44,417 nt of DNA, taken from the IMG/VR virus record IMGVR_UViG_3300030104_002244, positions 1-44,417 of that record; one strand, written 5' to 3'. The position numbers were made by a program, and so were the translations under genes. Positions 1-44,417 of this stretch are shown here, piece by piece (position 1 is the first letter of the stretch; the number at the start of each line of letters is the position of its first letter). The notes beneath the pieces were generated by a model that worked only from the letters and a program-made list of their open reading frames with translations, searched no databases and was not told the DNA's origin. This DNA is from a virus.

Positions 1-72
1 GGTAATGCAAACGATCTTAATGTTCAAGCAGGAATTGCATTATCTACTACAGAGTTATTGGTTAAAGGATAG
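1..72 (+). CDS. C-terminal fragment of an unidentified protein
   Basis: An open frame enters from the left edge and ends with TAG at 70-72 after 23 codons (begins GNANDLNV, ends ELLVKG). It is too short to assign. The next gene starts at GTG 72, overlapping the stop as TAGTG, so the two are probably translationally coupled. By position it should be the last gene of the tail or tail-fibre block that lies outside the window. Confidence 0.5.
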   Translation, partial: GNANDLNVQAGIALSTTELLVKG

Positions 73-548
73 TGTTTGATCCAATCACAATCGGTGCTTG
101 CTTGACCACAGCGAGTACGGCGTTTTCAGGTTTGAAGAAAGCTTTTCAGGCAGGTCGTGATATAGAATCTATGACAGGCGATTTATCAAGATGGATGGGT
201 GCTGTGTCAGATATAGAACAAAAAGAAAAGTCAGCTAAGAATCCACCTATCTTTCGTAAGGTATTTGGATCAGTAGAACAAGAAGCCTTAGAAGCCTTTG
301 CCGCTAAGAAGAAACTAGAAGAGCAAAGATATGAGCTTAAAACTTTCATTCAATTCTCGCATGGACACAAAGCTTGGGATGAATTGCTTGCAATGGAAGG
401 TAAGATAAGAAAAGCTAGACAAGAGCAACTGTATCGTCAACAAGAGATAAAAGAACGCATTATAGAGGGCATTTTTATATTTCTATTAGTGTGTACGATT
501 ATCGGTTTTGGTTGGCTGATATGGTACGCAAAATCAATACAGGAGTAA
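72..548 (+). CDS. Membrane-anchored coiled-coil protein of unknown function
   Basis: 158 aa starting at GTG, coupled to the preceding stop. The N-terminal part is weakly hydrophobic and Gly/Ala/Thr-rich, the middle is charged and helical (roughly residues 70-135, heptad-like, rich in Glu/Lys/Gln), and the C-terminus carries one clear transmembrane segment (about residues 136-153, beginning IFIFLLVC) and a short tail. I do not recognise the family by name. A C-terminal anchor with a long charged helix, next to another single-span protein, would fit an envelope-associated accessory protein made with the tail and ejection genes. A lysis role such as spanin or antiholin is possible but not shown. 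Confidence 0.75.
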   Translation: MFDPITIGACLTTASTAFSGLKKAFQAGRDIESMTGDLSRWMGAVSDIEQKEKSAKNPPIFRKVFGSVEQEALEAFAAKKKLEEQRYELKTFIQFSHGHKAWDELLAMEGKIRKARQEQLYRQQEIKERIIEGIFIFLLVCTIIGFGWLIWYAKSIQE

Positions 549-551
549 CTT

Positions 552-782
552 ATGGAAATTAGTATGTGGATGTTTTGGAACATTATTTTAACTTTAGTAA
601 TAGCTCCTGCTGTGTGGGCATTTAGAGGACTCATACAAGAAGTAAAACGAATCGATATACTATTGAATAAGACAAGAGAAGAATACGTAACACGTAAGGA
701 AATGCGTGATGATCTTAGTCAAGTGATGGATGCATTACATAGACTAGAAGATAAATTAGATAAAGTATTAAGTAAGGATTAA
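552..782 (+). CDS. Small N-terminally anchored coiled-coil membrane protein
   Basis: 76 aa starting at ATG 552, three bases after the previous stop. Residues 6-24 form one transmembrane span. The rest is a charged amphipathic helix ending in a leucine-heptad run (MDALHRLEDKLDKVL). This topology resembles XhlA-like or spanin-like phage proteins, but no diagnostic motif is present. It is paired with the preceding protein, which has the mirror-image topology (tail-anchored), so the two may interact through their helices. That is inference. Confidence 0.7.
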   Translation: MEISMWMFWNIILTLVIAPAVWAFRGLIQEVKRIDILLNKTREEYVTRKEMRDDLSQVMDALHRLEDKLDKVLSKD

Positions 783-787
783 TAGAC

Positions 788-2965
788 ATGGCAAACTTTG
801 CAGGATTTACAGACAAAAATGTTGTTGATATAGCAAAAATAGCAGGATTTCAAGGATCAGACATTGATATGGCTAAAGCTTTTATTAATAGCACACCTAA
901 AGCACAAGGAATAGCAGTTAAACTTTTTAAAGAAGCTAATAATAAATATAACAAAGGTGGTTATGTAAGAGGTTTTGCACCGGGTGGTATGCCACTATCT
1001 GAAATGAACAAATATATTAAAGGATCAGGTGGTGATTATAAAGATCTTTCAACATTTGATAATTATAATTTTACTAATGCCCCTTTTACAAAAGAAGAGT
1101 GGAAAGAAGCAGCTAGGTCTGAAGGATATGGTGCTAACACACAAGCTTCTACAGATGCAAATATAAAGTTTGGAGCTACAGCACCTGGTGCGACTACTTA
1201 CACTCCTGATCCTCCTGAACTATCCTCAGTAAATACAACAACAGCAGATGATGTAAATACAGGTACAAGTACTACAGATCCAAATAATACAGGAACAGGT
1301 ACTACAGGAACAGGTACTACAGGAACAGGTGGTTCTGCTGCTTATGCCCCTTTGATAACTAGTACTCCTATAAGCACTATAAGTGATGCAGAGATAGAAA
1401 AGGGAAAAATAGCTAGTGGAAAAGGTCAAGTTTCAGGAGAGCCTACTAAACCAGATTTGGGAAGCATATCACCTGATACAGTTTCTACAGATCAAAGTAT
1501 GAGTACTAATGTAATAGCAGATGACGACATTAAAAAAGTAGCAGATGATATTGATACTAAATTGTCAGGCATTTCAGCAGATACAGGTTCAGTTTCAGAT
1601 ACAGTTGAAGCTGAGACTATGACGAGAGATGAATTAAATCAATTAGATGAGAAAGCTGCTAAAATTGACGATGCACAAACTGTAACAGCACCAAACAAAA
1701 GAACATTGCAAGACAATGAAACAGTTCAATCTGCTTATGACAAAGATAAAGTAGATGATGTAATTAAGAAAACAGAAGAAGCTTTTGTAACAGCAGACCC
1801 TAGCACAAAAGCATTAGTGCAAGGGCAATTAGATAACTTGATGGATGATTTTGAAGGGGGTGCAACTCCTGTATGGGCGGCAGGTGCTATGCGTACTGCG
1901 TTAGCTGCTCTTAATGCAAGAGGATTAAATGCATCATCATTAGCAGGTCAAGCTATTGTACAGGCGGCAATGGAATCTGCTATACCCATTGCACAGACAG
2001 ATGCTGGAACTGTTGCTAAATTTGAATTAGAAAACTTATCTAATAGACAACAAGCAACTATTCTAGGGGCAGAACAAAGAGCTACGTTTTTAGGTCAAGA
2101 ATTTGATATGGAGTTTCAAACTAGAGTAAAAAATGCATCTACAATTTCAGAAATTGCAAAACAGAATTATGATGCTGATGTGCAGATTGCATTAGAAAAT
2201 GCTAGGATGGCTAATACTGTTGATCTTGCAAACTTAGAAGCGGAAAATGCAAAGGTTCTTTCTGATGCAGCAGCTTTAACTAAAATGGACTTGACTAATT
2301 TAACTAATAAACAACAAGCCGAAGTTGCTAATGCAGAAAATACTTTAGCAATGGATATGAAAAATTTAGATAATAAACAACAAGTAACTGTATTAAAAGG
2401 TGAAGCAAAAGTTCAAGCATTATTTAAAGATCAAGCCGCTGAAAATGCAGCAGCTCAGTTTAATGCAAGTGAAAAAAATAAAGTAGACATGTTCATGGAA
2501 GGTTTAGTAGCGACTATGCAAAGACATAATAGTGAACAAAAGAATGTTATGGAACAAGTTAAGTTTACAGAAACAAATGCAATGAATAAGTTCTTTTCTA
2601 CGCTTAAAGAAAACCGGGCACAGTTTAATGCTCAAAATGATTTGGTAATAGCACAAGCAAATGCACAATGGTATCAACAAGTTACAACAACTAACACAGC
2701 TGCTAAAAATGCAGCTAATATGCAAGATGCCCAAAATGCTACATCAATGACAAAGACACAATTAGATCATACCTTTCAAGCAGAAAGAGATATGATGAAT
2801 TGGATATTTACTGCTGATGATAATGACAAAACAAGAGCTGCCAATTTAATGATTGCACAGTTAGAAGCAAATGCACAAGCTGAATCTGACAGAGCAACAG
2901 GATGGAGTTCAATATTTCAGAGTGTACTAGGTGTTCTTACTAAAAAGATTGTTGGTGTTCCTTAA
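788..2965 (+). CDS. Internal virion / ejection-type structural protein, Ala/Gln-rich
   Basis: 725 aa. Near residues 56-70 it carries the motif NKGGYVRGFAPGG, which recurs in the 39852-41618 protein. Residues about 155-185 are a low-complexity Thr/Gly linker encoded by 15-bp tandem repeats. The second half (about 360-700) is a long Ala/Asn/Gln-rich helical region with repeats of the type NLxNKQQA (for example NLSNRQQAT, NLTNKQQAE, NLDNKQQVT), as in long coiled-coil internal virion proteins. It begins the block of large proteins upstream of a virion lysozyme and a 1389-aa protein, the usual place for T7 gp14/15/16-like ejection proteins in podoviruses. Family assignment rests on position and composition. 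Confidence 0.7.
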   Translation: MANFAGFTDKNVVDIAKIAGFQGSDIDMAKAFINSTPKAQGIAVKLFKEANNKYNKGGYVRGFAPGGMPLSEMNKYIKGSGGDYKDLSTFDNYNFTNAPFTKEEWKEAARSEGYGANTQASTDANIKFGATAPGATTYTPDPPELSSVNTTTADDVNTGTSTTDPNNTGTGTTGTGTTGTGGSAAYAPLITSTPISTISDAEIEKGKIASGKGQVSGEPTKPDLGSISPDTVSTDQSMSTNVIADDDIKKVADDIDTKLSGISADTGSVSDTVEAETMTRDELNQLDEKAAKIDDAQTVTAPNKRTLQDNETVQSAYDKDKVDDVIKKTEEAFVTADPSTKALVQGQLDNLMDDFEGGATPVWAAGAMRTALAALNARGLNASSLAGQAIVQAAMESAIPIAQTDAGTVAKFELENLSNRQQATILGAEQRATFLGQEFDMEFQTRVKNASTISEIAKQNYDADVQIALENARMANTVDLANLEAENAKVLSDAAALTKMDLTNLTNKQQAEVANAENTLAMDMKNLDNKQQVTVLKGEAKVQALFKDQAAENAAAQFNASEKNKVDMFMEGLVATMQRHNSEQKNVMEQVKFTETNAMNKFFSTLKENRAQFNAQNDLVIAQANAQWYQQVTTTNTAAKNAANMQDAQNATSMTKTQLDHTFQAERDMMNWIFTADDNDKTRAANLMIAQLEANAQAESDRATGWSSIFQSVLGVLTKKIVGVP
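1292..1330 (+). repeat. 15-bp in-frame tandem repeat (Gly/Thr linker)
   Basis: The unit GGAACAGGTACTACA occurs at 1292-1306 and 1307-1321, followed by a partial third copy at 1322-1330. It encodes GTGTT repeats inside the 725-aa virion protein. Being a multiple of three, it can change copy number without shifting frame. Confidence 0.85.
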
Positions 2966-3026
2966 TTGTATAGCATTTATGTGCTTGACTATAGGAGCTA
3001 CAGGATTAGATAATGGAGATAAAGAT

Positions 3027-4073
3027 ATGGTAAAAATTGTACAAGGTTTAAAGACTTTTGAAACCCCTGCGTATAAAGAATTATATGACAGATATTTAAA
3101 TAATGCTAATGAAAATAGAGGTATGCCACCTATAAATTTTTCAGGTAATTTATTAATAGGGTCTAGTGTTGTTGATCCATTAGATAATCCTACAGAGAAA
3201 GGTATTGCTACTTCTAAAGCAAATCTTAAAAACATGGAAATGAGAACAAATTTTAGCATAGAAAAAATGAGAGCTAGAAGAGAAGCAAATAGGAAAACTC
3301 AAGAAGAAGAAAATAATAAAGCTACTGAACTTGTTACACAAGATATCTTTAATGAGATTTTTAATGCTAGATTAAATTTAGAAGAGAAGGGTTTGCAAAA
3401 AGATGTTGATGAAGCAGTCGAAGTGTATAATCTAAAAGAATCAAATGAAAAATTTCCTATATTAAAAAATGAAATTAAAGTACAAGAATTTAAAAAGAAC
3501 GTAAATGCATCTGATAAAGTAGCGGCTGAATATAATAATGACAGAGCAGGAAAGTATTTTAAAGTTTTAAAACAAGAGTTTCCTTCTTTAAACAATAAAC
3601 AACTAAGTGCTTTAGTTGGCAATCTTCATCACGAATCAAAAGGATTTACAAAATACAAAGAAGAGGGTGTAAAAATAGGTGGAAGAGGAGATGCTCAATG
3701 GACAGGAACAAGAAGAAGAGAATTTTTGGAGTTTTGTAAAGAGAAAGGTTTAGATCCTAAAACTTTTGAAGGTAGTTCTGCTTTTTTAGTACATGAATTA
3801 AAAAATAATACAACTCATGGATTTACTCCTAAGTTTATGGAGAAGTTTAACAATCCAAATTTAACTCTTCGAGAATTATCAAAAGAAATACAAGATCATT
3901 TTTTTAGACCAGGAAAAAATACACAGCATACTGAAGATAGATTTGTAGATACTAGTTATTATTTTAAGATACTAGAGGGGGTTAAAGAGGATAAAAATAA
4001 AACTGTTGAAAAAGTAAGACCACCTCTAACTAGACCTTCATCACCATTTTTTAATAGAAGAGGAGATACATAA
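3027..4073 (+). CDS. Virion-associated lysozyme (phage tail lysozyme family)
   Basis: 348 aa from ATG 3027, preceded by GGAG at 3014-3017. A longer reading from GTG 2931 overlaps the previous gene and has no ribosome site. The N-terminal ~170 residues are charged and helical. The C-terminal part (about residues 175-325) matches the phage tail lysozyme family: LVGNLHHESKGF carries the likely catalytic Glu (near residue 203), then GDAQWTGTRR, where the family has its G-x-x-QW motif. It would locally open peptidoglycan during DNA ejection. The soluble lysis enzyme is a separate M15 peptidase at 32.5 kb. It lies among the internal virion genes and overlaps the next gene as TAATG. Confidence 0.82.
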   Translation: MVKIVQGLKTFETPAYKELYDRYLNNANENRGMPPINFSGNLLIGSSVVDPLDNPTEKGIATSKANLKNMEMRTNFSIEKMRARREANRKTQEEENNKATELVTQDIFNEIFNARLNLEEKGLQKDVDEAVEVYNLKESNEKFPILKNEIKVQEFKKNVNASDKVAAEYNNDRAGKYFKVLKQEFPSLNNKQLSALVGNLHHESKGFTKYKEEGVKIGGRGDAQWTGTRRREFLEFCKEKGLDPKTFEGSSAFLVHELKNNTTHGFTPKFMEKFNNPNLTLRELSKEIQDHFFRPGKNTQHTEDRFVDTSYYFKILEGVKEDKNKTVEKVRPPLTRPSSPFFNRRGDT

Positions 4074-4717
4074 TGCAAGTAGATGGCATAAATTTTTTTG
4101 ATAGACCTGTGCCTGGTGAATCACTAACAGTAGAGCCTAAAAGTAGACCTTATGAAAGACCACCTGAAATGTCAGATATGTCTGATGTGCTAGGATACTA
4201 TTTAGATGTTATGTACTCTAAAGAATTTATTGATAATATTGTTCAATTGCTAGATGTAAAATGTCCTGTTGAAGTAATTGTTAACGCAATAACAATGCAG
4301 AATGTAATAGAGGGAAGACATAGTGTACATACACGTTTATTAATAAGTCCAATTTTGCATGAGTATTTAAAACTATTAGCTACGCAGGCAGATATAGAAT
4401 ACGTGGACAATCTAGATACTAGAGATATGTCAGTTGAAAATAGAAAGCAACAAAATAGTAGAGTAGCAAAAAGAATAGAATCAGAACTTTTACAAATTAA
4501 AGAGGGAAGTAAAGAGGACGATGGTGGTGTGGAGTTAATGCGACAAACTGCAAAAATGTTAGCTACAGATCAGGCAACTACAGAAAATATAATGCCATTA
4601 GGTTCTGATGAAATTGAACAAGAAGAACAAGAAGAACAAGAGATGGATGTATTAACTGAAGATGCCTTGATGGAAGAACTTCCCACACAAGGACTAATGG
4701 AAAAAAGAGGAGAGTAG
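4073..4717 (+). CDS. Virion-region protein of unknown function, acidic C-terminus
   Basis: 214 aa, start codon overlapping the preceding stop (TAATG). It is mostly helical, with no signal peptide or membrane segment. The last ~50 residues are strongly acidic with a QEEQEEQE run. The early segment (residues 1-40) is Pro-rich. I do not recognise the family. Its place between the lysozyme and two large structural proteins, and tight translational coupling, suggest a structural or assembly role. Confidence 0.7.
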   Translation: MQVDGINFFDRPVPGESLTVEPKSRPYERPPEMSDMSDVLGYYLDVMYSKEFIDNIVQLLDVKCPVEVIVNAITMQNVIEGRHSVHTRLLISPILHEYLKLLATQADIEYVDNLDTRDMSVENRKQQNSRVAKRIESELLQIKEGSKEDDGGVELMRQTAKMLATDQATTENIMPLGSDEIEQEEQEEQEMDVLTEDALMEELPTQGLMEKRGE

Positions 4718-4718
4718 T

Positions 4719-6392
4719 ATGAGTTTGCCTGATCAAGAAGAACAAAAGAATTGGTATGAGCAATTAAAGAGTAAATTTACAACAGCAGATGCTGTGTGGT
4801 TAGCGGGTACAGGACTTATTGCTGCTTTGAATCCTAAAGGAATAAAAGGACAAGCTAAAGTTATAAAAGATGATCTTGAATTGTCTAAAAAAATGGGTGC
4901 TAATTTAGTTACGAATGCGAATAAAGTTATTTCACAAGAAACTTTACCTAAGATGGAAGAAGTTGAAAAGGAAAAAGCAGAGCTACTAGAATTTATTAAT
5001 GCAGATTTACAAGGTTTTGGTGAAGGTGCATCGCCTGTAAGAAATCCTTTTATTATGGCTTTAGTTCAATCTGGTCCAGCTTATTGGAGAGCATTTAGAG
5101 ATAAGTTGAAAAAACATAATCAATGGAGAACAAAAACAACAGCATCTGGTGGTGGTGGAATGCAAAGTTTAACTGCAGCAGAAATTGAAAGTGCGTTTGG
5201 AGATGGAACTAGTATTTTAGAAAGATATAAAGATGCTCCTACTGATGCTCTATCTATAGATCAATGGTCTGATTATATTGATAAAAGATATAAAGATTGG
5301 GAATCCTATATAGATAGAAGTGGTGCGTCAACTTCAGCAGAAGCAGGAATATTTGCAGAAATGTATGCTCCAAGTGTAGGTGCAATGTCAGAGAGAGATA
5401 GGCTATTAGCAATGTTGCCCGGTAGAAATGTAGGTAATGAATACTTCTCAATGGATGATTTATTTGCTATCAGTCAAAGTGCAACAGATTTTGGCATACC
5501 CTCTAATGAACTTATTCCTGTTGAAGGTGGGTACGATTTTAGAAGAACTGCTCCAAATCCTTTCTTTGATACAGTAGATGATATTTATATACCTGTTGTT
5601 AATGAAATGTTAAACACTATGTCAATTCCAAATTCAAAATTAAACAATGCAATTAAAGCTAATCCTAACGATGCTATTAATTATCCATTTCCAAATGAGA
5701 ACAAATATTTGGGGGTGTTTGGCATGATGAAAAAGGAAAAAAATGATGGCTCTAGATGGTGGGAGCAACCACAAAAATTGCCGTGGAATGGTTCTATAGA
5801 TAAAATAAAAGAACAAATGAGAATATTAGACGATAATGACGCAACGAATGCTCCTTATTATAAAGTTTTACAAAAAGCACTTGAGGTGGCTTCTAGTAAT
5901 CCAATAATACCATTAATATATTCTCAAGCATATGCTAATAGGATAACAGACAGAAACCAAATTACAATTGAAAATAGAACAGGAGCAAACGATGACACGG
6001 GTGTTGTTGCTATAAATATAGATGTAGATTTTTCTGGAGACGATCTTAAAGCAATTTATCAAGATGTAAGAGATTCATTTCTCACTTATTTAGAAACTTA
6101 TAAAAAAGATAATACTGATGAAAAGAGAACATCAGCATCAAGTGTATTAGATACTGCCCTTCGTTCTAGAATGGATAATGCATTTATGAGTCCAGAAACA
6201 ATAGCTAGATTTCTAGAAGGAATGGGAGTAAGAGAATTGCCAGGAGGAGGATATACTTATGCAGGTTTACACGCAGATGATACTTTTAGTTTTTATGGCA
6301 ACATTACAAGCGATAATACGACAACTCTATTTCAAATGACACTAGACCAAATTGTTAATGATGACATGTTTGGTACATACTTTAAAAGATAG
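4719..6392 (+). CDS. Putative internal virion protein
   Basis: 557 aa, starting one base after the previous stop. It has a short hydrophobic stretch near residues 25-40 (AVWLAGTGLIAALNP), then a charged helix, a Gly-rich loop near 145-152 and a mixed alpha/beta remainder. No catalytic motif is visible. It sits between lysozyme and the 1389-aa protein in the ejection block, so a structural or core role is likely. I cannot name the family. Confidence 0.65.
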   Translation: MSLPDQEEQKNWYEQLKSKFTTADAVWLAGTGLIAALNPKGIKGQAKVIKDDLELSKKMGANLVTNANKVISQETLPKMEEVEKEKAELLEFINADLQGFGEGASPVRNPFIMALVQSGPAYWRAFRDKLKKHNQWRTKTTASGGGGMQSLTAAEIESAFGDGTSILERYKDAPTDALSIDQWSDYIDKRYKDWESYIDRSGASTSAEAGIFAEMYAPSVGAMSERDRLLAMLPGRNVGNEYFSMDDLFAISQSATDFGIPSNELIPVEGGYDFRRTAPNPFFDTVDDIYIPVVNEMLNTMSIPNSKLNNAIKANPNDAINYPFPNENKYLGVFGMMKKEKNDGSRWWEQPQKLPWNGSIDKIKEQMRILDDNDATNAPYYKVLQKALEVASSNPIIPLIYSQAYANRITDRNQITIENRTGANDDTGVVAINIDVDFSGDDLKAIYQDVRDSFLTYLETYKKDNTDEKRTSASSVLDTALRSRMDNAFMSPETIARFLEGMGVRELPGGGYTYAGLHADDTFSFYGNITSDNTTTLFQMTLDQIVNDDMFGTYFKR

Positions 6393-6412
6393 AGAATTTC
6401 TAGGAGATATCT

Positions 6413-9400
6413 ATGTGGAATATTAAAGAAGATAATAATGAAAATGAAGATGATTTTAAACCCATAACTGTGCCTGTTGATCCAATTGTAACAACAGGTG
6501 CAGGTGTAGAAGCTTGGTGGAGAAGACCTATAACTAATACAACTATTAATCAAATAAATAGTATTGATAGAGAAGAGTTAACAAACAATCCTGAACTACT
6601 CGATGGGATACGATCTATTTTAGAAGACGATGGATTTGGGCAATTAGCTTATGAGCTAACTCCTGATGATGCAGTAAAGAATTTTTATACGTGGGGCAGA
6701 AACTATGACAGTAGTGATATTGGATTTTTAAGAGAAGGTAAAAAGGCAATTAGTCTTTCTCGTAAAGCAAAGTTATATGAAGATCCAAATTTTGGACACG
6801 ATAGAAAAAATGAATTAATTATAGAAAATGACAGAAAGCTAAGAAATTTTAATGCAGCTTTAGATCTTTGGGGTAAAGTTGATAATATTGCTGAATCTAT
6901 GAAAAAGGGAAATTGGCAAGACGCTGTAGGTGGTGTATTTGAAAATACTCTTAATGTTTTAAATCCAGCAGAAAGTCCAACTACATACGGCCCGCAAATA
7001 TTTGCTAGTTTAGGAAGAAAATTAATAACAAAACTAGGTGGAAAACAAACACTTAAATACATAGTAGGAGATGAGCTACAAGATCGCACCAAAGCTAGAT
7101 TGATAAAAGAAGTAGGTTATTATTCTGCTGTTGATGGCATGTTAGGATTGGGAATTGATGCCTATGTGCAAAATGCATTTATGCAAGTTGGAAGACAAGA
7201 TGAGTGGAACTATTATCAATCAGGTTTTACAGCATTAACAGGAATGGTAGCAGGAGGTGTTAGGCTACTTACTGAATTACCAAAAACAAAACCTATAGAG
7301 AAACATACATTTGGTTTTCCAGGTTTCTATACTAAGTTAGAAATGACAAAAGCAGAAAAAGCTATGGCTCATAGCAGACTTAATATTAGATCTAAAAAAC
7401 TTAATGAGCTTTGGCAAAAAATGACTGAAGGTGGATCAGCCTTACTTAATCCAGCTAATAGTGAAAAGCATATAGATTTTATGCATTTCTTTTTAAATGG
7501 ATATAAACATCCAACAGATCCATCTAAAAATGTTACAGGAATATTTGAAACATTGCATGATTCTTTAGGAGTTACATATCTACAAAACCTTAGAAATAAA
7601 AAGGGTGGTGGAGAATTTATGAAAAATTTAACATTTATGTTAAATGAAGTCATAGATAGTGATACCAAAAAAGAAATATCAAAGCAATTAAGAAATATGG
7701 ATAAAGAAGGTCTTTGGAGAAAGTCTATTCTTGAGGGAGATCCCACAGTAAGAATTGATAATAGAACAAAAATGGATAGCTATTGGGATGTGCTATTAAA
7801 AACAATGGCACAAACAGCAAGTCGTGGTGGTAGAGAGCTTGGATTTTTTGGTAATTTTTCTAAAAAGTTTTACAACGATCCTGCTAAGAACATAGATGAC
7901 ACTTTAACTGATAAAGAATTTTTGTCCAAATGGAGAAAAGGAAAAGATTTTGGAAACTATTGGCAAATGAATTGGAAGAGAGCAGTTATTACAAACTTCA
8001 CAACTAGTATATATAACTTAGGGGGATGGACAACTCAAAGTGCTGTTAATATAGGATCAGATGCAACTCTACTAGCATTACATTCTTGGGCATTGCCTGG
8101 AAAATTATTATATAATTATGCTAAAAAAGGTGTTACAGGAAATAAAGATATTAAACCTTTGGCTGATGCTCTTCAAACTTCTAAGAATTTATTTTTTAAT
8201 ACTAAGGCTAGATTAGGTGCTTTAGCAAATCCTAATGCAACATCTGAGTTAGCGAAAAAGTTTTTGTTTTTAGATCCTAAAAGTGCAGAAGTCTTAAATA
8301 AGTACATTGGTGGTGGATTTGAAGCAGGCATGGACTTAGCTGCAGTTGCTAAAAAAATAGGAAGTGTAAAAATTGAAACAGTAGATGGAGTAAGAAAAGT
8401 TGTTCCTAAAATTACTACTACGATTAAAGCTACAGAAGATGTGTTGGCTCTAGGACGAGTATTAATGATGACTGATTTAATTGATAATTTTACTAAATCA
8501 CAATCTTTTATTGTTAATCTTGACAGATCATTAAGAGAACTAATGCCAGGACAGAATAAGATTTTAGGAGATACTAAAGGATTAAAAGCTTTTGTAAACT
8601 TACCAAAAGAAGATTTGCAAGCTGCTCTTAAAGGCGATTACTTTTTTGAAGCAATGAGTAAGGCAATAAAAACAACACAAGAAGATATTTATTCTAAACC
8701 TTATAGTTTAAAAGGAGAAGAATGGATGTATGGTATAGCTGACTCTTGGTTTGGTAGGAATGTACCAGGTGTAAAACTCGTAGGTGATGCAAGTCAAACT
8801 ACCATGACATTTTTGACAAAGTTCATAGAAGAAATTGGAAATGTTCCTGTATTAGGCGTTTATTTTCCTTTTGGTAGATTTTTTAACAACATGACTGCAT
8901 TTACTTGGGATGCTATGGGTGGTGGTTCACCAGCTATGTTAATTGAATTAATGAAAACAGGCAATGTAAGTTTACAAACACAAAGAAGAAATGCCAAAAT
9001 GATATGGACAGGGGGTGCAGGTGTAACTATTGCAGGTGTTACTAGTGCATTTGGTAGTGAAGATGGTGTATTACAAAAAACAGATGTTTTCAATAAGGAA
9101 TGGCAAGAAGAATTTTTTCAAGGGTATGATGAAAGCACTTGGGCAGACAAAGCACAAGAACTTTACGATGCTATCTCTATATTAGATGGATCAAAAACAA
9201 TAGAAATTCTAGGAGATGTAGCAAAAGATTATGCAATGCTACCGGGTGAAATGGTAATGAAAGGATTGACGGACTATTCCTTATTGTCACAATGTATTGC
9301 AGAAGATCAAAAGAAATTAAAACTAGGTTTATCTTGGGATGAAGCCATTTATAATGGTAAACCTATTAATATAAGATATCATTTTCCTTTATCTCAATGT

Positions 9401-10582
9401 TTTGCTACAGCAAGAGCTTACAATGTGATAAATTCAACAAATGAAGATGGTAGTCGTGGTAGGCTAGATCGTGAAATGAAAAGAGATTTAGCAGAACAAT
9501 ATGCTATAGGATCTGCTACTAGACAATTAGGAGCAGCTGGAAATGTAATGAATCTTTTATTTAGATTTATAGATGGGGATTTTGAATCTGTAAGTGATGC
9601 TTTATCTATTTTAGGTAGAAATACTGTTCAACAATATATTTCAGGTAGTACGAGAGTCTTATCGCCATTTCAAACAATAGTTGATGGAATCCAAACTGAC
9701 CCTGACAATGGAATGAAATTAAATGTTCCTGATAAAGCATCATTAGAAGCTCTTGTTTGGAACTCTAGTAGATATTTTAGAAACATTTTTGATGCATTAG
9801 GAATGAATGTTTTGAATATCTCAGAAAAACTTGATCCTAGTAAAGTTATTCCTGAAAGTAGTATGACTAGAGATGCGGGACTTGATCCAACAAAATCTAC
9901 TTACTCTGTGATGGGAGATCTATTTGGAACTAAAGGTATTGCACCTAAAAGTAGTTTTGAACTATTACTATCCAAAGCTAACATGGCAACATACCCAATA
10001 AATAGACCAAAAGCACCAGGACATGAACATGTTTTACATAATATTATAGCACCTATACTAGAGGATAGATCTTTCTCATTAAGAAATAGCAAAGAGTTTA
10101 TAAATGCATCTATAACAGAACGAAAGGTTATGGTAGCATCTATGTTAAGAGATGCCAAAAAAGATTTAGATGATTCTATATTTGGTGGTTTAGTTAACAC
10201 TAACATAAAAATACCCGGAATAAAGGGCAATTCAGACATGACTTCTTTTCTAAGAAAAGTAAGACAAATTCAAAAGGTTGCTGAACTAAGCAAAAAAGAC
10301 AGACGAGCTGCAATTACATCACTAAATGCAAAACTAGGAGAAGGACATCCTTTAATACTAGATCCTACTACACATCCTAGAGATTTGTATAAAATAATAC
10401 AAGGGGGTGGTGTTTATGCAGATCAAAATTACTTAATGCTTTTATTGGAAGAGCATAGGAAATTAACAAAAAGTAAAAAAGAGAGTGGAACAAAGTCAAA
10501 TTTAAATTTAAATAAAGTCATTAGAGAATCTACAGGTGAAGTGTTTGATGAATGGGGGAATATTGAACCATTAGTTAGATAA
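6413..10582 (+). CDS. Giant internal virion / DNA-ejection protein (T7 gp16-like by position)
   Basis: 1389 aa, the largest gene in the window, started at ATG 6413 behind TAGGAG. It is mostly helical and charged with several moderately hydrophobic segments (for example near residues 270-290 and 860-890) and no recognisable enzyme motif. I see no transglycosylase Glu motif here; that activity seems to be carried by the separate lysozyme at 3027. Size, position at the end of the late operon and composition match the largest ejection protein of podoviruses, which is expelled into the host envelope to form the DNA conduit. It faces the convergent end of the replication arm. Confidence 0.75.
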   Translation: MWNIKEDNNENEDDFKPITVPVDPIVTTGAGVEAWWRRPITNTTINQINSIDREELTNNPELLDGIRSILEDDGFGQLAYELTPDDAVKNFYTWGRNYDSSDIGFLREGKKAISLSRKAKLYEDPNFGHDRKNELIIENDRKLRNFNAALDLWGKVDNIAESMKKGNWQDAVGGVFENTLNVLNPAESPTTYGPQIFASLGRKLITKLGGKQTLKYIVGDELQDRTKARLIKEVGYYSAVDGMLGLGIDAYVQNAFMQVGRQDEWNYYQSGFTALTGMVAGGVRLLTELPKTKPIEKHTFGFPGFYTKLEMTKAEKAMAHSRLNIRSKKLNELWQKMTEGGSALLNPANSEKHIDFMHFFLNGYKHPTDPSKNVTGIFETLHDSLGVTYLQNLRNKKGGGEFMKNLTFMLNEVIDSDTKKEISKQLRNMDKEGLWRKSILEGDPTVRIDNRTKMDSYWDVLLKTMAQTASRGGRELGFFGNFSKKFYNDPAKNIDDTLTDKEFLSKWRKGKDFGNYWQMNWKRAVITNFTTSIYNLGGWTTQSAVNIGSDATLLALHSWALPGKLLYNYAKKGVTGNKDIKPLADALQTSKNLFFNTKARLGALANPNATSELAKKFLFLDPKSAEVLNKYIGGGFEAGMDLAAVAKKIGSVKIETVDGVRKVVPKITTTIKATEDVLALGRVLMMTDLIDNFTKSQSFIVNLDRSLRELMPGQNKILGDTKGLKAFVNLPKEDLQAALKGDYFFEAMSKAIKTTQEDIYSKPYSLKGEEWMYGIADSWFGRNVPGVKLVGDASQTTMTFLTKFIEEIGNVPVLGVYFPFGRFFNNMTAFTWDAMGGGSPAMLIELMKTGNVSLQTQRRNAKMIWTGGAGVTIAGVTSAFGSEDGVLQKTDVFNKEWQEEFFQGYDESTWADKAQELYDAISILDGSKTIEILGDVAKDYAMLPGEMVMKGLTDYSLLSQCIAEDQKKLKLGLSWDEAIYNGKPINIRYHFPLSQCFATARAYNVINSTNEDGSRGRLDREMKRDLAEQYAIGSATRQLGAAGNVMNLLFRFIDGDFESVSDALSILGRNTVQQYISGSTRVLSPFQTIVDGIQTDPDNGMKLNVPDKASLEALVWNSSRYFRNIFDALGMNVLNISEKLDPSKVIPESSMTRDAGLDPTKSTYSVMGDLFGTKGIAPKSSFELLLSKANMATYPINRPKAPGHEHVLHNIIAPILEDRSFSLRNSKEFINASITERKVMVASMLRDAKKDLDDSIFGGLVNTNIKIPGIKGNSDMTSFLRKVRQIQKVAELSKKDRRAAITSLNAKLGEGHPLILDPTTHPRDLYKIIQGGGVYADQNYLMLLLEEHRKLTKSKKESGTKSNLNLNKVIRESTGEVFDEWGNIEPLVR

Positions 10583-10615
10583 AAAAAAAGGGAGCAGTAA
10601 ATTAATACCACCCCC
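10581..10615 (-). terminator. Rho-independent terminator of the leftward arm
   Basis: Read on the minus strand, GGGGGTGG (10615-10608) can pair with CTGCTCCC (10597-10590) through eight pairs including three G-U, with a 10-nt AT loop. It is followed directly by nine T (10589-10581). The T run lies on the minus strand only, so it ends leftward transcription just before the convergent 1389-aa gene. Confidence 0.7.
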
Positions 10616-10658
10616 TTGAGTTGACCACACAGCTACAGTCTATAAAGCGACTAACCTA
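10581..10658 (-). ncRNA. Candidate small RNA between a strong promoter and a terminator
   Basis: A near-consensus promoter (10693-10665) points leftward. The only thing downstream is about 75 nt ending in the terminator at 10615-10581, with no reading frame of its own. The transcript would begin around 10658. It contains a short AGUC/GACU stem near its 5' end, then an unpaired stretch, then the terminator hairpin. No known RNA family is recognised. The alternative is that the promoter match is chance within the 46-aa gene and this is merely a 3' untranslated tail. Confidence 0.4.
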
Positions 10659-10796
10659 ACTCCTAATATATAACAATCTTTCTAATTTGTCAAGTAGTTT
10701 TTTTAATTCTTTTAAAATTAATTTTATTTCTTCTACATTGTTTTTATTATCTTTTCGATTGTCTATCCAAGCGTTTGCTTCTTCTTCTATTTTCAT
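10656..10796 (-). CDS. 46-aa charged coiled-coil peptide
   Basis: ATG at 10796 is preceded by GGAGAGGG, and the stop TAG is at 10658-10656. The product starts MKIEEEANAWID and has a Leu/Lys heptad helix (LKELKKLLDKLERLLY). It overlaps the end of the Rmf-like gene by 50 nt in another frame. The ribosome site and helix pattern support it, but its last codons also form a near-perfect promoter, so part of the sequence may be constrained for that instead. Confidence 0.5.
   Translation of the reverse strand: MKIEEEANAWIDNRKDNKNNVEEIKLILKELKKLLDKLERLLYIRS
10665..10693 (-). promoter_or_regulatory. Sigma70-like promoter, 11 of 12 consensus bases
   Basis: On the minus strand TTGACA (10693-10688) and TATATT (10670-10665) are separated by exactly 17 nt. 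This is the best promoter match in the leftward arm. It lies inside the last codons of the 46-aa gene and fires toward the terminator only ~75 nt away. Confidence 0.5.
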
Positions 10797-10938
10797 GGTT
10801 TTTTACCCTCTCCAACTGCTCAAAGTAAGCCATGTTAAATCCTCTCTGCCATTCTTTATTTCTATAAGTATCTTCATTGAATGGATTTGTTATATTACCT
10901 TTGTAAAAATCTTTTTTACCTTTATCAATAATGTTCAT
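10747..10938 (-). CDS. Small conserved protein with ribosome-modulation-factor-like motif
   Basis: 63 aa. The core NPFNEDTYRNKEWQRGFNMAY has the pattern NP(Y/F)-x4-Y-x4-W-x2-GF-x2-A seen in short Rmf-like phage and plasmid proteins. The C-terminus is very basic (RRRSKRLDRQSKR). Its start overlaps the end of the endonuclease VII gene (ATG at 10938, upstream stop at 10925). A nucleic-acid or ribosome-binding role is suggested by family resemblance only. Confidence 0.7.
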   Translation of the reverse strand: MNIIDKGKKDFYKGNITNPFNEDTYRNKEWQRGFNMAYFEQLERVKNHENRRRSKRLDRQSKR

Positions 10939-11350
10939 CTTTGAAATCCTTTAAATATTTATATGCTCTCCAAATATTGTTAGGGTTATCTCCCAATAAA
11001 CCTAGACTAGTATTACAGTTATGGCATAACCAACCTCTAAACATTTTTTTCTCGTGATCATGGTCAACACAAAATGCCGCTTTCCTATTGGATTCTCTTA
11101 AAGCTATATCTTCAATCGTTCTTAAACATATTGGACAAGAGTAAGTGTCATCAATCTTTGGGGCAGACTGTTTTATTATTCTACGTATACGTTGTAACTC
11201 TCTTATACATTTTTTACATTCTGGTCTTCTCCATGTATTAACTCCACTATGCCAATCATATTCTTCCAAAAGAAAATACTTATTACATCTTGTGCAAGTT
11301 TTACCTTCTTTGTCATTCTTGTCAGAACTTTTAAATAGGTTGTATTGCAT
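10925..11350 (-). CDS. Recombination endonuclease VII (T4 gp49-like His-Me resolvase)
   Basis: 141 aa. The core runs C72-x2-C75, then VDHDH at 95-99, then C109-x2-C112-N113, matching the endonuclease VII motif in which four Cys bind structural zinc and D-H-x-H plus Asn form the active site. An additional N-terminal Cys set (C19, C22, C45, C48) suggests a second zinc knuckle. It would debranch replicated DNA and resolve Holliday junctions before packaging. It directly follows the ribonucleotide reductase gene (stop and start adjacent). A second resolvase, endonuclease I, lies 3 kb away in the same operon. Confidence 0.88.
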   Translation of the reverse strand: MQYNLFKSSDKNDKEGKTCTRCNKYFLLEEYDWHSGVNTWRRPECKKCIRELQRIRRIIKQSAPKIDDTYSCPICLRTIEDIALRESNRKAAFCVDHDHEKKMFRGWLCHNCNTSLGLLGDNPNNIWRAYKYLKDFKDEHY

Positions 11351-13255
11351 TTAAGCACCAATATCAACAACTTCACATGAATCTCCACTACAAGCAAATG
11401 TCTGACTAGAAGAGGTAGTATCCTCTTTCTCAAAGTCCTTTAACAAGCTCCAATCTATTTTAGATGGGGCTTTTTTTATTGCTTCTTCATATTCTTCTTT
11501 AGTGCATTCACTATAGGGTGCTTGTTGATATACATGATCATCTTTAGGAAAGAAAGACACACCTGACATTTCATCAAAGTGTTTGTAAACAAATGCTCCA
11601 ACCTCTGCCCACTCGTGATCTCTAACATAAACAGAACAACTAGGCTTGTGTTCACACCAATGCCTTTGATACGTTAGCCATAGCTCTAGCTGATCTATTG
11701 CAGACATGTTAGATGCAGTTGTAGATGTGCGAGGTGATTTAAATGGAAAACTAAATACAGTATTCTCATTTGGTTTGCTTACACATGGCTCACTAGGAAC
11801 ACCTTGCTCTTTCATAAACTGTGTAAGTGGATCGTGATTGCTACCTCTTACAGTTCTTATGTAATATTCTGAATATCTAGGATGTATTCCACTAGCTGAA
11901 TCACAAAGTTGAGATACTGTACCACTAGGCTTAACACAAGTAATTGCAGTTGATTGTGGTATACCGAACTTATCAGCATAAACTTTGTTCGTATCTATAG
12001 CTACTTGCTTTAACTCACGTAACACATCTTTTAAGTCATATGTAGAACTAGTCAATCCATTATCCATAATGCCTGTAAGACTAACACCTAACAATCTTTC
12101 TTCTTCTGTGTTGTCTTTCCACACTTTTCTTAAATAAGGGAACTTAGTCAATGTCGCCTGTGCAGTACCTAGAATCGTTGCTAATCGCACCTTTCTCGCT
12201 AGGTCATCAGAGGTATCTTTATCACGAACTACCACTTCTGTGAGGTTACAGAACTGATATGGACGCAGTATGATCTCAGAGCATGGGTTACACCCAAAAT
12301 CTATGTCTGATGTGCGTCTTCCATTCTTCTCAGCTTGTTTTTGAGCTGCAACTCTATTGAATATACCACGTTCACCTGATCTAGACTCAACTAACGATGT
12401 CCATTCACGTAAGAATGTAGCACCATCAGGCTTGTCTGTGTAAACAACACTATTATTAGCCATGCTCATGTGTGGTGCAGTTTTCCAAAACTCACCTGAC
12501 TTGGCATGACGCATTCTTATATCAGATAAATTAGACAAACTAATCATAGCTGACCGGCGTACTCCACCTGATACAACCACATCACCAACTTTACACATAA
12601 GACTATGACACTCATATGAATTAAGCTTGCGTCCTCTAGCATTCTCAAATGTATTGATAGCAAATTGAAACAGTTGCACTAGTGGTCCGGGTCCAGATGC
12701 AGTACCACCAAATACTTTTAACCTAGATCCCGCAGGACGCACCTTTGACACATCGTAAGTGGGTATTTCACCAGCATAAAGAAGAGATATCAACACACGC
12801 AAAGATTTTGCCCAACCTTCCTTGCTATCTTTTACTTTAATACATGTATCTGACTTATATAATTTATCAGGAACTTCAGGTAACTTTTCTACATACTTTC
12901 TCTCAACACTAAAGCCAACACCTGTGCCACACAACAGTATGTACATAGCTTCATCAAATGATTTAGGATCATCAACAGGCAAGTAAGCACAGTTGTATCC
13001 CGCAGTATTATCTCTTTCAAGTGCATCACCCGCAGTCATTAATGCTCTCATAGATGGCATTACCTGTAGGCTATGTATCGCTTCCCACAGATATCCTTTA
13101 GTAGCATTATCAATATTAATTTTGCTACATAAGTAATCCATGTACCTTGATACTGTTTCTGTCCACGTTTCTCTTCTGTTTTCTTCAGCAATCCATCTTG
13201 CATAGCGAGAAACAGCTATGAAGTTTTGGTAATCAGTTGGTAGTGCGTTTGTCAT
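11351..13255 (-). CDS. nrdJ: Class II (adenosylcobalamin-dependent) ribonucleoside-triphosphate reductase
   Basis: 634 aa, close to the compact monomeric class II type. It shows NCAYLPVDDP (redox Cys), FGCNPCSEI (radical-site Cys with Asn and Glu), FCNLTEV (second redox Cys) and a C-terminal CSGDSC pair that would shuttle electrons from thioredoxin. No beta subunit (NrdB) or glycyl-radical activase is encoded nearby, consistent with use of vitamin B12. It reduces ribonucleotides to deoxyribonucleotides for phage replication. The start ATG 13255 lies inside the end of the preceding 57-aa gene (23-nt overlap). The host must supply cobalamin and thioredoxin or an equivalent. Confidence 0.93.
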   Translation of the reverse strand: MTNALPTDYQNFIAVSRYARWIAEENRRETWTETVSRYMDYLCSKINIDNATKGYLWEAIHSLQVMPSMRALMTAGDALERDNTAGYNCAYLPVDDPKSFDEAMYILLCGTGVGFSVERKYVEKLPEVPDKLYKSDTCIKVKDSKEGWAKSLRVLISLLYAGEIPTYDVSKVRPAGSRLKVFGGTASGPGPLVQLFQFAINTFENARGRKLNSYECHSLMCKVGDVVVSGGVRRSAMISLSNLSDIRMRHAKSGEFWKTAPHMSMANNSVVYTDKPDGATFLREWTSLVESRSGERGIFNRVAAQKQAEKNGRRTSDIDFGCNPCSEIILRPYQFCNLTEVVVRDKDTSDDLARKVRLATILGTAQATLTKFPYLRKVWKDNTEEERLLGVSLTGIMDNGLTSSTYDLKDVLRELKQVAIDTNKVYADKFGIPQSTAITCVKPSGTVSQLCDSASGIHPRYSEYYIRTVRGSNHDPLTQFMKEQGVPSEPCVSKPNENTVFSFPFKSPRTSTTASNMSAIDQLELWLTYQRHWCEHKPSCSVYVRDHEWAEVGAFVYKHFDEMSGVSFFPKDDHVYQQAPYSECTKEEYEEAIKKAPSKIDWSLLKDFEKEDTTSSSQTFACSGDSCEVVDIGA

Positions 13256-13406
13256 GTGTCACCTTTATACTTTTAATTTCAATTCCATCAACATCAAAGA
13301 TTAAATCCTCAATGGTGCTTTGTACAGCATCCTCAATGCCATCATCAATAGGTAGTATATTCTCTTCCTCATCAATGTCAAGCATTAAGAATACTTTAAT
13401 TTTCAT
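13233..13406 (-). CDS. 57-aa acidic protein of unknown function
   Basis: ATG at 13406 overlaps the end of the DUF3310 gene; stop TGA at 13235-13233, inside the reductase gene start. The product begins MKIKVFLMLDID and has two short strand-like ends flanking an acidic middle (IDEEENILPIDDG). The overlaps at both ends indicate real coupled translation. I do not recognise a family. Confidence 0.65.
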   Translation of the reverse strand: MKIKVFLMLDIDEEENILPIDDGIEDAVQSTIEDLIFDVDGIEIKSIKVTHDKRTTN

Positions 13407-13665
13407 CTACTTCCTCAATCATTCTTTGTAGATAAAATAATGCTTTGCGTAAATCCTCTTTTCCATTCTTGTATCTATATCGCCACAGATATTTTAATAT
13501 GTTGCCTTGTAAGTAATACTGATACCCCTTTCCTGTTGCGGCTCGTATTGCATCTAGACACTCTATACCATGTTGATTATAGTGAGGTGGATTATTAACC
13601 ATGTCCTGTAAAGGATCTTGGGGGTCGTTTTCTACATATGCTCCATTAAATTCTTCTATGGTCAT
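13396..13665 (-). CDS. DUF3310 protein (phage nucleotide-kinase-like)
   Basis: 89 aa from ATG 13665, which overlaps the preceding stop (TAATG) and is preceded by a GGGGG stretch at a good distance. An upstream ATG at 13680 is possible. The sequence VNNPPHYNQHGIECLDAI and the following GNILKYLWRYRYKNG with KEDLRKALFYLQ are the DUF3310 signature. The family is common in phage replication operons and sometimes called nucleotide kinase-like, but its activity is not established. It sits just upstream of the ribonucleotide reductase, consistent with a nucleotide or replication role. Confidence 0.88.
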   Translation of the reverse strand: MTIEEFNGAYVENDPQDPLQDMVNNPPHYNQHGIECLDAIRAATGKGYQYYLQGNILKYLWRYRYKNGKEDLRKALFYLQRMIEEVDEN

Positions 13666-14021
13666 TATACTTGCCCCCAATTTACTTTTATTACATTGCC
13701 CTCTTTAGCTATGATTTTAGGATCTTTTGAAACTTTAGATTCTAAGTTATCATATTTATTTAATTGATTATTCACTTCATTTGATTCTATTTGTTTTCTA
13801 TAATCATATACTTGCTGTAAAAAGTTTTGATCATCTTCCATCATGGTAACACAAGTAGACATAAGCGACATCATATTTAATATAGTATTGTTAGTTTCAT
13901 TATCATATTTATTACTTTCGTCATAATACGTATGAATATCAACATTGCCACTCCATTTACCATCTTTATTATCTTTAGTAGATATAATTAATGCAAAATC
14001 ATCTTTCCCTATTTGATACAT
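13665..14021 (-). CDS. Unknown 118-aa replication-operon protein
   Basis: Start taken at ATG 14021 because AAAGGAG lies directly upstream. It overlaps the end of the endonuclease I gene by 13 nt. The N-terminus (MYQIGKDDFALIISTK) looks like two beta strands. The middle is Asn/Met-rich and helical. No enzyme motif is seen and I do not recognise the family. Confidence 0.68.
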   Translation of the reverse strand: MYQIGKDDFALIISTKDNKDGKWSGNVDIHTYYDESNKYDNETNNTILNMMSLMSTCVTMMEDDQNFLQQVYDYRKQIESNEVNNQLNKYDNLESKVSKDPKIIAKEGNVIKVNWGQV

Positions 14022-14407
14022 TTTTTCTCCTTTAACCATTTAAGAGGGATAATCCTCGTTGCATATTTAAATTCATTCTTTTCACACCACATACCATAGG
14101 TAGTCTTGCTCCCTTTGTATAACTTACTTTTCTCATTTGTAAAGACAAATCTAATATCTAATTCAGGGTGTTGCTTTTTTACCTCAATATGTTTTCTTCT
14201 ATCTTCACTAGTGAACAGACCTTTTGTTTCAATTATAATTCCATTGTCTAAAACAAAGTCTGGAGTGTAAACTCTAAAACGAACATCTGTCCACTTAATT
14301 TTGAACTCTTCGTAGCGAACACAGGATTCGTGTTGCTGAATAAACTCTGCAACTTTTTCCTCTAGTCCACTACGATATTTTCTTTTGTTGTGTCTTCTTT
14401 TCCTCAT
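14009..14407 (-). CDS. Endonuclease I, T7 gp3-like Holliday junction resolvase
   Basis: 132 aa. The motif set SGLEE (E16/E17), YTPDFVL (D50) and IIIETKG (E60, K62) reproduces the T7 endonuclease I active site; D-E-K spacing is identical to T7 D55-E65-K67. It cleaves branched DNA and helps degrade host DNA and resolve concatemers. The N-terminus is very basic. ATG 14407 overlaps the upstream nuclease stop (ATGA), so exonuclease and endonuclease are co-translated, as in the T7 gp3/gp6 functional pair. Confidence 0.92.
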   Translation of the reverse strand: MRKRRHNKRKYRSGLEEKVAEFIQQHESCVRYEEFKIKWTDVRFRVYTPDFVLDNGIIIETKGLFTSEDRRKHIEVKKQHPELDIRFVFTNEKSKLYKGSKTTYGMWCEKNEFKYATRIIPLKWLKEKKCIK

Positions 14408-15249
14408 GCTAAATGAACATATTCAACAATGGGTGGTTCTTTAGCCTGTGACACTTTAGATGGCAACTCTTGTATATTATCCCAACATTCGTGCTTATAC
14501 TTACAGAAATGACATTCCTTACCTAGATATTTGTTTCCTGAAGGTTTGCCCCTATAAGTTTCATCTACTGCATCAAAGCATCTTTCAAATGGCTTATCTT
14601 TATTAATATAGTTAATAGTATCTTTTACTTTGTTGAGGACTTCTTTTTTATCCATCTCACTAGCAGATACATATTTAAATTCTCCATTGGCTTTATTTAT
14701 TACCCACCAACCACCAACATCTTTTCCTGTTGCTTCTGAGTATATAGCTAATTGGGGTATGTAACCAAAAGAATCAGACTTTTTTAGATCGTGATAATTA
14801 CTAAATTTATACTTGTATGACCAATTCGATGCAGATTTTATATCATCTACTTTATCATTAAGTATTAAATCATATTCACCTGTAATTTTTTGACCATCAA
14901 TGTCTACATCAATATTGCCTGTATCTTTGAAATCAACTTTCATAGCTCGTAAAATGCCTTTAAATATAGCTTCTACTACATCTCCTAAAAACATGTTAAT
15001 TACAAAATTAGATGGGAGTTCAGACGCTTGGCTAGGCTTATTTTTATCAAACCATAGTTGGCACTTAGGTCTACCCAAGTTTGATGGTCTAAGCCTAAAC
15101 TCTTGTCTTGACTCCCCTGCAAACTGTCGGTGCAAGGCATCTCTAATATCATTAACAACAGTTTCAATAGTTTCACTATCCATTTTCTTTTTGTTGCTAA
15201 TGATATCTTTGAGATACGATTGTGCCAACAGTTCTACAGGGTGATTCAT
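14404..15249 (-). CDS. Cas4/RecB-like PD-(D/E)XK nuclease with Cys cluster
   Basis: 281 aa. A first Cys at residue 63 (RPKCQLW) and a C-terminal CHFCKYKHEC triad near residue 250 are placed as in the 4Fe-4S nucleases Cas4 and AddB. Between them are E93, GEYDLIL (D127) and VDDIKSAS (D136, K138), the PD-(D/E)XK core. A later QLAIYSEATG fits the downstream QxxxY helix of this superfamily. It most likely acts as the phage 5'-3' exonuclease, replacing T7 gp6. It is not part of a CRISPR locus: no cas genes or array are present. It abuts the candidate ssDNA-binding gene and endonuclease I. Confidence 0.8.
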   Translation of the reverse strand: MNHPVELLAQSYLKDIISNKKKMDSETIETVVNDIRDALHRQFAGESRQEFRLRPSNLGRPKCQLWFDKNKPSQASELPSNFVINMFLGDVVEAIFKGILRAMKVDFKDTGNIDVDIDGQKITGEYDLILNDKVDDIKSASNWSYKYKFSNYHDLKKSDSFGYIPQLAIYSEATGKDVGGWWVINKANGEFKYVSASEMDKKEVLNKVKDTINYINKDKPFERCFDAVDETYRGKPSGNKYLGKECHFCKYKHECWDNIQELPSKVSQAKEPPIVEYVHLA

Positions 15250-16172
15250 TAGTGATCCACCTCTATTTCAGGTAACTCTGACTCGCCTAAGATCGAATCA
15301 ACAGTTTCCATGTCGTCCATAGACATGTCATTACCTTTCTTCTCATTAAAACTAGTAAGAACGTAGCTATTGTAATTGCCAATCCAATCTAAGAAAGATT
15401 GTAAAGTTTCAGCATCTTCAGGACTTACATCCATAGCTTTACTATCTAACTTTGTAAGTACTGTGAAGTACTTAGCTCCTGTTGCAATTTCTTGAGGCTC
15501 TGTTGTGAAGTCAATCAGATGCTGAATCGGTAAGTGCTTACGTTTTGAAAGAGCATTGAAAGGTTCACCTGATGTTTTGAAACTAGTTCTATTATCAATT
15601 TCAAATATAACAGGTATGTCCTTATCCACATTAGTTAATTTTTTACCTGTTTCATCAACTACACTCTCTAACGTAGCCAATCCAAATATAACTCGCACTC
15701 TCTTAATAGTTTTAATTAACTTCTGCATATCTTCACTTAATGCTTTGAAGTCTTTGATGTATCCTGCGGGTTTACCACAATTGAATCCACCATGTGTGTC
15801 TTTCATGTCACTATTAAGATTGTCAGACATTACTGTTTTAACATAATAGCCTGGATTATCTGAATCAGTTCCTTGCACATATTTCTTATACATAAACCTT
15901 TGCATGAAAGGTCTTATGGTCATCTTAGGACTATAAAGAAGACTTTCGTCAGGCATCTGAATACAATATGAACCTGCCTTTACAACAACAGTTTCTGTAT
16001 CCTCACCATCTATCTTCTTGATCCCCATAATTGGACTATGAATTATCTTAACTCTAGCCAATATTGATGTCTTTGTTTCGGAGTCTTCTGTGCTACCATC
16101 AACTCCCATAAGTTTAGACATTGCAGCATAATTGCCTACATTATCTTTAGTTATTAAGTTTGTTTCTGTCAT
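15249..16172 (-). CDS. Candidate ssDNA-binding protein (acidic tail)
   Basis: 307 aa with beta-rich composition through the middle and a strongly acidic, hydrophobic-tipped C-terminus (about the last 25 residues, DDMETVDSILGESELPEIE). Position between DNA polymerase and exonuclease genes equals that of T7 gp2.5-like ssDNA-binding proteins. I cannot see a diagnostic OB-fold motif, so the call rests on location, size and tail. It overlaps the nuclease start by one base. Confidence 0.5.
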   Translation of the reverse strand: MTETNLITKDNVGNYAAMSKLMGVDGSTEDSETKTSILARVKIIHSPIMGIKKIDGEDTETVVVKAGSYCIQMPDESLLYSPKMTIRPFMQRFMYKKYVQGTDSDNPGYYVKTVMSDNLNSDMKDTHGGFNCGKPAGYIKDFKALSEDMQKLIKTIKRVRVIFGLATLESVVDETGKKLTNVDKDIPVIFEIDNRTSFKTSGEPFNALSKRKHLPIQHLIDFTTEPQEIATGAKYFTVLTKLDSKAMDVSPEDAETLQSFLDWIGNYNSYVLTSFNEKKGNDMSMDDMETVDSILGESELPEIEVDH

Positions 16173-16213
16173 TTATTCCTCACTTTCTGACATAATGAAC
16201 TTACAGTTATACA

Positions 16214-18256
16214 CTAAATTTCTCTCGTGTCAAGCCAATTCTTTCCTATTTTTGCTTCTAATAGTAAAGGTACATTAAAATCAATATCGTAGTATTGGTG
16301 GATGATGTCGTGCAGATTTTGATTTAGGTGTGCTACTGCCGCTATCACTTCATCCACCTCATTAGGATGCACATCGACTACTATCGAATCATGCACAGTA
16401 TTTACCAGACAACTATAGTGCTTGTCAAGTAATTTTTCAAATTCCAACAAAATAATTGGAACTATACATCCTGTGGCAAAACCTTGAACAGGATAATTCT
16501 TTATCATAGTAAAGAATGTTACACTACCATTGGGTCGTCTTTCAACTTGTGGAAATTCATATTGTCTACCTGATGGTATCGTAATTCTTTTTGTAGACAT
16601 AACCTCATCTGCCAAAGATTTATGCCAATTAAATATTCCCTTATACTTCTCATTAAAGTGTCTATAATATTCTGCTTCCGCTTTCGTTCTGCCATATCCA
16701 CTTGCCCCGTAAAGCGGAGCGAATGTATGCATCTTAGCTACCTGACGGCTCGTAGGCTGTCCCGCATCAGATATAATCTTAGCAGTATAACTATGCACAT
16801 CGAAACCTGTTTTTACCTCTTCCATAGCCACCTTATCCTGTGACAAATATGCCGCCACTCTAAACTCCAATTGAGCAAAATCAGCTTCTAGTATCTGTCC
16901 ATTTTCAAAACGTGAAACAAATACTTTCTTAACAGGAAATGTGCCACCTCGCGGCATGTTTTGCATGTTAGGACTTCTACCACTAAATCTTCCTGTAGAT
17001 GTAATGTGTTGCGTTAATCCCACATGTAAGAAACCATCAGGTTTTGTAAATGTTTTAATACCATGAACAAATGCAGACAAGTATGAATCTAAAGCAGATA
17101 GCCTTTTCACATTAGCTATAAACTTAGCTTGTGGAATCAAGTTATTCGCTGTTGCTTGATTCTGTAACACATCAAGATCACCTTTTGCAGTAGAAAAACC
17201 ATTAGCACTCACCCAAGATTTATTTGTAGGTTTGAATCGTAGCCCTGCGATAGATTGGGATGGTATCAATAGAAACCCCTCACCTAAACACTTCTTACAA
17301 ATATTAGGTTTCTTAAATAGAGTACCATCTTTCCTAGTTTTGTATATCCTTTTGTCGCCCTTACACTCATCACATTGTATAGCTTTAGTTTTATACATAG
17401 GAACAGTATTCTGCTCCACACATTGATTAAAAGCTTTCTTGTCTTTAATAAAGTGAAACAGTTCTTCTCCCCATACTTTCTTATCAATAACTTTTCTACT
17501 GTAGATAACTTGTGATAATTGTTCAGGACTATTCAAATTAATAGGGGTATCTCCCATTAACACTTTCATTTGATCGGACAACTCAAATATTATATTTGTC
17601 TTTTCCTGTTCAAACTCGTTTCGCACTTTCTCTAGTTCCATCTCGTCAACTTTCATGCCATTCATGTACATGCGAGTTAATGTCTTGCAGACTTTATTCT
17701 TAATATCTAAGACTTTACGCAAAGATTGATTCTCTTGGTCTTGATATCTTTTAAACAATGCCCAATACAGACAACGAGTTACTCGTATATCATCTTTCAA
17801 GTAACTACTTAATTCAGCATGTGGTATATCCCTAGTCGTGTAACCTTTTTTAAAATACTCTTTTAGTATTCCTGACTTACCCTGTGGCAATTCGTATCTC
17901 TCTGCACACTTCTCCAAAGACAGACCCTTTTTCATTCCTCTACATAAGACATACTCAGCTAACATCGTGTCATATATATCACAATCAAAATTGAATCCAC
18001 AATTCCACAACCATTGTAAATCATGTTGAGCATTATGCATGATCAATAATGATGCATCTTCAAGTAGACGCTTTAATTTACTAGTGCCATCAGGTTGCTT
18101 CTCAGCATGGTCAAAGGTAAATACAATTGGCTCACCATTACCATTTGCATCCCCAACACCCACCATTGTTAAAGTATTAGTTGGTTCATATGGATCAAGG
18201 TGTAGCTTGCCATCTCTTGTAATTACTGTGTTTTCTACATCAACTACTAATTTCAT
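16214..18256 (-). CDS. polA: Family A DNA polymerase with DnaJ-type zinc-ribbon insertion
   Basis: 680 aa. The 3'-5' exonuclease motifs are present: D6-x-E8, HNAQHDLQWL (D79) and YLKDDIRV (D155/D156). Polymerase motif A is LEADFAQLEFR (D459), motif B is RQVAKMHTFAPLYG and motif C is VHDSIVV. The position equal to E. coli Pol I F762 is Phe (F512). Between the two halves (about residues 290-330) lies a DnaJ-like zinc ribbon: C295-x2-C298-x-G and C320-x2-C323-x-G-x-G. This insert is the hallmark reported for HMO-2011. The replicative role follows from the adjoining helicase and primase. A palindromic operator lies just upstream of its ribosome site. Confidence 0.95.
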   Translation of the reverse strand: MKLVVDVENTVITRDGKLHLDPYEPTNTLTMVGVGDANGNGEPIVFTFDHAEKQPDGTSKLKRLLEDASLLIMHNAQHDLQWLWNCGFNFDCDIYDTMLAEYVLCRGMKKGLSLEKCAERYELPQGKSGILKEYFKKGYTTRDIPHAELSSYLKDDIRVTRCLYWALFKRYQDQENQSLRKVLDIKNKVCKTLTRMYMNGMKVDEMELEKVRNEFEQEKTNIIFELSDQMKVLMGDTPINLNSPEQLSQVIYSRKVIDKKVWGEELFHFIKDKKAFNQCVEQNTVPMYKTKAIQCDECKGDKRIYKTRKDGTLFKKPNICKKCLGEGFLLIPSQSIAGLRFKPTNKSWVSANGFSTAKGDLDVLQNQATANNLIPQAKFIANVKRLSALDSYLSAFVHGIKTFTKPDGFLHVGLTQHITSTGRFSGRSPNMQNMPRGGTFPVKKVFVSRFENGQILEADFAQLEFRVAAYLSQDKVAMEEVKTGFDVHSYTAKIISDAGQPTSRQVAKMHTFAPLYGASGYGRTKAEAEYYRHFNEKYKGIFNWHKSLADEVMSTKRITIPSGRQYEFPQVERRPNGSVTFFTMIKNYPVQGFATGCIVPIILLEFEKLLDKHYSCLVNTVHDSIVVDVHPNEVDEVIAAVAHLNQNLHDIIHQYYDIDFNVPLLLEAKIGKNWLDTREI

Positions 18257-18270
18257 TTTATGCTCCTAAT

Positions 18271-18284
18271 ATGTCATGTGACAT
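18271..18284. promoter_or_regulatory. Palindromic operator, copy 1 (upstream of DNA polymerase)
   Basis: ATGTCATGTGACAT: arms ATGTCA and TGACAT around TG. It lies between the helicase stop and the DNA polymerase start, 14 nt from the ATG at 18256. On the minus strand the flank GTACCATAGTGAA precedes it, almost identical to the flank of copy 2 (GTACAATAGTGAA). Confidence 0.75.
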
Positions 18285-18286
18285 TT

Positions 18287-18303
18287 CACTATGGTACATA
18301 GTG
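18287..18303. other. Perfect inverted repeat at the helicase stop
   Basis: CACTATG-GTA-CATAGTG has seven-base arms around three bases. It covers the last helicase codons and lies 2 bp from operator copy 1. It may form an RNA hairpin at the helicase/polymerase junction, without a T run. Confidence 0.55.
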
Positions 18304-19509
18304 TGATTTTTCTTTATCTAATCGACAAGTAATACTTCCATGCCAACCATTTAATTTATTTTTAGAAACCACAATATGTCTTATATCACTTTCCTCTTCC
18401 CCTTCTAGTGGTGGATCTTTAGATAAAAGTAACATCAAATCTGTTTCAGCCGCCTTACCTGTCTTAGACCCTTCAAGCATAGATTGATTAGGTGTGACTC
18501 TGCCCTCTGCTTCCGCAGACAATTGGCTCATCCATATTACAGCACAGCCATATATCTTTGCCATGTTTCTAGCATGAATAGCGGCATCTTTTAAATACAC
18601 ATCTGATTTGTCACTACTTCTTACTGCAAATTTATCTCCCATGTCTAGCACAACAATGTCAGGTTTACTTGCTTTAATGGTAAGCTCCACCCAATTCATA
18701 TCATTGCCTGTGCAATCTAGAATACTTAGTCTATTTCTAACTTCCTTATATAGCAAACCTGCCTTTGCAGGATTATTCTTAATATCACGTAATGTCATAC
18801 CTGTTGCCGCAGTTAAGTATCTAGAGCCTACCCTATGATATGCTTCTTCATTTGTCAATACTATGCATCTAGCACCTTGACTAACGAATCCACCAGGACC
18901 TGCTATAACTGATGCTTGGAAAGATGTTTTTCCTGTGTTAGGTCTTGCACCAATCATAACTAAGTGACCATCGCTGATGCCCTCAATCTTATCTTTAAGA
19001 GTAGGTAAATTGAATTTCCATTTAGCTTCTAGGTCATTGAGTCTTAAAAGTGTTTCAATACTAATATCTTCCCAATCAATCTGGATGTTAGGTAGAAAGT
19101 TATCATTGTGCTTTTCAATCATTCTTCGCAATGGCTCAAGTGAAGTAGTAGAACCATTCACATAATCAAAACCAATATTGGCTATCTCCTCTCCAAGTGA
19201 CTGTCTAAATAAGCTAGATAGAACATCACTAGCTATTTCACTATTCATAGGTTGTTGTTTCTCAAGTTTTGCAAAGAGTCCATTGTATACTTGCCTATTG
19301 GAAGTAGTCATAGTTGGATTGTTAGCATTAAATAATGCTTGCAACTCATCAACAGACAAACTCTTCTCGTATTTTTTCATTGCGTAATCCAAGACTTGCT
19401 TAATCTTGACCACATCTTTTGAAAAAATCTTATCTGGTGATTTAACACCCTTATGTTCTGTGTAAAAATCTCTATCCATGAGAGATCGTATCAATGCCAA
19501 CTCTGTCAT
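18289..19509 (-). CDS. DnaB/T7 gp4-type replicative helicase (RecA fold), stand-alone
   Basis: 406 aa. Walker A is GARPNTGKTSF (residues 187-197), followed by LTNEEAYHRVGSR with the conserved Glu pair, Walker B IVVLDMGD and a later IWMSQLSAEAEGR (H2/H3-like Gln). The N-terminal ~170 residues contain no zinc finger or Toprim; primase is encoded separately by the next upstream gene, overlapping by four bases (ATGA). It would unwind DNA ahead of the family A polymerase. Together the two genes equal a split T7 gp4. Confidence 0.9.
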   Translation of the reverse strand: MTELALIRSLMDRDFYTEHKGVKSPDKIFSKDVVKIKQVLDYAMKKYEKSLSVDELQALFNANNPTMTTSNRQVYNGLFAKLEKQQPMNSEIASDVLSSLFRQSLGEEIANIGFDYVNGSTTSLEPLRRMIEKHNDNFLPNIQIDWEDISIETLLRLNDLEAKWKFNLPTLKDKIEGISDGHLVMIGARPNTGKTSFQASVIAGPGGFVSQGARCIVLTNEEAYHRVGSRYLTAATGMTLRDIKNNPAKAGLLYKEVRNRLSILDCTGNDMNWVELTIKASKPDIVVLDMGDKFAVRSSDKSDVYLKDAAIHARNMAKIYGCAVIWMSQLSAEAEGRVTPNQSMLEGSKTGKAAETDLMLLLSKDPPLEGEEESDIRHIVVSKNKLNGWHGSITCRLDKEKSHYVP

Positions 19510-20300
19510 ATTAAAACCTTTTTCAACCTTTCTATATCTTGCACTCTCCTATATTTTATATCATCTGTCAAGTTAAATGCAATAGTATTTGCAACAAAAT
19601 TTCTTATTTCCTTCGTGTAAGCAATTGTCTTCTTCTTAGCATCAGGATCAAGAGCAACTACTATTGTATCATAGTTACACAAAAATTCCTTGTGCTTGTG
19701 ATTTAATGATGTGCCTAATATAGCCACCCCATCTGTTTCAGGTATCGTATCGTAAATTACTAAAGCAGACAAAACATCCTCAACGATAATTGCTTTCTTT
19801 CTCTTTGAGAGAGAATGTTGAACATAAAAATCTGCCCTGCCACTATATCTAAGCCACTTAGGATTCTTACCATTTAAACTTCTACCAATAGCATCAATCA
19901 AATTACCCCTACCATCTCTAATTGGAAAAACAACACGATCATCTTTAACATCATACATAATATATGCAGATGAAAGATTTTTTAGCAATCCCCATCGTGA
20001 CATAAATGCCTTGATGATAGGTTTGCTTATGTCGTGAGTAACATAGTCAGGCATTCTAAATGTTTCTGTTACATTTTCAACAGTTTTCGATTTATTTACC
20101 AAGTTATATATATCCTCACGATTAAGACCAATATTATTTTTACCTTTTAATTCACAAGATAAACGATAACAATTGTAAAGAACTGTTCCATCCACCTTAG
20201 ATGCAGTAAAAGTATTTTTACCTTTACATGAAGGGCAATCACTTCTAATGCTATCTCCCTCACATATCTGTAATTCACTTATATATGTATTAATAAACAT
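19506..20300 (-). CDS. DNA primase (zinc-binding plus Toprim), stand-alone
   Basis: 264 aa. The N-terminus has a zinc-binding set C22-x2-C25, C44 and C49. The middle region (WGLLKNLSSAYIMYDVKDDR, then VVFPIRDGRGNLIDAIGR) matches the T7 gp4/DnaG RNA polymerase domain. Toprim motifs are IVEDVLSAL (catalytic Glu) and VALDPDA (D-x-D). It makes RNA primers for lagging-strand synthesis and is translationally coupled to the helicase. A candidate promoter lies upstream at 20360-20332. Confidence 0.9.
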   Translation of the reverse strand: MFINTYISELQICEGDSIRSDCPSCKGKNTFTASKVDGTVLYNCYRLSCELKGKNNIGLNREDIYNLVNKSKTVENVTETFRMPDYVTHDISKPIIKAFMSRWGLLKNLSSAYIMYDVKDDRVVFPIRDGRGNLIDAIGRSLNGKNPKWLRYSGRADFYVQHSLSKRKKAIIVEDVLSALVIYDTIPETDGVAILGTSLNHKHKEFLCNYDTIVVALDPDAKKKTIAYTKEIRNFVANTIAFNLTDDIKYRRVQDIERLKKVLI

Positions 20301-20331
20301 TTAAATGTTCCACTTAGATGATATTTACAAT

Positions 20332-20360
20332 AATATTGCATTAACTTTTTCATTTGTCAA
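20332..20360 (-). promoter_or_regulatory. Candidate sigma70-like promoter for primase-helicase
   Basis: Minus strand TTGACA (20360-20355), then AATATT at 17 nt (20337-20332) or TATTAT at 19 nt. It lies in the 74-nt gap between integrase stop and primase start, where no gene is seen. The -10 box is imperfect. Confidence 0.4.
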
Positions 20361-20374
20361 GACCCTCCCATAAA

Positions 20375-21481
20375 TTAATATAAAGACTGTCGCTTAGATA
20401 ACGCACTTTTTGATGAATTGAGTGTGTGTTTCACATAAGGAGTCACAGATTGCACATTTTGATGCCCACTCACAGACATTATTTGTGTTATGTCCACACC
20501 AGACTCCACCATCTCTGTAATCCCTGTTCTACGCATGTCCATTATCTGTAACTCACTAGGAAGACCACAAGCATCCTTTATCTGATTTGCAAAGGCAGAC
20601 ACTTGTGTTGAACTATAAGGTCTGTAGCCCCCTTTAAATGGCTTTACAGAGGGTGCAACATATTCTTGAAAACCAAAATCATCTTTTTGCTTACGTAACA
20701 TCCTAGCTAAATTGTCTGATATGGGCAAAAAAACCTCTGCTCTCCTCTTGGATTGCTCTAATGTAAGCAATTGCTCGTCTAAATTAACGCTGACCCACTT
20801 TAAAGTTCGCATATCCCCCACCCTCTGACACCATTCGTATGCCATATGAGATATCAATCCAATATTTCTCCATTTCCACTTGCTATAAGCCATATCTAGA
20901 AACATTCTGACCTGATCTTGTGTCCACATTACCTTTCTAGGCAACTCCTTTTGTTTTTCGATCCCAATGAGAGGGTTTGATGGGATAATATCATACTCAA
21001 TTGCTACATTAAGCACTTTTCTTAGCACAGAGTGTGTTATATTAGCAGTTCTCACCCCACGTTGTAGCCATTTTTCATATGCAACCTTGATATCTGCCCT
21101 AGATAACTGTCCTAGCTTAATATTTTGCAATGTTTTGCTACCAACCCTAGTCATCAACGCAGATTGCACTAAATTTCTGTAATCTCTCTTCGTTTGCTCA
21201 CGTAACTTGTTGAAACTGTGTGTTGTTTGGTAAAATCTAAATAAAGCATAAACTGTGCTTTTGTCAGTTGGTATTTTACTAGAAATTTGTCTTTTCTTCC
21301 ACTCTTCTAGCTTTTTATTCTGTTCTTCTATCAACTGAAATGATTTCCACCTCTCAGCTTCGCATCTCATAGGATGTACGATGCCCAATGCTACAACATT
21401 CATCGGTGGATTGTATTCCCACCACTTACTTCCATCAGAATCACGTACTACCCTTACATGTTTTGGTATTTTCTTATTCAT
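20375..21481 (-). CDS. int: Tyrosine recombinase / phage integrase
   Basis: 368 aa. A SAM-like core-binding part (about residues 70-165) is followed by the catalytic domain. It contains EWCQRVGDMRTLKW (first Arg), QSKRRAEVFLP (Lys on the beta hairpin), MDMRRTGITEM (second Arg), SGHQNVQ (His) and TPYVKHT (nucleophile Tyr), so all catalytic residues appear present. It implies site-specific integration or circular-to-linear resolution. It lies between accessory genes and the primase, read in the same direction. Operator copy 2 sits 17 nt upstream of its ATG. No excisionase, repressor or attP can be recognised in this window. Confidence 0.92.
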   Translation of the reverse strand: MNKKIPKHVRVVRDSDGSKWWEYNPPMNVVALGIVHPMRCEAERWKSFQLIEEQNKKLEEWKKRQISSKIPTDKSTVYALFRFYQTTHSFNKLREQTKRDYRNLVQSALMTRVGSKTLQNIKLGQLSRADIKVAYEKWLQRGVRTANITHSVLRKVLNVAIEYDIIPSNPLIGIEKQKELPRKVMWTQDQVRMFLDMAYSKWKWRNIGLISHMAYEWCQRVGDMRTLKWVSVNLDEQLLTLEQSKRRAEVFLPISDNLARMLRKQKDDFGFQEYVAPSVKPFKGGYRPYSSTQVSAFANQIKDACGLPSELQIMDMRRTGITEMVESGVDITQIMSVSGHQNVQSVTPYVKHTLNSSKSALSKRQSLY

Positions 21482-21498
21482 AATCTCTCCTTTTTAAC

Positions 21499-21512
21499 AT
21501 GTCACATGACAT
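21499..21512. promoter_or_regulatory. Palindromic operator, copy 2 (upstream of integrase)
   Basis: ATGTCACATGACAT, 17 nt before the integrase ATG. On the minus strand it is preceded by GTACAATAGTGAA, matching the flank of copy 1 except one base. TACAAT here could serve as a -10 box. Confidence 0.75.
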
Positions 21513-21516
21513 TTCA

Positions 21517-21774
21517 CTATTGTACTTTATAAACTGTGAGTACATCTGTATCTGCACCTCCAATATTTGCTTTATCATAAAAATCTATAACATTATCTGC
21601 TGCAATTGTCAATATATGTTCAGCATTTTCTGAATGATGCACATACATACTCATCAGAGCATAGATAGTAGACAATATATCTTCCTCATCCATGTTCTTA
21701 GGCAGAATTGCACCTATAGTTTCCATCATTTTAGCAAAGACAACAGGATTTTTTATATGTTCATACCTATTCAT
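21517..21774 (-). CDS. 85-aa protein of unknown function
   Basis: Starts ATG 21774, overlapping the preceding gene by 8 nt. It is all-alpha in appearance, acidic, with no Cys and no membrane segment (begins MNRYEHIKNPVVFAK). It is the last gene before the integrase and operator copy 2. I do not recognise a family. Confidence 0.65.
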   Translation of the reverse strand: MNRYEHIKNPVVFAKMMETIGAILPKNMDEEDILSTIYALMSMYVHHSENAEHILTIAADNVIDFYDKANIGGADTDVLTVYKVQ

Positions 21775-21919
21775 AAGCTATCTCCTCACCATACTTAAAT
21801 TTATTCCTTTTATAAGGTTTCTTCTTCCCTTTTTTAGGTGGCACAACTTGTGGTGACTTCCGATCAGTTAACATAGCCTTTGCGATTGGATTCACACGCA
21901 CTATTTTTAATTTTTTCAT
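21767..21919 (-). CDS. 50-aa basic peptide with NPIAKAM motif
   Basis: Start chosen at ATG 21919 because GTGGAGAG lies upstream; a longer frame to 21979 lacks a ribosome site. The peptide reads VRVNPIAKAML, then SPQVVPPKKGKKKPYKRNK, a pattern of small basic phage peptides with an N-terminal NP(L/I)AKA motif and a Lys-rich tail. Its basic tail suggests nucleic-acid binding. Function unknown. Confidence 0.65.
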   Translation of the reverse strand: MKKLKIVRVNPIAKAMLTDRKSPQVVPPKKGKKKPYKRNKFKYGEEIAYE

Positions 21920-22055
21920 CGTTCTCTCCACATATTGTAACTCGTGGGTAGTTCCACATACTGACAAATCGTTTTTCAATATGTAGCTCCCACAAATAAG
22001 CGATTACTATAATAAATAGTAAACTCTTCCACCTATTTACTGTCCATAAAACCAT
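21864..22055 (-). CDS. Possible small single-span membrane protein
   Basis: 63 codons from ATG 22055, inside the end of the preceding gene. It has one hydrophobic stretch (SLLFIIVIAYLW) and would fill the 113-nt gap between 22033 and 21919, but its end overlaps the basic 50-aa gene in another frame. No clear ribosome site. Weakly supported. Confidence 0.25.
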   Translation of the reverse strand: MVLWTVNRWKSLLFIIVIAYLWELHIEKRFVSMWNYPRVTICGENDEKIKNSACESNRKGYVN

Positions 22056-22278
22056 CGTCAACTGCCATGTCAAGCTTGAACTCCTCACTAATCTTAGCTT
22101 TAGTTCTACTTAAATGAGTAAAGATTGCAGATACAAGTTCAGGATGTCTTTGCAATATCTCTACACGATCAGGAGCTAGAGCTTGTGAATCATACTTTAA
22201 TTCATACTCTTCCCTAATTTTTAATATCGCAGTTTGTAAATAATAATCTATTAATAATTTATCTTTATCGTATTTCAT
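22033..22278 (-). CDS. 81-aa helical protein of unknown function
   Basis: ATG 22278 overlaps the preceding stop (ATGA). Mostly helical and charged (starts MKYDKDKLLIDYYLQTAI), no motif. Its tight coupling to the genes on either side supports it as real. Unrecognised. Confidence 0.65.
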   Translation of the reverse strand: MKYDKDKLLIDYYLQTAILKIREEYELKYDSQALAPDRVEILQRHPELVSAIFTHLSRTKAKISEEFKLDMAVDDGFMDSK

Positions 22279-22463
22279 TCGTAAACTCTCCCATACTTAT
22301 ATGCTATTTGATTTCTATTCTTCATCAGAACATCCCTAACAAAGTCTGCAACCTTTTGAGTTTCAGCTACTGTCAAGCCACTTAGTGTGACCTTGAATGC
22401 TTCAGATAAATCTCCAACCATATCAACTTGTTCAAGCGTGAACTTTATGTTTTTTACTGTCAT
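22275..22463 (-). CDS. 62-aa protein of unknown function
   Basis: ATG 22463 lies inside the end of the ABC-ATPase/GNAT gene (32-nt overlap). The product begins MTVKNIKFTLEQVDMVGDLS and is predicted alpha-helical. No family recognised. It is co-translated with the 81-aa gene that follows. Confidence 0.62.
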   Translation of the reverse strand: MTVKNIKFTLEQVDMVGDLSEAFKVTLSGLTVAETQKVADFVRDVLMKNRNQIAYKYGRVYE

Positions 22464-23616
22464 TGTATACCTCTAACCATTTAGGATCGTAAGACTTCCT
22501 GTTCTCACCTATGTACTCATGTGAGTAACAGATGCGTTTCTTTTCTAGTGGAAAGTGATGCCAACTCTTACTGTTGCCACTCTTTGATCTGTCCACCAAG
22601 TTTGTAGCAGTTGGTCGCCATAATGGTGACTTCTGCCTATACTCGCCCATGCGTATGTGACTAGTCTTAGAGAAATATCGCAAGCCTTGTTCAATGTGCA
22701 TGTCAGCAATCGTATCAGATAATCGTGTACCTAAACCAATACCTTGAAAGTCAGGTAGACATACTGTCCTACACTCTCGCCACTTCATGCGAATGTCACC
22801 CTCATATAAACCTGGTGTCCGACCGGGTAGACAGATAGATGATGCGAATGCTACAAGTTCATCTCCCCACTTAGCTATCCATGAACGAGTAGCATGTGGT
22901 AGCTTGTGATTTAGATAGTGATGGTTCTTAAACATTTCCCATTTGTCTCGCTGACATCTGTAAATACTAAGCTCAATTGTGGGTCTGACCCATCGCCTTT
23001 GTGACCCCCTCGACACAAGCTGTTTTGTGTCTGTGTTATATACCCAATCTGGCTCAAGCCATTCAATGATGTCATCATGGCACGATGCAAATACAATGTG
23101 CGATAGTCCTTGCTTACGTATGTACTTAGCCACACTAGAACTGCATGACTTAGCCACATTACGATTGACTACTGATGTGAACTCATCAATGACTGCACCA
23201 TAACTTAACTTACGTGCCAAGTCCGCTCTGAACCCCTCACCATTTGATACGACATGTCTAGGTTTTGCCCATGTAGGCACACTATTCAAGCCAACTGCAC
23301 TCAATCTCTCAATGGCATTGTCTACATCACCAAAATGACTAGCGATTGACATATCTTTGACCCATACAGGTTTGTATTCCTCACCAAACTGTTTCAAGAT
23401 TGATGATTTACCTGACCCACTTGATCCTACGATCAAACCTATGTTGAACTCTAATGGATTGCCATTGTCATAGGTCATTATCTGATCATGTAAGTTAGGC
23501 ACTTCAAATGACGTTGTATAAGTATCGCCCTCGTGATCATGGAATAGATCAAAGAGTTTGTATATCTTTTTGTCTACATCGGTAGCTTGTATGCTACTCG
23601 TTAGTATCTCACCCAT
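22432..23616 (-). CDS. ABC-type ATPase fused to a GNAT acetyltransferase (COG2401-like)
   Basis: 394 aa from ATG 23616, behind AGGAGAAAG; the longer frame from 23634 is less likely. The N-terminal half is an ABC ATPase without membrane spans: Walker A GSSGSGKSS (64-72), a signature-like SNGEGFRADLA (124-134), Walker B AVIDEF (141-146) and H-loop ASCHDD (near 180). The C-terminal half starts near residue 211 and is GNAT-like: NHHYLNHKLP, then CRTVCLPDFQGIGLG (282-296), the acetyl-CoA loop Q-x-x-G-x-G. This order matches COG2401 proteins. The substrate is unknown. Resemblance to Mom-like acyltransferases that modify DNA bases is a hypothesis. It sits amid small accessory genes between DUF932 and the integrase. 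Confidence 0.82.
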   Translation of the reverse strand: MGEILTSSIQATDVDKKIYKLFDLFHDHEGDTYTTSFEVPNLHDQIMTYDNGNPLEFNIGLIVGSSGSGKSSILKQFGEEYKPVWVKDMSIASHFGDVDNAIERLSAVGLNSVPTWAKPRHVVSNGEGFRADLARKLSYGAVIDEFTSVVNRNVAKSCSSSVAKYIRKQGLSHIVFASCHDDIIEWLEPDWVYNTDTKQLVSRGSQRRWVRPTIELSIYRCQRDKWEMFKNHHYLNHKLPHATRSWIAKWGDELVAFASSICLPGRTPGLYEGDIRMKWRECRTVCLPDFQGIGLGTRLSDTIADMHIEQGLRYFSKTSHIRMGEYRQKSPLWRPTATNLVDRSKSGNSKSWHHFPLEKKRICYSHEYIGENRKSYDPKWLEVYNDSKKHKVHA

Positions 23617-23797
23617 ATTCTTTCTCCTGTGCATAATCCCAAACTCGTATAAATTTTTCTAGCCACAATAACTGTGTTGCATTGAACCTACCCTCTTCGT
23701 GAAAGTATCTCTCTTCAAACGCACAACTCAAAGGCTGAACTCCTTGCTCATCTCCCCACTTGTTGTATAGGGTAGTTAACTTATCTAATGTTATCAT
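23609..23797 (-). CDS. 62-aa protein of unknown function
   Basis: Begins MITLDKLTTLYNKWGDEQG. It is Trp/aromatic-rich and helical. ATG 23797 overlaps the preceding stop (ATGA), and the gene runs 8 nt into the ATPase-GNAT start, supplying that gene's ribosome site. No family recognised. Confidence 0.65.
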   Translation of the reverse strand: MITLDKLTTLYNKWGDEQGVQPLSCAFEERYFHEEGRFNATQLLWLEKFIRVWDYAQEKEYG

Positions 23798-23970
23798 CGT
23801 GATTGCTCCTCAAATTTATGTTCCAACAACTTATCTATAACATTATCTAGCTGATTAATCAATAGGTTGTTGCCCATACTAGCCACTTGTTCAATGAGAT
23901 CTTGTGTGCTTGTCACCATAATCTCATCATTGATTTGCTCTCTTAAAGCATCATTGTGTATATTACTCAT
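23794..23970 (-). CDS. 58-aa acidic helical protein of unknown function
   Basis: ATG 23970, stop TGA 23796-23794 overlapping the next start. It starts MSNIHNDALREQIND and ends with FEEQSR; the codons of this end provide a GAGGAG ribosome site for the next gene. Helical, with Leu/Ile heptads near residues 35-50. Function unknown. Confidence 0.6.
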   Translation of the reverse strand: MSNIHNDALREQINDEIMVTSTQDLIEQVASMGNNLLINQLDNVIDKLLEHKFEEQSR

Positions 23971-24121
23971 TTAAGTTTACCTCTTCCTCTTCTGTCCATT
24001 CTTCAAATTCATCATCAATTTCTTTTTTGCTTGCAGACAATAACCACTTCCAATGATTAGGGGGAACTGATTTTTGATTACACAAAATACAAAATTCTGC
24101 TTTTTTAATGGTAATAATCAT
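23963..24121 (-). CDS. 52-aa CxxC protein with acidic tail
   Basis: ATG 24121 behind GAGAGGAC; stop 23965-23963 overlaps the next gene's start. The N-terminus has a single C-x2-C knuckle (EFCILCNQKS) and the C-terminal half is very acidic (EIDDEFEEWTEEEE). Two more ligands would be needed for zinc unless it dimerises. Unknown function. Confidence 0.62.
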   Translation of the reverse strand: MIITIKKAEFCILCNQKSVPPNHWKWLLSASKKEIDDEFEEWTEEEEVNLNE

Positions 24122-24139
24122 CTCTGTCCTCTCTCATAT

Positions 24140-24985
24140 CTAATTAGTCAAAGCCTTGAACTGTGGTGAAGATACCCACTTAGACACTTCTTCCTCTCGT
24201 TTCCACATGGTCACAGCCTTTGTGTCCTTGCCTGTGTTTCTCTCCTTGAAACCATTACGTTCATCTGCGTATGTACTGTAATTGGTGAACGCACTATACA
24301 AGGCATAAAGGTTACGTCCTCTCTTTTGCACCTCTGCATTGTATAGATTGAACATTCTGTCTGCCTTGCGTTCAGACTTCAGCACATTTTCAAGAAGATA
24401 CTTAACACTTTCATCTGACACCTTTGCACTCGCCCAATCTTGTAACTTCGTAGTGTGTCGTCTGAAATCAAAGTCCATGTTCTCAATGTCACGTAAGAAA
24501 TCATTCATGCGAAAGCCACTTGTGTTCTTCTTACGCACCTTGTCATGCTCACCCATAATCTGACCATTCGTGCAGAAGAAATCAATCGTACCGAAATACA
24601 CTTGATTAGAACACAAACCATCTACACCATGTAATGCTATGATACGCAAACCCACATCTTGTGCCATCTTATCTGTCGTGATGGTAGTCTTAGTCGTGGG
24701 AAAGGTAAGGTCTAACATCATAAATGCATTGTTCCTAGCAGTTGATATCCTCATATCCATATTGTGAACATCATCATCTGATAACTTGTCAAACAATGGT
24801 TGAGCAAAACTGTTAGTGAACTCTTGATGTGAGCCACAATGAAAGTTGCTACCCACAATGCCTAGCACCTCACCTGTCACACTATTAACTGCATACTTTT
24901 TGTCATGCATACGTGACGTTTCATAGTGTGTACCAAACTGTAAATAGTCAGGTAAATCAATAATATTTGTAAAATCTAAAGCCAT
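24140..24985 (-). CDS. DUF932 phage/plasmid-like protein
   Basis: 281 aa. Family features: an N-terminal KKYAVNSVTGEVLGIVGSNF strand pair, a central HGVDGLCSNQVYFGTIDFFCTNGQ region and a helical C-terminus. DUF932 proteins are frequent on plasmids and in phages, and their function is not settled. It has its own promoter (25053-25025) about 40 nt upstream, a 60-nt leader and no palindromic operator, so it may be expressed on a different schedule from its neighbours. Base use looks slightly more GC-rich than the adjacent small genes. Confidence 0.85.
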   Translation of the reverse strand: MALDFTNIIDLPDYLQFGTHYETSRMHDKKYAVNSVTGEVLGIVGSNFHCGSHQEFTNSFAQPLFDKLSDDDVHNMDMRISTARNNAFMMLDLTFPTTKTTITTDKMAQDVGLRIIALHGVDGLCSNQVYFGTIDFFCTNGQIMGEHDKVRKKNTSGFRMNDFLRDIENMDFDFRRHTTKLQDWASAKVSDESVKYLLENVLKSERKADRMFNLYNAEVQKRGRNLYALYSAFTNYSTYADERNGFKERNTGKDTKAVTMWKREEEVSKWVSSPQFKALTN

Positions 24986-25024
24986 AATTTTTTTCTCCTC
25001 TTTATGACGTTGCTTATGTAAATA

Positions 25025-25053
25025 GTTATACCACGATTACTCATATTAGTCAA
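25025..25053 (-). promoter_or_regulatory. Sigma70-like promoter for the DUF932 gene
   Basis: Minus strand TTGACT (25053-25048) and TATAAC (25030-25025) with exactly 17 nt between. The -35 lies over the stop region of the upstream gene, and the start codon 24985 is 39 nt beyond the -10. Confidence 0.6.
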
Positions 25054-25549
25054 GTGAACGAGGTACATATAGGTAATTATGATTGAGCCACTTGTGTGCG
25101 TCATGCAAGTTCTCAAAGATATGGGGTAAGTATTGTATCAACCCATCCCAATTTCTTCTAGAGATACTCCAAGATGATTTAAATTTTTTGACTTGCACCA
25201 TCTTAATCTGCTCCATTGACCACTCCATACTTGTGTAACCAACTTGCTTTTCATGTATCACTACTTTAGCAGTATTGACTAACCCATCAATCAACTTGTC
25301 AGAGATATATGGATACTTCTCTACATCAAACAAATAATCCATTGCATACAGTAGATTTTGTTTTGCATCTTGAATATCCCACGATGTAGCATATCGCATT
25401 TCATCTACTAACTTGTGACCTAATGGCTGACGATTAATTTTGTAATCGACACGTTGCAAGATCATAAAGATATCTACCTCGTTGAGCTTGCGTTGATGTG
25501 CGAGGGTAGACCTCACACACCGATTGATACGTTCTAAATGAGGAGTCAC
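25046..25549 (-). CDS. 167-aa protein of unknown function
   Basis: ATG 25549 overlaps the preceding stop (ATGA). Helical, rich in aromatic and His residues; the C-terminal segment SWSISRRNWDGLIQYLP and HDAHKWLNHNYLY has several Trp. No recognisable motif. It is co-translated with the HTH-like 147-aa protein. Confidence 0.65.
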   Translation of the reverse strand: MTPHLERINRCVRSTLAHQRKLNEVDIFMILQRVDYKINRQPLGHKLVDEMRYATSWDIQDAKQNLLYAMDYLFDVEKYPYISDKLIDGLVNTAKVVIHEKQVGYTSMEWSMEQIKMVQVKKFKSSWSISRRNWDGLIQYLPHIFENLHDAHKWLNHNYLYVPRSLD

Positions 25550-25989
25550 GATGCCACCTTTACGTTCTTGCCTTCGCTAATGGATGCATGTTTTTCCATT
25601 TCAGTCAATCTGTCTTTTAGATTTTTGAAATGATGTGACTTGAACTGATCTGGATTTATATTCATCAATGGTGATCTACCCATCAACCATTGTGCTTGTC
25701 TAAGATTGAAGAGAGCTTGCTCCTTCTTAGATTTGTTGGGATGTGCATAGATTTTGCAAAGACGATTTTCAATCCACTTGATCTGCCCCTCTCTCTTACA
25801 TAAGTCTTTTGCAATCTCTTTACGAGTCATCTTTTGCTCAAGACCTCTGATTACCTCTGGCATAGCCATAGCATAATCTTCTTCCCCCGGTTTTCTAACA
25901 CGAGTCCAATCATATGCACCTTCTTCACGCATCTTATTGGTAATTTTTTTGTCGCTTTCAGTTACTACTGATTTAATGGTAAAAGTCAT
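25546..25989 (-). CDS. 147-aa protein with possible helix-turn-helix
   Basis: ATG 25989 is preceded by AGGAGG. Residues about 54-73 (MTRKEIAKDLCKREGQIKWI) look like a helix-turn-helix: short helix, turn, then a second helix. The rest is charged and basic. Operator copy 3 and a promoter lie immediately upstream, so it is both a target and a reasonable candidate for the DNA-binding regulator of the palindrome set. That role is inference. Confidence 0.62.
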   Translation of the reverse strand: MTFTIKSVVTESDKKITNKMREEGAYDWTRVRKPGEEDYAMAMPEVIRGLEQKMTRKEIAKDLCKREGQIKWIENRLCKIYAHPNKSKKEQALFNLRQAQWLMGRSPLMNINPDQFKSHHFKNLKDRLTEMEKHASISEGKNVKVAS

Positions 25990-26030
25990 AATGACCTCCT
26001 ATATTTTTGATTGTTGCTGTTTGGTTTGAA

Positions 26031-26045
26031 ATGTCATCGTGACAT
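26031..26045. promoter_or_regulatory. Palindromic operator, copy 3 (3-nt centre)
   Basis: ATGTCA-TCG-TGACAT: the same arms as the other copies but with three centre bases. It lies 41 nt from the ATG at 25989 and begins about 11 nt beyond the -10 box at 26057-26062, so it covers the early transcribed region. Confidence 0.65.
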
Positions 26046-26056
26046 CTCTAATTATT

Positions 26057-26085
26057 AATATAACACATCTGTTAATGTAAGTAAA
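26057..26085 (-). promoter_or_regulatory. Sigma70-like promoter of the HTH-like gene
   Basis: Minus strand TTTACT (26085-26080), 17 nt, TATATT (26062-26057). Operator copy 3 follows at roughly +6 to +20. The -35 box is within the last codons of the 93-aa gene. Confidence 0.5.
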
Positions 26086-26353
26086 GCCCACCCCCTTTCA
26101 TGTAAAGCCACTTCCCCTCTTCGTCCTCATTGAGTAGGATTGGTGAAGTTGTTTCTATCCATACTTTTGCACCACAAGATAATGGTTTGTCTGGTGAATA
26201 AATCACTTCGCTATCCCCCAAAATTTTTATCTTGTGAGCATATGTATTGGTCTTGCCCCTCTTAATTGTCAACACAGGATTGTTTTCTCCTGTCTTGGCA
26301 TTTGCTCGTATCACATGCTGATTAACGTGAATGCGTTTCTTTGTTTGTCTCAT
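26072..26353 (-). CDS. Conserved 93-aa phage protein (KKRIHVNQHVIRAN family)
   Basis: Begins MRQTKKRIHVNQHVIRANAK, followed by VIYSPDKPLSCGAKVWIET, a conserved pattern in small beta-rich proteins of marine and other phages. Function unknown. ATG 26353 overlaps the preceding stop (ATGA). The single Cys sits in SCGAKVW. Confidence 0.7.
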   Translation of the reverse strand: MRQTKKRIHVNQHVIRANAKTGENNPVLTIKRGKTNTYAHKIKILGDSEVIYSPDKPLSCGAKVWIETTSPILLNEDEEGKWLYMKGGGLYLH

Positions 26354-26499
26354 TTTAACTCCTCACCATAAAAAACTTTTATTTGAAATGAAAAAGTATC
26401 AACATCAATGCCTTGTTCTTTTAATTGATCCTCAATGATGCCACACATGAGTTCCACATCTCTTTTATTTTCTATTGTATTTAAAATTACTTCTTTCAT
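26350..26499 (-). CDS. 49-aa acidic peptide of unknown function
   Basis: Start at ATG 26499 with GGAG upstream; the longer frame to 26562 would lie within the gp88-like gene and has no ribosome site. Begins MKEVILNTIENKRDVELM. Unrecognised. It follows the gp88-like gene with no gap. Confidence 0.55.
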   Translation of the reverse strand: MKEVILNTIENKRDVELMCGIIEDQLKEQGIDVDTFSFQIKVFYGEELK

Positions 26500-26500
26500 T

Positions 26501-27217
26501 TTAATGCTCCGATAAATGTACAATTGATTGACGATTGATAACAGTAGATGAAAAGCACCCACCCTTACATATTGAACAATGCCCTTTCATTTTCTTCCAA
26601 GTTTTAGGACATTCAAAACTCTTAGAAAATGGGATAGCATCAGGTGAATCATCACCAAAAAACATAATGTTCCACCCATGTCTGATTTGCATCACTTCCC
26701 AATCATGTTCACTATTAGACGGATCGAGTGACGCATTGACCGATACGTTAGGCATAGTCATCAACTCATCTTCAATAAGCATTCGCATATATCCATTTTG
26801 CCATGCTCTTGTAGGTAGCCACCAATTTGTATCAGGTGTATCTTCAGCTAATGCCTTGATACGAAACACATCTTGTTTGTTCGCACAAGCTTCTCCTCTA
26901 GACATAAGCCTTGCACGTTTAGTTTGCTTGCGTTTCTTAGATAAATGCTCTGCAATCTGCCATGTATTGTGCTTGCCCATCTTCTGCCAATTTCTTTCAC
27001 AACGAATATCTCGTTCTCTCATATTAGGATACATACGATATAATTTTAAATTGTAACATTTCTCAGCACAATATTTAGTTTTAAAACCATTGCAACTACC
27101 TTGAATAAATGTGCCATCAGCTAATGGTATGTTGTTGATGGGTCTATCAATTTGAAACATACCGATATCACCACCCCATTTGATCATATCATTTAATTCA
27201 TTCTTTGTGTATAACAT
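26501..27217 (-). CDS. gp88-like cysteine-rich protein
   Basis: 238 aa from ATG 27217, preceded by GAGGAGC. It contains KTKYCAEKCYNLK (C50, C54), a central GEACANKQDVF, WWLPTRAWQN (family-like x-TR-x-W), and a C-terminal cluster C203, C214, C217, C221 (FECPKTWKKMKGHCSICKGGC). The pattern resembles the phage gp88 family, which has a CxxxCY start and a terminal CP...CxxC set and is of unknown activity. The Cys spacing suggests a metal or Fe-S site. There is no signal peptide, so it is likely cytoplasmic. Confidence 0.68.
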   Translation of the reverse strand: MLYTKNELNDMIKWGGDIGMFQIDRPINNIPLADGTFIQGSCNGFKTKYCAEKCYNLKLYRMYPNMRERDIRCERNWQKMGKHNTWQIAEHLSKKRKQTKRARLMSRGEACANKQDVFRIKALAEDTPDTNWWLPTRAWQNGYMRMLIEDELMTMPNVSVNASLDPSNSEHDWEVMQIRHGWNIMFFGDDSPDAIPFSKSFECPKTWKKMKGHCSICKGGCFSSTVINRQSIVHLSEH

Positions 27218-27326
27218 CTTCTTGCTCCTCATCATCTTCCAACAACCACACAATTAAATGATGTATTTGGTTAGTAGGTGTGTTCTGCACTAATTCTAAA
27301 AGTAAATCTCTTTTTTGTTCTGCCAT
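27198..27326 (-). CDS. 42-aa acidic peptide of unknown function
   Basis: ATG 27326, stop TGA 27200-27198, overlapping the gp88-like start by 20 nt. Reads MAEQKRDLLLELVQNTPT and then an acidic tail (LLEDDEEQED), whose codons supply the ribosome site for the gene below. It is a coupled micro-gene. Confidence 0.55.
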   Translation of the reverse strand: MAEQKRDLLLELVQNTPTNQIHHLIVWLLEDDEEQEDVIHKE

Positions 27327-27327
27327 T

Positions 27328-27516
27328 TTACACCTTCGCTATCGCCATGAAAAAACCACCAGCACAAAAACCAAAACATGATATACCAAAATATAACGAA
27401 AATGCGTAATCATCTAGTAAGGCAGTAGTAGAAAATATTGGAAGGCAACTTAGTAAGGTCATTGTACTAATACATAAAAGACATAACCCTAAAATAAAAC
27501 AAACTACAAATTGCAT
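27328..27516 (-). CDS. Small two-span membrane protein
   Basis: 62 aa from ATG 27516, behind GAGGATAAC. Two hydrophobic segments: MQFVVCFILGLCLLCISTMT, and near residues 40-58 with FGISCFGFCAGG. Cys-rich. It lies first in a transcription unit with its own promoter and operator copy 4 just upstream of the ribosome site. Possible roles include membrane-based superinfection exclusion, but nothing in the sequence proves this. Confidence 0.6.
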   Translation of the reverse strand: MQFVVCFILGLCLLCISTMTLLSCLPIFSTTALLDDYAFSLYFGISCFGFCAGGFFMAIAKV

Positions 27517-27533
27517 GTTATCCTCTCTTTGAA

Positions 27534-27547
27534 ATGTCATGTGACAT
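27534..27547. promoter_or_regulatory. Palindromic operator, copy 4 (upstream of membrane gene)
   Basis: ATGTCATGTGACAT, 17 nt before the ATG at 27516 and ~30 nt downstream of the start predicted from the promoter at 27613-27585. Confidence 0.72.
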
Positions 27548-27584
27548 TTTACTTGTTTATTGTTTAAATTACTGAATATTATTA

Positions 27585-27613
27585 AATATAGCATATGTGG
27601 CTACGTAAGTCAA
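27585..27613 (-). promoter_or_regulatory. Sigma70-like promoter upstream of membrane/gp88-like genes
   Basis: Minus strand TTGACT (27613-27608), 17 nt, TATATT (27590-27585). Same -10 box and spacer as the promoters at 26062 and 10670. Confidence 0.6.
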
Positions 27614-27635
27614 GCGACCCACCCAACTACCAAAA

Positions 27636-27680
27636 CCCCAACCTATCACTCCGACCCCAACCTATCATCAATACCTATCA
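27636..27680 (+). repeat. Direct repeats of CCCCAACCTATCA in a gene-free gap
   Basis: The 13-mer CCCCAACCTATCA occurs at 27636-27648 and 27655-27667 (19-bp period), with a shorter copy ACCTATCA at 27673-27680. The gap 27595-27772 holds no gene; it contains these repeats, the promoter at 27613-27585 and a terminator. The C-rich plus strand contrasts with the AT-rich surroundings. Confidence 0.7.
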
Positions 27681-27714
27681 GCGAAAATTGATTTGAGAGC
27701 AAAAATCTAGGCAT

Positions 27715-27743
27715 AAAAAAAGGCTCACATAAAATGCAAGCCT
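27715..27743 (-). terminator. Rho-independent terminator after the 273-aa gene
   Basis: Minus strand AGGCTTGCAT and ATGTGAGCCT pair through 10 bp (two wobbles) around TTT, then a T run (27721-27715). It separates the first leftward gene from the rest of the arm. Confidence 0.8.
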
Positions 27744-27772
27744 AATTTTATTTTAATATTTAATTGATAATT

Positions 27773-28594
27773 TTAAAAATCATTAAGTAAAGCTTTGATA
27801 TCAACATTCATTGCATCTGCTTTTTTAACTAAAATATCTAGAGCAGAAAAAATAGCATCTGCATTATCGCACTTGCTAACTTTTTGAGTTCTTGTAATAA
27901 AAACATCTAGTTGACTAGTAAAATTCTTGTCGGTTTGTTCTTGATTAATTGCTTCATCTTTTGGGGTAGCTTTAGAATTGCCAGACACTTTAGCTTTTGA
28001 AATTGAAACAATAGGATCAAAATTTGCTTTCCTGTCAATTTTTAAATTAAGCTTTTTACATACTGTAGCATAAGAAATATATCGACCATCATTTAAAGAA
28101 CAAAAAGTTTTGGTGTCTTCATAAAATTTATAATTTAATGATTTAACCATTTCATTAATTTTTTTGGCACTTTGAAACAATACTAAATAAGCGACATTAG
28201 TAGCTTTTGAACGATTAGTTTTAAATGTTTCTGAATAATCAAAATTATAAACGTCTGCACCAAAAACTGTTTCACATATTGTTTTTTGGTTTTTGGTACT
28301 TGGCAATGATGCCTTGCCATGCTTACCAGTTTTTTCATTAACTACAGTTATTTCTTTTGATAATACACTAGCAATTGCAAGTCCTAGTTTATCGCAATAA
28401 GTATCTGCTTTGATTTGACCATCTAAAGCACTAGGCAACAAATCAGTTAAATTATCAACATGCGTTGAGAAGCTTTTGGTATCATTAGCACTAGCAACGT
28501 ATGAACCATTTTTTGAGATATAGCTAAAAGCTTCTAAATTTACTGTTGCAATTTTAGTCACTTGAGTTTTTGTTTTTGTAGCTGTATTTTTCAT
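27773..28594 (-). CDS. 273-aa first leftward gene, function unknown
   Basis: ATG 28594 behind AAGGA. The N-terminus is basic (MKNTATKTKTQVTK). The rest is mixed with many Lys, Asn and Ser. A short segment near residues 168-185 (GRYISYATVCKKLNLKID) could be a helix-turn-helix but is not convincing. It forms its own transcription unit: tandem operator copies and a perfect TATAAT lie upstream, and a strong terminator follows. Monocistronic position at the head of the arm under the duplicated operator makes it a candidate for the regulator itself. No homologue is recognised. Confidence 0.7.
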   Translation of the reverse strand: MKNTATKTKTQVTKIATVNLEAFSYISKNGSYVASANDTKSFSTHVDNLTDLLPSALDGQIKADTYCDKLGLAIASVLSKEITVVNEKTGKHGKASLPSTKNQKTICETVFGADVYNFDYSETFKTNRSKATNVAYLVLFQSAKKINEMVKSLNYKFYEDTKTFCSLNDGRYISYATVCKKLNLKIDRKANFDPIVSISKAKVSGNSKATPKDEAINQEQTDKNFTSQLDVFITRTQKVSKCDNADAIFSALDILVKKADAMNVDIKALLNDF

Positions 28595-28659
28595 TTTAAT
28601 TTTTCCTTATTATAAAAGCTTATATTTGAAATAGGCTATAAGCAATTGCCTTAACTAAT

Positions 28660-28688
28660 GTTATATCTTATTTAATCACATATTACAA
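28660..28688 (-). promoter_or_regulatory. Second candidate promoter for the 273-aa gene
   Basis: Minus strand TTGTAA (28688-28683), 17 nt, TATAAC (28665-28660), about 65 nt before the ATG at 28594. Boxes are weaker than the other promoters, and AT-richness makes chance matches likely. Confidence 0.35.
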
Positions 28689-28754
28689 TAGCTAATGTAA
28701 ATTATTTTAAATTAAATTATTACACCTTACATTACTAGTACTTATTCTTTTGAT

Positions 28755-28768
28755 ATGTCACATGACAT
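28755..28768. promoter_or_regulatory. Palindromic operator, copy 5
   Basis: ATGTCACATGACAT. Its centre is 42 bp from that of copy 6, i.e. about four helical turns, so both would face the same side of the DNA. It lies just downstream of a leftward TATAAT at 28790-28785. Confidence 0.78.
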
Positions 28769-28784
28769 TTTAAATAGTGATACA

Positions 28785-28790
28785 ATTATA
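28785..28790 (-). promoter_or_regulatory. Perfect -10 box (TATAAT) between operators 5 and 6
   Basis: Minus strand TATAAT. No TTGACA-like box is found 16-18 nt upstream (the bases there are AAAATG), so the promoter may depend on a protein bound at copy 6 (28797-28810), seven bases upstream, or be blocked by it. Confidence 0.45.
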
Positions 28791-28796
28791 TGTGAT

Positions 28797-28810
28797 ATGT
28801 CACATGACAT
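28797..28810. promoter_or_regulatory. Palindromic operator, copy 6
   Basis: ATGTCACATGACAT, identical to copies 2 and 5. It occupies the -35 to -10 spacer of the leftward TATAAT promoter. Confidence 0.78.
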
Positions 28811-28975
28811 TTTAGAATGAAACATACATGCACATTTTAGGGGTATACTGCAATGAATTGCGTGGGGTGTGCCTTTTTTGGTGCTTCAATTATGTGCAAT
28901 TGATTAACAATCAGTTTATAGAAATATATAAATGCTTCATTTTAAATAATTTCCTTTTGCTTTTCATTCTAAAAT
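28809..28975. repeat. 14-bp inverted repeat pair in the control region
   Basis: ATTTTAGAATGAAA (28809-28822) and its exact reverse complement TTTCATTCTAAAAT (28962-28975) are 139 bp apart. The left arm begins inside operator copy 6. No transposase or gene lies between them. Confidence 0.65.
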
Positions 28976-29204
28976 AATTCATTAATTGTGATTTTTAAAA
29001 ATGCCTTTACATTATGCCACCTTGTGATGCCGAAATTTTGGGGGAGTGCAAGAGCCACAGGGGGTTACCTAGTAGTGTTATACAGAACTGCACACAGATC
29101 AGGAAAATAGGGTGTTAACCACTTATGTTGCACAAATACCACAGACAGATAGGAAAATCATACAACAGTAGGCAAAAAAATGTTTCTTAATGCATTTTAG
29201 GGGT
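28833..29204 (+). repeat. 12-bp direct repeat CATTTTAGGGGT
   Basis: Exact copies at 28833-28844 and 29193-29204. The first runs into TATACT, the second runs directly into TTGACA. They could mark promoter-upstream elements for rightward transcription. Confidence 0.6.
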
Positions 29205-29232
29205 TGACATCTGTGTTTTTATGTGTAAAACT
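29204..29232 (+). promoter_or_regulatory. Rightward promoter-like element, copy 1
   Basis: TTGACAT, 10 nt, then ATGTGTAAAACT. TTGACA is a consensus -35; TAAAAC (16-nt spacer) or TGT-AAAACT (17) would be the -10. The same composite recurs with identical spacing at 29338-29366. Confidence 0.5.
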
Positions 29233-29337
29233 TATGAACATAATAAGTGATTCATTAAAAATGATTAAATAAACTTTAATAAAACATATTAATGTACACT
29301 TAAATGGTAATTAAATTAAATTTATGTAAGAAAGTTC

Positions 29338-29366
29338 TTGACATTGAAAAAGAAATGTGTAAAACT
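29338..29366 (+). promoter_or_regulatory. Rightward promoter-like element, copy 2
   Basis: TTGACAT, 10 nt, ATGTGTAAAACT, the same as copy 1, followed by TATATAACTATAAC. It lies at the very start of the first rightward gene, implying that the true start codon of that gene is farther downstream. Confidence 0.5.
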
Positions 29367-29619
29367 ATATAACTATAACTCTGTACTAGAAGAATATTAT
29401 ACTGCCCTCATTAAAAAAAGGCATATATCTTTGCTAAAAGACATACATGTACCGATATCAGATGTATTCTATGTACGAAAAGCAATAGAAATGGATACAG
29501 GAGTTAAATATAGCCTAGATCATGTAGAAAGAGCTATGTATTTAGAGGGGCATCTGAGTGCATCAGATGTATTAGACCCTCATGTACCACGAGGATACTG
29601 TAGTTATGATAACACCTGA
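29338..29619 (+). CDS. First rightward gene, small protein, start uncertain
   Basis: The frame open from TTG 29338 gives 93 aa, but that start overlaps a promoter-like element. A TTG at about 29431, behind AAGG, would give roughly 62 aa beginning with LKDIHVPISDVF. The conserved-looking part is VFYVRKAIEMDTGVKYSL and HVPRGYCSYD. Function unknown. It overlaps the next gene by 14 nt. Confidence 0.55.
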   Translation: MTLKKKCVKLYNYNSVLEEYYTALIKKRHISLLKDIHVPISDVFYVRKAIEMDTGVKYSLDHVERAMYLEGHLSASDVLDPHVPRGYCSYDNT

Positions 29620-29848
29620 AAAGTTAGACTCATGGAGAATCGTGCCTAGAGCATTAATCCTGTCTTACATGGTGGTATTTTATCAAACATGCAATTGGTT
29701 TATGAACTTAGCTGATCCTAACAATGCTCAAGCAGGTTTTGTATCTGTTGTAGTAGGGGCTGGAGCGGCTTGGTTTGGTTTATACGTTAATGGTGGAAGA
29801 TCACGAGTTGAGGTTTCATCTAAAGTAGAACAAAAGGAGCATATATAA
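29606..29848 (+). CDS. Two-span membrane protein, holin-like
   Basis: 80 aa from ATG 29606 with GAGGA upstream; a frame from 29582 is less likely. Hydrophobic segments at about residues 14-30 (ALILSYMVVFYQ) and 42-62 (GFVSVVVGAGAAWFGLYV), linked by a short NLADPNNAQA loop, then a charged C-terminus. Topology fits small phage holins, yet a clearer holin lies at 32019 next to the endolysin, so this could be a second holin, antiholin or another membrane protein. Confidence 0.62.
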   Translation: MITPEKLDSWRIVPRALILSYMVVFYQTCNWFMNLADPNNAQAGFVSVVVGAGAAWFGLYVNGGRSRVEVSSKVEQKEHI

Positions 29849-29988
29849 TGTGGGGAAGAATATTAGATTTTTTTAGCTCTCGTGGTGAAGGTACTGCGTG
29901 GGATTTAGATTATGGTAAATTAATTATCATAGGTCTATGTATATATATTGCAATCGCTGTAAGTGGTTGTCATTCAATAGGAGCTTAA
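29848..29988 (+). CDS. 46-aa membrane peptide with lipobox-like Cys
   Basis: ATG 29848 overlaps the preceding stop (TAATG). A hydrophobic segment (KLIIIGLCIYIAIAVSGC) ends in V-S-G-C, which fits a lipobox, leaving only CHSIGA as mature peptide. It could be a tiny lipoprotein or simply a single-span protein. The long charged N-terminus before the span is unusual for a signal peptide. Confidence 0.55.
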   Translation: MWGRILDFFSSRGEGTAWDLDYGKLIIIGLCIYIAIAVSGCHSIGA

Positions 29989-29989
29989 A

Positions 29990-30055
29990 ATGACGATTTG
30001 TCCTAGATGTTTTAAAGAGATTGTAGAAGGTGAAGGACACGTTTGTGGTAAGTAG
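29990..30055 (+). CDS. 21-aa zinc-knuckle-like micropeptide
   Basis: ATG 29990, stop TAG 30055: MTICPRCFKEIVEGEGHVCGK. C4, C7 and C19 plus H17 could bind a single zinc. A GGAG precedes the start. It is followed directly by a hairpin terminator-like element. The size makes it tentative. Confidence 0.45.
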   Translation: MTICPRCFKEIVEGEGHVCGK

Positions 30056-30087
30056 TGGCTACTTTTCGGTGTGCGAGTAGCCATTTT
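30056..30087 (+). terminator. Hairpin with T run after the micropeptide gene
   Basis: TGGCTACT (30056-30063) pairs perfectly with AGTAGCCA (30076-30083), 12-nt loop, then TTTT (30084-30087). It lies between two micropeptide genes, so it may attenuate rightward transcription rather than end it. Confidence 0.6.
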
Positions 30088-30104
30088 AATTATAGGAGAT
30101 GATA

Positions 30105-30188
30105 ATGAACTATTTATATCCTGTACCTTGTCCTCATTGTCCTACTAAACAAGAATGTAGAGACAATGGTGTATGTGCAAAGGAGTAG
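30105..30188 (+). CDS. 27-aa Cys4 micropeptide
   Basis: ATG 30105 behind TAGGAG, stop TAG 30188. The sequence VPCPHCPTKQECRDNGVC has four Cys (9, 12, 18, 24), enough for a zinc site. No family name is known to me. Confidence 0.45.
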   Translation: MNYLYPVPCPHCPTKQECRDNGVCAKE

Positions 30189-30191
30189 ATT

Positions 30192-30359
30192 ATGGCAGTA
30201 AATGCAGCAAAAAACTATACGCAACCTAAAAAGCGTAAAGCAATATTTAATAGAATTAAAGCGGGCGGCAAAGGTGGAAAACCTGGTCAATGGTCTGCTC
30301 GTAAAGCACAGATGTTAGCCAAACAGTATAAAGCAAGTGGAGGAGGATATAAATCATAA
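30192..30359 (+). CDS. 55-aa basic protein, DUF5872-like (KPGQWSARKAQ motif)
   Basis: ATG 30192, preceded by AGGAG. Contains GGKGGKPGQWSARKAQMLAKQY and ends GGGYKS, the pattern of DUF5872-type domains found in phage and giant-virus proteins. Strongly basic; function unknown, perhaps DNA binding or packaged. It heads a cluster of basic peptides with overlapping starts. Confidence 0.72.
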   Translation: MAVNAAKNYTQPKKRKAIFNRIKAGGKGGKPGQWSARKAQMLAKQYKASGGGYKS

Positions 30360-30505
30360 TGCCACATTATACTAAACCATTAACTAAAGTTATAGGAGGT
30401 TTGAAGAAAGCATCCAAGCTTCATGCCAAGCAGGCTAAAACTTTGACTAAAATTAAAAAAGATCAAAGTAATCGCTACAAATCAAAAACACATAGAGCAA
30501 GATAA
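30359..30505 (+). CDS. 48-aa basic peptide of unknown function
   Basis: ATG 30359 overlaps the preceding stop (TAATG) and its own stop overlaps the next start the same way. Lys-rich (KVIGGLKKASKLHAKQAKT). Possibly DNA-binding. Unrecognised. Confidence 0.6.
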   Translation: MPHYTKPLTKVIGGLKKASKLHAKQAKTLTKIKKDQSNRYKSKTHRAR

Positions 30506-31176
30506 TGCCCTATTTGATGAGTAACATCCCACACTTCAAGTGTTGGGTACGAAGAGAGTATACGTGCAACCATGAACAATATCATGGAGAATTTTTACAT
30601 GCAATGGCAATTGCAGTTAATACGATACCAGATAGATGTTTGAGTTTTCAAGTTGTCTTTACAGGATGCGAAAGCGACTTTGATGATTCACAAAATATTC
30701 ATGGTGGAGCAATGTGGGCAAGAATGCCAATCACAGCACTTGTTGCTGATGAACGATTGGAAGAATGGCCGGAGAGAATGGATACACATTTAGCTCAGCC
30801 GTGGGATTGCAGTTCACATCATCATTCAGTAATTAAGTTTGATAGAGCAAGTTCTAGTCCTTATCTATGTAAGATAGATGGCGAGTTTTATAAAGGCAAA
30901 TACTTATTTACTGTAGATTATACTGAAAATGATATAGCTGATGATCCAGCACAACATAAACAAAGTCATGTAATTCAATTGACAGATGCAGATAAATGGA
31001 CAGGCAATATAGTTGCCTTGCCTAACAACAGAGTCAGGACAACAAGTCCTGCATTATGGGAGACAGGCGAGGGTGTACCTGATTTTAAGCCTAGTCAATA
31101 TGTACATTCAGCAGAGATACATAATAGCTATCTTGATCCTGAAGTAACTTTTAACAATCTATATTCGGAGGACTAA
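30505..31176 (+). CDS. 223-aa conserved-looking protein of unknown function
   Basis: ATG 30505, TAATG-coupled. Begins MPYLMSNIPHFKCWVRREYT, with many His, Trp and Cys (for example EYTCNHEQYHGEFLHAM and WDCSSHHHSVIKF). It is beta-rich with no signal peptide. I do not recognise a catalytic motif with confidence; the clustered His and Asp residues might bind metal. It sits in the middle of the basic-peptide cluster, whose composition it does not share. Confidence 0.6.
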   Translation: MPYLMSNIPHFKCWVRREYTCNHEQYHGEFLHAMAIAVNTIPDRCLSFQVVFTGCESDFDDSQNIHGGAMWARMPITALVADERLEEWPERMDTHLAQPWDCSSHHHSVIKFDRASSSPYLCKIDGEFYKGKYLFTVDYTENDIADDPAQHKQSHVIQLTDADKWTGNIVALPNNRVRTTSPALWETGEGVPDFKPSQYVHSAEIHNSYLDPEVTFNNLYSED

Positions 31177-31180
31177 TATA

Positions 31181-31429
31181 ATGATGAAGAAGAAAAAAGG
31201 CTACGCTAAAGGTGGTGCAATGATGAAGAAAAAAGGATACTCTAAAGGTGGAGCTATGCCAATGGGTAAAGACCCTAAAACAGGAAAGATGATGCCTAAG
31301 TTTGCAATGGATGGCAAAGGCAAAATGAATAAGGGTGGCATGATGAAGAAAAAGAAGGGTATGGCTAAAGGTGGAGCTATGATGAAGAAAAAAGGCATGG
31401 CTAAAGGTGGAGCTACTAGAAGAAAGTAA
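31181..31429 (+). CDS. Lys/Gly/Met repeat protein (KKKGMAKGGAM repeats)
   Basis: 82 aa behind GGAGG. Almost the whole protein is built from MMKKKG(Y/M)(A/S)KGGA-type units repeated five times, with one divergent middle segment. Net charge is extremely positive. Such KGG-repeat peptides occur in marine phages; a role in condensing or neutralising DNA, or in the virion, is plausible. The stop overlaps the next ATG. Confidence 0.75.
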   Translation: MMKKKKGYAKGGAMMKKKGYSKGGAMPMGKDPKTGKMMPKFAMDGKGKMNKGGMMKKKKGMAKGGAMMKKKGMAKGGATRRK

Positions 31430-31665
31430 TGGCTCTTAAAGCACCACAACAATCTTTAAAAAATTGGGGCAAGCAAAAGTGGAGAACGTCTTCAGGCAAA
31501 CCTTCAAAAGGTAAGCGAAGATATCTCCCTGATGCTGCTTGGAAATCATTAAGTGCATCAGAAAAGGCTGCTACTAATAAAGCTAAAGCTAAAGGCAATA
31601 AACAAGGTAAGCAATTTGTAAAGCAACCTAAAAAAATTGCGAAAAAAACGAGAGCATATAGATAA
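31429..31665 (+). CDS. 78-aa basic protein (RRYLPDAAWKSLS motif)
   Basis: ATG 31429. Pattern KQKWRTSSGKPSKGKRRYLP, then AAWKSLSASEKAAT and a KGKQFVKQPKKIAKKTRAYR-type tail, a conserved small phage family with no known role. Highly basic, coupled to both neighbours by one-base overlaps. Confidence 0.7.
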   Translation: MALKAPQQSLKNWGKQKWRTSSGKPSKGKRRYLPDAAWKSLSASEKAATNKAKAKGNKQGKQFVKQPKKIAKKTRAYR

Positions 31666-31946
31666 TGGCTACATCACCAGCATGGCAAAGAAAAGAAGGT
31701 AAATCTAAAAGTGGTGGACTCAATGCAAAAGGAGTCGCATCTTATAGACGAGCTAATCCTGGATCTAAGTTAAAAACAGCAGTTACTACTAAGCCTTCAA
31801 AATTGAAGAAAGGATCTAAAGCTGCTAAAAGAAGAAAGTCTTTTTGTTCTAGGATGAAAGGAATGAAATCAAAGTTGACCTCTGCAAAAACAGCTAGAGA
31901 TCCTGATTCTAGAATTAATAAATCATTGAGGAAATGGAATTGTTAG
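31665..31946 (+). CDS. 93-aa basic protein, DUF6321-like
   Basis: Contains SPAWQRKEGKSKSGGLNAKG, SFCSRMKGMK and the end DSRINKSLRKWNC, which matches the DUF6321 pattern (GGLN, RRKSFC-R-M, PDSRIN-SLRKWNC). Function unknown. Two Cys, very basic. The 3' end overlaps the next micro-gene by 13 nt. Confidence 0.75.
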   Translation: MATSPAWQRKEGKSKSGGLNAKGVASYRRANPGSKLKTAVTTKPSKLKKGSKAAKRRKSFCSRMKGMKSKLTSAKTARDPDSRINKSLRKWNC

Positions 31947-32026
31947 AGAAAATTCTTAAATGGTTAGAGGCATACACTAAAAAAAAAGTAGAGTATCTTT
32001 CAGGTAAAGGTAAAAAAGATGATTAG
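31934..32026 (+). CDS. 30-aa charged helical micropeptide
   Basis: ATG 31934 lies within the end of the previous gene, preceded by GAGG. Stop TAG 32024-32026 overlaps the holin start. Amphipathic: MELLEKILKWLEAYTKKKVE. It fills the space between the basic cluster and the lysis genes. Confidence 0.5.
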   Translation: MELLEKILKWLEAYTKKKVEYLSGKGKKDD

Positions 32027-32387
32027 TGCAATAACAAGCATACTTGGTTCAGTTGGTGGACTCGCTACAAGTTACATAGATGGGAAGACGGCTGTGCAAA
32101 AAGCTGAAGCACAGATCCGTATGAAGGAAGCAACAGGTGAGATTGATTGGGAGCTTGCTGCTATACGTGCTACACAAAGCAGTTGGAAGGACGAATGGTT
32201 GACTATTCTGTTTTCTCTTCCGCTGATTCTATGTTTCTGCGGTGATTGGGGGCGACAGATCGTGACAGATGGGTTTATTGCATTGCAGAATATGCCGGAT
32301 TGGTATCAAATAAGTTTGGGAGCGATAGTAGCTGCATCGTTCGGGGTTCGATCTGTTAGTAAGTTTTTTGGAATGAAGAAGAGGTGA
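32019..32387 (+). CDS. Holin, GTA-type 3TM family
   Basis: 122 aa. The pattern SSWKDEWLTILFSLPLILCF, then GFIALQNMPDWYQISLGAIV and SFGVRSVSKFFG, fits the 3TM holin family known from gene transfer agents and marine phages. The N-terminal part has a Gly-rich helix (residues 1-25), and there are spans at about 59-75 and 96-112. It is followed within 100 nt by an M15 endolysin, the partner it would release. One short ORF lies between. Confidence 0.82.
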   Translation: MISAITSILGSVGGLATSYIDGKTAVQKAEAQIRMKEATGEIDWELAAIRATQSSWKDEWLTILFSLPLILCFCGDWGRQIVTDGFIALQNMPDWYQISLGAIVAASFGVRSVSKFFGMKKR

Positions 32388-32587
32388 TACACATTCGCTA
32401 TGTGCAAAATTACATAGGCGATAGAAGGTATCCATTAGACAGTTTAAGACATAAGAGTGACCACGTTAGAAGAAGAGAGATGAGAAATGAGCTATACATT
32501 AAGTACAAGAAGTTTAGAGAGATTGAACGGCGTAAACGAATCATTAGTGAATATCGTAAAAAACGCAATAAAGACGACAAAAGTTGA
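32384..32587 (+). CDS. Possible 67-aa basic protein overlapping endolysin
   Basis: GTG 32384 overlaps the holin stop (GTGA) and the frame runs 101 nt into the endolysin gene in another frame. Very Arg/Lys-rich (MRNELYIKYKKFREIERRK in its middle), helical. It fills the 99-nt holin-endolysin gap. The overlap and non-ATG start make it uncertain. Confidence 0.4.
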   Translation: MIHIRYVQNYIGDRRYPLDSLRHKSDHVRRREMRNELYIKYKKFREIERRKRIISEYRKKRNKDDKS

Positions 32588-32954
32588 TTTTGGAGTCACC
32601 TGCGGTTTGCGAACAAAAAGTGAGCAGGCTGAATTAGTCAAAAAGGGTGCGTCACAAACAATGAACTCCCGTCATCTGCCACAAGCATCAACAGGCATGA
32701 GCCATGCAGTTGATTTAGTCGCTTATATTTCAGGACGAGTATCGTGGGAGTTGAATCTGTACGATGATATTGCTGATTCTATAAAAGATGCAGCCATTAA
32801 AGAAGGAGCAACTATTAGATGGGGAGCAGCGTGGCATAAGCCTTTGAACGAGTGGGATGGTACTGCTGAAGATTTAATGAATGAATATATAGATACACGC
32901 CGGTCGCAAGGCAGACGGCCGTTCATAGATGCCCCGCATTTTGAGTTAGTATAA
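32487..32954 (+). CDS. Endolysin, M15 L-Ala-D-Glu/VanY-type peptidase
   Basis: 155 aa. Features: TCGLRTKSEQAELVKKG, SRHL (H63) and SHAVDL (D76) as first zinc ligands with a short insertion between them, RWGAAWHKP, and the terminal DAPHFELV His (H152). This is the M15 metallopeptidase pattern of T5-type endolysins, which cut peptide cross-links in peptidoglycan. No signal peptide, so release depends on the upstream holin. The next gene starts at its stop (TAATG). Confidence 0.88.
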   Translation: MSYTLSTRSLERLNGVNESLVNIVKNAIKTTKVDFGVTCGLRTKSEQAELVKKGASQTMNSRHLPQASTGMSHAVDLVAYISGRVSWELNLYDDIADSIKDAAIKEGATIRWGAAWHKPLNEWDGTAEDLMNEYIDTRRSQGRRPFIDAPHFELV

Positions 32955-33169
32955 TGTGGATGTCTATAATGATATTGTGTGGTAGTTTGTATTCACAATC
33001 TTGTATGGTAATAACAGGAAATGTACTTTTTCCAAATAAAGAAAAATGTTTTGAAAGTGCAGTAGAAAAGGCTAATAAGGCAATTACTTTTCCTAATGTA
33101 TTTCAAGCAAAGCCTTTTTGCCAAGTTATACCAGGAACACAAAGACCAAAAAACGAGGTAGATACATAA
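32954..33169 (+). CDS. Small secreted/membrane Cys-containing protein in lysis cluster
   Basis: 71 aa. The N-terminus MWMSIMILCGSLYSQSC resembles a short signal peptide or anchor. The remainder has Cys at residues 17, 32 and 56 and a Pro-rich end. Location after the endolysin suggests a periplasmic accessory such as a spanin component; no lipobox is convincing. Unknown. Confidence 0.55.
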   Translation: MWMSIMILCGSLYSQSCMVITGNVLFPNKEKCFESAVEKANKAITFPNVFQAKPFCQVIPGTQRPKNEVDT

Positions 33170-33543
33170 TGCCAAGAGAGTTGACAGAAAAGCAAAGATT
33201 GTTCTTAGATGTTTTGTTTGACAAAGCACAAGGCAGTATTGTGCAAGCTAAAAAATTAGCAGGCTATTCAGATGGTACATCATCTTCTGAAGTTGTTCGT
33301 AGTTTAAAAGATGAAATTAATGAGGCAACGAGAGAATACTTAGCCCGTGTAGCTCCTAAAGCTGCCTTTTCAATGGCTAATGTTTTAGATGATCCTACAG
33401 AGCTAGGTATTAAAGAAAAGATAGTTGCAGCTAAAGATTTGTTAGATAGAACAGGACATGCTAAAACTGAAAAGATGGAAGTAAGTTCATCTACAGGTTT
33501 ATTTATATTACCACCTAAAGATTCAGATGCAACGACAACGTAA
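33169..33543 (+). CDS. Terminase small subunit (putative)
   Basis: 124 aa from ATG 33169 (TAATG overlap; a longer frame from 33118 lies in the previous gene). Begins MPRELTEKQRLFLDVLFDKA, then VQAKKLAGYSDGTSSSEVVR, which fits the N-terminal HTH of small terminase subunits, and KEKIVAAKDLLDRTGHAKTE near the C-terminus, also typical. It would recognise DNA for packaging with the large subunit at 34062. Another HTH gene lies between them. Confidence 0.78.
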   Translation: MPRELTEKQRLFLDVLFDKAQGSIVQAKKLAGYSDGTSSSEVVRSLKDEINEATREYLARVAPKAAFSMANVLDDPTELGIKEKIVAAKDLLDRTGHAKTEKMEVSSSTGLFILPPKDSDATTT

Positions 33544-33778
33544 TTATAAAAAAGAATATAGAGAATATCACGCTAATCCTTTACAAAAAAAGAAAAGAGC
33601 ATCTCGTAATAAAGCTCGTAAGGCTGCTGAAAAATCTGGTTTGGTTAAAAAGGGTGGTAGTAAACAAGTGCATCATAAAAATTTAAATCCTCTTGATAAT
33701 TCACCTAAAAATTTAGCTATTATTGAGAAAAGAAGAAATGTTAGAATGCAACCTAAAACTAAAAATAGAAGAAAGTAA
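33527..33778 (+). CDS. HNH-like basic protein
   Basis: 83 aa, overlapping the end of the terminase small gene by 17 nt. Begins MQRQRNYKKEYREYHANP, with a core KQVHHKNLNPLDNSPKNLAI, which is the HH-x-N...N-x2-NL pattern of HNH (beta-beta-alpha metal) nucleases without zinc Cys. Position beside terminase recalls HNH proteins that assist packaging. Strongly basic. Catalysis is not certain. Confidence 0.68.
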   Translation: MQRQRNYKKEYREYHANPLQKKKRASRNKARKAAEKSGLVKKGGSKQVHHKNLNPLDNSPKNLAIIEKRRNVRMQPKTKNRRK

Positions 33779-34204
33779 ATGGCAACAGATAGTGTAGGAT
33801 ATTGGAATCTACCACAACCTGATATAAAAGGTTTTACAAATCAATGGTTGCCTATTCCTAAAATATCTCGTACAATTCCATTTGGTTATGTAGAAGATCC
33901 TGAAGATTCAAATATTCTTAGACCAATTAAAAGTGAATTGAATGCACTTGAAAAAGCTAAAAAATATTTAAAACAATATAGTTATAGAGAAGTATCAAAT
34001 TGGCTATCTTCTCAAACAGGAAGATATATATCACACGTAGGATTGAGAAAACGAGTACAAGATGAACGAAGACGTAAGAAAACAGCTTCAGTTAAACGTC
34101 AGTATGCCAAAAGGTACGAAGAAGCTATTAAAGCCGCAGAAAAAATTGAAAAAGAAAGAATCGGTGCAGTCGAAAACATTAGACCAGAAAACAGAAATAC
34201 CTAA
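33779..34204 (+). CDS. HTH DNA-binding protein upstream of terminase
   Basis: 141 aa. Residues about 60-100, LEKAKKYLKQYSYREVSNWL followed by GRYISHVGLRKRV, form a resolvase-type HTH; the C-terminus is a long charged helix. PFGYVEDPEDSNILRPI precedes it. Placement directly before terminase and a 143-nt overlap with it suggest a packaging DNA-recognition role, shared with or alternative to the 33169 gene. Confidence 0.7.
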   Translation: MATDSVGYWNLPQPDIKGFTNQWLPIPKISRTIPFGYVEDPEDSNILRPIKSELNALEKAKKYLKQYSYREVSNWLSSQTGRYISHVGLRKRVQDERRRKKTASVKRQYAKRYEEAIKAAEKIEKERIGAVENIRPENRNT

Positions 34205-35621
34205 AATTAATTTAAGTGCTGTTGATAATAGACCTGTTATATTTAAGCCTAATCCTGGTCCACAAATGGAATTTTTGGCATCTAGTGAAAGAGAAGTGTT
34301 ATATGGTGGTTCTGCAGGAGGCGGAAAATCATATGCAATGTTAGCGGATCCATTACGCTATATTACACATCCACAGTTTTCAGGATTGTTAGTTAGACAT
34401 ACAACAGAAGAATTAAGAGAATTAGTTTGGAAATCACAGGAATTATACCCAAAAGTTATACCTAATATTAAATGGTCAGAACGAAAGATGCAATGGGTAG
34501 CACCTTCAGGTGGCAGATTGTGGTTTTCATATTTAGATAGAGAAGAAGACGTATTAAGATATCAAGGTTTAGCATTTAGTTGGATTGGTTTTGATGAGCT
34601 TACACAATGGGCAACTCCTTTTGCATGGAATTATTTACGTTCACGTTTACGTACTGCTAGTTCTGACTTGCCTATCTTTATGAGAGCAACTACAAACCCT
34701 GGTGGAATAGGGCATCAATGGGTCAAAAAAATGTTTATTGATCCTTCTCCATATAATAGATCATTTTGGGCAACAGATATAGAAACAGGTGAAAAGCTTT
34801 CGTATCCTAAAGGGCATAGTAAAGAAGGTGAGCCATTATTCAAACGCAGATTTATTCCAGCTAAATTATTTGATAATCCATACTTAGCTGAATCAGGTGA
34901 ATATGAAACAATGCTATTGTCTTTGCCTGAACATCAAAGAAAACAATTGCTAGAAGGGGATTGGGATGTTAGTGAAGGTGCCGCTTTTTCAGAGTTTAAT
35001 AGAGATATTCATGTCGTTGATCCATTTCCTATTCCGAAAACTTGGAAGAGATTTAGGGCTTGTGACTATGGGTATGGAAGTTATAGTGGCATATTGTGGT
35101 TTGCTATAAGTCCTAGTGATCAATTAGTAGTATACAGAGAATTATATGTTAAAAAAGTATTAGCTACAGATTTAGCTGATATGATATTAGATTTAGAAAA
35201 AGAAGATGGTACTATTCTTTATGGTGTGTTGGACTCTAGCCTTTGGCATAAGCGTGGCGATCCTGGTCCATCTTTGGCTGAACAAATGATTATGCGTGGT
35301 TGTAGATGGCGACCATCAGATAGAAGTAAAGGAAGTCGAGTATCAGGTAAGAACGAGATACATAGACGTTTACAAGTAGATGATTTTACAGAAGAACCTA
35401 GATTAGTGTTTTTTAATACTTGTACAAATGTTATATCTCAATTACCAGCACTACCACTTGATAAAAAGAATCCTGAAGATGTAAATACAAACGCAGAAGA
35501 CCATTTATACGATGCGTTAAGATATGGTGTTATGACAAGACCTAGAAGTAATATTTTTGACTTTGATCCCTTATCACAAAATCAAGGTTTTCAAATTGCA
35601 GACCCTAACTTTGGATATTAA
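34062..35621 (+). CDS. terL: Terminase large subunit
   Basis: 519 aa. Walker A YGGSAGGGKS (near residue 85), Walker B WIGFDELTQW, coupling motif ATTNPGG, and RNase H-like nuclease motifs ACDYGYG, VLDSSLWHKRG and DHLYDALRYG. It is the ATP-driven packaging motor and end-cutting nuclease. The start is unclear: ATG 34062 gives a 143-nt overlap with the HTH gene and weak ribosome site; ATG 34104 or GTG 34164 are alternatives. The catalytic domains are unaffected. Confidence 0.93.
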   Translation: MNEDVRKQLQLNVSMPKGTKKLLKPQKKLKKKESVQSKTLDQKTEIPKINLSAVDNRPVIFKPNPGPQMEFLASSEREVLYGGSAGGGKSYAMLADPLRYITHPQFSGLLVRHTTEELRELVWKSQELYPKVIPNIKWSERKMQWVAPSGGRLWFSYLDREEDVLRYQGLAFSWIGFDELTQWATPFAWNYLRSRLRTASSDLPIFMRATTNPGGIGHQWVKKMFIDPSPYNRSFWATDIETGEKLSYPKGHSKEGEPLFKRRFIPAKLFDNPYLAESGEYETMLLSLPEHQRKQLLEGDWDVSEGAAFSEFNRDIHVVDPFPIPKTWKRFRACDYGYGSYSGILWFAISPSDQLVVYRELYVKKVLATDLADMILDLEKEDGTILYGVLDSSLWHKRGDPGPSLAEQMIMRGCRWRPSDRSKGSRVSGKNEIHRRLQVDDFTEEPRLVFFNTCTNVISQLPALPLDKKNPEDVNTNAEDHLYDALRYGVMTRPRSNIFDFDPLSQNQGFQIADPNFGY

Positions 35622-35623
35622 AT

Positions 35624-37804
35624 ATGGCAGATAAAAATGAAGAAATGATGTTTGAAACAGATGAAGTTGCTGTTATTGATACTTCAGGAGATGAGAGTAT
35701 TGAAGCAACTGATACGAATCAAGTAATTGCATTTATAGAATCAAGATTTAAAAGAGCGGAAGATGCTAGAATAACCGATGAATCTCGTTGGTTAAAAGCA
35801 TATCGTAATTATCGTGGTATATATAGTCAAGATGTGCAGTTTACAGAAACAGAAAAATCTCGTGTTTTTGTAAAGGTAACTAAAACTAAAACATTAGCTG
35901 CATATGGACAAATTATTGAAGTTCTATTTGGTAGTTCTAAATTTCCATTAAGTATTAATCCTACTATATTACCAGATGGTGTGGCTGAATCTGTTCATTT
36001 AAATACAGATCCTAATGTAACATCAAGTATGGACGAATTAAAAACTACTTTTCAAGAAACTAGCAATATACCATATAGATTTGATTCAGAAGAAACTAAA
36101 CTAAAGCCTGGTGAAACTTTAGAAGATTTAAAAGAACGATTGGGGCCGCTACAAAATAAGTTAGATGCTGTATCTGAGAAAGTTATTGAAGGCGAAGGAA
36201 AAACACAAGGTAGTGTTACTTTTCATCCAGCAATGATTGCAGCTAAAAAGATGGAAAAGAAAATATTTGATCAACTTGAAGAATCAGGTGCAAATAAACA
36301 ATTAAGATCACTAGCTTTTGAGATGGCTCTATTTGGTACAGGCATTATGAAGGGCCCGCTTGCTAAAGATAAAGAATATCCAAATTGGTCTGAAGAAGGG
36401 GAGTACGATCCTCTTGTTAAAACAGTTCCTACAACAGAACATGTTTCCATCTGGAACTTTTATCCTGATCCAGATGCAAATAGTATGGACGATGCTGAAT
36501 ACATAGTTGAACGACACAAACTTTCAAAAACACAACTTAGGGCATTGAAGTCTCGTCCATACTTTAATGATGATGCTATTGAGATGGCAATTGAAATGGG
36601 CGATTCCTATACACGAAAGTATTGGGAAGAAAGCATGGAAGATAATAGTGCTAATTATAGTCCTGACAGAATAGAAGTACTAGAATTTTGGGGATATGTA
36701 GACACTAATATATTAGAAGAGAATGGTGTAAAGATACCTAAAAATCTAAAAGATTTAGATCAAGTAAATGTAAATGCATGGATATGCAATAATCAAATAT
36801 TAAGACTTGTACTTAATCCATTTAAACCTGTACGTATTCCTTATTATGCTGTTCCATATGAACTTAATCCTTATTCATTTTTTGGTATTGGTATTGCTGA
36901 AAATATGGATGATACACAGACTTTAATGAATGGCTTTATGCGAATGGCAATTGATAATGCTGCATTGTCAGGTAATCTTATTATAGAAGTAGATGAAACC
37001 AACTTAACACCAGGACAAGATTTATCTGTATATCCAGGCAAAGTATTTAGAAGACAAGGCGGGGCACCTGGTCAAGCTATATTCGGTACAAAATTTCCAA
37101 ATGTTGCTGGTGAGAATATGCAACTATTCGATAAGGCTAGAGTGCTTGCTGATGAAAGTTCAGGTTTTCCATCGTTTGCTCATGGTCAAACAGGTATACA
37201 AGGTGTAGGTAGAACTGCATCAGGTATTAGTATGCTTATGTCAGCAGCTAATGGATCTGTTCGTAGTGTAGTAAAAAATATTGATGATTATTTAATTGCA
37301 CCTTTAGGCAAGGCATTTTTTAGTTTTAATATGCAATTTGATTTTGATCAATCTATTAAAGGAGATCTTGAAGTTAAAGCTCAAGGCACAGAAAGTCTTA
37401 TGGCTAACGAAGTACGTAGTCAAAGATTAATGCAATTCTTACAAGTTGCAAGTAATCCTGTACTAGCTCCATTTGCTAAGATGGATTATATTATACGTGA
37501 GATAGCAAAAAGTATGGATCTTGATCCTGATAAAATTACAAATAGTATGGCAGACGCAGCAATACAAGCTGATATACTTAAAAAGTTTCAGCAACAGACA
37601 TTACCACCTCTACCTGAAGAACAAGGTGTAGCGGGAGCTAATCCTAACGATCCAACAGGAGCAGGTGGTGGAACAATAGGAACAGGGCAAGCACCTAGTC
37701 CGGGAGAACAGGGATTTACAGGAAATGCACAACAACAAGGAACACCACCTACAGAACCTCAAGGTTTTGGTCAACAGCCGGGAGCTATGGGAACAGTTCA
37801 ATAG
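35624..37804 (+). CDS. Portal (head-tail connector) protein
   Basis: 726 aa directly after terminase. Features typical of podovirus-type portals: an acidic N-terminus, RWLKAYRNYRGIYSQ, AYGQIIEVLFGSSKFP, then WNFYPDPDANSMDDAEYI and PYELNPYSFFGIGIAENMDD, and a Gly/Gln/Pro-rich tail (last ~80 residues). It forms the dodecameric DNA channel. The size and sequence context make the call firm although I have no family name for this subgroup. Confidence 0.87.
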   Translation: MADKNEEMMFETDEVAVIDTSGDESIEATDTNQVIAFIESRFKRAEDARITDESRWLKAYRNYRGIYSQDVQFTETEKSRVFVKVTKTKTLAAYGQIIEVLFGSSKFPLSINPTILPDGVAESVHLNTDPNVTSSMDELKTTFQETSNIPYRFDSEETKLKPGETLEDLKERLGPLQNKLDAVSEKVIEGEGKTQGSVTFHPAMIAAKKMEKKIFDQLEESGANKQLRSLAFEMALFGTGIMKGPLAKDKEYPNWSEEGEYDPLVKTVPTTEHVSIWNFYPDPDANSMDDAEYIVERHKLSKTQLRALKSRPYFNDDAIEMAIEMGDSYTRKYWEESMEDNSANYSPDRIEVLEFWGYVDTNILEENGVKIPKNLKDLDQVNVNAWICNNQILRLVLNPFKPVRIPYYAVPYELNPYSFFGIGIAENMDDTQTLMNGFMRMAIDNAALSGNLIIEVDETNLTPGQDLSVYPGKVFRRQGGAPGQAIFGTKFPNVAGENMQLFDKARVLADESSGFPSFAHGQTGIQGVGRTASGISMLMSAANGSVRSVVKNIDDYLIAPLGKAFFSFNMQFDFDQSIKGDLEVKAQGTESLMANEVRSQRLMQFLQVASNPVLAPFAKMDYIIREIAKSMDLDPDKITNSMADAAIQADILKKFQQQTLPPLPEEQGVAGANPNDPTGAGGGTIGTGQAPSPGEQGFTGNAQQQGTPPTEPQGFGQQPGAMGTVQ

Positions 37805-37943
37805 TTACCTTGATCATTTGATTGATAATCAACATAAAAATTTAGAACAAGCAGATACAGATATTATTGTATATAGAACGCAAGGTGCAATTTCTGCATT
37901 AAAGCGTTTAAAATCATTAAGAGATGAGATTTATGGAATTTAA
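37767..37943 (+). CDS. Small helical protein downstream of portal
   Basis: TTG 37767, behind AAGG, gives about 58 aa containing LWEQFNSYLDHLIDNQHKNL and DIIVYRTQGAISALKRLKSL, a recurring pattern for small proteins after the portal gene in marine podoviruses. ATG 37725 would extend it into the portal's low-complexity tail. Function unknown, likely a virion assembly helper. Confidence 0.6.
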   Translation: MVNSRELWEQFNSYLDHLIDNQHKNLEQADTDIIVYRTQGAISALKRLKSLRDEIYGI

Positions 37944-39849
37944 TAAACAAGGCGAATTAAATTTTGATGACTATTTAGCTCAAGATAATTCTACTCCTAA
38001 TAATGAAGTGGAGCTAGATGATTGGGGTGAGCCTAAATATAAACCTAATAATTCTTCTTCTATTAGAATGGATATGATGGCAGGTGGGGATGATTTAATT
38101 GCAGCTGGTAAAAATAATGCTGTTGATATTCCTGATTCAATAAAAATTTGGAATGAGCAAAAAATAAATATTCCTGAACCTATTCAAGAAGCAGTAGAAA
38201 ATGTAGCAAATAATCTTATTCAAGGAGTAGGATATCTTGAAAAAGGAGCAGGCTATTCTGTAGGAGCAATAGCTGATGGGTTTGTAAAATTAGGTATGCC
38301 TAAATGGTATGCTAAAAAATTTGCAAATGATATGATGGCAATGCCTGATGCATTTATGGGAATTGGATCTGCTAAAAATACTCTTGTAGATACATTAGGT
38401 CAATCAGTAAAATCAGCAAAATTTGCACAGAATAAATTGCCTACTGTAGAAACAAATCCAAATGTTTTAGGTTCAAATTTTGCTAATATGAGATTTAGTA
38501 AAAAAGCAGAAACAGAAATAATGGAGCCGCCTATAACAAATTCTGAAAGAATTGAAGCTAAAAAATTAGGTAAAAGTATTTATGCTTTGAGAGAAATGAA
38601 AGCTGAAGATTTTTTAAAAAATTATAATCTGTTTCATGGATCAAATAAAAAATTTAAAGAGTTTACAAGTAAATTTGTTGCTTCTGGAGCAGGATCTACA
38701 CAATCTAGAGGTTTGTATTTTACAACAGAAGAAGAAATTGCAAAAACTTATAGATTTTTAATGTCTAGAGGAGCAGAACCAGGAACTTGGATGAAATGGA
38801 TTAGAAGAAAAGATAACAAAAGTTTAGAAGATTTAGGTTTTTCAAAAGAAACAATTAAGTATGCAGATAAAGAATTTAGAGCTATTGCTCCAAATGGTGT
38901 TATTAAACCAGAATTTGTAGAAAAATGGAAGAATCAACCTAGATTAGAATTTTGGAAAGAAGAACTAAAAAAAATAAATACTAGAATAGAACAACATTCA
39001 AAATATGTTTCATGGCAAGATCGAACACCAGGAATGGAAAGATTAATAAAAAAACGAAGGGCTGTATTAGAGTTTATAGATAATGATATAGATCCATTAG
39101 AGCTTGCTCCAAAATTAAAACAAGGAGCAGTTTACGAAGTAAATATTGATGCTATGAAAAGTAAAATGCTAACGTGGTATGATACTATAGGAAACCAATC
39201 GCCATTTGTACAAAAAGCATTAATTAATACAAGACAAGAATTAGAAAGAAATGTAAACAAACTTTTAGACAGTTTAAACGATGAATCTGTACTTTCGCAT
39301 AATATTTTAAAACAGTTAAAAAATAAAGAATTAATAAATACACGAAGTACTGTTTTAAGTCAATCCTCTGAAGCTAGTAGTTCTTCCTTTAAAAGCTTTG
39401 AGCAATTTTTAAAATCAAAAGGCGACTTAAAAAGTGTATTATGGAAAGCTGATCCTACAGGAACAGTATTAAATGAGTGGACTATTCAAAATTTATACCA
39501 ACATTGGAATAGGTATTTTAACCATTTGCGATATTATGCCACGGGTACTATGCATAAAGATAATCCTAAACTTCCTGACATACTAAGACCCGGTTATGTT
39601 GAAAAAATTTTTAATGAAAAAGGAATACATGGTGTAATTTATCCTGTAGATAGAGGGGGTAAATCTATTTCTGCTAAAGAATATGCTAAAGGTAAAAATA
39701 AAGATAAATTTAATTTTGTTATTTACGATGATAAGATGATTAATATAGTAAAAAAACATTACGGATTAACAATGCTTCCATTGGGTGCTACATTAGTTCC
39801 AAAAAGTGATAATCCTTTTAACACAGAAAAAATAGAAAATAAGGAGTAA
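37933..39849 (+). CDS. Putative ADP-ribosyltransferase of phage 'polyvalent' type
   Basis: About 638 aa (ATG 37933; ATG 37924 also possible). The N-terminal ~200 residues resemble an internal virion segment (weakly hydrophobic AVENVANNLIQGVGYL, Gly-rich). From about residue 230 the ART-PolyVal pattern follows: LFHGSNKKFKEF (His), then SRGLYFTTEEEIAKTY. Further on are GAVYEVNIDAMKSKMLTWYD with a nearby NQSPFVQKAL, and a distal GIHGVIYPVD with FNFVIYDDKMINIVKKHYG. These are conserved features of ADP-ribosyltransferases in phage polyvalent proteins, normally carried in virions and injected. Placement between portal and scaffold suits packaging. The target is unknown and catalytic residues need testing. 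Confidence 0.6.
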   Translation: MEFNKQGELNFDDYLAQDNSTPNNEVELDDWGEPKYKPNNSSSIRMDMMAGGDDLIAAGKNNAVDIPDSIKIWNEQKINIPEPIQEAVENVANNLIQGVGYLEKGAGYSVGAIADGFVKLGMPKWYAKKFANDMMAMPDAFMGIGSAKNTLVDTLGQSVKSAKFAQNKLPTVETNPNVLGSNFANMRFSKKAETEIMEPPITNSERIEAKKLGKSIYALREMKAEDFLKNYNLFHGSNKKFKEFTSKFVASGAGSTQSRGLYFTTEEEIAKTYRFLMSRGAEPGTWMKWIRRKDNKSLEDLGFSKETIKYADKEFRAIAPNGVIKPEFVEKWKNQPRLEFWKEELKKINTRIEQHSKYVSWQDRTPGMERLIKKRRAVLEFIDNDIDPLELAPKLKQGAVYEVNIDAMKSKMLTWYDTIGNQSPFVQKALINTRQELERNVNKLLDSLNDESVLSHNILKQLKNKELINTRSTVLSQSSEASSSSFKSFEQFLKSKGDLKSVLWKADPTGTVLNEWTIQNLYQHWNRYFNHLRYYATGTMHKDNPKLPDILRPGYVEKIFNEKGIHGVIYPVDRGGKSISAKEYAKGKNKDKFNFVIYDDKMINIVKKHYGLTMLPLGATLVPKSDNPFNTEKIENKE

Positions 39850-39851
39850 CA

Positions 39852-41618
39852 ATGGCAACTCAAGATCAGCAAATGCAAGAAATGTTACAGGATGGTGGCA
39901 TGAAAGATGATGGAATGGATCGTGATCCTGTAAGTGGTAATGAAGTTCCACCAGGTTCATTGGCTAGTGAAGTTAGAGATGATATACCTGCACAATTAAG
40001 TGAAGGTGAATATGTTATTCCAGCTGATGCTGTACAATATCATGGTCTTAGATTTTATGAACAGTCAGTACAAGATGCAAAAAGAGGATTAGCTGAAATG
40101 CAAGCTAATGGTAGAATTGGTGGTACTCCAATGCCTACTAATCAAGAATCTAGTGATGCTCCTGTTAATTTTAATATTGAAGATTTTATGGCAGAAATAG
40201 GTGCTGAACCTCAACAACAAGAAATGCCTATGCAAGCTAATAAAGGGGGTCTAGTGCGAGGATTTGCACCAGGTGGTAGCTCATCTAATATTTATACACC
40301 AGACTTAGATTTTACAAATGTACAAGAAAAATTTCCAAGTGGTACTAAGTCTTATCATACTAGACGTTATATTAATGATAAATGTGAAATTAAATTAATT
40401 AATTCTACAGCAGAAGGTTCACCAGCAATGTCTGTACCTGAAGATTTTGTTAAAGTTGTATCTAATAATGGATTAAAAAGACTTAAATCATGTGGGTTAA
40501 ATGATCCTGAAATGGGATTAACAGATGAAGAAAAAGAAATACTTGGACCCGATAAAGTAAAAGAATATGAAGATGGCACTTTACCTGAAGAAGAAGCAAC
40601 AAAATCACCAGAAGAAACACAAGCTCCTCCAAAATCAGAACGAGAAGATAAACCTCGTGATTCAAGTGATTTTATAACAACTTGGGATGCAACAGACTTT
40701 GAGAATTATGTAGATGATTTTGAAGCTCGTGCTAGTTCAGATGCTACTTGGTTCGATAAAACATTAGGTAAGATATTTACACCTATAATGGAATTTAATC
40801 AACCTTATATTTTAGGTAGAGCCTATCAATTAATTACAACAGGAAATCTTTCTGATGAAGAAATTCAAAAAATCTTGCCTGTGTTTAAATTAACTTATGG
40901 TGATCCAAAAGCAACAATGAGTGGAGTTAGTTATAATGCAGAAGGGCAAAAAGTTCCAATTAATTTTGTGTGGGATGCAGAAAGAGGAATGTATGTACAA
41001 GGTGATATTGATGCAATCATAAATTCTAAAGAAATAGAAATTCCAGATTTAGAAATAAATAAAGAAGATAAAGATAATTCAGAACCTGGTGATCAAGCTA
41101 GTTTGAATTTAACAGGAGAAGGCAGTTTGGAAGAGCTAGGACCCGGTGGGGATAATTTAATTGCAAGTAATAGCCCTGCTATTGCTAAAAGAATAGCAGA
41201 TATGAGAAAAAATCAAACAAGAATATCAGATGCCTATGGCGGTGGATCCGGCCCGAATTTAGCATCTGGTAAGTTTAATCGTACTACACCTAGTAGCACA
41301 GATGGTATTAATTCAGGAAGTGTGCTAGTAAAGAGACAGAAAGATAGTGAAAATGATCGAGACAGAGATCGAGACAATGATACTATAGATGCAGAAAAAA
41401 TATCTAAGCCTACTGTAATTAAAGATAGAACTGATTCATCAGGTAAAAAAGCAGGGCAAAAAGGATATAAAAGTAAATTAAGAGAAAGAAAAGAAAGAGA
41501 AACAATAGAAGCTGCACAAGAAGCAGGTAAAGGATATAGAGGTGGTTTTGGTTTTAATGAAGGTGGTACACCTACTAAAAAATCATTAGCTCAAAAAAGA
41601 ACTACAAAGAAGAAGTAA
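39852..41618 (+). CDS. Virion-region protein with KGGLVRGFAPGG motif
   Basis: 588 aa. Conserved N-terminal segment DPVSGNEVPPGSLASEVRDD, then LSEGEYVIPADAVQYHGLRF, a pattern repeated in many uncultured marine phages. Around residue 130 is NKGGLVRGFAPGGSSS, nearly identical to a motif in the 725-aa virion protein. The rest is acidic and low complexity (DRDRDRDND near residue 510) with a Lys/Gly C-terminus ending in RTTKKK. No enzyme motif. Its place before scaffold suggests a head or ejection component. Confidence 0.65.
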   Translation: MATQDQQMQEMLQDGGMKDDGMDRDPVSGNEVPPGSLASEVRDDIPAQLSEGEYVIPADAVQYHGLRFYEQSVQDAKRGLAEMQANGRIGGTPMPTNQESSDAPVNFNIEDFMAEIGAEPQQQEMPMQANKGGLVRGFAPGGSSSNIYTPDLDFTNVQEKFPSGTKSYHTRRYINDKCEIKLINSTAEGSPAMSVPEDFVKVVSNNGLKRLKSCGLNDPEMGLTDEEKEILGPDKVKEYEDGTLPEEEATKSPEETQAPPKSEREDKPRDSSDFITTWDATDFENYVDDFEARASSDATWFDKTLGKIFTPIMEFNQPYILGRAYQLITTGNLSDEEIQKILPVFKLTYGDPKATMSGVSYNAEGQKVPINFVWDAERGMYVQGDIDAIINSKEIEIPDLEINKEDKDNSEPGDQASLNLTGEGSLEELGPGGDNLIASNSPAIAKRIADMRKNQTRISDAYGGGSGPNLASGKFNRTTPSSTDGINSGSVLVKRQKDSENDRDRDRDNDTIDAEKISKPTVIKDRTDSSGKKAGQKGYKSKLRERKERETIEAAQEAGKGYRGGFGFNEGGTPTKKSLAQKRTTKKK

Positions 41619-41661
41619 CCAATATAGCTACTCTAATATATAGACCCTATAGGAGGAAATA

Positions 41662-42558
41662 ATGCCAGAATTAGCAGAAGTAGAAAAACCAAAAGTGGCA
41701 GGATATGTAGATCCTAGACCAAAAAATAAAAATAAACAAAGGATTGAAGAAGCTGAAAAAGAATTGGAACAACTGTCTTCTCAAGCACAAGGAGATGGGG
41801 TTTCAGAAACAACTGAAAAGGTCACGAATACAGAAGTTTCTGAAATTGACAGCAAAGATGAGATCCTCAGTAAAGAGGAGCAGACATTTAAAAAGCGATA
41901 TGGAGATCTACGAAGACATTTAGCTGATAAAGAAAAAAGTTTTGCAGATCAAATTGATCAATTAAAAAATCAATTAGATCTTGCAACTAAAAATGAATTA
42001 ATATTACCAAAGTCTGATGAAGACATAGACGCATGGGCAAAAAAATATCCTGATGTAGCATCAATTGTAGAAACTATTGCAACTAAAAAAGCTAGAGAAA
42101 CATCACAAGATTTAGATAAAAGAGTTAAAGAAATTGAGAATTTAAGAGAATCTGCAAAAATTGAAAAAGCAGAAGCTGAATTATTAGCGTTGCATCCTGA
42201 CTTTAATGAGATTAGAGAACAAGATGAATTTCACGATTGGGCAGAAAAACAACCAAAATGGATACAAGATGCTTTATATGAAAACTCTACAGATGCCAAA
42301 GCTGCATCTAGAGTAATTGATTTGTATAAAGCAGATAAAGGAATATCAACAAAATCAAATGTTGATTTGTCAGCCGCTAAGGCTGTTACACCAAGAAGAG
42401 GAAGATCGACACCTCAAGCCGATGCAACTGCATCCTACCTTAAAGAGTCGGTAGTAAACAAAATGTCTACACGAGAGTATGAAAAGAACCAAGATAAAAT
42501 TATGGAAGCTATTCGTACAGGAAAGTTTGTGTATGATATATCAGGTGGTGCAAGATAA
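41662..42558 (+). CDS. Capsid scaffolding protein
   Basis: 298 aa behind AGGAGG. Acidic N-terminus, then a long coiled coil (about residues 80-185, for example RYGDLRRHLADKEKSFADQI). The C-terminus is helical and mixed-charge. Location directly before the coat gene, plus this composition, is the classic scaffolding profile, though no direct family match can be shown. Confidence 0.78.
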   Translation: MPELAEVEKPKVAGYVDPRPKNKNKQRIEEAEKELEQLSSQAQGDGVSETTEKVTNTEVSEIDSKDEILSKEEQTFKKRYGDLRRHLADKEKSFADQIDQLKNQLDLATKNELILPKSDEDIDAWAKKYPDVASIVETIATKKARETSQDLDKRVKEIENLRESAKIEKAEAELLALHPDFNEIREQDEFHDWAEKQPKWIQDALYENSTDAKAASRVIDLYKADKGISTKSNVDLSAAKAVTPRRGRSTPQADATASYLKESVVNKMSTREYEKNQDKIMEAIRTGKFVYDISGGAR

Positions 42559-42681
42559 CCACTTAATAGTAATACAAAAGACGAACCACTCATACAATTA
42601 AGCCAATACATGTATTCACCTTAAAAGTATGACCTCTCTTTGAGTGTTAGTATTCTAGAGCCAAATATAAGGAGATGTGAT
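42559..42681 (+). promoter_or_regulatory. Long leader before coat gene
   Basis: 123 nt without a gene between scaffold and coat. It contains a perfect palindrome AATACATGTATT (42605-42616) and the AAGGAG ribosome site at 42669-42674. The leader is unusually long in an otherwise tightly packed arm. No convincing promoter is seen. Confidence 0.35.
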
Positions 42682-43752
42682 ATGGCTTTTCCAAAAGAAG
42701 CTGGTCATGGTAACTTACCTAATGGTAACTTTTCCAGCATTATTTACTCCAAACAAGTACAGCTTGCGTTTCGTAAGTCTACTGTAGTTGGAGATATCAC
42801 TAATTCTGATTATTTCGGGGAAATTGCTAATCAAGGGGATACAGTAAAGATTATCAAAGAACCAGAAATTTCGGTTAGTGAATATAAGCGTGGCACACAA
42901 GTGTCAGCACAAGATCTAGACGATGAGGACTTCAGTCTTGTTATCGACAAAGCAAACTACTATGCTTTCAAGATGGATGACATTGAAGAAGCTCATAGTC
43001 ATGTAAACTTTATGCAACTTGCAACAGACAGAGCTGCATATAGATTATCTGATAACTATGACCAAGAAGTATTGGCATATATGTCAGGGTATTCTCAGCC
43101 ATCCAAACATGCTGTTGGTAATGCTGTAAATACAACTGTTAATGGAACAAAGGCTGTTTCAACTGCAGGTTCAGATGAACTTCTTACTTCTATGAAACTT
43201 AATAAAGGTTCATTTAGTGCAATCACCACAGGTGGTGCAGGTGATCATTCTATTCCATTAGCAAATGTCTTGCCAGGTCAAGCAAGTGCAATTACTACAA
43301 CTGTGACACCTATGCAAGTCATTAACAGAATGTCAAGGGTCTTAAATCAACAGCAAGTTGATACACAAGGTCGTTGGCTAGTCGTTGATCCAATTTTTAT
43401 GGAACTACTACAGGATGAAAATTCAAAGTTAGTAAATGCTGACTATTCTGAAGCAGGTCTTAAAAATGGACTTACTATAAACAATCTAGGCGGATTCAGA
43501 GTACACGTTTCAAGCAACTTACCAGCAAAAGGTACAGGAGCAGGTACAGCGGGTACAGGAAACCAAGACAACCATTTTGGTGTGATTGTTGCAGGACATG
43601 ATTCTGCTGTTGCTACTGCTGAACAAATCAGCAAGACAGAAACTTATCGTGATCCTGACTCATTTGCAGACATTGTAAGAGGTATGCACCTCTACGGCCG
43701 TAAGATATTACGTCCTGAAGCAATTGTTACTGCTAAATATAACATAGCGTAA
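42682..43752 (+). CDS. Major capsid (coat) protein
   Basis: 356 aa from ATG 42682 (AAGGAG upstream); the frame from 42640 is longer but has no ribosome site. Begins MAFPKEAGHGNLPNG. It carries SIIYSKQVQLAFRKSTVVGDITNSDY-type N-arm features (split here around positions 20-45), EIANQGDTVKIIKEPEISV, RWLVVDPIFMELLQDE and a C-terminal DIVRGMHLYGRKI. This is the usual HK97-fold coat pattern of P22/T7-like marine phages. Its base composition is visibly more GC-balanced than neighbours, as expected for a highly expressed gene. Confidence 0.88.
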   Translation: MAFPKEAGHGNLPNGNFSSIIYSKQVQLAFRKSTVVGDITNSDYFGEIANQGDTVKIIKEPEISVSEYKRGTQVSAQDLDDEDFSLVIDKANYYAFKMDDIEEAHSHVNFMQLATDRAAYRLSDNYDQEVLAYMSGYSQPSKHAVGNAVNTTVNGTKAVSTAGSDELLTSMKLNKGSFSAITTGGAGDHSIPLANVLPGQASAITTTVTPMQVINRMSRVLNQQQVDTQGRWLVVDPIFMELLQDENSKLVNADYSEAGLKNGLTINNLGGFRVHVSSNLPAKGTGAGTAGTGNQDNHFGVIVAGHDSAVATAEQISKTETYRDPDSFADIVRGMHLYGRKILRPEAIVTAKYNIA

Positions 43753-43766
43753 GGGGGGAACTGAAT

Positions 43767-44255
43767 ATGGCTTTAGGTGATAATACACTTCAATCTGCTA
43801 GAGGTTCGGATTCCAATCCTGGTAGAAAACCTTACATGGTTCAAACTGTGCTAAATCTTGCTACAGCCTTATCTGATAAAGGGGGTGCATTAGCAGCAGC
43901 TGATGTTATTCCTGTTATCGCTGTGCCAAAAGGTACAATGGTAATGAATGCAGGTATAGAGGTTGATACAGCTAGTGACGGATCTACATTTACTGTAGAT
44001 TTAGGCATGGTAGATCCTGACGTATTTGTAGATGGCTTTGATGGTACATCTGCAGCAGGTGTTGTTGCTCAAAATCCTGCGGCATTTCAGCCTGTAATGG
44101 CTGTTGCTAACGACAACATTGACGTAACTATTGCAACACTTTCAGGTGGTGCAGTAACTACAGGCAAGTTGCGTATTTGGGCATGGATGATGGACTGTAC
44201 TGATTCAGGCTCATCAAAAGCAGCTGATGAAGTCGATAGGGACTACTTAGCATAA
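43767..44255 (+). CDS. Capsid-associated (decoration-like) protein
   Basis: 162 aa, 15 nt after the coat gene with GGGGGGAA upstream. Ala/Val/Gly/Asp-rich beta composition (VIPVIAVPKGTMVMNAGIEV), no Cys-rich or membrane segment. Size and position suggest a head decoration or stabilising protein. A terminator follows. No family named with certainty. Confidence 0.65.
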   Translation: MALGDNTLQSARGSDSNPGRKPYMVQTVLNLATALSDKGGALAAADVIPVIAVPKGTMVMNAGIEVDTASDGSTFTVDLGMVDPDVFVDGFDGTSAAGVVAQNPAAFQPVMAVANDNIDVTIATLSGGAVTTGKLRIWAWMMDCTDSGSSKAADEVDRDYLA

Positions 44256-44264
44256 TGCACTTGA

Positions 44265-44296
44265 GAGGGGGCAGGGAAACTTGCCCTCTTTCTTTT
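44265..44296 (+). terminator. Rho-independent terminator after capsid genes
   Basis: GAGGGGGCA (44265-44273) pairs with TGCCCTCTT (44282-44290) through nine pairs (two wobbles), loop GGGAAACT, then TCTTTT. It would attenuate expression beyond the coat operon. Confidence 0.75.
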
Positions 44297-44313
44297 AATA
44301 ATGGGAGATTAGA

Positions 44314-44417
44314 ATGGGAATTACAACTGCACTATGTAATACTTTTAAACAAGAGTTATTACAAGGTATACATACATTTGGAACTGATACATTTAAACTA
44401 GCTTTAATAAAGTCTGG
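44314..44417 (+). CDS. N-terminal fragment of a tail-region structural protein
   Basis: ATG 44314 with GGGAG upstream, running off the right edge after 34 codons (MGITTALCNTFKQELLQG, then TFGTDTFKLALIKS). The opening -ITTALC-x2-F-K-x-EL- with a later DTFKLAL recalls short virion proteins that precede tail genes in many phages, but the fragment is too short to name. Confidence 0.6.
   Translation, partial: MGITTALCNTFKQELLQGIHTFGTDTFKLALIKS

Follow-up and report, generated by a model that had tools for sequence, protein, structure and literature searches.

Dispersed palindromes in the early arm of an HMO-2011-type marine phage as probable DNA operators of one phage-encoded regulator

Dispersed operators in described systems

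Operators of one regulator that lie dispersed are known from the conserved inverted repeats of phiC31, the c1 operators of P1 and the KorB sites of RK2, those of phiC31 and RK2 being palindromic. The sites of the marine phages described here are likewise dispersed, whereas the hosts and element types differ and the regulators are unrelated by the searches made. In Cluster A mycobacteriophages (L5/Bxb1), stoperators act on initiation and, as has been proposed, on elongation (PMC6550527, PMC9283540). As in the marine phages, one short word recurs in short gaps across the early region and at the early promoter, and its letters shift from phage to phage in step with the repressor that each phage encodes (PMC6550527, PMC9283540). 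However, the L5 word is an asymmetric 13-bp sequence, present at more than 20 sites, most of them oriented alike, and its binding protein is a monomer with a known helix-turn-helix (HTH) (PMC6550527, PMC9283540), whereas the marine phages carry 14–16-bp palindromes, two to nine per locus and in both orientations, together with a protein of unknown family and fold. The SPBRE/MrpR system of SPbeta is similar in that a 15-bp element is repeated intergenically in one prophage and the master repressor, recognised only late, is not of the CI type (PMC10516654). MrpR adopts a tyrosine-recombinase fold (PMC10516654); by contrast, the marine proteins are smaller and helical, with no detected relation to it.

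By the features tested, the marine system is a member of neither the stoperator nor the SPBRE/MrpR systems. A word occupying short gaps of the early arm and the early promoter is present here, as judged from sequence; the cores are palindromic and occur in both orientations, unlike the asymmetric 13-bp word of one orientation. A Cluster A Rep homologue was not found, the candidate regulators gave no significant match in Pfam, PHROG or NCBIfam, and the integrase is encoded by a gene separate from theirs.

The window and its phage type

The window—the whole stretch of DNA analysed, 44,417 nt of the IMG/VR virus record IMGVR_UViG_3300030104_002244—comes from an integrase-bearing podovirus of the HMO-2011 type. 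Its DNA polymerase A (PolA) is 57% identical to that of HMO-2011 over 100% of the length and, in translation, contains the CxxCxG motifs of a DnaJ-like zinc motif; the window also shares the order of primase, helicase and polymerase with relatives, and an RNR is a further mark of the group, to which it belongs by these features. HMO-2011-type phages are reported to be dominant and widespread in the sea. Most phages of subgroups I and III have been reported to carry an integrase, and CRP-3 to integrate into a tRNA gene (PMC9038755, PMC6918029), and the main texts of these two papers make no mention of an operator, a repressor or a palindrome. The genes relevant here, which the earlier note had named correctly where they lie downstream of a palindrome, are the following.

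16214–18256, minus strand: DNA polymerase A, HMO-2011 type, the gene behind site 6 (by homology)
20375–21481, minus strand: tyrosine integrase (PF00589), the gene behind site 5 (by profile match)
25546–25989, minus strand: HTH-like protein of 147 aa with weak ParB-HTH resemblance, the rival candidate regulator (by homology and sequence)
27328–27516, minus strand: small membrane protein, the gene behind site 3 (start codon picked from sequence)
27773–28594, minus strand: first leftward gene, 273 aa, without known family, the preferred candidate regulator (by position and divergence)

The first rightward gene (29338–29619) is also without known family, and its N-terminal part recurs at the same place in G001, the closest complete relative. 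Homologues of L5 gp82 (HMO-2011 gp02 and CRP-345 gp09) and of GP88 (HMO-2011 gp01) are found in the operator-rich early arm of the marine phages.

Six palindromes in the leftward arm

Five exact copies of ATGTCA-N2-TGACAT, at 18271, 21499, 27534, 28755 and 28797, and one copy of ATGTCA-TCG-TGACAT, at 26031, are present in the window.

28797–28810, no strand: palindromic site 1 (ATGTCACATGACAT), upstream of the first leftward gene (sequence scan)
28785–28790, minus strand: possible -10 box (TATAAT) of an early leftward promoter (sequence and inference)
28755–28768, no strand: palindromic site 2, 42 bp from site 1 with the leftward TATAAT in between (sequence scan)
27534–27547, no strand: palindromic site 3, located 18 nt ahead of the start codon of the small membrane gene (sequence scan)
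26031–26045, no strand: palindromic site 4, with the 3-nt centre TCG, before the HTH-like gene 25546–25989 (sequence scan)
21499–21512, no strand: palindromic site 5, before the integrase gene (sequence scan)
18271–18284, no strand: palindromic site 6, before DNA polymerase A (sequence scan)

Elsewhere in the window no further copy with fewer than two mismatches occurs; the earlier note had found no intact copy in the rightward arm. Apart from AT-type palindromes, the ATGTCA family was the sole repeated family returned by a blind scan for repeated palindromes with 6-bp arms. From base composition 0.005 copies would be expected against the six observed, and none of 300 order-2 Markov sequences yielded a palindrome family of six copies, the maximum being five (in 2 of 300). 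All six copies lie in non-coding DNA, which makes up 6% of the leftward arm (p ~5e-8), a count for which the membrane gene is taken to begin at the ATG at 27516; its longest ORF, reaching 27594, would run over the copy at 27534. The six copies reported in the earlier note are thus real, exact, intergenic and far above chance. Its description of conserved arms around a differing centre holds for the arms, which are exact; the CA and TG centres, however, are one and the same YR step on opposite strands, so that five of the copies are a single sequence.

Sites 1 and 2 bracket the possible -10 box, for which no good -35 box was found. Their 42-bp spacing, which had been read as four helical turns, is not a conserved feature, as G001 has a single site at this place. 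The stretch with site 6, at the polymerase junction, is missing from 93%-identical relatives. A second inverted repeat, CACTATG-N3-CATAGTG at 18287–18303, adjoins this site and overlaps the end of the helicase gene.

Probable operator words in relatives

The ATGTCA-type word of the window is absent from all 79 polymerase relatives, and megablast of the leftward arm against known phages gave no match. Within IMG/VR the word was found in 45 stretches, none with a second separate copy, and a search there for tandem window-type sites returned none. When relatives were scanned for any repeated palindrome rather than for the letters of the window alone, many integrase-bearing ones proved to carry a word of their own of the same build, with one main word in each genome. 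These words are TTGCCA-CR-TGGCAA in L084 and L085; TTGTCA-CG-TGACAA, in two exact copies, in L086, whose word TTGTCACGTGACAA is an intermediate one; GTCCAA-N2-TTGGAC in CRP-1, CRP-345 and many contigs; GTCCGA-N2-TCGGAC and CCCGA-N2-TCGGG in further relatives; TGTCAA-N3-TTGACA in L119; and AGTCCGACAGCGGACT (AGTCCG-ACAG-CGGACT) in HMO-2011. Those of HMO-2011, CRP-1 and CRP-345 sit in the same arm as the sites of the window.

G001 (59,495 bases; polymerase 91% and integrase 76% identical to those of the window) contains exactly six copies of TTGCCACGTGGCAA, all in the leftward arm, and elsewhere a single match with two mismatches. They precede the homologue of 27773–28594, follow this gene, precede a GP88-like gene, the homologue of 25546–25989 and the integrase gene, and lie inside the primase gene. 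Three junctions—those of the first gene, the HTH-like gene and the integrase—are common exactly to both phages, whereas the polymerase site of the window and the primase site of G001 are not shared. In letters, the ATGTCA word is therefore absent at the same junctions in close relatives, an outcome that the earlier note had listed as speaking against its operator set. As sites, the palindromes are present there, with the same design and a different word. Across the relatives, 396 sites were counted in 494 kb of early arm versus 1 in 431 kb elsewhere. Conserved places combined with concerted change of the letters point to a trans-acting factor common to all sites.

Such a factor could in principle act on RNA. 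Four window copies lie 15–42 nt before a start codon, and for 124 of 200 downstream sites in relatives both a ribosome site and a start codon follow within 46 nt. This would suit hairpins before ribosome sites, either protein-bound, the alternative raised in the earlier note, or cut by an RNase. This reading is nevertheless very improbable. The stems are weak (-4 to -6 kcal/mol in the window lineage), with a stability that hardly, if at all, exceeds that of shuffled sequences (z -0.4 to -1.7); relative to the direction of transcription the sites point both ways, the 24-bp flanked form of G001 being forward in three cases and reversed in three; in GTCCRA phages the upstream sites are 212–445 nt ahead of the first gene, and in the window site 1 is upstream of the -10 box. 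Moreover, a YR step, on one strand or the other, occupies most centres, as for duplex recognition, Rfam gave no match to a curated RNA family, and many sites of relatives lie inside coding sequence. These codon-embedded sites are exact palindromes in 70 of 76 genes, although this calls for rare codons (TCC for 7% of Ser, GGA for 12% of Gly).

The first-gene family

In the CRP and HMO-2011 lineages, the first gene of the early arm encodes a protein of about 200 residues that is unannotated and of no known family (cluster 6, with HMO-2011 gp74 and CRP-345 gp01). Membership of gp74, which is flanked by two palindromes, is given by a BLASTP match to L153 (E 3e-15). When the protein was used to fetch loci from IMG/VR, 80 of 80 carried two to nine palindromes with one main type each, a set that includes overlapping and near-identical records, so that the independent cases are fewer (77 distinct proteins). 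Stray single copies of another word type occur in 7 of 92 loci. Four genomes with the gene that had been missed by the strict scan carry variant words, and gene and palindromes are both absent from CRP-2, CRP-207 and CRP-603. In the early arm of the latter three (L164–L166) lie genes for DNA methylases, which may reflect another strategy of control or protection. No prophage carrying the gene was detected in 84,980 genomes.

AlphaFold2 predicts for this protein a confident helical N-domain (residues 11–125), a disordered linker (129–161), in which a palindrome is encoded, and a C-terminal helix pair. A fold search of the PDB with the model gave nothing significant; no solved DNA-binding protein and no tyrosine-recombinase fold was matched. 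The best match in BFVD is S4S2E1 (205 aa), probably HMO-2011 gp74 itself.

Among the 77 distinct proteins, two residues co-vary with the word, apart from one that a palindrome in the linker itself encodes. Residue 110 is T in 64 of 65 GTCCAA phages versus S in 12 of 12 GTCCGA phages, and residue 117 is R, K or H in all of the former versus mostly N, A or S in the latter. Normalised mutual information with the GTCCAA/GTCCGA type is 0.89 for T110 and 0.91 for R117, the next column of the protein reaching 0.48; the best columns of ten other shared proteins reach 0.40–0.77 with fewer rows, bar one column that is encoded by a site. At least eight switches of type occur on the tree of this protein, and in each of six informative independent pairs the two residues agree with the type (p=0.03); on a tree of the N-terminal part alone, 4–5 of 5 pairs agree, which is not significant. 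Part of the co-variation could be hitch-hiking, as both residues are near the site inside the same gene. Spaced by seven residues, the two share a face of the SL[T/S]ALQ helix, and in the modelled protein they fall within or border on a predicted helix (112–125) of the well-folded N-domain. The C-terminal 40 residues, which differ by type, were considered as the specificity part and discarded, as the residue test favoured the helix before the linker.

Candidate regulators of the window

In the window, the position of the cluster 6 gene is taken by 27773–28594, downstream of the promoter-like TATAAT that has one of the twin sites on either side. Its product is 31–37% identical to that of G001, compared with 70–96% for larger neighbours (replication genes), and no relatives beyond G001 were found. 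Homology to gp74/gp01 was tried and not retained (hhalign E 0.11; hmmsearch no better than shuffles), short stretches being alike by eye: YISYATVCKKLNL resembles the cluster 6 helix, and G001 differs there (YVSYCSVSKKLNL). A candidate recognition helix may lie near GRYISYATVCKKLNLK. On position and divergence, the product of 27773–28594 is rather likely to be the regulator of this phage.

The operators may be DNA sites and yet be served by the HTH-like protein 25546–25989, a reading that is unlikely although several features suit it. The gene has its own site in front, as for autoregulation, and a ParB-like HTH stretch (phmmer to 6ryk residues 167–222, E 0.56); the protein is 43% identical to its G001 homologue, the putative recognition helix differing strongly while flanking residues are kept, and L084 and L085, with the same half-sites, encode near-identical copies. 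However, it has no relatives outside the TTGCCA lineage, whereas the palindrome system extends far wider; its AlphaFold2 model is too poor for use (pLDDT 47), and several neighbours diverge as much. Known CI/Cro-type HTH repressor genes are lacking among the proteins scanned, in line with the earlier statement that no CI- or Cro-like repressor is present; yet a candidate regulator family does exist in the first leftward gene, which had been listed there for binding tests.

The half-site TTGTCAC of L086 resembles the parS sequence TTTCAC, and with the weak likeness of 25546–25989 to a ParB HTH and the closeness of sites to replication genes this might suggest replication or partition sites rather than transcription operators. 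The sites lie in leaders of many unrelated genes and not in one cluster, no ParA was found among the proteins scanned, and 25546–25989 is not conserved with the palindrome system, all of which makes such a function highly doubtful.

Proposed mode of action

The six palindromes are probably DNA operators of one phage-encoded, sequence-specific regulator, itself probably dimeric and most likely the first early protein, in a stoperator-like arrangement. The location of two copies around the presumed early leftward promoter fits repression of initiation, and the bound regulator would most likely shut or damp early transcription there. The other four copies, just before the genes for the membrane protein, the HTH-like protein, integrase and DNA polymerase in the early operon, lie between a stop codon and the ribosome site of the downstream gene; this fits control as a roadblock or by closing of internal promoters. 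The regulator would be the first early gene product, of the gp74/gp01 family in related lineages and of 27773–28594 here by position, and operator letters and recognition helix would change together, as between immunity types. The earlier proposal of a dimeric regulator acting on replication and integration together is supported by relatives with the same junctions, the same design and concerted letters; binding and dimerisation, the direction of repression and the equivalence of 27773–28594 to gp74/gp01 are what we infer. Such a regulator may serve the upkeep of lysogeny, the damping of early genes in lysis, or both.

The evidence points to an undescribed gene-control system in an abundant group of ocean phages. 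There is about an even chance that the gp74 type constitutes a new family of phage DNA-binding regulators, with a fold lacking a PDB match, that controls dispersed operators in integrase-bearing HMO-2011-type marine phages, a few helix residues setting specificity and immunity types diversifying by concerted site change. What is gained is a readable operator set in many integrase-bearing genomes, a named candidate protein and a testable residue-to-base rule. If this is an immunity system, sequence alone could suffice to sort uncultured ocean phages into immunity groups, and the joint change of a regulator and six dispersed sites could be studied as the natural series ATGTCA, TTGTCA, TTGCCA.

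Further repeats in relatives

Two relatives without an exact operator set carry a 24-nt identical repeat in the primase and polymerase genes (L014: 4990–5013 and 7159–7182; L017: 5582–5605 and 7754–7777), the core of which, TTGCCACAGGGCAA in L014 and TTGCCATATGGTAA in L017, differs in concert between both phages. In GTCCAA-type phages, GTCCAAGGTTGGAC occurs inside the integrase gene at a conserved place (L162: 7079–7092; L111: 10858–10871), which may represent a coding constraint or a site. Finally, the frame of a gene of about 48 residues (L162: 2082–2231, and homologues) is crossed by a site, so that the operator word is read as protein (SNVG/SDVG).
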